A DNA stretch of 64,000 nucleotides from Pomacea canaliculata (Eukaryota > Mollusca > Gastropoda > Architaenioglossa > Ampullariidae): assembly GCF_003073045.1 (NCBI RefSeq), contig NC_037600.1, forward strand, positions 15,082,352-15,146,351, read 5' to 3'. The position numbers and the translations under genes are program-made. The notes under the pieces were generated by a model, which made no database searches, had not been told where the DNA came from, and saw only the letters and a list, made by a program, of their open reading frames with translations. Below, in pieces: positions 1 to 64,000 of this stretch (the first letter of the stretch is position 1; every line of letters starts with the position of its first letter).

Positions 1-303
1 ATTTGAGTAGGCTTCATTCAAAACGTGTTTATTTACATTTCACCGATTTTCTCTATGTGATGTCACATTCTATGATTCAACATTCAGCTAGATGTAGATA
101 GTATAGCTGTTGTTATGGTCTATGAGAAGCTTTGTAAGAGGTTTATGTCTGGTATGATTTCCTCTACCAGGTGGCTCTTCTCTTTATGGTTATATATTGG
201 GAGACCTTCCCAGGTACTGTGTCTTCTCCCTGAATCCTTTAACATCCACATGGTGTGATGTAACTGTAAGAATGAACCACACTGCTTTCAAACTAAAGTG
301 TAC

Positions 304-1861
304 CTTTGCATCTGAACATTCTTCTCCAGCAGTGGAGCAGAACGAGCCGGCACCAAGAACAAACAGCCACCATGATTAAATTGAACATCAGGTGGGGTTT
401 CATCTGTGCCAAACAAGTATAGTCAGCTGTACAATTCAGACAAATTGGCTTTGTGTAGGAGTGTTAAGTCTTAACTGAGATGGGTTCCATTTTCAAAGAA
501 CCATTAACTACCAAGGGAACAACATAATGATTATGTTAATGTACAAGTAGGCACAAAAGTGAAAGAACAAACACTTCATGGAGGCGACAAAAAAATACAC
601 ACACACACAAAAGACATACCTAACACACTGAGGTGTTCTTTAATGTTGCGAAGAAATTCTGTGGCAAACATGGAAAGCTGTACATTCTCCTCAACAGAAA
701 ACTGATGACGGATGCCACCCACAGATAACATAGTGGAAGATCGTCCATACTAGATAGTTGTGAAGCATAAACAAGTGTATTAATACTTAATGTTATAAAC
801 TACTGATGATTTTTGAAATGTTATTATCTGTGCTGAGATTTCTGCTTTCAATCAGTAAGGTTTAGTGAAAAATAGAATAAGTTGAGACTCAAGCAAAATA
901 AGATTTGCATTAGGCATGCTTACATACTTGTCTTGACTGATAAAATAAAAATACACCAAATAGATACTCACAGATGGATCTCGTTCCACCACCGTCACAC
1001 TTATTCCCTTGGGGTTGCGCTGTTTAAGCCAGTAAGCTACTGATGATCCTATGGCTCCCCCTCCTACAATAAGAAAATCGGTCTCTCGCGGAGCTGTCAA
1101 AGCATCTTCTGCCAGCTGACCTTGGGCAATACCCTATGAGGAAAAGTTCTGTTGAAATTTCCATGCTTGGTCAAGAAACTTTGTGAATATAGTGGAGGGG
1201 ACTTAATGGAGCAGCCCTCCAGAACATGCGCTTCAAGGCTCAACTTCTGCCATCCTGCAGGAAAGAATGGTTTTAACCAAGGAGAGGGAGGTGAAGTATT
1301 TGTGAGGCCAGATAGAAGCAAGACTATTAGGTCAGGTGATATTGCAGGTGCTTATCACCTACCTCTCTTGGCTTAAACTATTCTTTCCCACCCTAAGAGA
1401 TGTTTGGCCTTTACAGGAAAGCATTTGCTTACAGAAAAAAACTTTGTAAATTGGATTCAAAATGGACCACATGTTTTGAGGTGTACATACATGAATATCC
1501 CTTTATCAACTATTAAGAAAATTAAATTCTATAGTCTAGAGAAGCCTACCTAGCATTCGACATTTATCAACAATGCAATTACATTCCTAGCAATCATGTG
1601 AATCAAGAAAAGAATTAATTTATAACTATTTACTTTAAATTCCTCCTTCAGAATTGTCCATGGTGAACGATATCGCCCAGCTTCTGGAATTCTGTCACTG
1701 TTGCTTTCGTCACTATCCCCTCCTGCATGCCTGAGAGTCAACTTACTTGATGTGCAAAATCTTTGACAGGCTTTGTGAAGTCTCAAAATTCTTTGCAATG
1801 GATTTTGTGATTTGAAAGTTGAATGCCACTGGCTTATTAATCTGACCATTTTAATGTCCAT
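304..1861 (-). CDS. FOXRED1: FOXRED1, FAD-dependent oxidoreductase (5' four coding exons, partial)
   Basis: Exons on the minus strand: 1861-1634, 1133-972, 749-620 and 403-304, joined in phases 0, 0, 1 and leaving 2 nt at the last donor. The gene continues off the left edge. Exon 1 (ATG at 1861, or the in-frame ATG at 1849) encodes an Arg/Ser-rich N-terminus with few acidic residues, fitting a mitochondrial targeting peptide. Exon 2 carries the FAD dinucleotide-binding beta-alpha-beta unit: [13 protein letters not shown], then VTVVERD ending in the ribose-binding Glu. Exon 3 has the FOXRED1-like [14 protein letters not shown] and exon 4 the NHGGCLFLV segment. FOXRED1 is a DAO-fold mitochondrial protein needed for respiratory complex I assembly. 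No further exon was recognised in 1-303, which reads as intron. Identification rests on the order of conserved blocks remembered from the vertebrate protein; another DAO-family oxidoreductase is a weaker alternative. Confidence 0.88.
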
Positions 1862-2739
1862 GGGTTTGGTGTGCCTTTGAACTATTAAAAAATAATAAAA
1901 AAAAAACCCTATAAATTATGATAGTAACAAAGTGGATCACGTACACGTACTTCAGGGATAAAATTTTCTTTATTTTAGTAATTTTTCTCTCCACATGCAT
2001 AAATATAAGAAGCACCGAGTGATGATGATAAAATGAAGGAAGAACAATAAAATACTCGTTGAAAATATAAATAAAACTTAGCTTTAAATCAACCTGCGTG
2101 TCCCAGTATGATTTTAAGTGTCATTGGTTTTGCTAATAGTACTGTGATGCTCGTCTATCATTGACTTGCCTGTCGGTATCAGAACTCGGAAAAGGATCTG
2201 CTGATTGTTACGATAACCGCTGGGTTGGTAACACAAGAATACGAAAGAAAGATATTAGGTAAAAACATAAAACTATCATCCTCAGTGTCGTTATGATATG
2301 GCCATGAATAAGGACGATCAAATCAAGAAAGCTCTTCACCCAAAGTAAGCATGCTTAAGGAGGAGGTAACTCTTATTCTCTCGCGCTATTGGATAGATTA
2401 TCGTTCTTGAGCAGCAGACGTTCAATCTCACCATCTTGAATAATAATAAATGCACAATTTATAAAACGCATACTCACACTCCTAAGGAGCATGCTCTTAG
2501 AACAAGAACGAGACATGGACAGCATACGAGGGACAAAAAAAAAAAACCAAACAAATAAATAACATGAACTGTGAAAGAATGAACAACAACACTAAAGATG
2601 AATAAAAACAAATACAGAAAACACAAATAGGAATTACCAAATAACAAGAACTGAGACTATCGTGGCATTGCAAAAGGATGATGAGCAGGAAAGAGTGTGA
2701 AAAAGACGAGAAGTGCAGAGAAATAATCAGGGCAGGAGC
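1862..2739. other. Upstream region of FOXRED1, no recognised gene
   Basis: This stretch lies directly 5' of the FOXRED1 first exon and should hold its promoter. No TATA box stands out. On the plus strand a short ATG-initiated stretch at 2304-2344 ends at a GTAAGC donor-like site, but no partner exon was found. The rest is AT-rich with no recognisable coding or repeat sequence. Confidence 0.4.
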
Positions 2740-3480
2740 CAGCAAAGAGTTTCGGTACTGAGAAAAGGTCTATATATGTTGCTTGTTCATGGGGGATGAG
2801 CTGGTGCTCTTCGAGGTAGGTACAGAGACGCGTCAAAACTACTTTCGCTATGATCTTTGAAAGAAAAGACAAGTTGGAAACTGGGAGATAATTTTCAGCA
2901 AGTTGGCGTCAAGCGTAAATATCTTAAGAATTGGTTTCACCAGGGCATTTTAAAACAAAGATGGGAAAACACCCGATGACAAGCTGACATTTACAATGTT
3001 TGTTATGGAAGAAAAGAAAATATCTATAAGTACTCAAGAGGAAGGCTTGTGGGTATTCGGTCTAACTGGTAAGTTGCTGGCTTAGCTTTCAGAACAATCT
3101 CCTTTATATCGGCATCAGAGTCTTGTCGGAATTTGGCCAGAGACCATACCAGAAGAACATCACAAGAGATGCCGTCAGGCACCGATATCGAGTCCAAGGA
3201 TGATCGAATGTCAGAAATCTTGTGGGCAGTGGCATTGCCTTGCTAATTCCATTCATTCGACTGCAGATGCTGAAAAGTGTTGTGGAGGAGGTGCAATTTT
3301 TTATTTGGGCATGAAGATATGATGTCTTGTCCTTGTTGACACATTTTGCAACAATTTGCTCGGTACGTGGTGTTATAAATCTCTTTGTGGATGGCGAGTC
3401 CAGTCTTCCGCCAAACACGCTCGGCTTGCCGGCGAGTTCACTTCAGGTCATGGAGCTCAACACGGACCTGTTAATACCAA
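2740..3480 (-). mobile_element. CR1/Jockey-like LINE remnant (reverse transcriptase fragment)
   Basis: Minus-strand translation in changing frames gives pieces typical of CR1-like LINE ORF2. One is an early RT block with SFLSKIIAKVVLTRL followed by EEHQLIPHEQ near 2790-2872. Upstream of it are linker segments rich in CCKMCQQGQD-type and 'SLDSISVPDG'-type residues (about 3100-3400). The reading frame is broken several times, so this is a dead, 5'- and 3'-truncated copy. Clade assignment by eye is approximate. Confidence 0.6.
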
Positions 3481-3767
3481 GGTGACCATGTGGCATGCGC
3501 ATCAGACGTGGAGACACTTGGGCCTGGTCATCATTTTGTTGTGGCAGAAAGCGCACATCTTTTGTTTCGTTATGTTTCTGAGATGTAGGGTGTATGCGGT
3601 GTATGCGACTGGGAGGACTTCGCCTCCAATGGTACAGGGCGCACCAGTAGACAACTCCTGCGGCGACAATGAACGGCAACCCTTTTCCCTTCCCTTCCCC
3701 TCCTTACCACCGTCATCCCCCCCTTTCCAAACTCTTCCCCTCTCCTAAACTCCCCTTCCCCCCAGTG

Positions 3768-3803
3768 CGAAATCGCCTTAAGGTGGAAGCACTTTCCCTT
3801 TTC

Positions 3804-3878
<75 letters not shown>

Positions 3879-3880
3879 AA
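3768..3880 (+). repeat. SINE-like 3' tail followed by (AAC)n microsatellite
   Basis: A unit beginning TGCGAAATCGCC and running through GGTGGAAGCACTTTCCC is followed by about 25 AAC units (3804-3880). The same unit recurs at 8523-8566, so it is a dispersed repeat, probably a SINE or LINE 3' tail whose simple-sequence end has expanded. Reading frames across it encode poly-Gln, poly-Thr or poly-Leu and are artefacts. Confidence 0.6.
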
Positions 3881-3985
3881 CCAACAGTATGTATCAATCC
3901 TTCTGGACCCGGTCTGCTGCTAAGCCGAGGAGATGACGTCAAAGTCAGATCTACAGACGACAAAACAACTATAGCTTTGACGTCA

Positions 3986-4960
3986 ATGCCACTAAAAATG
4001 ACGTCAAAAGTCCTCTACAGAGCGGAAAATACAGCCATTTCATTTGTTCTACTCAGCCGTGGAACGGGCATCAATGTCATATGTAAAGACGACGGTGCAC
4101 CTGTACAAGGGACCCACCTATGGGGAAAGACGGACACAATAGCTATGCTACTAAATCGTGGGACTAACATCAATGCCAACTCTATAAACACTAAGATATC
4201 TATGTTGTGGGAAGACGTCGCAGCTCGGTTACAAGACTGTGATTCTTCCGTTGATGGCAAATTCGTAGACGGCAAAACACCTCTATATCGGGCTTGTGAG
4301 AAACGAAATATAGAAGCTATAGGTGCGTTGATAGACCGTGGAGCCGACGTCAATGCGAAATCAAAAAACGGCAAAACACCCTTGCTCTTGGCTTGTGAGG
4401 AGGGAGAGACGATCATTGCAGCTATGTTACTAGACCGTGGAGCTGACGTGAATACCAGATCGAGAGATGATTCAACACCTCTGCACTGGGCATGTCAACG
4501 GGGAAAGACAGACATTGCAATTATGTTACTAGACCGTGGAGCTGATGTCAATGCCAAATCGACAGACGACTCAACGCCTCTGCACTGGGCCTGTAAAATG
4601 GGATGGACAGACACAGCAGCCATGTTGCTAGACCGTGGAGCATGCGTGAATGCAAAGTCCATAGACGCAACACCTCTGCACTGGGCCTGTCAGGAGGGAA
4701 ATACAGAGACTGCAGCTTTGTTACTAGACTATAAAGCTGACATCAATGCCAGGTCGATGGACAATAAAACACCTTTGCACTGGGCCTGCTTATGGGGAAA
4801 TACAGACACCGCAGCCTTGCTCCTAGACCGTGGAGCCGACGCCAACGCTTTTACCATCGATGGAGACACACCTGAAGATATAGCCGACAGGGAGGGTCAC
4901 TCAGAAACAGTTCATCTGTTGCGAATGCGAAGCGGGTGGTTTGATAACTTAGTAGGTTAA
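3986..4960 (+). CDS. Intronless ankyrin-repeat protein, 324 aa
   Basis: A single uninterrupted frame encodes seven to eight ankyrin repeats of about 33 residues. Each has the TPLHWAC turn, a helix pair and LLLDRGADVNAKS loops. The first two or three repeats (residues 1-90) are degenerate and the five from about 4320 onward are regular. One repeat near 4660 is a residue short at its TPLH turn. The first ATG in frame is at 3986, but the frame stays open upstream to 3782 through the microsatellite. That upstream part also reads as a decayed ankyrin loop (LLLSRGDDVKV), so the true N-terminus may be missing. A splice-donor-like ACAAG/GTAAGT lies at 4986, just after the stop. Ankyrin repeats mediate protein binding; no specific role can be inferred. 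It could be a retrogene, a member of an expanded lineage-specific family, or an acquired bacterial-type ANK gene. Regular repeats without stops argue that it is, or recently was, under selection. Confidence 0.6.
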   Translation: MPLKMTSKVLYRAENTAISFVLLSRGTGINVICKDDGAPVQGTHLWGKTDTIAMLLNRGTNINANSINTKISMLWEDVAARLQDCDSSVDGKFVDGKTPLYRACEKRNIEAIGALIDRGADVNAKSKNGKTPLLLACEEGETIIAAMLLDRGADVNTRSRDDSTPLHWACQRGKTDIAIMLLDRGADVNAKSTDDSTPLHWACKMGWTDTAAMLLDRGACVNAKSIDATPLHWACQEGNTETAALLLDYKADINARSMDNKTPLHWACLWGNTDTAALLLDRGADANAFTIDGDTPEDIADREGHSETVHLLRMRSGWFDNLVG

Positions 4961-5077
4961 ACGCCAGTTACAAAGAGAACAAGGTAAGTTTAAACTCTTG
5001 ACTTTTTCTCGGAGTCTTATCGACAAAGTTCAGAGACTTGAGATTTCGGAGGTCTTGTGCTCAAGTCGAGGAAGCAT

Positions 5078-5816
5078 GTTTCTGCTACTTTGCCATAGAC
5101 TGAAGACATTGCGCTGGGTGTTCCTGCACACTCCTGTCGAGTACAAACAAAATAAACAAACAAATTTCCTGAACTAACATCTACATATATGTCAATCCGT
5201 GGTTCTTATAGTATCCTAAACAATTCGACTATGTCCGACGTCGTGTTATTTATTATTATTCACTAATTTTAGTTGAATTCAAATGATTCCTAACCACATA
5301 TAACTTTGATTTTTATCGACTGTGAAAACTGCCCTTCATCGTTGGTCACTTTCGAGACAAAAGAAAATGTATGTCGCAAAAATATATCATGCTTACGTGT
5401 CCTTGGCACAGTTTGACCTCGGGTGCAAAACATCGCAAGAAATGTTTGCCTCGTAATGAGCAAAACACTCTTCATAAACACATAGTGGCCATTGGTGCTG
5501 AGGGCTTTTCTTTCGGAAGGGGTGTCTTCACATTTTGATAGCTGCTGAGATGGGTTTCGAGGTGTGTGCAAGTTGTTGATGTGTTGCACACACCATATTA
5601 TGGATAGTCCAGCTTGCATGTTTGTTCGACAATGACACCTTATCCTTTTGATTTTACATTTTTTGTGCTATTTTTTAAAATTATTTTGTTTTAGTTTTCC
5701 TCATTATTGAGTGTGCTTTTAGTTTGTTCAGTATTTTGGAAATAAATATTTATAAATGTAGTATTTGCAAGGAGTTTCAGTCCATTATGTCTGCATTCGT
5801 CAACTGCAGTGGCATA
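5078..5816 (+). repeat. Duplicated URI1-FLOT1 junction, left part (truncated FLOT1 promoter and exon 1)
   Basis: By eye this aligns at roughly 95% identity, in order, with three pieces of the window: 5078-5141 with 15397-15465 (just past the URI1 stop), 5142-5567 with 16603-17034 (FLOT1 upstream region and first 20 nt of coding exon 1), and 5568-5816 with about 19308-19557 (intron just after FLOT1 exon 3A). Relative to the source it lacks about 1.1 kb and 2.3 kb. It keeps the FLOT1 start codon and its first six or so codons, but nothing beyond that can encode flotillin. It is best called a partial, deleted segmental duplicate. A LINE pair separates it from its right part at 7628-7968. Confidence 0.8.
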
Positions 5817-5822
5817 ATTAAT

Positions 5823-6469
5823 ATGGATCTATCTATTCCTCTTCGTGCATCAGGTTGCACATAAGGCCTCAACCAGAGTCCGCCACCGATGTCGATCGGC
5901 TGAAACCCGCTCTAGGTGACCCCATGTCCAGCCCTTTCCCTTCATCTCCCTTTCCACTGTTCTTCTCCAAGTTTCCTTTGGGCGGCCTCGTTTTCTTCGG
6001 CCGTCTGGAGTCCATCGTAGGGCGACTCTGGAGAGGTCTGCTGTCTGCTGGCTGAGCACATGTCCAATCCATCGCCAACGCCTTCGTTGAACCTGCGTGG
6101 TGATGGACTCGGTTTCACTTCTTCGGTGGAGTTCTTCGTTGGTGATGGTGTTTGGCCAAAAGATGTTAAGTATGCGCCTGAGGCATCTGTTTTGGAAGAC
6201 GTCAAGCTTGTTACTGATGGTTTTGGTCATCTTCCAAGATTCTGATCCGTAAAGGAGGGTGCTGATCACATTTGACTTGAAGATTCTCAGCTTGATCTTC
6301 TGGCTGATGTTTTTTGCCTTCCATGTGCTCCTGAGTGAGGCGAAGGCCTGGCTGGCTTTCGCCAGTCGGGCTCGAATCTCCACCTCCGCATCCCCGGTGT
6401 TTGACATTTTGGACCCAAGATAGGAGAAACTGTCAACTTCCTCAATCTCTTCTCCATTTAGTTTGCGAC
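5823..6469 (-). mobile_element. RTE-like LINE, 3' end copy (minus strand)
   Basis: Minus-strand frame from about 6466 down to 5850 encodes the C-terminal region of an RTE/CFDP2-type LINE: YLGSKMSNTGDAEVEIRARL, SESWKMT, CLRRILNIFW, RRRWRWIGHVL and GRPKETWRRTVE blocks. The element ends at 5823-5835 in short GATA-type repeats, the usual RTE 3' tail. It is a nearly exact reverse complement of 6985-7624, with four amino-acid differences noticed over about 205 residues, so both copies are young. The copy is 5'-truncated and stops abruptly where the plus-strand copy begins. Confidence 0.85.
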
Positions 6470-7624
6470 AGATTCTGGAGCAGAGCAACGAATGGAACAC
6501 ACCGCTGTACATCAATTTCATCGACCTGAAGAAGGCTTTTGACAGCATCCACCGCGAGTCCTTATGGAAGATCCTGAGGCATTACGGAGTCCCTGCAAAA
6601 CTTGTTCAGGTCATTGCAATGCTGTACAGCGATTTCAAATCCCAGGTTGTCTGTGACACGGAGCTCACAGACCCCTTCAACGTCAGTACCGGGGTGAAGC
6701 AGGGCTGCATTCTGTCGCCGTTCCTCTTCATCCTGGCCATGGACTGGATCATGAAGACTTCCACCGACAGTGAGAGGAGAGGGATCAGATGGACCATGAC
6801 TATGACAGCAACAACAACGCTGGAAGACTTGGACTTTGCTGATGACATTGCCCTGCTGTCACACCGCCACCAAGACATGCATGAAAAAACAAAGGCCTTC
6901 TCAGAAACAGCTGGAAACCTTGGCTTGAAGGTCAGCACAAAGAAAACGAAAAGTATGAGAGTGAACGCCAGAGTCCAAGACGGCATCAAACTAAATGGAG
7001 AAGAGATTGAGGAAGTTGACAGTTTCACCTATCTTGGGTCCAAAATGTCAAACACCGGGGATGCGGAGGTGGAGATTCGAGCCCGACTGGCGAAAGCCAG
7101 CCAGGCCTTCGCCTCACTCAGGAGCACATGGAAGGCAAAAAACATCAGCCAGAAGATCAAACTGAGAATCTTCAAGTCAAATGTGATCAGCACCCTCCTT
7201 TACGGATCAGAATCCTGGAAGATGACCAAAACCATCAGTAACAAGCTTGACGTCTTCCAAAACAGATGCCTCAGGCGCATACTTAACATCTTTTGGCCAA
7301 ATACCATCAGCAACGAAGAACTCCACCGAAGAACTGAAACCGAGTCCATCACCACGCAGGTTCAGCGAAGGCGTTGGCGATGGATTGGACATGTGCTCCG
7401 CCAGCAGACAGCAGACCTTTCCAGAGTCGCCCTACGATGGACTCCAGACGGCCGAAGAAAACGAGGCCGCCCAAAGGAAACTTGGAGAAGAACAGTGGAA
7501 AGGGAGATGAAAGGAAAGGGCTGGACATGGGGTCACCTAGAGCGGGTTTCAGCAGATCGACATCGGTGGCGGACTCTGGTTGAGGCCTTATGTGCAACCT
7601 GATGCACGAAGAGGAATAGATAGA
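6470..7624 (+). mobile_element. RTE-like LINE, 5'-truncated copy with RT catalytic motif (plus strand)
   Basis: A 379-codon open frame (6463-7602) starts inside the RT palm at INFIDLKKAFDS, continues through GVKQGCILSPFLF and the catalytic LDFADDIALL (FADD) motif, and ends with the same C-terminal blocks as the minus-strand neighbour plus the GATA-type tail at 7615-7627. The endonuclease and RT fingers are missing, so it cannot move on its own. Together with the copy at 5823-6469 it forms a head-to-head pair inserted into the duplicated FLOT1 sequence. About 180 bp of target, matching 19558-19735, is absent. Confidence 0.88.
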
Positions 7625-7627
7625 TAG

Positions 7628-7968
7628 AAACATCAATTCACCATATATTTACCATAGGATTTTTTTTTACTTTGTGGTTATTTTTGCAACATTCTGATAT
7701 TAGATATTGGTAATTTCTGATATTAGATATTGGTAATATGATAATTAATATTATTTTATTGTATTAAATAGTTCTAACTAAAAGAGGCCTGCAACATATA
7801 GAGGTTCGAATCACAGTTTTTCTTATCAGCATGTTTTTAAACATTATAGGTATAATTGGCTGGAGAAAAGAAAAAGTAATTCATCTGCAAGTGTCATTTT
7901 CCTGAATGAATGCCAAACAGACTAAGTTTGGATTGAATTTGCAGTTTATTTTTACCCCTTAATTAATT
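7628..7968 (+). repeat. Duplicated FLOT1 intron segment, right part
   Basis: This aligns with 19735-20037, the FLOT1 intron between exons 3A and 3B, ending about 80 bp before exon 3B. It continues the duplicate started at 5078 on the other side of the LINE pair. It includes a small local tandem duplication of TCTGATATTAGATATTGGTAA near 7691-7737 that is single in the source. No coding content. Confidence 0.75.
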
Positions 7969-8766
7969 TTCCTGATGCACTTTATTGATAATAACATGCT
8001 CATGAATAGTATAGATACGAAAGTTCACCTATATTTTTAACAGAATCACGTGAGTACGTTTAGCCACCAATTTACTAAACATATATACAATACGCATGCA
8101 GAGAAGTATCTTACAGTGGCAAATATCTGATTTTTCTCATAAAACAATCGTTGAGATTAAAAATATTTTCACGATTTAATGTGGATTTGTATATTCGAAC
8201 AATGTATGGCTCTTTTAGTTATACTTGAAGCTAATACTGTAGTTACTTGTTTTATCAGTGACATTCTTTTAGGCTTTTGGCGTTGGGACGAAATGGACAT
8301 ACATGTAGCTAGGACGAAACAACTTTCGCTGTGGGGCGAACAATTAAATATCTCCACACACACGATTGATTCCCTTTTTTTTAAATATTTATTTATTTAT
8401 TTTTTTAATAAATAGAACCGACTATGGGAGCCATTTGTGCGGTAACTCTAGGGGAAAATACGGAGTTGTGGTTCTTGTTGGTTCCTGCTTATAAGAGTAG
8501 CCTCTCGGAACACCATTCCCACAATGCGAAATCGCCCTCGGGTGGAAGCACTTTCCCATCTAAACAACCAACCAACACCATTCCCACACTTCGATGGTCA
8601 ACCAGCGAAGAGTACGCACCGCAAGTGATAACCAGCATTTGACTCTTAAATCAGCGCTTCTTTGTTAACGGTATTATGCACTGTATAAATCACGCGATCG
8701 TTATTATTATAAATATTCGAGTAAAATTGACATATTTTCTTAATATTCAGTCTGTATATATATATT
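7969..8766. other. Gap with SINE-like tail (8523-8566), otherwise unassigned
   Basis: AT-rich sequence without recognised genes. At 8523-8566 the unit ATGCGAAATCGCC to GCACTTTCCC recurs (compare 3768-3803), here followed by an AACC-type tail, marking a second copy of that repeat family. The 100 bp before it may be the rest of the element. Confidence 0.4.
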
Positions 8767-8774
8767 CTCTATCC

Positions 8775-9066
8775 CAGTGGTTCTCAAAGTATTTCGGACC
8801 GCGGACCACGTGGCGGACCACTAAGGCCTAAAAATCACTCTGTACTATGAGTTTCAAATTTAAGCTGCCGCATTTGTTTCATTACAATTCAAAACTAAAT
8901 GTCCTTTTGTGACAGTAGTATAGTAATAAGTTGACATAAAACTACGTACTTAACTGAAGTTTTCTACAAGCCTATCTGGCGATTTGAACATCACTTTCCT
9001 GACATGACGACTGTCAGCCGCGGACCACCAGACTTATGCCCGCGGACCACACTTTGAGAACCACTG
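8775..9066. mobile_element. hAT-type MITE, 292 bp, perfect 8-bp TSD
   Basis: Terminal inverted repeats CAGTGGTTCTCAAAGT at both ends (16 of 16 bases) are flanked by identical 8-bp target duplications CTCTATCC at 8767-8774 and 9067-9074. TIR sequence and TSD length are those of the hAT superfamily. There is no coding capacity. A longer relative with shared interior lies at 41242-41585. The interior has GCGGACCAC repeats near both ends. The perfect TSD suggests a fairly recent insertion. Confidence 0.93.
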
Positions 9067-9456
9067 CTCTATCCACCATTAGCCAACATGATTTTCTGAT
9101 AAGTTTCTTTATATACAAATCCATTATATATATATATCATCACTATGCCATTTAGTTATTTACGCAATATATCAGGTATAAAATTGTACAGGTGCAAAAA
9201 GGCACATGAAGTATGAGAATTACAGGTATTTTACATTTGTGTATATTGTATGAATGGTCTGTGGGAGCTTAATGGATAAGCACTAAACTAGTAACGAATT
9301 TCTGTTAATAAATGTGCTTTAAATATTGGGGTAGATGAGTATGTGAGATGTCACTCTTTTACTCAGTCTTTACAAATATTTACTTGGTTATCTCAAAAAA
9401 TTTTAAGTTCTAATAAGTTGTGAATATGTGTGATGATTCCAGGGTAGTGCAGAAGC

Positions 9457-12400
9457 ATGAGCAGTGCAATTAACAATCAGCAATGGTCTCGCCTTCGGCA
9501 AGAACAGGAAAGGGCATTGTCTGACACCAGTCAGCAGATCTCTCAGCAGTAAGAGCTATAATTGTGTCTGTGTGTGCATGTATCAGGGTCCGCAGAATCC
9601 TTACAAGTCCTTACATAGAGAATTTTTGCCATAAGGCCTTATAAGTCCTTCTATATGCCATGTGGTCCTTACAATTCACACACGTCCTTGCATTTTCTCT
9701 GTGACCCTTACAAGTCCTTATATTGATAAAATATTACCACAGATTTATTTTTCATGCCTCTTATAAATCCACAAATTTATTTTTGGAGTCGACATTGGCA
9801 CAAAATACAGATTATTCTTCACCTCACACGACTGGCAAGTCTCGTTCGCAATGAGAACTTACGTTTCGCGAGATTTTATTCTTGACGGATGACCACATTT
9901 CTGTCATTTTGACGATTCAAAAATGCTGGGGAAGTGTTCTTTTCAGGAGAACTTGCTAAAGGAAGAAAAATATAAAGACTGGTTGATAAAAGACTCTAAA
10001 GATAAATATTGTGCACAATGTGCTACCTGCGGAGTATCCTTGGATCTTTCGTCAATGGGCGAAAGTGTTTTGAAGAAGCACATGCTTATCATTCCATCTT
10101 TGGTTTAGCATTAGGATCACACTCTTTTCATTCCTCTTCTGATCTTCCAAGCCTTTGCATTCTTTGTAGTCACCTTAATTTTAAAAAAAAAAATGTTTGG
10201 TCTACACATCTGTACTACACTAGTTTTTCTTCAGTATTCCCGATAAACACACTCTTCCTTCAAAAGGTCTTTAGAAACTTATCTCTTTCTTGAACCAGAG
10301 CCTTAATCTTCTAGGACTGCATAGCTATATTTATCTCTTCCTCCCCCTTTGAGTGTGTGTGAGAGAGAGAGACACATGAATTGACTTTTGTATTACACCA
10401 AAGAATGGCTTTCAGGTCTTGCAATTATTATTATTACTTAGATTTCTAGAAAACTTGGAACATTAACATTAACGTTGTATGTTATCAGCACACTAAAGAG
10501 ACTTTTTAAGTTATCCAAATATGGCAGACAGGCATAAAATTTAACTCTTTGATTATTTATTACTAGACTAGTAAGACATGCATTTCAGAACATAGAGAAG
10601 ACCAAAGATTCATAAATAATACATCTTGCGACCGTTCATGAGAAAAACTTAAGCATTGATTTAGGTCCTTACAAATGTATGAAAGGTCCTTATGAGGTCC
10701 TTACTTGGCACCGTACCTGATCCCTGGAAACCCTGATTTATGCATTTGGTCAGAAACAGATTACCGATGCTGGCCATTGGCAGGGCAAAGAGTTTTATAC
10801 ACTGTTAAACAAGGCTTGACATGTGTGTGCTTACATGTGAGATTCTGATATACCCATATACTATTGAAGCTGTTGTGGTCAGTATTTATTTGTTCTTAAA
10901 TGTTTTTGTGTATGCGTGTGCGTGCAAGTTATTCACAATGTACCAGAGTACTATTTGTGCTCAGTGACACATTTGTTAAGCGCATTTTGTAGCAGTTCGT
11001 GCTGTACGATTATTTGTATTATTTTCATTTAGCAGCAAGTAATAACTCTTTTTACTCTCCCTGCTTAGTGAAAAGTTCAGATCAGATTACTCCACTCTTC
11101 GTGAGAGACTGCTGACTTTGCCCAACAAATTACTACATAACGTAATGGTGAGATTTCTAATATTTTGGCAAAAAATACACTGTTATTGTCCTTGTTGATT
11201 TTAAGTTCTTTTTGATGACTATTATGTATGATTGTACAGGTTTAAAGTGTTTTACTATATGTTAAATTGCACAAAAGAGCACAATGCCAAAAAATTTAGC
11301 TTTTTGGACAGGCTAGACATTATAACAATAACAACCAACTTTATTTGTCCCAATGGGCAATTTAAATGGGAGATGTTTTCAATATATATGTTAATTTAAA
11401 AAAGTCATTACAATTACAATGCAGTAGAATAGAGATATTAGAGCATTGAGAGATATGGGTAAGACATTCCTATGCACACCTACACATCACACACACATAC
11501 ACACACTGCTGGCAGTTCATCTGTGACTGAGCAGCTGGACTGCTGATGGCACAAAAGATTTCAGATGCCTATTGCTTTTGCATACTGGCATGGCATAGCG
11601 TTTACCTGAACTTAATGATACAAATTCCCCTGCTAGCACATGTTCAAGTATTGACAGAATGCGGGAAGCTTTCCTTACAAGTTGTTGGTCACAAGTTGTT
11701 ATTAACCTTATCTTTGATTCACAAGATAATCTTTTCTGGAAGTAGGAACATATTTTCTCCCCAGAATTTGGAGCAGTGCTGGCTTTATTCTGTATGGGAG
11801 CTTCTGAAAAATCAGTTCCATGGCCCCCAAAACTAGAAATACCACCACAGTACCAAGTGTGGGATTGTATGACTTGGATAACTTGAGAGGATTCAGATCT
11901 GTAGAATGATTGGATACAGTCCCTGGTATAGAAATTTCTGTTTTGACAGGTTCCATTCGGGGACTTGGCATTCATGCCAGGTCGTTTGATACATACAAAC
12001 GAATTGTTGGTGCTCCTTGGAGATAGCTACTTCCTAGAATGCTCTGCCATCCAAGCAGCTGACATTGCTTCTCGCAGACTAAAAGGTAACAATGTCATGG
12101 TTATTTGTGCACTTTGTTAATCATGAGTTGTATTGGAATTGGAATGAATTTCATGTACTAATGATCACGTGACTTAAAAAAAAAATAATTGTTTTCCAGA
12201 ACTTGACAAAAAATTAGCACAGCTTCAGCAGCAGAAGCAATTGCTTCTTCCACGTGCTTATTTCACACAGGAGTTTCTTAATATGTCCAAGGTAAGTTTT
12301 AATATTTTTAGAAAAAAATTCATAGCGCTAAATTATTTTGTGTAGATGAATGCGTTTCACTTTCTTCTAAGGAGATTTAGCTGTGTAGAGACCTCCTAAC

Positions 12401-15340
12401 ATTCTTTCTTTTAAAAATCTTGTATTCTCTAAAACTTTGACTAAAGCATATTTGCTTTCTTATCTACATGCAGTATGTTAACGCTGTTGTGTATATATTG
12501 CCAGGGTGAGGGAGAATTGGTGGAAATTAGAGAAAAGTTTGATGAAGAAAATGAAAAACAGTGGAAAGGTGAGCAATATTTTGGCGGTTTGTCATGTGAA
12601 GGTGTTAACAATAACCATGATACACTTGGGACATTATAAAAGATGTCCAGCTAAAGAAAAAATTGATTTTTGGAGAAGACAATTAAAAGGAGAGACATGT
12701 CAAAAAGAAATTAGACAAAAAATATTTTCTTTAGTGTGATTCTTAATCTATGCATTAAGTAGATGCATAGTGGACATTAGCTTAATTTTTTATTTCTAAT
12801 TTCTATTATTTTGTTTTAGTTTTAGAGCATATTTTTTCCCCATGCAGCTAGCCAGTCCCTGAATAACTTTTTCTTGATGTGTAAAATCATTAATATTATT
12901 ATAATTTAGTTATTAATATGTCTACATTTTTTTTTTAAAGACAAAAACTGATGTATTTGTCATCAAAAGTTCTATTTTTCTGCTCATCATTTTTATAAGA
13001 CTAATGACAGATTATTTGCTAATTAATTTTTACATTTTCTTTTTTTATTCTGTAATTTGTTGCAGCTGATCATACAGAACGTGTTCAGAAGGCTCGACAG
13101 CAAGAGAATAAGGAGAGGGCAGCTGGAGGCATTCTGACAGATGAAGAACTTATGAAAAGACTGGATGAGCTTGAGGAGCAGGAGCTGAAGAGTTTTAGGC
13201 TAAAAGAAGTGAGATGGGATTTTTGGGGATGGTTGGTTGATTTTACGCTGTGCTGTATCACGGTGACGGGTTATCTGGGGATTTCTTTTAACACTTGGGT
13301 TTGGCAGAGAAGAATGTTGCTTACACAGGCACAAAACAAAATTCTTTACATGCAAGACCATAAGCATTTGTTACTTTTGATAGATCAAGTGTGGTTTTCA
13401 GTTTCATCACATCCAGTTTATATTTAACCTCCTTGACAGTAACTTAGCATTACTCAGGCTCAGAATTTTATGTAGAAATGGTTAATCTCAGGTGTTTTTT
13501 GGGCTTGAAATTTTGATTTGAAAATAGGTTAACCTAATTACCAGATGTGTCAATTCACCTGAGTACGGCTGAGGGTGAACAATTTTTATATAAAATGTTG
13601 AGGCCGAATAACTCTGAGGTTAAAATGAGCTTGTAGCTTTACAAATTAATGACTTTCTCTTTGGATTGTGATACAAAGATTTTGTAAATCTTCAGCATTG
13701 GTAATTAGGTTGCTATCTTTTTCTAGACAGTGATTTTGATGCATCTCGTCCTTCTGCCATAACTCCCTTAAGTGCTGAGCCTTCTATTTACTTGACCAAC
13801 AGGCAAAAGACTGTAGATGAAGAAAGTGATGATGATGGTGAGGAGGAGGATAATGAGGACAGAGATCATAAAGTCTCAGCGCCAGACAAAATCATCAGAT
13901 TTTCTCACACAAAAAGAGTCTTCACTGGAGAGGTACCATTGTGCTTTTCAAACCTGCTTTTTAACCCTGTTTGAATTTTGTCTCATCCTGCTGCTGTCAT
14001 CATGCTTGATTATTGAGCCAGCAATTTTTGTTAATTTTATTTTTCCTCTTTTTTTTTTCAGTTCTTAGTTTTATCATTTATCAGTTATATAGTGTGTTTT
14101 ATAGATTTGGCTGTATGGAGTTTCTCTGTGAAGATGCTTGCTGGTCAAACTTTCATATCTTGCAGGTTTCAGGTCAACAGGCTGCCAGTGACAGCAATGG
14201 TGGGAGCATTAACATTAAAACTCCTGCAGATCTCTACAAACTTGTGCAGAGCCCACCTTACTAAATTCTCAAGAAGCCTGGTAAAAATAATGCAGGCAAA
14301 CAGCATCAAGGTCTTGGTGGTCATAGTGCAGTCAGCCCCAAGAGCTTGACACAAAAAAAGATGGTCACCTTTGAAGACAATTCCCCTACCAGGTCACTGG
14401 CCATGGGAGAAGCAAGCACGACAGTTTCAAGGGTGTGTATACTTTCAAAAGAGCACGAAGAAAATAAGACATATGATGAATGGACATGGGGATGAATCCA
14501 GAGATAGAGCAGCTGTTAAGGTTTGTTGAATAGTTTTAAAATGTTTTAAATAATTTTTATAAATTTTGATATTGGTATTAAGGGTGCTTAAGTTTCATTG
14601 TGAATGATATACATATGAGAAAAGGAATTTCTGTGAATTTGTTTTTGGCTAGGAAAATAAAAGTACAGCTTCCACATGCACATTTTGTAGGGAGATTTAA
14701 CACAGCAGTGATCTTTAATAATAATTATGGATCTCGCAACAGTCTAGGAAACTAGATTGATGTTTGCAATACTGACAGTGAATATGGACTTTTATCTCAT
14801 CTTATAATGAAGTCACTGACATCTGAAGAAAAGTATAGTGCTGAAGGCTTTGCACTGAGCCCCTGTGTGACACTGACATAGGTAGAAACTATAATGAAAA
14901 TAAGCATCTGTGACAGTGACAAACACGAGACTGGCTGTTAGCTATAATCTTTGCTCAAATTTGCATAGTTTGCACACCTTTAAAATGTTGTGGAAGCTTG
15001 AAACATAGTCTTTGAAATAGTCGGCTAAAATGCCACAGTAAATTACAAGATTTGTCTCCAAAATCTAACATAATTATGAACGCACTTGTGTGTCATGCAT
15101 GTCAGGAACTAGAGTTTACCACCATACCAACACAAGAACTGATAAAGAAAAACCATTATATTTTACTGAACAACATAGGAGATAAGTGTTGTCGCTTTGT
15201 TGTTGCAGGCTTTTAGAAACACAGTGATAGAGAAAATGCAGCAGGAAACAACCTCATGTGAGAGACATTCTATGGCTAACCAGATGGAGAGTGCCAGACC
15301 GACATCCAGATTCAAAGCCTCTAGACAGAAACCCAAGTAG
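9457..15340 (+). CDS. URI1: URI1, unconventional prefoldin RPB5 interactor
   Basis: Exons: 9457-9548, 11069-11147, 11950-12085, 12200-12291, 12505-12568, 13066-13208, 13727-13932, 14166-14432 and 15209-15340. The N-terminal half is the prefoldin alpha-like domain with coiled-coil helices around VPFGDLAFMPGRLIHTNE and VLLGDSYF. Exon 6 has the TDEELMKRLDELEEQE box. Exon 7 has the acidic stretch DDDGEEEDNEDRD then IIRFSHTK. Exon 8 has IKTPADLYKLV. The last exon has AFRNTVIEKMQ and ends SRFKASRQKPK, the family C-terminus. URI binds RPB5 and PFDN2 in the R2TP/prefoldin-like chaperone complex. Two oddities: TAA at 14262-14264 interrupts exon 8 where vertebrates have the Ser of SILK, with the downstream frame open and conserved; and the exon 6 donor (phase 0) does not match the exon 7 acceptor, which needs one extra base. 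These could be assembly errors, a missed microexon, or decay. Confidence 0.85.
9584..10735. mobile_element. hAT-like DNA transposon remnant in URI1 intron 1
   Basis: Imperfect terminal inverted repeats start CAGGGTCCGCAG on the left and, read inward, CAGGGTTTCCAG on the right. Possible 6-bp flank match ATGTAT/ATTTAT is weak, so the TSD is unresolved. Sub-terminal regions repeat the word GTCCTTAC many times near both ends. A short plus-strand frame (9923-10108) has Cys-x2-Cys spacing (CAQCATC), DLSSMGES and KKHM, resembling the BED-type zinc finger at the N-terminus of hAT transposases. The catalytic part is absent, so it is non-autonomous. Confidence 0.6.
11317..11840 (-). mobile_element. LINE 3' end (L2/CR1/Rex-like) in URI1 intron 2
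   Basis: Minus-strand frame 11836-11517 reads as the C-terminus of LINE ORF2: LSILEHVLAGEFVSL then SSGKRYAMPVCKSNRH and FVPSAVQLLSHR. This matches the common 'LPSGRRYRVP...NSFIPSAIxLLN' ending of L2/Rex-type elements. The sequence then runs into GGGACAAATAAAGTTGGTTG (minus strand, about 11350-11325), a typical 3' UTR end. It is 5'-truncated and intronic. Confidence 0.6.
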
Positions 15341-17014
15341 CAGCGGGTGGCAATCACGGTCATGTGGATGAGCAAATGTAATGGTGAATCTGGTGTTTCT
15401 GCTACATTGCCATAGACTGAAAACATTGTACTGGGTGTTCCTGCACGCTCGTGTCGAGTACAAACTGTGGCAGATCTGATTTTCTTACAGTATATACATT
15501 CATTCAACATTTCCGTTTTTCTCTTATATCACTTTCTCAGCATCTCTAGGATAAGTGTTTTGGTTGAGGGGCTTTTTCTATGCTGCACTGAAACTGCACG
15601 GCATTTCCTTTGTCACATTGACTCTAATAACCATGTTAAAAATGCTTTAAAGACGTACCTGTTCAAGAAATACTTTCACTACTTGCTGCGCTAGAGTTTA
15701 CATTCTCCTTTACTCCCTTATAAATAGAAATCTATCACAATAACTTTCTCAGTATTATATGGAGAGAGAGAGAGACTTCAAAAATAATGACCTTGTTCAC
15801 GTTGTTTAGCTTATGTGTACGTAACGATGCAATGAGATTCCCCAGGGGATCACCATTAAGTTGTATTGTATGGTTGTATGTTGATCTTCTGTGCATTTCT
15901 TTGGAGCATTCAGCGATAACACCTTAAAAAAGACATGTAGAAGAATTCACATGCTTCCGAGCAATGTACATCTACTTATATAGAGCTTACGACCATGGCA
16001 TAACAAAAACACATAAAGAGATTTATTTGTGTGTGACTTCTTAGAGTAGACGGAACGGACTTAATTGTTACATGCGTATATTGTGTATATTGCGAAACTC
16101 CAGGGTTTCAAAACTCGATCATACTTATCAATTAAACTCATTTTACAATTGATTATAATATTGTTGTGTGTATATGTTTTATGTGATTCAGCGTTAATTT
16201 GTGTTCTCTGCTGAGCAGTTTGAATTTACAATACCCGCTCTATCGTCGCATATCAGATTTCCTCAATCCTTTTAGGCAGGACAATTAAAATTAAAATCTT
16301 ACCTTTTGTTTGTAATATATGAGCACTTTTTATGTGGTTATATTTGCACTTAATTGGACAAACATTTACATTTATGTCCCCGATCTGGTTCTGAAAGCAT
16401 TAAAAACGTTAAACGCATTTCCGAAAGAAATTTATCGGGTGAAAATTATCTTATTTTGTTTGCTTAAAATAGTCATTTAATTATTCATTCGTCCCAAATT
16501 GACTGCACCTGTCGTTGGTGGGGATGGGGATGAAGCTACATGGATGGATGCAGTAGCTGATCAAGGCCTGCCGCTCTTTCCTAAACTCTGGCACGGCATT
16601 AAACACAAATAAACAAACAAATTTCCTGAACTAACATCTACGTATACGTCGATCCGTGGTTCTTATAGTATCCTAATTAACTATTCGACTATATCCGACG
16701 TCGAGCACATATTATTCACTAATTTTACTTGAATTGAATTCAAATAATTCCTAACCACATACTTTGATTTATATCGACTGTGAAAACTGCCCTTCGTCGT
16801 TGGTCACTTTGGAGACAAAGAAAATGTATGTCGCAAAAAGTATATCATGCGTGTCCTTGGCACAGTTTGACCTCGGGTGCAGAACTGGCCAATGAGATCT
16901 CAAGAAATTTTTGCCTCGTAATGAGCAAAACACTCTTCATAAACATATAGTGGCCATAGGTGCTGCGGGCTTTTCTTTCGGAAGGGGTGTCTTCACATTT
17001 TGGCAGCTGCTGAG
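15341..17014 (+). promoter_or_regulatory. URI1 3' flank, LINE 3' fragment and FLOT1 upstream region
   Basis: The intergenic interval between URI1 and FLOT1. At 15560-15695 a plus-strand frame ends NALKTYLFKKYFHYLLR, typical of the last residues of CR1/L2-like LINE ORF2, so a 3' LINE fragment is likely. An AATAAA at 16608-16613 could serve URI1. About 410 bp directly before the FLOT1 ATG (16603-17014) is preserved in the duplicate at 5142-5553, so the duplicate carries the proximal FLOT1 5' region. No TATA box was recognised. Confidence 0.45.
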
Positions 17015-20000
17015 ATGGGTTTCGAGGTGTGTGGACCGAATGAAGTTATGGTTGTTTCTGGTAAGTCTCTTTATATTATTAATCATGTTTCGCTGTCGTG
17101 ACAACAATTTTTTCGCTCTAAAGCAAGCCCGGATATTTTGATCGTAGCAGGACGGATCTCTGAAGGATGCCTCGAAACTAGACTAGTAATTACCGTCCTA
17201 AATCTAACATACGCTTTTGATTGTCCCAGTAGTCAACCGAATGCTCACCGAGGAAATTAAGCACGAAAGTCTTCCGTGTTCCTACTGAAGGATTATAGAG
17301 GGCATATTTTAAAAGCAGAATATTAATTATTTGCGAACTTACAAGTCTTGCGCAAGACCCTGCGGGGAAAACAGCTTATTATGTAGACTGTAAAACCAGC
17401 ACGTCAGATACAAGCTGGAAATTAGGAATTGGACGTTTTGCAAAGGCGCATTCTAGTGTATAAAAGATTTCACTCTTGTTATATTGGATTTTACCATGTA
17501 ATATTTGTAATTTTTCATTTTCTTCCATGCCAGTTATGTTCCAGCTTGCACCTACATACTATTATAATTTGAATACTCATATCTACGTCCGACAGTGAAG
17601 CAGAAGATGCTAGAGACTGGGGTACTTATTGAGGAGGCAAGATAAAATTAGGTTACATCATCCTAATTTATGATGGAATCCAGCAACTGATGCTGGGCAG
17701 TAAAATATTTATAACTCAGATCTAATTTGTAAATAAAAATGAACTTACCACTGCAGTTTATATGAATTTATATAAATTGATATAAAATAGAGACATAAAT
17801 GCAGATGATTAATAAAGGAAGATGTTGAACTGAGAATAATCTGAAAAGAGAGCTCAGTCCATGGCTTTGGCTATGATCGACTGACTATTAGTTGTAGTAT
17901 GAGGGCATCTAGTTATTTTTGTAGTGTTAAACTGTCAGTTGGCTGGTTTGCTTGAGAAAATGCCTCCATCCTGTGGTGATTTTCAACAGTATAGGGGAAC
18001 ATTCATTGACCTGATTAAAAGCTGAACATCATGGCAGAACAAGGGTTTTCCCAAGCAGTAGGCAGTTACATTGCTTATCTAAAGCATGCACCAAGAACAA
18101 TTATAAATTAAAGATGTTTTTTGTATTTTTGTACACTTACAGAAATGCACACACGTCAACATACTCTTTTAAATTGGGGAATTTACACAGTAATGATGAA
18201 CATTGCATTTATTTTTTGCATCACATTTCAAGCTTGCAAATGGCATAATTTTAGTGATGATTTTTCTAATGCCTGTTTCATCTCTTGTGTTCTTTAGGTT
18301 GCTGCCTGGGAAGATCAAGATACCTCCCAGGTGGCCGCATCTTTGTTTGGCCTGGCATTCAGAAATTACAAAGGTGAGTGAATTTTCTAAGCATAACACA
18401 GAGCAGTTTTGATGATGATGACAAATGTTCTGTGACCCAAAGTAGTTGCTCACTAAGTGAAGGCTTAATGAGTTGAAAGTTGTGAAATCTGCAATGCTGA
18501 TTAATAGGCATGCGTTGACTTGACCAAACATGCAGGTTATAAAGTTTTTTTGTTTTTTTTTTTTTTTTGTGCAATTTCCTCACCTTTCTAGATCAGTTCA
18601 CAGAGAGATTCTTTTATGAGTTTTGTTAATTTTTGTCGACCACCGCTGTACTGAGGCCCAAATCAGAAACCAAGTTGAAGTTGAATCTAACCAATCTAGA
18701 GACATAAACATTACTTAATATTCCACAAGGGGAATTTAGAACCAAATGGTTAGAGATTATTGATTAAGATCTTTGGATTTTGCAAAATCTATTTTGCTTA
18801 AAGAGTATATGTAAGAAATTTTATGCTGAAAAAGCAACAACATGAGAGTAAGTTTGCAACATGGGAGCTGACCTTGCAAGTAAAACACTGCTGCTCATAT
18901 TTAAATGGATTTTTCTTCAAAAATTGTATGAGGTCAAATACTTTATGGCAACTCATCACTTACCAGAAGTACCAAGCATCAAACTTTTGTATGATTTGTT
19001 TTATTGTTTGATCAGTTTTAGATTGTTTCAGTTTTGAAAAGTAATAAAAGTAACAAAGAACAGTCCCTTCCAACCTACCTGGTCCTCATTATCTCACCTT
19101 CCCAGCACATATTTATACTTACATTCAAGTGTCAAGAAGGTTTCTCTGCATCTTTTTTTTTCTCTGTCTTCCCTGCATCTATCTGCTGTGCATTTGTGCA
19201 CCCGGTCTCTGCTAAGAATGTCCTTGAACACTTTGACCTTGTCAATTGAGAGTCCACAAGTATACACCAAACTTGGGGTGTCTATTTCCGTCACAGGTAT
19301 TGCGCAGGTAAGTTGCTATTGATGTATTGCACACACCATATTATGGATAGTCCAGCTTGCATGTTTGTTCGACAATGGCAGCTTATCCTTTTGGTTTGTA
19401 TTTTTTGTGCTATTTTTTTAAAATTATTTTGTTTTAGTTTTCCTCATTATTGAGTGTGCTTTTTATTTTGTTCAGTATTTTGGAAATAAGTATCTATAAA
19501 TGTAGTATTTGCAAGGAGTTTCAATCCATTATGTCTGCCTTCGTCAACTGCAGTGTGGATGGTCAGTTAAAAATAGTAACACTTTCCTCATACATATTAT
19601 TTATTTACATGCACATGAATTGGACGTGCACGCATGTCAAAATAATGAATAAATATCTGGTTGATTAAACCTGTTTTCTCGTAAGCCTGAACTTTAAGGG
19701 AATCAAAGGAGCAGGGACGTGATTTAATATTAGACATCAATTCATCATATTTACTGTAGGATTTTTTTTACTTTGTGGTTATTTTTGCAACATTCTCATA
19801 TTAGATGTTGGTAATATGATAATATTATTTTATTGTATCAAATAGTTCTAACTAAAAGAAGCCTGCAACATAGAGAAATCACAGTTTTCTTATCAGCATG
19901 CTTTTAAACATTAGGTAACTGGCTGGAGAAAAAAAAAGTTTTCTTTTTAATTCATCTGCAAGTGTCATTTTCCTGAATAAATGCCAAACAGACTAAGGCT

Positions 20001-23000
20001 GGATTGAATTTGCAGTTTGTTTTTACCCCTTAATTTTGTGTGGTTTGTGGAGACTTTCTTTTGTATCTAAAAATATATAGTCGTAGTAGTCGTGCAACTG
20101 TGGTTTGGTTGCAGGTTGTCGCTTAACACCATCACACTTACCATCGAAAGCAGCAACGTCTACACCCAGTTAGGCGTAGCCATCTCGGTCACTGGCATAG
20201 CACAGGTGAGATTCCACAGAAACAGTTGTGCAAGGGGGATACTGTTTTAAAAAAAAAAAATTTAAAGGAAAGCAGGGAGAAAAGAATTTTTGCATCCTCT
20301 TCTTGGGAAGGTCATTAAAGACATAGGTGCTTCTAAGATTATGAGTGTTTTTGTAGCCAATGTCCAAAAGCTTTTGATTCATATGAGCTTAATGAAAGAT
20401 TAGTTTGAGCAAGAGGATGCAGACATATCAGTGAGTAGACAAAAGTGAGAGAAGGTTGATTTTTGAGTATTTGGATGAAGTGATTTATCAGTAATTTTGT
20501 TTATTATTTTTTGTTTGTTTTTTTATTTTTTACACAACTAGGGAGTTGTAAGTTTGTGCATGTTATCAGTATACTGTCTCTGCATGCCATTTGAGTTGCT
20601 TGTAGATGTTTAATGTGGATGCACATGTGCATATACATCCACATGCACACACACCAGATACAAAATTTGTTGCGCTTTGTATTGTCTAACAGACTTTCAT
20701 ATAAGTGTTGCTAAACATATTTATATATTAAATATTATTTTGGTTCAGATATGTGAGTTTTTAAAGAATAATTTTGTCCTCCATGGCTTTACAATGTAAG
20801 CACATGATCATTTTTAGAAACATTCAGTATCTGGCAGTAACAAGAAGTTTTTAGTAAAAGTAAATCACTTTTGTGGCATAATTATACCCAAAATATTTTG
20901 TGAAAAGCCAGCATAAAAATTGTTTCTAAATGACTGGAAATAGTTCATTAATACAAGAAATTAATTCCTGATGCCTGAATAAATAACCCCTTTTGCAAGA
21001 TACATGCCTTTCAACATTAATATGCATAGAAGTCAGCAAGACCTGGATAAATCTGTGTTGTGTTGGAGCATTGATGTATTTACACATACAGCCAATGGGA
21101 TAGCTGGAAGGAAAGATGATGTATCAATGTTTCAATTTAACCTCAAGGATTTTGGTTGTTTCTGTGTACATATGAAAATCTCAATGTTTGAAGGTTTATC
21201 TTGTAAAGAAGAGGTTATTTGCATCAGATTTTGAGAATTAGTGTCTTGTCTGCTTGGGCTTAAAAAATGAGCTACCCAGTCATTTGAAAAATAGTTGTGC
21301 TGGGAGAGTCTTCAAATGAAAATTTTATAGGTACAGCAGATAATATCACAACTCAAACATAAGTTTATAGACAGTTAATAGAGATACTGATTACATTTTC
21401 AGCTGTGAAATTTCCAATGTGTGAAGAATTTTGCTGAAGCTAAGTATATATCTTTTATCAGCTATAGCTTTGTAGTAGTGCTAGTCCTGCCTGTTTTAAA
21501 TTGACTATTTGAATTTGAACACAGGTCAAGATTCAAGGTAGCAATGAAGAAATGCTGCAAGCAGCCTGTGAACTGTTCCTGGGCAAGAGTGAGAAAGAAA
21601 TCAAAGCTGTTGCCCAAGAGACACTGGAGGGTCATCAGCGTGCCATCATGGGCAACATGACTGTGGAGGTCAGAACTGAAAGATGCCCAAAGTGTCAAAG
21701 CACTTGGCTTATTTAGTTGCTTTTTTTTTTAATTTTCTGTGATGACACTCCTAAAAATGGTTACTTGATACAAGAACATTGCCTGATGTAGACTTTTATA
21801 TTATCAAGACCATTTTTCTCTTCTTTAAGAACACATTTTACAGAGCTGTTAGGTATTTCATTTTTTCATTGTTTTTGTCAGATAAAATAAAATATGAAAA
21901 GGTGAAGTTTTAAATTTTAATCCAATTTTTGCGTTAACAAAAGTATTATCATTCCTTGAAACTTGAAACACCTTGGAGGCCTTCATTGTCTAAGATATAT
22001 ACTATAGGGAATTAGACTGTCAATCATATAGAGAGTTCCACCACCAGTTGGTGCAAATTATCTTGTAGTAGTATGGTGGCTTGCGTGCTTGTCGATCCAC
22101 AGAGCTATGTCGGCAGGAGCCTTATGCTCCTGGCAGGTCTAGCCAAGCTGAAGAGGTCTGCCAGGGAGAGGCCAGACTAAAATGTTGCACCCTGGCTCTC
22201 CAGGTTGGGAGTTTTGCCTTGGGCTAACACCCCACTCGTCTAAAAACAAAATGCAAAGATCTTTAGACTCACACATAACCTTACTTTTCCTGTTGCAGGA
22301 GATCTATAAAGATAGGAAGAAGTTTTCCAAGGCTGTGTTTGAGGTGGCCTCCTCTGATCTCATCAACATGGGCATCTATGTTGTCAGCTACACTCTGAAG
22401 GACCTTCGTGATGAAGAAGTGAGTGCTTATGTGCTTTAAAAAAAACCCTCTAAGATAGTATCCAAACTGAGGTAATTTAAAATTATATTTTAAAAATTAT
22501 ATTTTTATATGGAATTCTAAATTTTGTTTGTTGTTTTTGTTTGTTTGTTTGTTTTCTTAGTCTCTGTTGTTTGGCAGCCTATTGTCTCTGTTGTGAGCTG
22601 CAGTTGCCTAAAGTCCCTCAATTAGAATGTAAAAAACATTAAAGTTGGGTTGTTTATTTTGTTTACTATAGGGCTATCTGAAGGCATTGGGAATGGCCCG
22701 TACAGCTCAAGTCAAACGAGATGCTCGCATTGGTGAAGCAGAGGCCAGAAGAGATGCTGGTATCAAGGTATCTATTGCGGATGTTAAATGCTGTGATTTA
22801 AGGTTTCTTTTCCAAATGACTTGGAAAAGCTGCAAGACCCAAGTGCTGTGGCAATCTTTAAAGCTCTTTTTGGAGGCAGATTTGCCACTCTGAACATGGA
22901 GGACTGCATTGTAGACACTCTTGATGGAAACTTGAAAGAGCTACTACTATCAGTAATTCAAGAGATTCTAGTAAGGCATGGAAAGAAGAATCAACCCTTG

Positions 23001-25781
23001 ATCACAAAAGATATCCTAGACCTCTTACCAGAGGAGGTCCTTGAAGAAAGAGGAAAAGCAACTCCAAAGCAGCTTCCAAGTAGAAAGTAGAGAACTGTGA
23101 CATCAGGAAGGCGATGAAGACAAGGAGAACCGAATCAATAATTGGTGCTAAACCAAAGAAGAGGGATTGACACAAGGTGACAACAAAAATGCCTACCAAC
23201 TACTGAAGACCTTTGATTATCAGCACAAAACTTCAGTCATCGAAGATCGCAATGACCTTTACAACTTCCAGCTGAGGATTGATGCCAACCCTCTCCAAAG
23301 TAACTAGTCCATAGCCAGAGAGCCTGTAGACCCATGAAGAGGTTGAGAGAGCTATAAATTATACGCAGTCTGAAGAGAGGAAGTCGCCAAGTGTTGACAG
23401 TGTCCCAGCTGAGCTGCACAAGCAGGATAAGGAAGAAATAACAAAGACCCTTATTGCTCTGCATCTGGTAATGCACAGAATGGATGCAGCCATTAGTCAT
23501 ACTCCTTCCAAAGAAAGGAAAAGGTAAACAGTGCCAAAACTACATACCCCTGGTAGGTCACCCAAGCAAAATCATGCTTAAAGTAATCGGAATCACATCC
23601 ACACTACTGCTGAAGAATTGCTAGCAGAAGAACAGGCTAACTTCAGAGTGGAAAGGGTCACAGCTGAACAAATCTCCAACTTTCAAATTCCACTTAAAAA
23701 AAATCATCTACAACACCAGCAAGATCTCTAAGACCAGTTTTCAGGATACCTTGGAGGTGTGTAAGGGGGATGTGGATGCCGAGGTTGCCAGAGGAAGAGT
23801 TGGATTGCAAATAGGAAGAAGTGGACTGGTAAGTCCACGAAGGCCTTGCTCGCTACCATTGAAGACAGGCCTAACTGGCAAGCCTTGTCAGCCACTGCAT
23901 CCAGTGACTTGTTCCCCTGATAACCAGTACTGTTTGTCAATGGATACCAATCAAGGGATGAATAAACAAATTAATCAATGAACTTATTTTTTTGTGACAT
24001 CATAAGGTAATCAGATTCATCAGTAGTTCAGAAATTGAATTATGCTGTTATTGAATTCCTACTTTCTTATTTTTAGGAAGCTCTTGCTGAGGAGAAAAGG
24101 ATGGAAGCTAGGTATGCTAATGACATAGAGATCGCTAAATCTCAGAGAGACTTTGAGTTGAAGAAGGCTGCCTATGATATGGAGGTGCAGACTACTAAAG
24201 CTCAGGCTGATTTGGCCTATGACCTACAAGTGAGTAAAGTAGACCTCTTCTTGAAAAGGAAAAGTGAAATTACTTGTGTATTTAAGATTGGGACATGAAC
24301 TGGTATTATAAAGACTTATGCCCATGCCATACGAAGAACTAACGCAAGTCATTGTGGATCACTAGAAAGTAATTGGAATTTATTACAATTCAAAAAAACA
24401 TTTGTGACATTGCCTAGCATAATGACATGGCAGAGAGTGAACAAAGCTTACATTTTGCACAAGGAAATCAAATGGTAAATGTTCCATTAAAGAATTAAAG
24501 TCAACACAGGGAAATTTAGAGATGAGTTTCGCCATCGTTTAGATGTTATGAAAGATCAAGTCCTCACCTGGTGGGCTGACATGCTGCTATGCTATGTTCA
24601 GGCAGCAAAGACAAAGCAGCGTATCCGTGAGGAGCAGATGCAGGTAACAGTCATTGAGCGTGGGCAGCAGATCCAGGTGCAGGAACAAGAGATTGTCCGT
24701 CGAGAGCGTGAGCTTGATGCTCAGGTTCGCAAACCTGCAGAAGCCGAAAAGTACCGCCTGGAGAAGCTGGCAGAAGCCAACAGAACGCGAGTCATCTTGG
24801 AGGCCGAGGCTGAAGCTGAAGCCATCCAGGTCAGCATTTCATGTTTTCATTTCTCAAGTGAGGACACAAATTTAGAATTTATTTTAAAAAACTTACAGAT
24901 TTCTGAGACCAGCAGCTATTTTTGGTTTTTTTGCTGTGTTCTTGCAGGTCAAGGGTGAAGCTGAAGCATTTGCTATTGAAGCAAAGGCACGTGCTGAAGC
25001 TGAGCAGATGGCCAAGAAAGCTGATGCCTGGAAAGATTACCAGGATGCTGCTATGGTGGACATGGTTCTTGAAACACTGCCAAAGGTTAAAATTAAAAGA
25101 ACTTTAGAAACTTTCATTCACCTCAGACAAAAGGCTCATGGATGCTTTAAGATTAAATGCTGTATACAGACTCTGGTAATCTTGCACCAACACTCTGGTA
25201 ATCTTGCAGTGAAAAAAATGTCTTTTGTTCATCAGATTGCTGCTGAGATTGCGCAGCCTCTGGCACAGGCGAAGAAAGTCACCATGGTTTCCAGTGGCAA
25301 GGGAGAGGTGGGTGCCACTAAACTCACCAGTGAGGTCATGCTCATCATGGAGAAACTGCCTCTCATGGTGGAGAACCTTACAGGCATCAACATCTCTAAG
25401 GTGAGTTCTTGCATAAAATTAACTCTTGATACGATTAGGCAGACTTCTTCAATTCAATTCATCATGAAAAGAAAGTTTTTGAGATAGAGTGTCTGTGTTT
25501 TAGTAAAGGTAAAAGTACAGCTTTAGTGTCATTATTCTAACAAAATTAATCGCTCAACAAAAGTAAATAGTCTACATTTTTCTGTTTCGTAACCAGCACA
25601 TTGAAGTTTGACAAGTTGCATGTTGGTAAATAGGTGTTTTTTGTGAAATACTCGTGCTTAGATATCTTTCTATACGCCTTCATGAAAATGTCTTTTTGTA
25701 TACAATTTTTTCCCCTTTTTAGTTTATTTGGTGAAAAATATTTGTTTGTTACAGTCCATGAAAATGAGTCATCGTAAGTAA
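17015..25781 (+). CDS. FLOT1: FLOT1, flotillin-1 (complete)
   Basis: Exons: 17015-17060, 18298-18373, then either 19217-19307 (3A) or 20115-20205 (3B), 21525-21668, 22299-22418, 22672-22767, 24077-24229, 24602-24829, 24948-25085, 25236-25400 and 25755-25781. With one third exon the CDS is 1,284 nt, 427 residues, the length of human FLOT1, and all phases agree. The SPFH/PHB domain spans about residues 1-190 ([11 protein letters not shown] at the start, [32 protein letters not shown]). The flotillin coiled coil follows, rich in EA/AE repeats ([45 protein letters not shown]), with the C-terminal [17 protein letters not shown] block. Flotillins form hetero-oligomers on the cytosolic face of membrane microdomains. 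The vertebrate palmitoylated Cys34 position is Gly here, with a Cys-Cys pair at residues 17-18 instead. The LINE insertion in the intron before exon 24077 leaves the exons intact. Confidence 0.95.
19217..19307 (+). other. FLOT1: FLOT1 alternative exon 3A
   Basis: 91 nt between a CTAAG acceptor, preceded by a long T-rich tract, and a GCGCAG/GTAAGT donor. It encodes [20 protein letters not shown] and then [10 protein letters not shown] after the split Arg codon from exon 2. It occupies the position of the single vertebrate exon segment RISLNTLTL...GIAQ. Confidence 0.88.
20115..20205 (+). other. FLOT1: FLOT1 alternative exon 3B
   Basis: 91 nt between a TTGCAG acceptor and a GCACAG/GTGAGA donor. 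It encodes [20 protein letters not shown] and then [10 protein letters not shown] in the same phase as exon 3A. It matches 3A at 23 of 30 residues, but only 5 of 30 codons are identical. Confidence 0.9.
22050..22250 (+). repeat. Possible dispersed repeat in FLOT1 intron
   Basis: A GC-richer patch (ATGGTGGCTTGCGTGC through GGGCTAACACCCCACTCG) unlike the flanking AT-rich intron. Its wording resembles 5' leaders of RTE-type LINEs, by memory only. There is no second copy in the window. Confidence 0.3.
22810..23730 (+). mobile_element. RTE/CFDP2-like LINE fragment in FLOT1 intron
   Basis: Translation in shifting plus-strand frames shows the linker and early RT of an RTE/CFDP2-type [24 protein letters not shown], then the segment before RT (about 23100-23240), SVDSVPAEL-type sequence near 23395, and [19 protein letters not shown]-type sequence near 23625-23680. 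It is truncated at both ends and carries several breaks. The 89-codon frame at 22821-23090 belongs to this element, not to FLOT1. Confidence 0.75.
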
Positions 25782-28700
25782 AGGGAAATTCCTCCATCAT
25801 CTCCTTTGTGGTATGTGTTGGGACACAAAACATATGTTGCTGTTATTAGTTGCAGCTGAAATGGCAACATTTTGTTTCTGTTTATTTCTGTACACCAATC
25901 TTTAGGTATGGCCAGAATTTACCAGGCTCAGATTGTGATTTATCCTTTGCTAGCAACATACAATGGTCAACAGTCGCACTACTCTTAGGCATAACTGTGC
26001 TTCGCTCACAGTGACTAGTGTCTTCATGTAAAAGAAATTAAAACGAGCTTGGATTTAAACAATCGGGAACAAGCACATCAGGGAAACATAAGAGTCTCAA
26101 AGAAATTAGGGCTCTGGACAACTTGAACATCTGAATAGGATGTCTTGCATATTAACCATCTAAAACATTTGTACATCAATTCACCTTATTGTTATTGTCT
26201 TTATAAAGTCTCTTATACTGTTCTTCATATGATATTGTTGATGTATTATGAATTTTTATTAATGTGTGATTGTTATTGTATCATTAGAGAATATTCGTAG
26301 AATGCATTTAAATTGTCATTTTCCACGTTTGAAAGAATGCATTTTTGTTTCATGTGATATATGTAATAATTCAAAACTTTTTTTTTTTTTTTTTTTTTTG
26401 CTTTACAGTTTTTAATAACTTATGTACGTGCATAATCCTTTTAGCACTTGTAAAAGATGTTGGGGGGGGTGTGTGTGAGAAAAAACTTGAGTGAATGAAA
26501 ACTATGTCGTATTATTTTGATTATTATTAGAACAAAGTCATTGGAATATAGAGATTTCAAGAACAGTAATTGCAAATTTTATATATATTTTTAAGCTAGC
26601 ATTGCTAATGTTTTATACTTAGTATTTTTTAATTAAATTTTGGTACTTTTTAAAAAAAACGACAAATGATTAGAGTGCTGATAAACAGAATACCAGTGCT
26701 CCTTACTACTTTTGTGGATCATGTTTCATCAAAGCATCATTTCATTTAGTAACATTACAAATACAAATCAAAGCTCATCATTTGCAATTTCAGAGAAACT
26801 GCATTGTGAAGTTGCAAAATATTTCCTACTTGTCTAAGCAGTGACACATTATTGGAATTTTAAAAGGACAGATAATAAAATGTTCAGATCTAATTCCATC
26901 CTCTGGATCTATTTATTAAAAAAAATTAGTGATAATTCTTATATTGCACCAAGTTCTAGCCAGAAGCTGCTCAACATACACAAGACACACATGCACAGCC
27001 TACCCCTTTGGTAGGTTTGCCTTTAATGCACTTTAACAGCTGTTGCTATTGTTTTTCTGAATGTCCCATTGTAATTTAATTTATAAATGTCTTCTTTATA
27101 GTGTAATTTGTAAATGTAATGACTTTTTCATCTAATTACACCTAAAGAGATTCCAGTGGTTTTGGTGAGCAGGGACTGTGAGTATCAAGTAGGATAAAAG
27201 TATACAACCTCAGTTAGGGCATAGGTATATGATTGTCTAGATTATCGAGCTACATTTTTATTTTTTTTTAAGTGTTTATGATTTCTGTATGCTTGATTAA
27301 GCCAAATGTAAAATTTTTACTTGCTCAATCATATTGTTTCTATATGGTATAAGAAAGAACTAAGCATATTAGCAATTTTAGTGAATGAATAAAGTTTTTT
27401 TTCATAGAGAATGTAACTATTGTGTTGATTTCTGTTGCCTGATGGGAGCATGATTTTTAAGTGGGAGAACATCATATTTTGATAGGGAGATGTGCTTTTG
27501 CAAAATTTGAAACAGGGTGCTGCTGAAGTAGTTAGTAAACATCTAAATTTAAAAAATATAAGAATCAGCATGCACCAATTGTTTGGGTTTTTGAGACAGT
27601 TTACATTTGTCAATGTTTTCCTTTGTATTTTTCAAAGAAAACAGGTGGACATGATTTATACTTTGATGTGTTTCACTTTAAGGTAATACTCATATTTGGG
27701 AACTTCGTATGAAAGCAAATTTATTTTTCTTGCAATGTTTACTTTTGTATCCACGGTATTGTGGATCTGTCTTTTGTATTATAAAATGTTTGATTTAGTA
27801 ATAACTAAAGTCATTTACACATTTCATAGAGACCACAGATCTGTTTTATCTGTTGGCTTCACCAACCATAAAGAGTGACTCATACAGCGAGAAACTCTTT
27901 GTGACTCTTTGTTACGTGACACTCTTCAGTGCAAAACACCACCAGACCAAAATGGCAGCATAATATTTTTTTAAAGTTTTATTTAAATAACATAGAAATA
28001 CAGTCATTCAAACTGCAGATCGCACGCTAAAACAATACAGTGAGCGCTTGGTTGACCTTTGAGCAAGTGGGGAAAGTTATAGTAAGTTGATTATACAGTA
28101 TTTTTTTCCTTTAATCTTGGGAGGGGTAGTTTTGGTCTGGTGCTTAATTTTGTATGGTGCAAGTATGTGTGGTGTGCATGTAACCTTTCACCAGGTTTTG
28201 GTTACTCCCTCATTTAAATTTGCTTAAAAATATAAAGAGGACAAAACTGAGTCATAGTTCTGAATAAAATTTTTTTTTTTCAATTTATTGATAGCATTAC
28301 ATATTTACCTCTTTCAGCACATTGAACTGTATTGTGTTTAGTTTTAGTTTATTCCTTGTTACTCATTAAGGAGCATAGGGCTGCATTTAGATAATTTAAA
28401 GCACTTTAATTCTGCTCATTTTTGGTACGGGTTCTCGTATTGTCAGTCTAGGCAAAGTTACAGACTGGTTTTGATAATTTTTCTAATGTAGTCAAAGATT
28501 GGCTGCTACTGTAACTCACATTCTTGTCACAGTTCTGGTGATGTTTTTTAAATTAGTAATTATACTTTATCAAGTTAGTCATATGTTGCATTAATAATTT
28601 AATTGGAAGCCCTCACTCTTGGTGTTGTATTTTGATTCCTTTTATGTGTAGTCCTTATAAAATTTCATTTTAGCAGTCACTTTGAGACTCATGTGCAAGC

Positions 28701-30800
28701 ATAAAACTGAAAAAGAGACAAGGCCACGCTTCCTTTTCTTTGTTTTGAGCCTGTAGCATTTCTTCTCATTTTGAAACACACACACCACACGCAAAAGCTC
28801 GCATTCAGATATTTCCATAGGTCTTGTATGCCTGAGAAGGATACATCTTGTCAGGTTTTCCTCATTACAGCCAACTCTCTGTTGGCAGACCATAAAGTGT
28901 AACATGTCTGATCACCGCTGAGGGATATGTTGTCCTGTTATGGAATCCAACCATTCTATGCTCAGGTTGACCATGAGGTAGGAACTAAGGCACCTAGGCT
29001 TACACACCTTTTCTGAAGCTTTCTTGGAGTGCAACCTAGGTAGATAATGGTCAGTCATCACACTTTAATGCCAGATCCAAGAGAAGACAGAGTACAAGAT
29101 GTATCATGCACAAGCATATTATACTCATAATACTAAGCAGTCAGGTGTTATTCCTGCCAGAGCCACAAGAATAAGGTTGTTTCTTTTATTAAATAGATTA
29201 TGTAAGATGTTATCTTGACAGAAGTCCTTCGTAGGCTGATTTCAAACTGTAAAACTGAAAAAATCCACAGAAAACAATCCTTCACATTGTAAGCTGGGCT
29301 TTATCTCAATTTCTATACATAAAAGAGGGCACTTTTCATTAGGGCACAAACATCCTATAAATAGAAAAAAAAACCAAACATCCAATCTATGTCATTTTCT
29401 TGTAAACAAATAACAACCAACATTCTTTTTCTTTCTGTTCAATAGTGATTGCTTAAAAATAAGTTGAAACATTTATTAATTGAAATTTCATGCATGAATT
29501 TCAGATTACAAGTGATCATAATTTGTCTACAGTGTTGATGTTTAGATTCTCCACTGAATGTGTGCATAATTAACATGAAATAAAGCATGAAAAGTATTTC
29601 TTTTACAGAATAAAGTTTGGTACATTGTTTTCACTGAACATCATTCTTCTTCATTTGTGAATTATATCTCGTGTGAAATATACAGCAGTTTACATTAAAA
29701 ATCATTTTGAATTTGAGCTGTTTATTAGTTGAAGCAAGAAAGTTTCCTAATTACATTAAGCGTAAAAACCATGTTTTCAGAACAGAAAATGCCAGTGTAT
29801 AATTTGAATTTGTTGTCAATTAGTGGCTATACCTGAGCTCAATGAAAGATTAATTTACATTTTTCTTGGCATCTTAAAAAAAATAAAATAAAACATCGTA
29901 AGAGGTCAAACATGGAAAAATAATTGTCGAAACACCACTGGCATTTTCTTTCAAAACGTAAACCTGTACAACAGGCATATCGTTTTTCAAACCCTTACAA
30001 CCCCTCCCCAACAAAAACACGAAAAAAAGTAATAAATACATATATTTCTCTAGACTAGTTACAAATGTATACACATCAGCCTCCAGAAAAATAAAACGTG
30101 GCCAGATTCCAACAATGTTTATTTTAGAATAAGGATCCGAACTGCTGTCTCACAATCACTGTAAAGTAACCGAGGGTAGCAGGGGTTGGGGCCCGGTGTT
30201 GTCGGCAATTTGGAATTAGTGTACTCGGGAAATTTTGAGTTCCTATAATCGTTATAAGCTCGTTCGTAATTTAAACTGAAGAAAAACTTTCTGCGTCTGT
30301 ATCAAATCACAGAGCTCATATGCTCGGCGTCGTTTGGCCACGGAACTATTCAAGTAAGACATAACAATTTCCCATAACAATAACCCACCCAGCTGTCGCA
30401 AAGCTGAAAGTCACTATATAGAACTAGAACCTTTCGAAAACTCGCGACACGCAAAAGCATGGTAAACATTTGACGTTTTGAATAATTTATTTCAGTAATT
30501 GGCCATTTCTAATTATATCTTCTCACGCCTGCTTTCAGAAATGATCGTAAAATAGTTCTTCCATTTTTCATGTTTGAGAGCAGTCATTCACACTACAGTG
30601 TCGATCACTGTACGTCAAGTTCACTCACATCGCTTCTGCCAAATGATTCGATCACGGAATTTCATTTGGCATTTCAGCCTATCGAATCATTAAAATCAAA
30701 GTATTATTTGATTCAAACACTTATTTCTTTCACAAAAACGTCGAGTTTGTAAAACTGGAAAAAAATGAACCCGCTACATTCTCGCTGCAGACGACACACT
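25782..30800. other. FLOT1 3' UTR and FLOT1-AKNA intergenic region
   Basis: No coding exon was recognised over about 5 kb. The 3' UTR extent is unknown; candidate AATAAA signals occur at 26874-26879 and 27388-27393, with more near 28263, 29579 and 29611. A poly-T run lies at about 26379-26399. Base composition becomes less AT-rich after about 30100, toward the AKNA-like promoter. Confidence 0.45.
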
Positions 30801-30808
30801 TGTTTCTG

Positions 30809-30816
30809 TGACGTCA
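30809..30816. promoter_or_regulatory. Palindromic CRE (TGACGTCA), candidate AKNA promoter element
   Basis: A perfect cAMP-response-element octamer in a locally GC-richer stretch about 2.2 kb before the AKNA start codon. CREs are typical of animal core promoters when close to the TSS. The TSS is not visible, so the link to AKNA is inferred. The interval 30817-32978 has no other recognised feature and probably contains a 5' UTR exon and first intron. Confidence 0.35.
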
Positions 30817-32978
30817 CAAAGAAAATGTCGGCTATCCTCTTGTGTACGATTACCAAGGCACAGACGCCGTATCTCGGACAACGCCTTCCTGTGATGTGTA
30901 CGTAGTACGTGTCGTATTATCTTATTAGCAGTTGTACCTAAAGCATAGCTCTCACCACTTTTCTGTGTATAGTTAGTTTAAGTGTGTCTGTCTTGGTTTT
31001 AGAATGTCAGCGCAGAGTGATTCTGTAATTTCTTGTTATGAGATACTGACGGAGTGGAGGAATAAACATATTTGCGTGTCACAGGTGTTTATACTTTCTG
31101 ACCAATAAAACTACAAGTGTTCACTAAGCACGGATTTGAATTTATCATACTTTTAGTACAATCATATAACATTGTAACTCAAAGTGCGAAATATGCATGT
31201 GCTGTTTTACGTGGGAATGTCCCTGTGAAAATTATATGGCATGTACTGTCATCGGCGCAAAAAAGATCATGTCTGTGCATGCAGTGCTTTCTGACCAGTC
31301 TACTTTCCGAGGTATTTAAATTATTCCCGAATGTAATAAAACATTTAACGACATTTTCTTAGATCTTATGGAAAGTTGTGTACTGATTAATCTTCTCTGC
31401 TATAAAATTATTGCATGTGTTTTGTACTGTCAGTGCTGTGAAACAAAGACCTATATATATATATGCAATGTTATTTGAGTTGTGTGTATTTGTCAAGTTA
31501 GTTAAATATAAAAATATTTTTACTTAAAAGTCTACACATGCTATTATGTATTTTGATGTAGATGGGATGTATAATTAATTAGTTACTGCAAATTTAAAAA
31601 TATACAAGACTGCCATGCAGTCTCATGTAAACACAAACACACATATAGTGTATACTGACAGGTAAAATCAGTGACCTGTGAACTACGTCACAATGTAGTA
31701 CACCAATAAACAAGATTTATGGTTGTTTTGCATGCAACTATGTTAAAGATAAGCAACTCAACATTTCTGGTATATAACGTACATTGGTAAAGACCATATA
31801 TAACTGATCATTTACTTAGTGAAAAAAAAAATGATCCTCATATGCAAAAGTTTCCATTTTAATATTGATAGTTGTCAGTAAGTGAAATATCCATTTGAAT
31901 TTGCTTTTTTCAGAAATAATGCTATATATCTTCTCAGATTTCAGTGCATTTTAATACTTTAATGAGGTGTGGTTGACAGAAATAAAAATGTATGCTGAGT
32001 TGCTAATGCAAAAATGGCATATAATTACTAAACACATTATTAATTAAATTATGCTCTGATATTTGTTCTTGAGTGTGTAGGCCTGCTTGTATGCAAGTAT
32101 GCTTATGTATTGTATGCATTTTAGAAGCTGGTAAAAAAATTAACTGGCCATCTGCCATTAATGGACTAGATTTTATTTATAGTTAGTAATATACCATATA
32201 AATCAGCATGCTTAAACTTGAAACAAGTAAAAACATTTGTGACTGAGAAAGTTTATGTACTGGATATTTATAAACAAAATATTGCAGTATTTACATTATC
32301 AGTGTGAATTTATAATTGTAGAAAATTTTTTAGAGGTTGAGCATAAGTTTTATCAGTATATCTTGCATTGAATAGGAAAGAGACAAGAGGTGTCCTGAAT
32401 GATCAAGAATGTTAATGACTGTCTTTTCAGAATACAAATGATTTCTTCTAAGCCAAAACATTTGGCTTCATGCCAGCTGGGATTGTCCTGTCACACAACC
32501 ATGATAGTCTGCACCACAACCTACATTGCTTAGGTTTTGCTTTCATCTGTTACTTTCCTGTCAGGTGCAGCTGCTTTTTTATCAGTAGCATGTAATTTAA
32601 AAGTCTCTCAGATTATGTTCACAGTCAGAATAGCTAGATCATTAATGATACTTGCATGCTCACATGTTTAAATAAGATCATTACAACATGCCTTTTATTA
32701 TATATTGGATCGAGAGCATGATCATACATACATTCACTCTTATAGACATATAAGACATATATACTTATATACATGCACATACAGACGCACACACAGACAC
32801 ATATGCACGAATATATCTTTAGATAGACAAGACAGTTACTTGAATAATGAAAATTAAAATTCTACTGCACAGATGTATCATTTAATCATTTGTTATTTTT
32901 CAGATAATTGAATAATCAGCCATAGAATGTATTCTGTAAATGCATAAAAGAAAAAAAATCTGACAGAAAAGTTCAAGG

Positions 32979-33117
32979 ATGGCACTAGCTGCAATAAGTG
33001 ATGACTTTGACCTTGATGACTGTGGAATTCTCAGAGATTCAGTGACTTGTAAGTCACTTGTTTATTGTTATGTCAAAATCTTATAATCTGTAATCATTCT
33101 TTTGCACTTTCAGTAGT

Positions 33118-33181
<64 letters not shown>

Positions 33182-36100
33182 GTTTGCTTGTATAGCACCC
33201 TCATTTTAAAAAAAGTGCATTGTTTGTTTGTGACTTGGTGATGGTGAGAGAGTGGAATACAATATGTCATTTAAAACAATAGTGTTCTGAAATCCTTATG
33301 ATAACATCCCTAGTTTTGATTTTATGTCTTCATCCTTTGCACAGATTTTCCCACTGGTCTTCATATACATCCAGCTTAATTCATTTACAGCACTTTTTGT
33401 AGTTAACTGATCTACCATATATAAAGCTTGTGTAATTTACGAGCTTGTGCTTTTATTTTAATTTTACTTTTTCTTTGTTCCATGCCTACTCTAGCACCAG
33501 TAGATTTGAGGATCCAAGATATCAAGGCTTCCTTCTTGTTTAAGCTGCAAGTTGTTAGAGCTATATCAATACATTTAAAGACATCGTACTTGAATTTGAG
33601 CAAGTGTGAACAAAACATTTTTTTGGATGTTCACAAATTTATAGAAATTATTATAGTAATGCACTTGGGCATTTTAGTTACTGATATCTGTCATAATTTT
33701 TGTTATCTTTATTTTAGCTGCAGAACTACTAATTGATGATGATGGCATTCTTCAAGATGACATCAATGTTTTCAAGCATGTGGCTGGGACAGGGGGTCAG
33801 GGGACAGACTCTGGCTTTGGAGGAGATAAACAGTCAAGCACATCAACAATTCAGCATCTTCAGGCCAGCTTTGATGAGGATCTTGCTCCCATTGGCGATG
33901 AGAGCATCAACATCAGTGACTTTGAGGCATCCAGAGATGACCTCGATAGTATTGGCGGTGACCTTGATGGTCATCGAGAAGGAAAATCCCGATTCTATCA
34001 TAAGTCAAAAAACTTGAGTCTGGAGGTTGATACACCAGGAAGCACTTTAGAGCATCCTCCGGATTTCAAACGGGAAGTATTATCCCAACAGAAGCTGTGG
34101 GGGAAAAACGAGAACAGGAGCGAAGATAAGAACCTCTTCACAGATGACTACTATCAGCAGCTGAGAGAGCTTGGTGTATTGGTGGAAGGTGCTGACTTCT
34201 CCAAAGATGAGTCCTTCAATGACGAGTCAGAGATGCTTGAGGGTCAAATGTCACAAGAACCTGGTGACTATGATGATCACAGGGATCTGATTGGTGAATA
34301 CCTGCAGGAACAATATGACAGGGAACTTGCAGAACAAGAAGAAACAGAGTCACATAGCAGAGTGAGGAGCTATGAGATGAGTGAGGCGCAGGTCGGCCGA
34401 CATTCACGAGCTAGCTCTGCACCTACGATCAGTGGACGTTCTTTTCCAGAAATCTCACCTGAAGATGCTGGCATAATTCTGTCTGAGTCACAACAAACAG
34501 AAAATGAGGATGAGATTTTCTTGATCAACAACCAGTTATTACCAGCATCAAAGCTGAAGGCTCAAAAATTGCCTGTCACACCATCAACACAAGGCAGTCG
34601 TCCTGGAAGTCGGACTGGCAGTCGTCCTGGAAGTCGGACTGGCAGTCGTCCTAGCAGTCGTCTCAGTACTGTGGGAAGTCGATCAAATACACCTCAAAGT
34701 ATTGATAGTCGAGGAGGAGGTGATAGTCTAAGGCAGACTTTTCAAAATCACTTACAGCAACCAAGTTCTAGGCAAATTCATTCTCCAGATACTTGTCACC
34801 ATGAGATGCCATTCAGTCATGAAGAACAGGTAGTGTCTCGGTCCGAAACAAATACCCCGCACAGGAGACGCACAGATTCTATGACATCAGAAAATATGTC
34901 TGCAGCAAGTCCTTCCAAATCTACAATTTCTAAAGCTCGATCACAGGAAAGCTTCTTTGAACTGGATAGACAGCAAGCAGTATCTGCAGAGAAAGGTCAC
35001 AAACGACTGCTGCCTACTCCTAGTATTTCTGATGTAAATGAGTCATTTAAGATCAGAAGCAAAAGCAAAAGCGTCAGCAACATCTCTCAGCGTTCTGGCC
35101 CAGTTAAGCCCACCCATATGTCCATTTCTGAAATTGACCGCATGGCAACAGAAGAAGGAGGCATCAGCATTGGTGAACAATCCGACGAGATGTTAAAGAA
35201 GCTGGAAGGTGAGTTGAGCACTCAGCTGAAGCAGGAGTCAGTGCGCCGTAAACAGGCCACAGAACTTGTACAGCAGCTGCAGAAAGAATATGACATGCTT
35301 CTGTCAAAATATGCCCTGGCAGAACTCACCATTGACCAGATGCGACTAGGTGCCCGCATCACACTGCATGCCAATTCACCTACCCCAATCTCCACACATG
35401 CAGGAATGGTCTCGTCTGGCACAGGTGCCCATAAAGGCCAGATTATGCAACTGGCTCCACCACCAGTCCAAAAGGCTGTTGTTGATCACTTCAGCCCTAC
35501 CCCAGGTAAGAAGACTTGATATGTTTAAATCTTATTTTAGAAGCTATACTGTAGCAACAGTTCCATTACATATCTTAATTCCTTATTATTAGTTTAAATT
35601 ATAAGAGAAAGAATGCAATGACAGAGAAATTTTAGAAGTTTATTGTTAAATGCAGATGATTAATGGGATTCTAATTCTACATAAAAAATGTATTGAAAAT
35701 ATGGAATTGTTTATCTTACATTACTTGCTATCGAAAAATAACAAGTCTGTTACATCTTTCAATATATTAAGGAAACATGTATTTACAATGCATGAGAGTG
35801 ACAATTGCAGTAAGATTAGATATGCCTAATAGTCAGCATAGTCAACATAGTAGTCATAGTCAAGTGACAATTGCAGTAAGATTAGATATGCCTAATAGTC
35901 AGCATAGTCAACATAGTAGTCATAGTCAAAAGATTGATGCTTAGAATGTGTCATACTCATGTTGTTTCAAGGACACAGATTTTATTTCTTTTAATTTCTT
36001 TACATTTTTTGTTTGTTTCTTCATATCATAGCTTTATTGATATATTTGAACAAACAGATCACCTTTGATAATTTAATGATTTATTTCATTGGTTTTCTTC

Positions 36101-39100
36101 CTTTTATTATTCTTTTTGTATCTTTACTTTTTGCAGCCAACACAGTCCTACTGCCAAAATCAGCAGGTGCAAAGAATAGTGATCAACATACCAACTCAGG
36201 TTCTCAGACAGAGAAAGCAATGACCTTTGGCAGTGCTGCCATTGGTGTTGGTGAAGATAGCAGTAGGCCAGGTGAGCCTGTTTTTAGGACTGAAAACCGA
36301 GTAGGCAATAGAACATCAGTGCCACCAGAGACAGTGAAGTTGAATCTTCAAACACAGGCATCATCACTTGATGATCGGGTGAGAAAATGTTTATTTGCCC
36401 CTGAAATATTTATTTTAAAGTATCAGTGTCTGTGTTGTCCATGATTAAGATGTCTGTGTGTGTGTGCTTTGGTGAAAGAAAGTACTGTTATTTTACACCC
36501 TTCCCCTATCAATTGCATTCCATATACATGGCTTTATAACGGGAATCTTAAAGAACCTGGCTATGGGATTCAGTGCTATACAATCATAATCATCATCATC
36601 TATATATATATATCATATATATAATGCAGTGAGTGCTCTGGGAAATTCACAATCCTCAATCCACTCTTTTCAGATCATTCAGTAAGTTCTCATGAAGTCT
36701 TTTTCCCATTATAGCTCTCTCACTTCTACACACTTCTTGAGGAGCAGCATCTGACTCTTGAAGAACAGGAACAGGTCTTCGACAACATTCGCACAGACCA
36801 TGACAAACTGCGACGAGCATATCTGCAGGCTAAAGAGGACTATAATGTTCTGAGACGTTCAGGTAACAGGTTTACAGAATCTTGCATTGTTTGAAAACAG
36901 ATCTTTAGCATATCAATAGCTTAAACCTGGTATATTTTTGGTAATGAGATATAAGTACAGGTCTGTTTTAGGTAATACAATCTAAAAGTTTAGAACATGG
37001 AAAGTGCAGGGTAGCACTACCCTATTTTTAAATTCACAGGATCTTCAAAACACATGCCATCTTTCTAATGTGTGGGATTACAGGTGCATCACTTCCAAAC
37101 ACAGAATTTGATGCCAACAAGGAATTAGAAGGTCAGTTATTCCGCTTGGGAATGAGGTTTGATGAAATTCATGAAAGGGTAGATTCAAACCTGAAGGAAA
37201 AGTCCATGAGGCGGCATCCTTTTCAAGCCAACCGTCATGCCAATGATGATGATAGTGATCAAGGCAATAATACTGATAACCAGGTATGCTGTAAATTGGC
37301 TATTAAATATAAGATTAATATGAACTACAAGAGGAAATAACTCACAGTTAAGGTGGCCACAATTTGAGATTCTCCTTTATTGTGACTAACCCCAGTGATT
37401 GCTGTGTTCCATGGCAAGCTGATTTTCTGTGAGAATATGTTTGAGATAATGGAGTTTCAAACTTTGCTTAAAGAGAAAATGTATTTCTAGCAGTTCAATG
37501 CTTCAAAATATATTTTCATCCTTAGAATTATTCTGATTCTTGTATGTATTCTGACCAAAAATTAATCCTCCAGTTTCACTACAAAACCATGTTGCCATGT
37601 ATTTTTGTAGCGCACAATTATCTGACACAAAGTTCAAAGAGATCACTGGTCTTGTACAAAGATTTCCATGCATTTGATGGAGGAAATTGGAATGCATATT
37701 ATTCTTCTTGCATCCAGAATTTTGCAACAATTTATTTAAATGTGCATTCCAGAAAAGTGGTAGAGAACAGGTAGTTTGATGATGATAATGATAATTGATG
37801 ACAGTGACAACAGCAATGATGACGATGATTATGGTGGTGGTGATAGACTTCTTGTAAATCCAAGGTTTTTTTTCCAACTGATTTCTCCCTCCTTACTTTG
37901 GTTCAGGACATAAACAGAGGCAGTGAACAGGCTAAAGATGGCATGCAGCTAGCAGTTTCTGAATCTGAAACTGGAGATGAACAACAATTCGAAAAACGAG
38001 CCCAGTTTCTTCATGATGAATATAAAGCACTAATGGACAGATATCGACGTTTAAAACAGATGTCAGAGACACCTGAACGTGAGAAGGAGACAGACAGTCT
38101 AGTCAGAGTAAGTTTGCTGATGCCGCTGAGATATATGTTGGGGGTATTCTGTCCATTTCTTTACTAAGTCGAATACTGGGATTTATATTGTAGCACTTTA
38201 GTAGTGTACTAAGTTGTCTTTGTTTGCAGAGGGTAGGATCAAACAGCTCCCAGGAATATCCCTTTCTCTTGCCGACTGCATATATAATAGCCAGCCTTAA
38301 ACTGCCCACCCACAGCCACTGGTGACTGGACCTATTGTTATACCAGAAGTTACAAAAGTTGCCTAAGACACTTGGGGAGACGATGACCAGACAGGGCGGG
38401 GTGGATGTGATTACGGGGGCTAAGAAAGGTCATGACGAGACAGTGGGAAAAGGGGGTGGATGGTTCTGGAACGTTCGACGAGGAGGGAATCAGTAGTGTA
38501 GCTTTACAGTTGAGAGAGGCTTTTTGATTTTGGAAGTGAGAGTGCAGGCCAGCCGTTTAGTAAGACTCTGAATAAAATCTATGGTTATGCGGCAATATCC
38601 ATCTTTGTTGTGTTCTTTTACGACTAGCCCACCCCTATGTAGCCATCAGGGTCTGACATGTTGGTTACAAAATATGTAGTTCTTTACGAAGTTAAATCTA
38701 CATTACATATTTATTTTTTAAAGCAAGATAGGCTGTGTGTTTGTTTCTGACTTAAAAGACAAAAACTTATATTGTAATGTTAGTTGTAATGGTGATGTTG
38801 GCAGTGATATTGTAAAAAAAAATACTGATCAGTATGTTGACAAAATTATGTCACGTTAAATAAGATAATGTGCAGTATTGAAAAATATGTTGCTGACTCT
38901 AACAGGTTTTCTTTTTTTCATAATTCTTTCATTTTTGCATTTCAGAAATTAAAAGACATCTGTAATGAAATGCCTGACATGTTCAGATTACCACCAGAAC
39001 TACAAAAAAGGTGAGATAGTGGAAATGGAAGAATTAAAAAAGTTCAGCCTGCAGGCCAGCAAAGGCTTAGACTATTTATAAATTCTCCATAGTTTTTAGT

Positions 39101-42100
39101 TTACCTTTGGCATTGGTCTGGCAGTTTTTCTGGAAGTTGTCATGATCCAGTAGTTATTTTTGAAGAGGCATTTTTTAAATTTAGGATTTTATTTAGAATT
39201 AGAAGGCACTGTCAAATGATGGTAATATTGAAATGTTGTTCTCTATTAGGACTAATCAGAATTTCAAATGATTTCCTTATCAATTCATCGCCATAACAAA
39301 TATGCATAACTCTGTGGTGGGAAAGTTCAGGCATGTCAGCATTGCTGCCAACAGTGAACAGGGCTATAGTGTTTCAAAAGTCTTTTTGATGGCAGTTCAC
39401 ATAAAGAGGTCATAATTATAATGTCTACAAAGCACATTTAATTTTTTTCCAAATAATTAATTCAAGATTCCTGTAATTTCATTGTTAGATCTTCCTAAAT
39501 AGTATGAGAAGGAAAGGTGTCTTGTAATAACTACATAGGTTTCATACTTTATAATTTATAAAGAGTTTGGGGGAAAAATTTGCACAAAGCATTCTGGTAT
39601 ATTACATATGCTTGGTGCTCCTCTTCATTTTTAAGGTTTAAGGAATGGAAAAAGAATGAACGACTGAGACTGTACTACCAAATGAACAGTGTGTGAGTTT
39701 TTAAAAAAAAAATGCATTTAGTTTTGTGTTGTATGCTGCCAGTATATTACTGGGTGTTCCTGACATGACAGCAATGTGTCTGGTCTGCTTGTTCATATGT
39801 TGTCATATGTGTAGGAGAACACACTTTTTGTGTGAATTGCTAGTTTCAAAACTGATTTCCATCATCCTAATGTTGTTCACTTATTGGTTTTTACTGTTGA
39901 CAAATATTTTCAGACAGCAGCCTCTGCATGAAATTCAATAAAGAACCTATAGAAGTCACATGTCAGCAGTTTATTTGCATTAATATATGCAGAGTCAAAT
40001 ATCTGATGATTCTAAATTATGTTCACTTTGATCAAGTCACTTCACATCTGTTTTGAGGCAACAGTCTTATGCATCCTGTGTATTCTTCTGCATGCCTTAA
40101 CAGAATTGTCTAGCTTTGAATAGGAATTTTATTTTAGAATTCAAAACGGCTTGAGAGCCTTTTGCATGCAGTTGTCGTGAAGTTATTTGGCACATTTTTA
40201 ATATTTTGTGGCAGTTTGCGTTTTTTAAAATTTTAGCACACTTTTTATATCTTAGCTGATCTTAGACATGTAGGTTCAGATCATAATGAATCTGTAAAAG
40301 CATCATTCAATACATTTCCTGCAAGCATCTTTGAAAGAAATGTGTAAACATCTCAGTTTTCTTTGTATCTTAGTTTTATTACAGCTCTGAAATGAAAGTA
40401 TTTAAAATTGAAGTATCATCTGAAATAGAAAGTATAATGTGTTGTCTATTATTTTATTTGGTTTATTGTGTATTGAATATTCAATTGATCAATATTTCTT
40501 TAAATGTTTATAACATCTGCATTAAAAAAAATTGTTTCACTAAAGTAGAGATCCCTTTCACACAGATGGGAGCGACTCCAAATTCGAGATCAAAGACGAT
40601 CTCCTGTATTGTCATCAATGACACAGCAGCAAAAGAAAACAGGAGACGTAGTTGGAGGAACTGTACCTTCCAGGGAGATTGGAGGATCTCGTGACATGTC
40701 ACCACTTCCTAGGGTTGGTTTTTTTGCCTTTTCCTTCATAGTTACGTTTTACTTGGTTTGCACAATTCACAAAAGAGAGAAAAACGATGACCGCCTTAAA
40801 AATATATTTAAACTGTTTTATATCTTCGGTTTTGTAGTTAATAATCAAATGCACCTTGATCAATGTTTTATTGCTTCACTGAAATTTTGTTAGGTCCTGT
40901 GTTTGAGAAAGACTAGAAGGCACTTGGCATGAATCAAAATAAAATGTCCAAAAGCTTATCTCAAATGTATGTGCAGTCACAATCAAAATGAAACAAATGT
41001 AAACAAATAATGTTTCTGAGTGAAGTTTTTTTAATTATGTGCAGGGCCTGGGGACACCTGTCATGGGCGATCACACAATTAATGCATATGGTTTAAATCA
41101 GCATGGTGGGAGAGACATGACTGGGGATGACAATTTTAGAAGATCACTTAGCAGTCTTGCTGGCAGCCATTCCAGCATGGCATCTCCCAGGGATAATGAC
41201 TCTGCAGGTGGGAAGTCATTAATAACTGACATGTGCTCGTCCAGTGGTTCTTAAAGTATTTTGGGCTGCAGACCAATTGACTAAAGTAAAAACCAAGGCC
41301 TAAAATTAGTCTGTACCATGAATTTCAAATTTAAATTGCTGCATTTGTTTCATTACAATTCAAAACTAAGTGTACTTTTGTGACAGTAGTAGAGTAATAA
41401 TTACATAAAATTACATACTTCACAAAGTTCTTTATTAAAATGTTAGTGTGATGAATGTGGTTGTTTTTGATGAGATGTTAAGGTGATAAACATCACTTTG
41501 CTGACATTTGACTGTCGACTACGGACCACCTGACTTATGCATGCAGCCCACAAGTGATCTTCAGACCACATTTTGAGAACCACTGTGCTAGCTAACTGCA
41601 TGGGCATCAGAGTTAAAGGGAATAGCTAAAGGAGCAGGTTGGGTTCAAATGATAGACACTGACATTCTGAATCATTTCTTCTCAAAACCTGCAGATCCAA
41701 AACCATCATTTCCTTGTGATCACATCTGAAACACATTTAAAGGGCCAAAGGAAGAGTCAGTCATATTTTATTGAGTGAAATCATTGATTCCATCCTGCAC
41801 TAGAGTTCACCTTCAGTTTCCTAAGTGCAGTCTTCACAACACTGGCATCCTGGATGGGAGGATCATGCCAACATTTTCAAAGAGAAGTCTCACATGAGAG
41901 AGGATTCCTTTTCTTATCAAATGGTACCTCATATGTCATGGATTAGGATAAGTTTTTCCTTTGCACCACATGGCAGTTTCTGGCAATCAGCACAAAGCTG
42001 TAGTTTAGACATGATTGTAAGTAAACAGCTCATTTGAAACCTCAAAGATTGAGCAGAAATGATTCAGAACATCATTCTCTATCTTTCTAGTAATTTGCCT

Positions 42101-45100
42101 TCTACTTTATTATTCTTCATAATAATAGAAAGGGAGTTAATAAAGCATAGGATTTGTCATATGGAAATTAACAATACAGTTTTAAGGTTCATTCAAAAAT
42201 TTTGAATTTTAGCATTTCCCTCATCCCCAGTTGATAAAATTGTGGACTATATTATTACTGTGGAAGTATCATGGTCAGGTATGCTTGCAGCTGGTCGTTC
42301 CAGTGCTCCTTTTTCTCCCCACCATCGTGAGCTTATGTCTCCTAGTAGTGCAGATGGAGCAGCAGCTCTCAGAGACAAGGAATCTTATGACCCTCGAATG
42401 CCTCGCCCTCATCAGCATAAACACGGCTTTCATGATCCCAAACTTACCAAGGTGAGGTCACTTGTGTATGTATTTTATATATTTTAATGCTTATGGGTGC
42501 ACCGAGTGCTCATTTTTGTTAGACCATTAGAAAACACACAAGTTAACATCTCTTTCTAATATCTTTGACAATAGCTCCCAGACAGAGGAAGCTACTCCAG
42601 TCTTCCAGACAGTGGAATTTCAGACCAGGAGCAGCAAACCAAAGATCGTCATCACAATGATGCCCTTGCAAACCTGCCAGGACCAGGGAAGTTTAAACAG
42701 ATGACACGGCAGAGAGGGGCAGATGATGTTGACAGTGGCTTTGTGGGCTCTGTTGTTGGATCCGAGGTGCTACAAAATCAGTCACATGATCAGGCTGAGA
42801 GACCACTAAGGCTGCAGGATAGACGTATTGATCAGTGAGTTTCTAAGCTGTCTTCAAAGCAAGTTTATCAGTTTCTTTTGTAATAGGATTTAATTTTGTC
42901 TTCTCCCTTTGGAAAAAGTAGCTAACCTTTTAATAAACAAAACAAAACAAAAGTACATTGTGCTGCTTTCATAGTTTTGCAAGGGACTGTTTCTTTTTTG
43001 TCTTCAAAGTCTTTTGTTTCTTTTTTTAAAAAAGGAATCCAAACAGGTCCTTTTTAAACAGCTCAGGTTCGACCTCCACAATTGCTACTTCAGCAGGGTC
43101 TAGCAGAAGAAGCAGCCTAAAGCAAAATCTCCCATCAAAACATTCATCAACAGCAACAGGAATGGTCAATCGGTCTGTGAGTCACAGCACTGACCAAAGC
43201 TATGACGGGGAGCTGGATGAATCAACAGTAAGTGAAGTGCGCGCCAAAGTCCTGCAGCCTAGGGATGTACCAACCAAGGAAAGATACTCAGTGAATCCAT
43301 TGAAACTGCAGTTGTCAGAGTCTGTACCAGGTCATAAGTCAAAGGGGAAGGATGAGTCGGTTGAAAAGTCACAGTCTGTCCAGGAGAGCACATTTGAAGA
43401 CACAAAGAACGAGGAAACAGACGAAGGTGAGCAGAGATAATAATAAAATATGTAATACATGACTTGACAGGTGAAATTCAGAATAAACCTAAGAAAAGTT
43501 ACATATAATGATGAATTTGTTAAGCAATGTTAAGACAATGTTTCCCATCCATAAAATGTAAGGAGTTTTCAAATGTCCAATTGTAAATTTTTTTAACAGC
43601 TGATACATTTAACCAGCCTTAGAAAAAAGTACACGTCAGTGTCCATGTCTTAATATTATCATTTTCATGAACCTGAGTCTAAGAAACCGATTTAATTATT
43701 AGTACATTACAGTGGAACCTCGGTTAACGAACTTAATCCGTTCTGGAAAGCTGTTCGTTATCCGAAATGTTCGTTATCCGAAACAATTGTTTCCATAAGA
43801 AATAAAGGAAATAGATTTAATTGGTTCCCAGCCCCTGTTGACTCGCTAATATTTGAAAGTTACAGGCTATATAGGTATTTGTTTTAATGAGAACAGTTAT
43901 AATGAAATATGAATGGAGTTAAATAAACATAAAAACATTAACGAAAGCATTTAAACATCAGGAAACTTGCCGTTTTGACGGCGTGAGTGGATGGAGGTGT
44001 GGGGAGGAAGGGGTGGAATTACTTGGATTCCCCCTCCATGAGCACACGTGACATAATAAAATCGGGGATGACTTCCCTTTTCTGTAGCTTTGAGGTTAAA
44101 GGAAAAAACTTGTCCAGTGTCTGTTGCTTCTGCCTTTTTTGTAAAACTCTTCGGTAATACGACATCACATTACGACAGACGCATGCCACCTTAACATACT
44201 TTGAAATCATTTCCTATTTCAATTCATTTGTTGGCCGCTTCCTTGTCATTACCTCACTACTATTAATTGCTCTTAATCTTCTTTAATGCCATTATTGAGG
44301 ATTATCTTATTAAAATAAAGCACAAAAATCACTAAATAAGAAGGATGCGCATAGATAAGGAACGACTGATCGTAACTGGGTCTCGAGCGCGAATGATGAC
44401 CTGCTGGTCGGTCACGTGTGGTTCACGTGGCTGTTCGTTATCCGAAATTTTGTTCGCTATCCGAGACAAACTTTTAGCGAAATTTTTGTTCGTTAACCGA
44501 AATATTCGCTATCCGAGGCGTTCGCTAACCGAGGTTCCACTGTATTTTTATTTATGCAAAACTTTGTCACAAAATTTATAACAAGTAACGGTGAAATATC
44601 ACCTTTTGATATCTTGGATTTGATTAGTACAAAAAGTCATATGCAGTGCAATATAGTTCTTTATATAATTTGGGTATCTTTTATGTGATTTACAGAGATT
44701 TTATGTGATGAGAAATTAAAGTTTTCTTGCAAACTCTGTCTTTGATACTTACCAGGTGACCCAGCTTTAGGAGGAGCTTAGGGGATACAACTGCTTTTTA
44801 ACCTAATTACTTTACCGTCAGTGGGATTAACAGTTCTGGCCTCCGAGGGCTCCAATGTATCTGTGTGCATTCACTTTAGACCATTATATAATGCTCCATG
44901 CAGACTCAGCGAAGGCAGGAAAGGCATCCAAGAAAGAATTTACAAGGAAAATTTCATTTCTTTATTAAATTTATCAGATGACCTCACTGTTAGGAGTATA
45001 ACTACCAAACTTTGACAGAACCACACTCACATTGCAGTAAGAGAGGTGAACTGTATTAATCACTTGGAGAGAGTGGAGGTGAACCTGTGATTGAAAAAGC

Positions 45101-48100
45101 TGCTGTATAATCATCTAGCTGATTATCTAAAGTATTTTACTTGCTTTACTAAGCAAAATTTTGTAATTTAGGTTTTCTTTGCATGCCCTTCAGCATTTGA
45201 AAATGTTTGGTGCCAGATTTTTCCACTTCTGGGCCTGAAGAATCGGCAGCAAGAGTTTATAAATCAGTGGAAATAACAAGAGAACAGCATATTCAGGCCA
45301 CTCAGCATGAAACTGCTTCTCTTCGTCCATCCACACCTCGTCGTCCACCTACACCGTACCAGCTGGAGCAATCTCAGGAGAATCACGTAGAAGATGCAGA
45401 TAAAAAGAGAAATGGGTTGCAGCAGCAGAAAATGCACCCAGCTAAAACTTTGAAATCTCATGTAACTTCAGATAATGAACTTCACAGCATGAGCAAACTG
45501 AGGCAGATGCATAGATCACAAACTCCGCCAGTACAAATGCAACAAGATCAGCAAAGACCACAGAGCCGCGGTGAACCAACCACAGACCTGTACCATACCC
45601 GTGGACAAAGAGGTCACAATAGCGATGAAACTAAGGTCATTTCAGAACCAGTTAGGCAAGTCATTTGATAAGCTTTTATACCTTTGTTCTCAAGATCATT
45701 GTCAGATATTAATTGACTGTTACTAAAATTGCCAAGCACATGCAGAGAATGAGAGTTTAAAGGTGTTTTTAAAATTTTAATTATTTTTTTATTTTAGGAA
45801 GATGATAACTCTGACTGCCATAGATGACCTTCTATTTTTACTTGATCTTAGATTATCACAATTCAGGAAAATTTAATTTGCCTGCTTCCTTATTGGGCAT
45901 TAATACACTTTATACTAATATGATACATTTTGTATATATATATCTTAAATTGATCTTTTATATTGACAGGCGTTCATCTTATGAAGGCAGACGAGAAAAC
46001 CAGAGACAAGACTCTAGAGTTGAGGATGTTGGCATAAGCACCGATACAGATGTTCGATCTGATGTCACTAGAGGCTCTTCTGTAAACAGGTAAAGTGGAT
46101 ATATTCACCTCTGCCCAGGCAGGCTAGAAATGTTTGATGAGATTCTCTTTTATTTATAAAACCCTTTTTATAAGACTGAGTTATGAAACATTTTGTGAAT
46201 ATTATCCATTTTTTTCCTCTGCTTTTTTTTAATGGACAGGACACTGGCAAGTACAATAGTAGTGATATGCAGAGTTAATATGTTAAAGGTATATATGAGA
46301 TATTGGAGATGAGGGATAGAATGAAAATGAAACTATCCACATACAACATTTGTTTACTGTCACATTGGTTTTTATATACATAGGAGCTGTTGTTATATTT
46401 TTCTAAGTAAGAATATAACAGCCGATATCAATACTTTCCTTTATTATTTTGGCATTTTACTGGTAGTGGTCGAAAAATTTAAGTTCCAGGCTGCGAGCAC
46501 TTCAAGAAGAGATTGAGAGGCTGAAGGAAGGAGTGAAACAAGCCAATGAGAAGGCTTCTAATCCTCCACAGTTTCCTCCTCCACCCCCTCCCCCAGAGCG
46601 TCAGGACCCTGAATACTACGATCCCTTTGATGACCCTTATGGATTTATGAGGATGCCTCGTCGCCGTGCAAACTCTTTCTCTGGGGGACGGGTGCGAGAT
46701 TATGATGAGTGGTATTGGACATTGCCAAATGAGAGAAGGAACGAAGATGGGGACATTCCACTGGGTTATGCTGCAGCCGATTCTTTTAACAGACGAGCTC
46801 ATGGACAGAGAGACACACATGAGGCTTCCCATCGTCTTAAGCACCGTGTGCCAAGAAGACGTGCCAGCTACATGCAGCCAAAAACAGTAGATGCTGGTGG
46901 TGGTGTTGATGGTGAGGCAGCACCTGGAATGACATCTGAGCCAACTGCACAGGGTGCACAAGGTGCACAAAGTGCAGCACCATCTCAGACTGCCAGATCC
47001 ATGCCCTTAAGAGGACATCCTCCTCCACCTCACATTACAGACCCTCAGGCTTTGTTCAACTATTATGTTCCAACCCGAAACAACATTCAACCAGCTTATA
47101 TGCCATCTGCTACAAAAACAAATCATACAGTTCCTCCTTCTTCCTCCCAAACAAATATGGCTGACGTTCATGCATCAGCAGTCACTTACCAACCCCAGAG
47201 GAGAGCATCTGACTCACAGCAAAGGTTGAGAAAAGAGCCTTGGTACACCATCCGACGTGATCCAAGGCATTTGTCTGGTGGGGAGTATGTGCCTGTCTAT
47301 TCACACCAGCCTGCAAGACCCGAGTATCAGCAGGCTGCAACCTCCCAGTCCTACATGGCTCCCAACACTTACTATGCTGCTTACCCTGTGGTAGGGGGAG
47401 TAGCTACAGCCCATGGTAATGTTGGGCATAGTTACTGGACAGAGGTGTGCCCTCTTTGTGGTGGCCCAGGAGGTCATATTCATGAGGAAGATGTGGAGCC
47501 TGTCTATGGATATGCCGCAGATGATTTTGCAACAGAGGGGTAAGTTGCTATATGTTTTTATGTAGTACATGATGAGGCTTACATTCCTCCCTCCCAAAAA
47601 TAAAACATAAAATAAACCCTACTGACACCACTTTGGTATGATGCCTAAACACAGTATTGTCTTTGCCTTTGATAAGCATTATTGAAGTAGTAATAATAAT
47701 CTCATGGTTAGAGTTAAAAGCTCACTCTCTTTTGAGTGCCCTTACTGTTCAATCAGAGTTTAAAAATAAGGTAAAGATAAGATCAAGCAATAATGTCAGA
47801 GATTATAGAAGAGCAGCACCAGACAAGTCGGACATGACAGGAACTACCCCAAAGCAAATATTTTCATATATTTTTATCCCCTTGTGTAAATATCTTTTTA
47901 TGATCTTAGATTTAAAAAGGAAGCTTTACTTGAAGTGTGTTAAAGACAGCAGTGACAATCTCATTATAAGTAATTAATACTCCAGTATTGACAAGTTTAA
48001 CTATTGACACATTTTCTAAGTCATTCGTTGCTGAGTTGCACAGGAAGCAAAACTTTGGTTCTCCTTTTACCTTTTGCACTCAGTAGCAGGCATCAATATT

Positions 48101-50829
48101 AATCATTTTCATATTTAATGCTTATTTATTCTGAATCTTCTTCATGCTGGTCAGAGATATATGATCATGATTGCAGGATGCGCTATAAGAGGCGATGGCG
48201 GTAAGATTGCAGTAAAAATATTTTGAAGATTCCTGCTCCGCTTATTAATGGTTGTTGTTCAGTTTTGTGTTTTTATTTTTCTTTGTTACATCTAACAGGT
48301 CAAACTCTGCCACCTAGCAAATTCTGCAAATGTTGTCAGCAGCAATAGATCTTTGAATTTTTCATCACATGTGCTGCCTGTCTGTTCATGAAATAATAGC
48401 TGGTGTTTTCTTTCATTACCTGTTTAATGACAAAATGTGCCATCACTGTTGTTAAAAGTTATTTTTGATGAACACTGCAATTTACCATCTTCACTTATTT
48501 CTAACATTGCCATTCCTTCTCCCATTACGGGTTTCATCTGAGTTTCCAAGCATTCTGGTGCTTGTCAGTTGTCTTTATGCTTATTACTATTTGAAATGCT
48601 GGGAAATCTGCTGTGTGTGCTTACTGAAAGGTGTTAGTTTTGATCTTCTCCATCTTGGCTCATTACACACATAGTTCTTAAACAATCTTATGACTGAACC
48701 TGATCCATATAGGTGTAGAAAGCTTGAGTCTGATATCACAGTTGGCAGTAAAAAAAAAAAAAAAGCACCCAACCATGATTATTTCAAATTACTTACGCTG
48801 GTACAAAAATTGTAGGCACAGTGCTTCACTCAGTATAAGTAGATTTAAAGTCATGCTTAGATTTGTTAACATTAAAGAAATTCTCATCAATTTTATTTTC
48901 GTGGAAGATCTGTTGATACATAAGTAGCCTTATTTGTATCTTGAAATGTATTTGAATGTCTGTGTGAATTCCGTTGAAACTAATATATGCTAACCACTTA
49001 TCAGTTAATAACCGTTTGTCGAGCGGTTATGTAAGTTCCTCTAGTAAGCTTCTGCTTAGAATATGTCTCTGATGTGAAATCAGCCCTAGAAAATATATTT
49101 TTAATTACCGAGTTATTTGCTCAATTTGAAATTAACAGCTCAATTAGTATAATGAGAAATTATGAATTCAACCATGACATAATTGTTAAGGAGCTGTCCT
49201 CAAAAAGAAATTTTACAGCTTAAATTAATTTCAAGTGAATGATATCTATGCTAGTAATTTATTATAAAGATGTTAAATAATCTCAGAGTAAAAATTTTAA
49301 AAGTTGTCCAGATAATACATCTATAATTATTTCCTTTTCAGTTATATATATTGCAAAAATTGTTGCAGTGTTGAAAAAGGGTATGGGGGCAGGGGAGGCA
49401 TTGTCCAAGCACATTCCTCATAATTTGGATCTAAGCAAGCAACTCATTGCAACATTGTATTTATAATATTGCATTTACAAGGTTGTATTTGCAACATTGC
49501 ATTTACAACATTGTATTTGAGCTGATTATATATATATATTTTTTTTCTCAAAGACAATACCGAGGACGTACAAGGCAGAGGTCCAAATCTAGATCACAGC
49601 GCTACACACCAGAAAGAAGTTCCTCACAGAATCAGTATCTGGTGCGAGAGTATAGAGAAGCTGCAAGCGATGATTCTGACTTGGAGGAAGCAACCTTTCA
49701 CAGAAGGTAATAGTTAACATTCAAATATGACAGTTTCTTCTTGTTGTTCCTATTCGCCCCCAGTGGAGCATAGGGCCAATATGACAGTTTACTCGGTGAT
49801 AAAATTTGATGTGTCAGCATATTGTGTGAGAGCATACACTGGTTTATATGTATGTGCAATCTACATGACATGCAAGCAGGGCCGTGCTTAGGGGCAGGCG
49901 GACGAGGCATCTGCCTAGGGCCCCGCGCTTCAAGGGGCCCCGCGCTTTTGATTGACGAACGTTACAAATAAATTAATCGTAGGCTTATGTTGTAATGTGT
50001 ATGCAGCGTGCTGTCAATGATAAAAGACGAGATATCCCTGAGGAAAAAAGTGACTTTAGATCCCAACTAAAACCATGTGATCGTGGCGTGAGGGCCCCGC
50101 ACATGCCCTTTGCCTCGGGCCCCGCGGGGGCTAAGAACGGGCCTGCATGCAAGTATGAGGGAAAGAAGGCTGCATGTTTTGTGGACATACAATTTTTTTC
50201 TTTTATTATTATTATTAGGAATCGCAGCAAGTCGCGTTCAAGAAGCCATTCAGAAACACGTTCTTCTTCAAGACATAGGCACAGCAGACGATACCGACGG
50301 AGGAGGGATCAAAGTCCAGACTTGGTAATTAATAAATGAATGAATTAAGAAAATAAATAAATCTGCTTATCATTTTTCTGTCCATGTAAGATAATTGAAC
50401 TCACATTACAAGCTGCTTAATACCCGAACATTTATCTCAGATTGTGTTAGTGATGCTTGAACATGTTGTTGGCCTCTCAGAGTGATCACTTGAACCATAT
50501 AAGCATCATTATGGGGCATAGTGTTAATGGGCAAGTACTTTTGTCTTTGTGACTTATGTAATGACAATTATATAAGTTATGTGATCTTGTTTTTCTTTAG
50601 GCATTTAGATCTTTCTTTAAATCTAATCACCTCTTTCCCTTTTTCTTAAAATCTATTTAAAAAAACAATATCCTTTCTGCAGCTTGACTCAGATGAGAAT
50701 GTGGACTTGAATGAATCACTTGTACTTTCTGAAGACATCAGTCGTTTGACAAAAAGGATGTTGGGCACCGTTCATGGTGAACTGGTAAAATCAAGAAGCA
50801 AGCCTGACTTTGGTTCTTCGTACTGGTGA
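32979..50829 (+). CDS. AKNA: AKNA-like centrosome/microtubule-organising protein, 1,981 aa
   Basis: Twenty exons: 32979-33048, 33718-35505, 36137-36378, 36715-36862, 37084-37283, 37907-38107, 38946-39010, 39636-39692, 40566-40713, 41045-41207, 42279-42451, 42575-42834, 43035-43426, 45217-45655, 45970-46089, 46490-47539, 48177-48200, 49554-49706, 50219-50324 and 50683-50829. The total is 5,946 nt and every phase agrees. An in-frame TGA 18 nt upstream supports the ATG if no exon precedes it. AKNA hallmarks: a coiled coil ending LLSKYALAELTIDQMRLGA (about residue 550), an AKNA-domain helix with HDKLRRAYLQAKEDYNVLRR and then KELEGQLFRLGMRFDEIHE (about 700-810), CPLCGGPGGH (about 1808), an Arg/Ser-rich tail, and a C-terminal LTKRMLGTVHGEL box. 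Vertebrate AKNA sits at centrosomal subdistal appendages and organises microtubules, and was first described as an AT-hook factor. Most of the rest looks disordered. Exon 9 has a weak GTTGGT donor; exon 11 could instead start at 42291. Confidence 0.75.
33118..33181 (+). repeat. (AAC)n microsatellite with repeat tail, AKNA intron 1
   Basis: About 21 AAC units followed by TTTGCTTGTATAGCACCC. Read in reverse, this resembles the GGCGCTATATAAA-type 3' tails of dispersed repeats (compare about 54640). Probably the expanded tail of an old SINE or LINE. Confidence 0.6.
34593..34660 (+). repeat. 24-bp coding minisatellite in AKNA exon 2
   Basis: About 2.8 copies of a 24-bp unit starting GGCAGTCGTCCTGGAAGTCG, encoding GSRPGSRT repeats. 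The surrounding segment is Ser/Arg/Pro rich and probably disordered. Being a multiple of 3, copy-number changes would keep frame. Confidence 0.85.
35798..35929 (+). repeat. 66-bp exact tandem duplication
   Basis: Two adjacent copies beginning GTGACAATTGCAGTAAGATT at 35798 and 35864, essentially identical, in the AKNA intron after exon 2. The unit contains TAGTCAGCATAGTCAACATA-type sub-repeats. Recent slippage or unequal exchange. Confidence 0.9.
38336..38669 (+). mobile_element. Possible solitary LTR (LTR-retrotransposon fossil)
   Basis: About 334 bp starting TGTTATACC and ending GGTTACA, more GC-rich than the surrounding AKNA intron, with an AATAAA at 38571-38576 followed by a U5-like stretch of about 95 bp. 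Terminal TG...CA and an internal polyadenylation signal fit a solo LTR, perhaps Gypsy type. No matching target duplication and no second copy were seen, so family and age are uncertain. Confidence 0.35.
41242..41585. mobile_element. hAT-type MITE, 344 bp, in AKNA intron 10
   Basis: Ends CAGTGGTTCTTAAAGT and, inverted, CAGTGGTTCTCAAAAT. The interior is shared with 8775-9066 (the stretch around TTTGTTTCATTACAATTCAA and TTTGTGACAGTAGTA). Flanking 8-mers TGCTCGTC and TGCTAGCT are a decayed target duplication. It has extra sequence near 41440-41490 that the shorter copy lacks. It is older than the copy at 8775 by TSD decay. Confidence 0.87.
43710..44542. mobile_element. Tc1/mariner (Tigger/pogo-like) MITE, 833 bp, in AKNA intron 13
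   Basis: Terminal inverted repeats CAGTGGAACCTCGGTTAACG and, from the right, CAGTGGAACCTCGGTTAGCG, flanked by TA on both sides (43708-43709 and 44543-44544). Sub-terminal arrays of TTCGTTATCCGAAA and TTCGTTAACCGAAA words occur at both ends, as in pogo/Tigger-derived non-autonomous elements. No transposase was recognised in the interior. Confidence 0.92.
45656..45657 (+). other. AKNA: GC 5' splice site (GC-AG intron) of AKNA exon 14
   Basis: The exon 14 end reads GTTAG/GCAAGT, the GC-AG donor consensus. The next exon begins after ATTGACAG at 45970 and the join restores Arg in frame. No GT donor in the right phase lies nearby; without splicing the frame stops at 45666. Confidence 0.75.
48177..48200 (+). 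other. AKNA: 24-nt in-frame microexon 17 of AKNA
   Basis: Bounded by TTGCAG and CGGTAAGA, encoding G-MRYKRRW plus a split Arg codon. Phase 2 on both sides, so inclusion or skipping keeps frame. It adds a basic patch just before the Arg/Ser-rich tail. Skipping would join GG to the A of exon 18. Confidence 0.7.
49877..50145. mobile_element. hAT-type MITE, 269 bp, perfect 8-bp TSD, AKNA intron 18
   Basis: Imperfect inverted termini CAGGGCCGTGCTTAGGGGC and CAGGCCCGTTCTTAGCCCC, with GGGCCCCGCG-rich sub-terminal motifs, are flanked by identical CATGCAAG at 49869-49876 and 50146-50153. It is markedly GC-richer than the host intron and ends only 73 bp before exon 19. There is no coding capacity. Confidence 0.92.
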
Positions 50830-52475
50830 TACTTACACCATCAAGCATCTGGAGATAAAATTTGGTGAATCTGAATTTTTATCGCCTGCCATGTTAACAT
50901 TGCTTTTCAAGAACCCTACTTTAGGTGAGGAAAACTGTATCTAAAATACAGGCTAGCTTTTGAGCTGCAGTTGTCTAAACCTAAGAAAAGCTGGAAGGCT
51001 TAATAAGTCTCAACACCAAAGATTTTTTGTCAATGCAGCAAAGCTGACATCACCTGTTACAAAGGAGGATTTTCCTTAAGTAGCATTTTTTTTAAAAAGG
51101 CATTTCAGTAACTTGAAGTCAAATATCTTACTTTTAGTGAGAGATTGGGAATTTGTAATTTTATTTCATTTTACACTGTCTCTCATCCTAAAGCTGCTTG
51201 TTTATCTGCAATAATTAGTACAAATACCCAATATTGTTCCAAAGTATACAGTTGAATGCAATGTGCTTGTAAAGTGTACACTAGAGACTGATATTTACCC
51301 AATACTTGTTTTTTAAGCAATATACAAATAGTTCAGCTGATTTTATACCCAGGGACTTCACTTTATTATTTTTTCATTCACTACTACTCATTTTTTTTAC
51401 TGAGTTTTTAATGTGAGAATAATAATTATTGTATACACATAAAATAATTAGTTTGAATGAGCCAGAAACAAATATTATGAATGTAACTGTTGGCAAGAAA
51501 ACAAGTGTTGATTTGAGATGAATCATGTAAAGAATTGTGATATCAGTGAAATTTTAGACTAATTAATTTGTAAAGTACTTATTGCATATTTTATCGATTC
51601 TGGGTCTTGAATTTTCCGGATACTAATTTTTGTCAAGTTGTAAATTTCTGGAAATTTTAATTGAAATTAACTGCATCCCTAGTATACTTGTTACTTCCAA
51701 AAAGTGGTTATTTTATACGTTTTTTTGTCACTAAGAGATCATGAAGACTGTCTTCTCGAAAGCTAGTTCATTCATATTTTGTGTTGAAAGAGAAATGACC
51801 CATACATATTTTTAGTGAACATTATGACAGAATGTAATTTGATATTTGAAAAGTTTAAGAAAATGTTTCATTATAAAATAGTTTATAAAAATAATGGCAT
51901 ACATAATATTTAAATAGCTTTAATATTTTGTATTCTTATTTTATAAGCCTGTTTTACTTTATTTTTCTTCTCTGTAATGAATTTTATTGACCATCTTGCT
52001 GTGATAAAATAAGTTTTTCAACAGACAGGAGGCTGTTTTGGTCTACAGTTGACCTCTTAAGTGCTATCTTTATATCTGCACATGGATGTACGCACTTAAT
52101 TGCATCGAAACCTTGGAGTGCCTTTTGGTGGAGAAATGTGGAAATGGTCATGATGAATTACAGACAGTCTTATATCCACCAACAACTTGTAATCTCGTAT
52201 TTCATTTCGCATATCACTTTTATCAACATCTAAAAACACTCATCAAAGATAATGCTGCTTAAGACTTTATCACTATCTACAATATGTTGCGATTGTAATA
52301 TTATAATATAAAAGGACATTTTTCTCATGTTTTACTTTATCATATCTGGTATTGTAATGTTTTATAAGTCAATTCTTTTGGAAATATTCTTGTATTACTG
52401 CAGGCTTTTGCATGCATATCAAAGTTTTGTATTGCATTCCGTCCACTGAAATAAACATGATATGCTGAAAGTAGT
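50830..52475 (+). other. AKNA: AKNA 3' UTR with polyadenylation signal at 52450-52455
   Basis: AT-rich sequence after the stop codon with no frames of note, ending at AATAAA (52450-52455) followed by a T-rich downstream region near 52480. The 3' end is inferred from the first well-placed signal with a GU/U-rich follow-up. Confidence 0.5.
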
Positions 52476-52975
52476 TCAAAGTTCTCTCTCTTTAAACTTT
52501 AGAGCCCCTTATACAAACTCCATCACTGCAAGACTACAGTTAGTAAATTTGGTTAAAAATTATATGACGATATTTTACTAACTTCATATATTGTGATAGG
52601 GCTGCAATCTTAAACTGCATTTGGAACATAATGTCCACGTGGTGTGAAATTATTCAAGTTAACTCCGTACAGCCCAGAACATTGCTCCATGCTTGCTTGC
52701 TATTTTCATTTGACTGTAAAGTAAGAAATGGAGGCCCTACACACTTTTTCTGTCATGCACAGCATGGTAAAACCAAGCCCGTCATCACAGACTGACAAAT
52801 ATGCCCAGAAGTGCTTTGTCATCGGTCGTTAAACCTGGCCACACTGTGCTTGAAGCATTTTTTTTTTTTTAAAGAAAGCCGAACCTGAACGAGACTATGC
52901 CAAAGCAGTCTGCCTATTGCAGTTTCCAGTTTGTCCATTTCTTCCATTCACCTGTCGTATGGAAACGTAGATCGA

Positions 52976-53045
52976 GGGGTCGGTCGGTGGCGCAACGGTA
53001 AGCGCCTGTCACCAATACAGTGAAGGTTGTACGTGTGTCCTTTTT
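52976..53045 (+). repeat. tRNA-derived SINE head
   Basis: The stretch GGTCGGTGGCGCAACGGTAA then GCGCCTGTCACC and GAAGGTTGTACGTG resembles a tRNA with a Pol III A box (TGGCGCAACGGTAAGCG) and a degenerate B box. It does not fold into a clean cloverleaf with matched acceptor arms, so a SINE head is likelier than a tRNA gene. Confidence 0.5.
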
Positions 53046-53476
53046 TAAATACTTCGTGACCGCATTATTTCTAAGCTGGTAGGAATGGGGCTGCGAATGA
53101 TTGTTCGTTTGTGCACGTGAGCTGTAGTTCTTGCACGAAATAATAGGGGTGGAACATGTAGCTAAGCTGGAACATCGAACTTGTCTCTGATATTCGTAAA
53201 ACGTGCCTCTAGAGGAGAATCTAGGTTTTATTACTCGCAAATGTCAGCATCATTAAGACATGGGTTCTTATAACTACTTACGATGACGGCATTGGTATAT
53301 GTTTTTGACAAATGTTAAAACAAATTTACAGAAATGTCAATAATAATAACAACATATTTAAGAAAGCATTTAAAGCACATCAGTTTTTCTTGATTTCAAG
53401 TATTCTTTCTCAAGAAGAGTTTTTTTCCAATGTATTCCAAACTCGAGTTTTAGCCTACATTCTTCAGAACAGACGA

Positions 53477-56286
53477 TTACTGCCTGACATCTCTGCAGAA
53501 GAATTTTGTCTGGTCCCGAACGGACCGATCAGGGTCGCAACTGGTGTCTGTGGGACACTCGCAAGGATATTGTGTACGAGTCTCGTCCTCGTTGGTCGAC
53601 ATGCATTCATCTCGGTTAGGTCCTTGGATGTTGCATTGCCTCTGCATGTAAATAAATAAATAAAATGTTTACAGCGTAGCGTCGATCCCAAAAGCTCTAC
53701 TACACCTTTTTACAAGATACAATTTCCACAAACATTTGTGAAAACCCTCCTTAGGTTCTCGAGACACGGGTCTACAAACATCACCATGCACAGGAAGCTG
53801 TCAAAAATGCAAGATATCGGAATTGTAACTGTATATATTTACGTTGTCAAAGCGTCAACCACTGAGAGAGTTGAGACTTCGTATGTTAATTAAGTGTAGC
53901 TGTGGAATCGTTTGACATCTTTTATGAGGATGACGATATTTGTAGGTGGGTATCTTGATCGAGTTATTCACCCACGTTTCAAGTAATAGTAACTACACCT
54001 GAGTTTCATCCGTTTATTTTTTTAAATGCACCTTTAATGTAAGGACCTAGCAAAAGTGATAAATTACGCCAAAAAAAAAAAATTATGCAAATTGAAGATA
54101 ATTAGACCTAATGGAGCAGTTTGTGCAGTACAAACCTTGAACTCTGGACAACTGTATTTCATGTGCGTGGCATGGTCATAATCGATGTAAGTCTCGTCCA
54201 GAACAAGCGGTCGCGAATCTGCGCATGTGCAGGTGAAGAACTCAACATTTTGAGGAAGTATGGAAACCTCAGCGAGTTGCAGTGCCGTGCCATTGTCAGT
54301 GCACAGTATTCTAGGCTGAACTTCGCTGCAGAACATCATGCTCATGGTCATATCTAGAATCAGAAACGGATTTATTAGTAAGACAATCGAAAGCAGACGA
54401 CTGCAAACGCGTCTTTTGTTCGATGAGGTTTTGAAGAACTCCCTCCTGCGTCCCCCACTCCCAATAAATATATAAACAAAATAACGAAGAAAGATCCTTC
54501 ATCTTGTGATGACTAAAATAATGAAAATGATGATGATGTAATAATGATTCCGTGTCTATATTAAAAATATTTCTTTGTTATGGAGATGCAAAGCGCACTG
54601 AGCTTGCTGCTATACTGTAGTGTGAAAGTGCGCTATATAAATCCACTTTTCTTACATATTTATTTTTTTAAGTGATATTGATCGAAAAATCATAAAATTG
54701 ATTTGTATATATATATATAAACAGGTGGATGTAGTCACAGGTATAAATGTGCCAGAAAAAGTGACACAACTGTCGGGGGATTCATTGAGGTGAACAGAAA
54801 CTCACCGTTTAAATGCTTGACGGTGATGACGCGGCTGGCGTCCCCCTCCCAGTCCGAGGAACAAGGGTTGCTGGGAGGACACCTGCACTGCTCAGCGGTT
54901 TCCGTGGTGGTGGAGGTGCGGTGCAGGTGAATTTTGATGCGACAGGGTTCTGATAAGCTGCAGCGACCCTGTCAAACAACGTTGAATCCAGTAGTATGCA
55001 AGTCTGGGAACGAATTCCTTCCCATACAGGCCATCAACAGTTAAACTATAAAAATTATGAGTATTACTGGATTAGGGAACAGCGTTTATTTATTTATTTA
55101 TTTATTTATTTTTGTACACACATTTATTTAACTCACTATCCTTATCTGTCGGTCCGTTTAATTTTATAATCAACATTATACCAATTTCCCATTTTTTTCT
55201 TGGGTCTCGGGATTATTTTTAATACAAAGAGCTTAAAATATAAATGTGTGTGGGTGGTGGGTGGTCTACCTATCAAAAATTTTAAAGTTATATATTTGTT
55301 GATAAGATTATTATCGAAAGAAAGTTAATTATCAATATTTGTACGAGTGCCCCTAACAGGTTTAACTTGAACATTATTCGAAAAAAAATTGACCCAGCTG
55401 TATCATTTAACCAGTCAGTGCTCAGTACCTAGTGATTATCTCCGCACGTTTTCTAAAGTACACCGCAGAATATCTCTGCGTCCGGCTTCTCGGCAGCTAC
55501 GGGAGACGGATTCGGTCTAGTTCACATCAGCAGGCGGCGCCATGTCGACCTCGAACGTGTGAAGACTCACGGGGAACACATGCAGTCATCTTCACGAGAA
55601 AGGAAGTGCATGGCTTTCAGCCTGATCGAGGTTCTGATGGGGGTCAGCGGCAGTAACACTCAACCCTCTGTTGTGTGGCCAAATGTGACCGAACACTGGA
55701 GGAAATGCACATGCATCTTACTTAGACCCGCACAAAGCTGGGGCTATGTCGGGGTTATGACCCTCGGTGCAAGATGTCCAACTAACCTATATATTATATC
55801 TATATATATATTTCATTACATATATTTCAGTCACATAGCTCTCTCTTCATGTAGACCTCTCTAGCCCTCTGTGTGTGTGTGGGTAAATGGAAAGGGGAGG
55901 GCTACATTCTATGTTGAGATACTTGTATCACGAGAATCGACAGCTGTTCGCTTAAACTTTAAATATTGCTCATTTTCCAATGAGCTAAACCTAAATACTT
56001 GAAAAAAAAAAGAAAAAACAAAACAAAACAAAAGAAAACAAACAAACAAAAAAAGCAAACAAACAAAAAACAAAAAAACAAAACAAAAAAACAAAAAAAC
56101 AACAACAACAAACAAACAAAGAAAAAGTTTTGCAGACGGCTTAGTCTTTAACTAAATTCGTACTTTTTCTTTTTTCTTTTGGGATTCTTTATCTCCTTTC
56201 CCTTTTTTTTTAAACGAGGGGTTGTGGAATGCGACATGTATAAATATAACAGCTGAAAATAAACTAAATAAAATAGGTATCCTTGT

Positions 56287-56345
<59 letters not shown>

Positions 56346-58228
56346 CTTTGACGTCATTTCCAGGCTGAGGCCAACGCAAGAAATCATGCACGTGCTTTGC
56401 TTATCTCGGCGACGTTTCGCGCCAAGTAGATATCAACGCACGCCGTCGAGGGAGAGAACTCTGCGGGGAGTAACTCGCGGTATGCGTTGTGTACCCGACC
56501 CCATATCTTTCCGGAAACAGTTGGTTAGCGTGGGTGGAAGGACACGACTCGTTGCACCGCAAACTTTCCGGCGAGGGAAACTTGATATCAAGCTTCCGGG
56601 CACTGTCAATGCTCTGCCTTCCCCATCCCCTTACAAATGTTTCTTTCTGGCTGCCTGGTGTTTACCTTTCCTGTCAAAACAAACTGCCCCTCTCGTTTTT
56701 TTTCAGGATCTGCACTTAATCTAGTTTCTACCAGAAATTTTGTTGTGGGAACATATTTGATCAAATGCTTCTTCTAAGACTTCAAACAAACACTCCTCTC
56801 CTTCCCGCCCCGTACAACATGTAGAATCAGGAATACGTTTTTGAGGATTGCATTCCCGTACCTTGTTTTCTGTAAATAATTTGTCTTTTTATGAGTGTTG
56901 TCATGGACGCAAGATGCTAACCAGTGTTACTACAAAAAGTTTTCTTTTAATAACACATAAGAATCCTGATGTCCTGTTAAAGAAATATTCTGTAATGTCT
57001 GTCTAAGGAAATCAAGAAGTGTGCTGATTTTCATGGACCCTTCCTCTACTCCAGTGTTGCTTATTGACCTTTTTTAAAAAAATAACGTGTCACCTTCCTT
57101 GTATGTTTAGGCATAAGCAGCTAAAAAATGCGAAAGCTAGCGGGAGGAGAATTTTGTTTATAAACATCCCTTTCAAATATACGCCCCTGAACAAGAAGCA
57201 AACGGCCACAGGCCCGCCAGGAATTTCATGTCACGACTGACATGCAGACCACGAGACGTAACAGGGGGAGCTCCTTAAAACAGGGGACCATGCTTCTAAC
57301 ACTGGACTGTGAGATGGACTGAGGAGATGGACTGACTGAGGAGGCGCCAATCCCTTCAGGCTCAATTCATTGGGAGACAAGAGCAGGAGGAGGTAATCGC
57401 TATTAAATGCTGGTCTACGGTTATCGCCCTCTGTGCTAATTACTGCTGACATTCCCGAGATTAACACAGATAGATCGCGGAAGGCATACCAAACCCTCCC
57501 TACCAACCCAACTTTCCAGGACATATGATAGCAAGATAATTAGCAATCCCAGTTTTTGTCTCCTTTAGGACTTTACAGTGTGGGAAAAAATGATCTGTTG
57601 TAAACAATTAGTGTTTTTCGTATGTTTACTTTGATTACAGATAGATAAGGAAGGCCACGGAATGCTTACTAAACTTTCTCTATTGACCGATTTCCTCCCT
57701 CCCGTGACACATGACAAGATGATTAGCGACCCCAGTCTTACTCCCCTTTACCAAGTCGCAGTGTGGGAAAAAAACTGTAACTGTTGTAAATAATTGTAAT
57801 ACCTGGCAAAGCGAAAGCAAGAAAACCGCCGTGCGATGCAAGTATTTGTTCTGTTAGGATTTCACAGTATAACAAACTCATTTTCGCAAATCGAAAATCA
57901 AGCTGTCTTAAATAAATGCACTCGTACTTTTGTCTTAACGGGCTTAATTCGATGTATTGCTACTTGAAAAGAAGCAAGCCAGTGTAATTTATACCAAGGG
58001 TGAGATATGAAATAAATACTTAAATACAAAAATCAGCCAGGGATGTAAAAAAAAAAATAAAAAATAAATAGCAAAAGGTTAAAAGAGGAAGAAAAGTGAA
58101 CTGGATGCCGGGACACATGAAGTACTTACATTTATTAGTCCTGGAAAGAAGCTGTTTCCGAAAGGAGGCATTGCAGAACACACCAATATCGACAGAACTG
58201 CAAAGATCCATAGCAGCGCCATTGTCAT
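53477..58228 (-). CDS. Secreted cysteine-rich protein, 214 aa, three Cys modules
   Basis: Exons on the minus strand: 58228-58130, 54968-54806, 54353-54136 and 53641-53477; all phases agree and total 645 nt. Exon 1 encodes a signal peptide (MTMALLWIFAVLSILVCSA) and ends at a GTAAGT donor. Exon 2 has five Cys (C-x5-C-x18-C-x-C-x5-C), exon 3 five (C-x8-C-x23-C-x-C-x24-C), and exon 4 six (C-x9-C-x13-C-x-C-x5-C-x13-C). The mature chain therefore has 16 Cys, an even number suited to disulphides, with a recurrent C-x-C core per exon. I do not recognise the family with confidence. The CxCP pattern is reminiscent of invertebrate Bm8-interacting-like or Argos-like secreted factors. Intron 1 is about 3.2 kb. 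A second in-frame ATG at 58222 is possible. Confidence 0.72.
54585..56346. repeat. Simple repeats in introns of the secreted gene
   Basis: Part of this interval overlaps exon 2 (54806-54968). At 54590-54650 AAAGCGCACTGAGC to GTGCGCTATATAAATCC resembles a dispersed-repeat 3' tail. At 55084-55111 there is an (ATTT)n run, at 55998-56125 an A-rich CAAA/CAAAA tract, and at 56287-56346 an (AAC)n microsatellite of 20 units. No gene was recognised in 55000-56280 beyond the exon. Confidence 0.5.
57473..57793. repeat. Diverged tandem duplication, about 165 bp unit
   Basis: 57473-57611 and 57641-57793 share ordered blocks: AGAT..GGAAGGC, CCTCCC, GACA-ATGA-AAGAT-ATTAGC, CCCAGT, CAGTGTGGGAAAAAA and TGTTGTAAA-AATT. 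Identity is roughly 65-70% by eye. It lies in intron 1 of the secreted Cys-rich gene. The rest of 56350-58129 holds nothing recognised. Confidence 0.5.
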
Positions 58229-58489
58229 GAACTTGGTCAGCTGATCACTGAAAGCTCGCAGAAATGCTCGAGTGTATCTGCAGACATAAAAAATACAAAA
58301 ATTTTCTTCAGCAACTAATTGGTTCTTCGCTTTTCTAAACGACAAAACAAAACAAGACAAAGACAAAACAAAAACAAAACAAAACTCAGCGCTGACTTTT
58401 CGTTGTCTCAGTGAAAACTGCTCTCTCAAAAGTTGCCCCCAGATTTGTTCGCATGTTCCATTTCCAGTTAGTCCCTAAACTAAATTTCC

Positions 58490-59035
58490 TTTCATTGACC
58501 AGTCGTAAGGGAACAATCGGATGGAGCGCAGCAGAGGTGAACTCACGCCAGCGGGTCCGCTGATCCACCCGCCTGAGAAGGTCCTCCAGGGAACAGTCTG
58601 TTCAAACGCCTTCGACGTTCCTTGCAGTACCGTCTTCGCCAAAGTGACATGACTGAACCACTTCAGCTTTTTCAGCTGGACGGTTCGTACGCAAGGGTTC
58701 CTACGAAGTCGTTCGTTTTTCGCTCCTTTGAGGCATTTCGTTTTGAACGCCTAGATCCGCCGTTCTTGTTCTGTTAGTAGGGACCATCGAGACCCAACGG
58801 TACTCCTGTCGGTCCCAAATCCGGCCTGTTCCTCCTCCGCCGCCATTCGATTACCTTCAGAAAGGGGCAGTACTAGTGTGTGTTTATTTCTGTGGCCACT
58901 GCTCAAATTTTCTGGTGCATGATGGTAAGAGCAATTCCGCTGTGACATTGTCCACGCCCTTCTGGCTGCGAATGGTCTCATTGACCTCATCGCGCAAGAC
59001 CTGCAGGTCCGCCAGGTTACATGTACAACAAGACC
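58490..59035 (-). mobile_element. LINE remnant (RT and C-terminal fragments)
   Basis: Minus-strand pieces in order: LRDEVNETIRSQKGVDNVTA and ELLLPSCTRKFEQ (59005-58890), GNRMAAEEEQAGFGTDRSTVG (about 58830-58790), LKWFSHVTLAKTVLQGT (about 58680-58630), and RTRWREFTSAALHPIVPLRL (about 58560-58500). They form the pre-RT, RT finger, post-RT GHVTR-like and terminal blocks of an RTE-like LINE. Most of the RT between fragments is deleted. It lies 270 bp upstream of the secreted gene's start codon. Confidence 0.7.
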
Positions 59036-59069
59036 TCAGGTCCACCAGGTTACATGTACAAACAAGTAG
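59004..59069. repeat. 33-bp tandem duplication inside the LINE flank
   Basis: Two copies starting CAGGTCCGCCAGGTTACATG at 59004 and CAGGTCCACCAGGTTACATG at 59037, differing at a few positions. On the minus strand it reads as a repeated CTCNLVDLRSC / CTCNLADLQVL segment. Confidence 0.85.
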
Positions 59070-62000
59070 AACTGCCTTCCAAGGTGCAGCTGGGTTAAGT
59101 TGAGTTCTGGTTGCAGTTGTGTTCAGTCGTTTGAGCCTGCAGTACTTGGATGGTGCAAACGCTCGATGCGCGGGAGCCAACTCACTCGTTGGAAACAAAT
59201 TCTAGACTAATGAACCGCATCCCCAGCCTGATCACCTGTTCGTCTGACAAGACACTTACATGTGCAGGTGTGCGTTTCTGCTTCTATGGGCGATTTCCCG
59301 ACAGGTTTTATCTCCCGTTTAATCAACAGGTATTGGCTTATATCTGTAACTTTGATCATAGGTCAGATAACGGTGACAGTTTGACCAGTATCGTCTGCTG
59401 CAGCTTGTTATGGCGGACGAGAGTCGGCAGCTGTATTTAAAGAGATGTGATCACTGTTGCCAATTCATGGTTCATGCAGGTACCCCTCCCCAGTGATCTA
59501 GGTCAATTCACCCGCTAGCGCCCCTATTCCTGCTAAAAATATTTTTGAATGACTCAAATGGCCAGCGTACTCAGCACAACTACAGTTGCGATTTGAGCGA
59601 TTCACATCGAAAAGTAGTACGACAAGCGGTATATTTCGACCCCTTACTTCTTTCTTGCTGTTTGTAAAGATGTATACAAACACAGAAACCAACTCAAGAG
59701 ATCGGGAGCCAGGAAGTGACGCTGCAGGCTTTACCCTTGTATATAAGAGATTTGAAATCCTTGCATCAGCAACCGTCACTCGACATTCAAAACTCTGCCT
59801 CCAATACTTCTCCGTGACACTGTGTGAAATCTTTCTGTTTTCATGTCACAAACATATCAATGTCCAATCACCTGCCATTTCGTATGTAACAAAGATAGTT
59901 TTGGCTTACATTGCGGCATTGGCACACCTTATGAACGTCACAGTTGCGTGCAGTAGACACCTCTTCCTTGAAACGAAAACCCGCCTCCGTGAGAAAATGT
60001 CCGAGAACCACTTCTTTCGGCGACAGATGACGCACATTGCACGTCCGTGGCGACTAATAAAGCTAAACATTAGACGACTAAGTTTTTATTTCAGTATCGC
60101 TTAAAATCTTTAATAAAGGTGTTTTATAATTTAAAAGCTACTTACGAAACCATACGAAAACATAAGGTCACGACCTTTTATGCTCGTGATTTTCGCATAT
60201 ACTTGCAGCTCACGTGACTGCTGCGTCTTTTGCAACGTGGATTGTGGCAGGTGGCTGCACGTGAAACCCGTATGATATTTCGTCGCAAGATCCTCCTCTT
60301 AGAATGCAAACATTTGTCGATTTGACTGTTCAGAAACGTTGGCTTGTGTGTATGTGTGTTGGCGCGCGCACGAGTGTGTGATATTGGATCACATGTGGCT
60401 TTTTATTGCCTTTCAAGGACCTACTTTAAAATAACAGCAAATGGTAGAATGTAAACAAAAAACCCCCAATAAAAATCAAATAAAATGAACTGTGCGCTGT
60501 CGTTGGGTTCTGACTGTGTTTGTGATATTTTTCTTGTCAATGTGATCACTTGAGCGTTTGGTTATTTTATTTTATCAAATGTCAATACGTGTCTGAGTTC
60601 ATGAACGCAATGAAAGTGTCATTTGAGAAATGAAAGGACTCCGGTAAGCAAGACCTATCACAGGTTCTAACAATGTCTGAACCAGAAGAACCGACTATGC
60701 TAAATTTCTGCGCTTCTATTTCACGCACCTAATGACAGATGAGGTGTGGAAAAGCAAGAAAAACATTAAAAAAAAAAACAGTACAACATTTACCCTGACA
60801 ATCCCTTTATTTAATATTTCGCACATTTCAGGACTTGAGGATTTGATAAGGGGACTAATAATAGAAACCAAAGGAGAGTGTAACTTGTAATAATAACCAG
60901 AAGTCGAAGAGTAAACTAAGTGCAGTTAAAATACTTAATCTCTTTTAGATATTATCTGAAGCAATAACTGAGCATGCATGATAGCTTCGTGTTGGATATG
61001 TCGAGAAAAGTAAGGTTCTGTTTTTGAAAATAAACGTACTGAATGAAGTAAATACCTACTCCACGATAACATTACATTTATTTAAAATGTCTTCTGATAA
61101 AAAAATCTTAAGAAATCAGTTTAAAAAGTTAAATACAAAAAATATAGAACACTTCTTAACGGGGTATTATTTTTTGGATTCAGAACTGTTCTGCAGACTA
61201 CATGCGTGTCTTCTGGCCATCTTGCAGAATTATAGTCTTTTATAGACAACATTGGAGGTGTCACGATGACATTTGCTCACACTACTGGTCATCCATACTC
61301 ACTCGCTTTGCTCTTTCACTTACACTCATGCACTCGCTTATTCCCATTGCTTCACAAAAAACCGAATATGTCTGTGCCTACTTCCATTTACAGCACCCCG
61401 CAAACAACGAGTCCAACTAGCCCTGAGGTCACTTTACATTTGCTTTTTAATAAAGATAAGTTCGTCTTCACTGCTCTTTCCTTTGATTAGTTTACAATGT
61501 TTTTCGGGAATTTTTCTTCTATCTGCTATAGACTGTCGCGTCGCCGCAGTATCGGTTACAACGAAATTTCTGTGTGGTGTACACTGTGGTCAGGGGGCTA
61601 TACTCACTGCAACACTCGCGCTCAGGGAAAGACGAGTTGTCCTTCTTTCCCTACATCACGCTATTGTCTAATGTGCGGGAAAACAAACACATTACAGCAA
61701 TCAAATGAGATGTGATCTGCAGTGTGTCTGAAGCTCAACGCAGCCAGATCTGATATTAACAATTATCTTAATGGTCCTACATTTAATGCCTTCCTAATGA
61801 GGCGGATTGCAGAAGTTTATTGTGACACAAGTGATGCAAAGCATACATCGAAGAACCTTTGAAAAAAGTTATATCATAAAGGTCAACAGTTGTTGCATTT
61901 TAGTAAAGGCCGCATTGCGAATGTGCGTTGGAAAGCTGGGACAAATGCACGTGACGCAGAAATGAACTCTTTCGAAAAGTTTTTCCTGATTATAAAGGTA

Positions 62001-62125
62001 GATTTTAGACAAGGACTCTACTACGAATGCAGTTGTCTCTTTACGTAAAATAATAATAAGAAACAGTTCCACAAACCTCTATACTTAAAAAGAAGTCTTT
62101 TTGCACGCAGTACTCTCACTTCATA
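59070..62125. other. Unassigned region
   Basis: No gene, RNA or repeat was recognised. The longest frame (59586-60104 plus, 172 codons) has no family features, low-complexity composition or splice support, and I treat it as chance. CA/TG-rich patches occur near 60340-60390. Confidence 0.4.
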
Positions 62126-62129
62126 GCAG

Positions 62130-62690
62130 AGGAAGCAGAGATGACTGGCTTAAAGATCAACAGAAAAAAAAAGACCGAAATGATGAGAATCAACAACTAG
62201 CAGGAACTCCCAATCCAACTTCAAGGAGACAGCATCCTAGAAACAGACCGCTTTACGTATCTGGAGAGCATTGTCAACAAGGATGGTGGAACGGATGATA
62301 AAATCAAAAGCCGCATCAACAAGGCCAGGCATGCTTTCAACAGCCTATGCTCCATCTGGAACTTCCAAGTATTATCCTTCAGCAGTAAGACCCGCATCTT
62401 CAACACCCATGTGAAGGCAGTCCTACTGTATGGTTCTGAAACCTGGAGAGTGACAAACACCATCAACAACAAGCTCCAGACCTTTACCAACCGATGCCTA
62501 CGCCATGTTCTGGGAATAAGATGGCCTGTAAAGGTCTCCAACAGCTGCCTGTGGAAAAAAACCAACCAGAATGCCACTAGCCAAGACATCAAAAAGCGCA
62601 AATGGGGCTGTATAGGACACACCCTGCGCAAACCAGCTGACACCATGGCTAGGCAGGCACTACCTTCACTCTCCATTTCTGTGACTACAG
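62130..62690 (+). mobile_element. RTE/CFDP2-like LINE 3' region
   Basis: Plus-strand blocks follow the usual order after the RT catalytic site: TGLKINRKKT-EMMRIN, ETDRFTYLESIVNKDGGTDD, KSRINKARHAFNSLCSIW, LLYGSETWRVTNT, FTNRCLRHVLGIRWP, RKWGCIGHTLRKPADT and ARQAL. Two or more frame breaks occur near 62200-62300, so it is dead. It differs from the 5823-7624 LINE in wording and is a separate family or lineage of the same clade. Confidence 0.82.
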
Positions 62691-62699
62691 CTGAAGTCA

Positions 62700-64000
62700 A
62701 ACGTCTCCATTGTTCATCGTGTCTACAGCTAAACAGTACATTTCAGTGTCAGTGAGTCATATTTCGTCTGTGTGAATTCTTTTATTGCCAGACTACTTCC
62801 TTAAAAATCTGAGTAAAGTCTGGAATCAATTTTCATTATATCCACCATACCTATTGCACATTCAACCCACCCCCATTTTTTTTAGGTTTGTATGGTTGGA
62901 ATTAAGTTAAATTTTCCCATGTACTTGAATAGAGTCAAGTGTGTGATTTAATCGATTTTAGATTGTTGACAAAGCGACTAATGATGGCATCGACCGGTGA
63001 CCAACAATACACGGGGGGGCGGACAGCCTTGTCTCACTAACTAAAAGGCGAACCCCCAGTGCTCCTAAGTTTTATTGGTTAAGATAAAGACATAGTTTGT
63101 GGTAGTCGGTCCGATACCCATATGAAGCAGTGTACTCCATCCAAACGACTTTCAGATCACAGGACTATTTTTACCTGGTAACAGTACAAGGGAGCAAACT
63201 TTGGATTTCGCGCTAAACGGTGGCGGTGGCGGTGGCGTCCCTTAGTCTTCTTTGCCACTTGTCGGCTGCTAGCGGGGTGGGGAACCCTTCATTTACATGT
63301 ATATTTTTTATTAGCGTTACCCTGAAAGGCTAGCTCAGATCCGAACTTAAAGTAAACAGCAATGAATCATTTATCCTTCCCAAAGCAATAAAATAAATTG
63401 ATTATACAGAATAAATGCAACCCTGTCAAAATGTCTATATGCATCTAAACATGTGTCTGTGTGTGCGAAGTTTAACTTAGCATCCTGTCAGAAAAACCAT
63501 TCAATTCTTAAAACTCATGTTATTCAAATTGCATGAAGAAGTGTGTTTGTGCTTCATTACCCTTTAACCTCCGATCACCACTGTAGTTAATTTGGAATGG
63601 AGAGATCGTTTTGTCAGTTTGTCTGTCCCACGTACACACACACACAAACGTTGTTTACTCTTCAGAAGATGACCAGAACCAAGGTGAGACGTCAGACAGC
63701 TCACCATCCTTGAAGCATTTCGTCAGCAGGAAACTAAGGTCGCTCCTTGGAAACTATGACCAGTTTCCAGTGTCTACAAATGCTCTTCGTGTCTTTTTAA
63801 GGCAGTTTCTCGGTGTCTATGTGTGATCAATTTCTCGTTTTCTTTTTATTTTTTCCTTCTTATGATAAGCATTTTAGAAAATCCTGTCATTCCTCCCTCT
63901 CTCTCTCAAATATAGTTATTAACCGTCAAACACTATTATTTCAATCAATTTTATCTCATTATCCCACGGACCATATACAGTCTTATGTAAGGTCTGTGGC
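62700..64000. other. Unassigned right edge
   Basis: No coding exon or repeat was recognised. Notable only for a short GGTGGC run near 63221-63238 and a CACACA patch near 63640. Short frames here lack family features. Confidence 0.4.

Follow-up and report, generated by a model that had tools for sequence, protein, structure and literature searches.

A tandem-duplicated exon 3 in flotillin-1 of Pomacea canaliculata, probably spliced as a mutually exclusive pair, and related exon variants in other molluscs

Mutually exclusive exons are already well known, and the flotillin-1 pair described here, which looks like a real, old case of this type of splicing switch, adds a gene to them and no new principle. 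The tandem duplicated exons of Ca-alpha1T, Cacophony, NALCN and FYN are likewise adjacent and homologous, ancient and used one per message, and as in flotillin-1 their substitutions are conservative and the choice between them preserves the frame, as far as the available passages of that study go (PMC9741552); however, these systems belong to another gene class than flotillin, a scaffold of membrane cages, and the main text of the study has 0 occurrences of 'flot'. In the passages available on other systems, muscle myosin heavy chain, a motor protein, has mutually exclusive exon clusters common to animals (PMC3912159), and oyster alternative oxidase has an alternatively spliced duplicated exon, in a mollusc but in a different gene (PMC5589949); in contrast, no exon 3 variants of oyster flotillin-1 occur among the matches listed. 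OGDH exons 4a and 4b, as excerpted, share with flotillin-1 a duplicated pair, an extended AG-free zone and a long pyrimidine tract at one acceptor; in OGDH the zone lies inside the short intron between the pair, and exclusion operates via distant branch points (PMC7969005), whereas the flotillin-1 zone precedes the first copy, and 807 nt of intron separate the two copies.

Alternative splicing of flotillin genes has also been described for human FLOT2 (PMC9205547) and cattle FLOT1 (PMC10940349), although as skipped-exon events, and the passages available mention no duplicated pair. The earlier note on this DNA knew of no described flotillin-1 switch exon, which holds for the literature matches listed, where no published account was found; nevertheless, database gene models already carry such isoforms, including the 'X1' form of P. 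canaliculata, which corresponds to copy 3B.

The window, i.e., the whole stretch of 64,000 nt that was analysed, contains a flotillin-1 gene of 12 exons (Table 1), 11 of which give a 1284-nt coding sequence (427 amino acids plus stop) with either 3A or 3B. The domains PF01145 (Band 7/SPFH) and PF15975 (flotillin C-terminal domain) were above cut-off, and flotillin-1 chains outrank flotillin-2 chains for the window protein (575 versus 368 bits). The 3B isoform is identical across all 427 residues to P. canaliculata 'flotillin-1-like isoform X1' (P0001, a cluster of three member sequences).

Table 1. Features of the flotillin-1 gene in the window (positions counted from the first letter of the window).
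Feature	Positions	Strand	Remarks
Exon 1	17015..17060	+	Start codon at 17015; gene model; single copy by tblastn
Exon 2	18298..18373	+	Donor AAG|gtgagt; one copy in the window; Lingula proteins have two versions
AG-free zone before the 3A acceptor AG	19140..19214	+	75 nt; 19 of 20 nt are pyrimidines at 19151-19170; may be regulatory or hold a distant branch point
Alternative exon 3A	19217..19307	+	91 nt; acceptor ctaag|A, donor CAG|gtaagt; 3A-like exons in relatives
Intron separating 3A and 3B	19308..20114	+	807 nt; ordinary GT-AG ends
Alternative exon 3B	20115..20205	+	91 nt; acceptor tgcag|G, donor CAG|gtgaga; identical in P0001
Exon 4	21525..21668	+	Out of frame to a stop when both exon 3 copies are skipped
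Exon 5	22299..22418	+	Gene model; single copy by tblastn
Exon 6 (6A type)	22672..22767	+	Start of long helix, hinge tyrosine; single here; 6A/6B in relatives' proteins
Exon 7	24077..24229	+	Gene model; single copy by tblastn
Exon 8	24602..24829	+	Gene model; single copy by tblastn
Exon 9	24948..25085	+	Gene model; single copy by tblastn
Exon 10	25236..25400	+	Gene model; single copy by tblastn
Exon 11	25755..25781	+	Final 8 codons and stop; model agrees with P0001 through the last residue

Among exons 1-10, exon 3 alone was found repeated within the window by tblastn. The 3A query matched only itself and 3B (E 9e-12; next match E 0.47), no third copy was found in the window, exons 1, 2 and 4-10 had no repeat there at E 0.05 or better, and 6B queries were significant only at 22672-22767, with no 6B copy in the window. 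Both exon 3 copies sit between exons 2 and 4 with identical entry and exit phase, and agree in 23 of 30 residues, 5 of 30 codons and 55 of 90 nt, with 20, 29 and 6 identities of 30 at codon positions 1, 2 and 3, respectively. The two 91-nt segments with good splice sites and a shared phase that the earlier note had delimited proved exact to the base, and a recount of identical residues and codons gave its figures again.

Since 91 is not divisible by three, messages with both copies or with neither stop after 74 or 85 codons. When 3A and 3B stand in one message, the fourth 3B codon reads TAA and the protein ends after 74 amino acids; without them, exon 2 is joined to exon 4 out of frame, and the frame stops after 85 amino acids, in exon 4. 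These two outcomes, as well as the restriction of the 427-residue protein to one-or-the-other use, had been anticipated from the letters and were reproduced. The frame would consequently impose an either-or outcome even with leaky splicing, one copy being retained per mature message while the other would leave with the intron; with several exon junctions far downstream of the stops, nonsense-mediated decay would be expected. The mutually exclusive reading originally proposed is well supported by frame logic, by a conserved protein despite saturated synonymous sites and by exon 3 variants in isoform models of molluscs and Lingula, and we assign a probability of about 0.9 to the pair being a tandem-duplicated, mutually exclusive exon 3 of flotillin-1, in which we infer the use of 3A in Pomacea from constraint and from relatives.

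The early stops brought by double inclusion and by double skipping would also suit exons that are alternative but non-exclusive, with both events acting as a regulated off-switch through message decay, 'poison' splicing being a known means of switching genes off. We consider this highly improbable, because an off-switch has no need for two conserved, divergent coding versions, and because the fused models found in relatives resemble annotation errors. Two such models exist, both in the window's order: in Plakobranchus, an entire 3A is followed by 3B, with 13 additional residues separating them, and in Nucella, 3A is followed by just the end of a 3B-like exon.

The earlier note had read the two copies of the mutually exclusive pair as old and constrained, with saturated synonymous sites, and this was borne out (pS 0.97, dN 0.23). 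Identical residues with a shared codon numbered 5 of 23, against 8.2 +/- 2.2 expected for independent codon draws. Furthermore, when 35 random changes were made to 3A in 5000 simulations, a mean of 10.2 identical residues was left (maximum 18), a stop arose in 65%, and 0 of 5000 retained 23 of 30 residues. Chance similarity or decay of the copies is ruled out by these simulations, together with the saturated synonymous sites and the tblastn match between the copies. Judged from sequence, both copies are old, and each is maintained by selection.

In this context, an unused 3A, left as a relic or pseudo-exon of the duplication with 3B alone being spliced, appears very unlikely. P0001, the sole P. 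canaliculata protein among the matches listed, is the 3B form, and the 3A acceptor is unusual (AAG, with a pyrimidine stretch that terminates 46 nt before the exon), both of which favor a relic; nevertheless, 3A has kept its frame, its splice sites and 27 of 30 residues of abalone and pulmonate 3A despite saturated synonymous sites, none of the simulations retained 23 of 30 residues, and Haliotis, Bradybaena, Biomphalaria and Lymnaea all have listed proteins with a 3A-type exon.

Regarding how the mutually exclusive choice could be made, steric hindrance is ruled out, as the distance between the copies is too long, and so is U2/U12 incompatibility, the donors being ordinary GT and of U2 type by inspection. 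RNA pairing among the three introns showed no excess, the duplex energies observed being reached by 8/20, 4/7 and 19/20 of the shuffles. The AG-free zone before 3A measures 75 nt versus 23-43 nt at the acceptors of exons 2, 3B and 4-11, and the likeliest selector would be pyrimidine-tract-binding splicing factors acting on this long, pyrimidine-rich region.

Absence of the pair from all relatives, which the earlier note had weighed against its own reading, is not what was observed: exon 3 variants (2-5 peptides) occur in apparent one-gene isoforms of 8 of the 18 species with at least two listed proteins, among abalones, pulmonates, a freshwater mussel, marine mussels and the brachiopod Lingula. 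Among the matches listed, Haliotis rufescens has five versions, H. cracherodii, Sinanodonta, Mytilus californianus and Lingula three each, and Bradybaena, Biomphalaria and M. trossulus two each, and the isoform differences that come from exon 3 variation map to residues 42-71. These isoforms are database gene models, for which 'one gene' was deduced from equal-sized contigs, locus tags or isoform names; Babylonia and Acanthaster were excluded as splice-variant pairs, their proteins lying on two contigs with differences throughout. Variants were not seen among the matches listed in 10 of the 18 species, four oysters included, although searches covered the best 120 clusters at most and absence in a species is weak evidence. 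A single exon 3 was present among the matches listed for Crassostrea virginica (six proteins), C. angulata, Ostrea, Saccostrea, Littorina, Mytilus coruscus, Bugula and Centruroides. Three short contigs further join one copy to the following exons: P0135, on a contig of 1611 bp, passes from the interior of a 3A-type exon to exon 4 and later exons. The same transition, with a 3B-type exon, is seen in P0030 (longest contig, 2422 bp) and P0032 (1644 bp), and contigs of such small size imply spliced sequence. Apart from the two fused models, isoform models and these contigs favor a separate use of 3A and 3B in relatives.

Window 3A shares 27 of 30 residues with each 3A of Haliotis, Bradybaena, Lymnaea and Biomphalaria, versus 23 with its own 3B, and each window copy is closest to its own type in other gastropods, throughout which, by their peptides, 3A-type and 3B-type exons are recognisable. 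3A-type exons are probably also present in bivalves and a chiton, where the lead over 3B is only 1-2 residues (Sinanodonta 23 versus 21, Mercenaria 22 versus 20, Liolophura 23 versus 22). Exon trees were built from hand-picked peptides, 54 for exon 3 and 36 for exon 6, out of 199 fetched proteins. Each variant of a species is mostly represented by a single row, human segments were added, and neither near-duplicates nor unnamed contigs were kept, one mytilid excepted. The trees comprise 30 and 32 columns, with 6/49 and 2/33 starred branches, respectively, and unsettled bootstraps.

A separate origin of the copies in each lineage, their likeness being due to convergence or gene conversion and the pair being a more local event, seems unlikely to us, though less so than the two alternatives above. 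Haliotis v3-v5 (89/0; v4 with v5 100/89) and some Mytilus versions do group by lineage in the exon 3 tree, and lineage-wise origins were not rejected by AU tests on the 30 columns (p 0.21-0.29). On the other hand, the 3A-types of gastropods, bivalves, chiton and octopus cluster together in the same tree (15 rows, 91/78; strict 13-row set, 74/62), window 3A resembles abalone 3A more than its own 3B, synonymous sites are saturated, and residual intron similarity offers nothing clear (50 nt at 72% in the best case, E 0.007).

Exchange of 3A for 3B in the mutually exclusive pair would replace a 30-residue beta-hairpin close to the rim by which the flotillin cage faces the membrane, the remaining protein being unchanged. 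Human flotillin-1 (PDB 9bq2_B, 9l3g_A) is an ortholog of the same family with 65% identity in the fold match, and exon 3 equals its residues 41-70, a beta-hairpin at the SPFH1/SPFH2 border that is mostly SPFH2. The AlphaFold model is that of the 3B isoform (P0001; mean pLDDT 74.9, pTM 0.39), and it was used for local strand positions only, since superposition in the fold match was poor (rmsd 84 A across the long helices). According to the published domain boundaries, SPFH1 (human residues 1-43) is the only part that inserts into the leaflet, and human C34 is palmitoylated, whereas the window protein has G at that position. Of the two effects suggested by the earlier note, a difference in how the isoforms contact the membrane directly is less probable than it proposed, because only SPFH1 enters the leaflet and exon 3 is mostly SPFH2; an effect on inter-subunit contacts, which it had also raised, or on rim tilt would be likelier.

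The two-version view needs amendment, as in the gene models some relatives have more than two exon 3 versions and also an exon 6 switch, exon 6 being variable in 8 of the 18 species among the matches listed, with one copy in Pomacea. In our judgement, the basis of flotillin cage specificity is poorly understood. Tentatively, and at slightly below even odds, mollusc flotillin-1, with a set of its own in Lingula, could be an ancient combinatorial switch whose exons are chosen independently (exon 3 with 2-5 versions, exon 6 with two, and exon 2 in Lingula), the exon 3 pair predating living molluscs. If so, the 22 flotillin-1 copies in a cage of 22 flotillin-1/flotillin-2 pairs, as its structure is given in the passages available (PMC11260169), would allow cages of tunable composition. 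The long-kept versions of rim hairpin and hinge would represent a natural experiment that bears on which contacts within the cage must differ between cells, and the mollusc exon versions, ready-made variants for tests in laboratory cells. With the same tentativeness, exon 3 would supply the rim hairpin, exon 6 the hinge and helix start, and Lingula exon 2 a membrane patch with the palmitoylation site; two versions of this last exon, with WPG or WPC, are present in Lingula proteins.

A complete flotillin-1 gene lies in the window, and its exon 3 occurs as two copies, 3A and 3B. The coordinates, phases and stop positions first read for these exons were all borne out by the gene model, as was a one-or-other reading of the frame: either copy gives 427 residues; when 3A is joined to 3B, the fourth codon of 3B is a stop, and when both are skipped, the protein ends in exon 4 at 85 residues. 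Pfam profiles for the Band 7/SPFH and flotillin domains match the protein above their cut-offs, and among solved structures it is nearest flotillin-1 rather than flotillin-2 (575 versus 368 bits). Furthermore, the 3B isoform and P0001, a P. canaliculata flotillin-1-like isoform X1, agree at every residue from end to end, and the 3A exon is matched once at the DNA level in the 440-Mb, 24-contig assembly. Judged from sequence, the exon pair is real, conserved and either-or.

Features of the flotillin-1 gene and its surroundings in the window
Feature	Position	Strand	Remark
Flotillin-1 gene, complete (gene model)	17015-25781	+	12 exons, 11 per message
AG-free zone before 3A	19140-19214		75 nt
Exon 3A	19217-19307	+	91 nt
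Exon 3B	20115-20205	+	91 nt
Exon 6	22672-22767		6A type only
Open stretch	33678-35516		613 codons, downstream of flotillin-1, without Pfam match
RVT_1 and/or DUF6451 fragments	5853-7599		the two near 6-7 kb on opposite strands
RVT_1 and/or DUF6451 fragment	62201-62752

Within the 64-kb window, the sole match to 3A besides itself was 3B (E 9e-12; next best 0.47), and exons 1, 2 and 4-10 had no repeat copy. The copies differ at 35 of 90 bases, mostly synonymously (about 21.8 synonymous versus 13.2 non-synonymous differences; pS 0.97, dN 0.23, by a counting script), and 5 codons are the same across the 23 shared residues, no excess over the 8.2 +/- 2.2 given by independent codon choice. In 5000 trials, 35 random changes never retained more than 18 of 30 residues. 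Likeness by chance is ruled out by the window search and these trials, and, given the synonymous divergence and this maximum, the peptide that each copy encodes has been preserved for a long time, in line with the earlier note, which took both copies to be old and constrained. Similarity between the flanking introns is slight (the best match covers 50 nt with 72% identity, E 0.007), as an old duplication would leave.

In the best 120 of 5946 matches to full-length flotillin-1, from many animals, residues 42-71 (exon 3) often differed between proteins of apparently one gene. Two or more versions occurred, among the matches listed, in 8 of the 18 species having at least two proteins: Haliotis rufescens (5), H. 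cracherodii, Sinanodonta woodiana, Mytilus californianus and Lingula anatina (3 each), and Bradybaena similaris, Biomphalaria glabrata and Mytilus trossulus (2 each). Such a search of relatives had been named as a check; by these models, exon-3 variants are not restricted to Pomacea. These variants are database gene models, not reads, and a single gene was judged by isoform names, a common locus tag (Sinanodonta) or equally long contigs; the Bradybaena proteins are numbered in succession on a single contig, and the 3A protein of Biomphalaria (P0116) comes from a record without contig. A single version was listed for another 8 of the 18 species (Littorina, Mytilus coruscus, four oysters, Centruroides and Bugula, where exon 3 was readable in only one of two proteins). 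Babylonia and Acanthaster, with differing proteins on two contigs each, were left out of the count; the flotillin-1-like P0004 and P0006 of Babylonia areolata, on two contigs, differ at 43 positions, and suggest a gene duplication in that snail.

Since the models of Plakobranchus (3A, 13 extra residues, 3B) and Nucella (3A followed by the last part of a 3B-like exon) run both copies together in the window's order, they suggest that the pair is also present in these genomes. In P0002, P0007 and P0009 (models from Batillaria, Plakobranchus and Nucella), alternative exons follow one another within a single protein; such exon pairs seem to have misled the annotation.

Window 3A shares 27 of 30 residues with 3A of Haliotis, Bradybaena, Lymnaea and Biomphalaria versus 23 with its own 3B, and window 3B shares 27-28 with 3B of Bradybaena, Aplysia and Haliotis v2; the lead of bivalve and chiton "3A-type" exons over 3B is small (Sinanodonta 23 versus 21, Mercenaria 22 versus 20, Liolophura 23 versus 22). 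In a tree of 54 exon-3 peptides and thirty columns, the 3A-type exons of gastropods, four bivalves, a chiton and an octopus formed one group (15 rows, 91/78; a stricter 13-row set, 74/62), and some Haliotis and Mytilus versions clustered by lineage. Against the grouping by type, AU tests left a single clade of gastropods, of the Pomacea pair and of caenogastropods unrejected (p 0.21, 0.26 and 0.29, respectively), thirty columns being too few. Taken together, these results make the pair likely older than gastropods and possibly to probably older than molluscs. Lingula versions fall outside the 3A group and may be of separate origin.

Residues 160-191 (exon 6) also differed between single-gene proteins in 8 of 18 species among the matches listed (both Haliotis, Bradybaena, Biomphalaria, Littorina and three Mytilus), with 6A/6B pairs in P0003/P0005, P0011/P0020, P0008/P0014, P0021/P0025 and P0040/P0065. 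Fifteen 6B exons, bivalves and octopus included, formed one group (91/94, not starred), and the Batillaria model joins 6B and 6A. As the window holds no 6B, Pomacea appears to have lost it. Exon 6 begins at the hinge, where a tyrosine aligns with human Y160, whose phosphorylation is proposed to bend the SPFH rim (PMC11260169). In Sinanodonta woodiana, P0123 is without all 32 exon-6 residues, its frame intact; oyster isoforms (P0055/P0074/P0084 and P0053/P0081) are longer by 5 or 9 residues where exons 5 and 6 meet, and no oyster exon-3 variants were among the matches listed. Lingula exon 2 varies (WPG versus WPC) at the position of human C34, which is palmitoylated (PMC11775717); two exon-2 versions (residues 16-41) are combined with three exon-3 versions in P0056, P0057, P0060, P0061, P0064 and P0068.

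Exon 3 aligns with human flotillin-1 residues 41-70. In the predicted structure of the 3B isoform (mean pLDDT 74.9; 82-85 at residues 41-70), for which human flotillin-1 ranks first in a fold search (E 1.5e-38), it takes in the last residues of strand 37-43, the whole of strand 47-57, a turn and the larger part of strand 63-74. The seven 3A/3B differences (residues 42, 47, 50, 54, 55, 59 and 63) lie on or beside one hairpin, since 54 and 55 are near the end of the first strand, 59 is in the turn and 63 starts the second. SPFH1 (1-43) alone inserts into the leaflet, SPFH2 spanning 43-160 (PMC11775717). An earlier suggestion of differing membrane or oligomer contacts is therefore kept in part: the swap would change contacts with neighbours or the stiffness of the rim more than it changes lipid insertion. 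The position equivalent to the human SUMO site K51 (PMC11775717), inside exon 3, is Glu in both snail versions.

Regarding how the choice might be made, crowding is ruled out by the 807-nt intervening intron, and mixed spliceosome types by the splice sites; intron pairing was no stronger than chance, its energy being reached in 8/20, 4/7 and 19/20 shuffles. The AG-free zone of 3A is unusually long compared with 23-43 nt for exons 2, 3B and 4-11, and it includes a stretch of 20 nt, 19 of them pyrimidines, that stops 46 nt short of the exon. Long zones with long pyrimidine tracts are known at regulated exons, and 3A resembles OGDH 4a/4b in both respects (PMC7969005). Given this parallel, pyrimidine-binding factors may act at 3A to set the choice, and decay of wrong-frame messages could provide a back-up for exclusivity.

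Hints of both messages come from P0135 (381 residues, 1611-bp contig), which starts inside a 3A-type exon, and from two complete or almost complete proteins of 3B type, P0030, whose longest contig has 2422 bp, and P0032, on a contig of 1644 bp. Because the matching exons cover more than 5 kb in the window, these contigs, judged by size, most likely derive from spliced RNA; the label "lgn" denotes an assembly of public reads.

The pair belongs to a known kind of splicing switch, and its added interest lies in the spread across relatives, one abalone having five versions, and in exon 6 as a second switch. Among the open-licence papers listed for flotillin with alternative or duplicated exons or molluscs, no title or abstract start described a flotillin/reggie exon switch, in agreement with the earlier note, which knew of none for flotillin-1, and "flot" is absent from the main text of a paper on human tandem-exon events. 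The raw fact of variants is nevertheless already deposited, since database models contain them; a description of the switch was not found among the papers listed. Related reports concern exon skipping in human FLOT2 (PMC9205547), a skipped exon in cattle FLOT1 (PMC10940349), human FLOT1 editing that upset splicing (PMC5453576) and flotillin-2 in a Pomacea proteome (PMC8533556). Downstream of flotillin-1, the long open stretch is probably part of the next gene.
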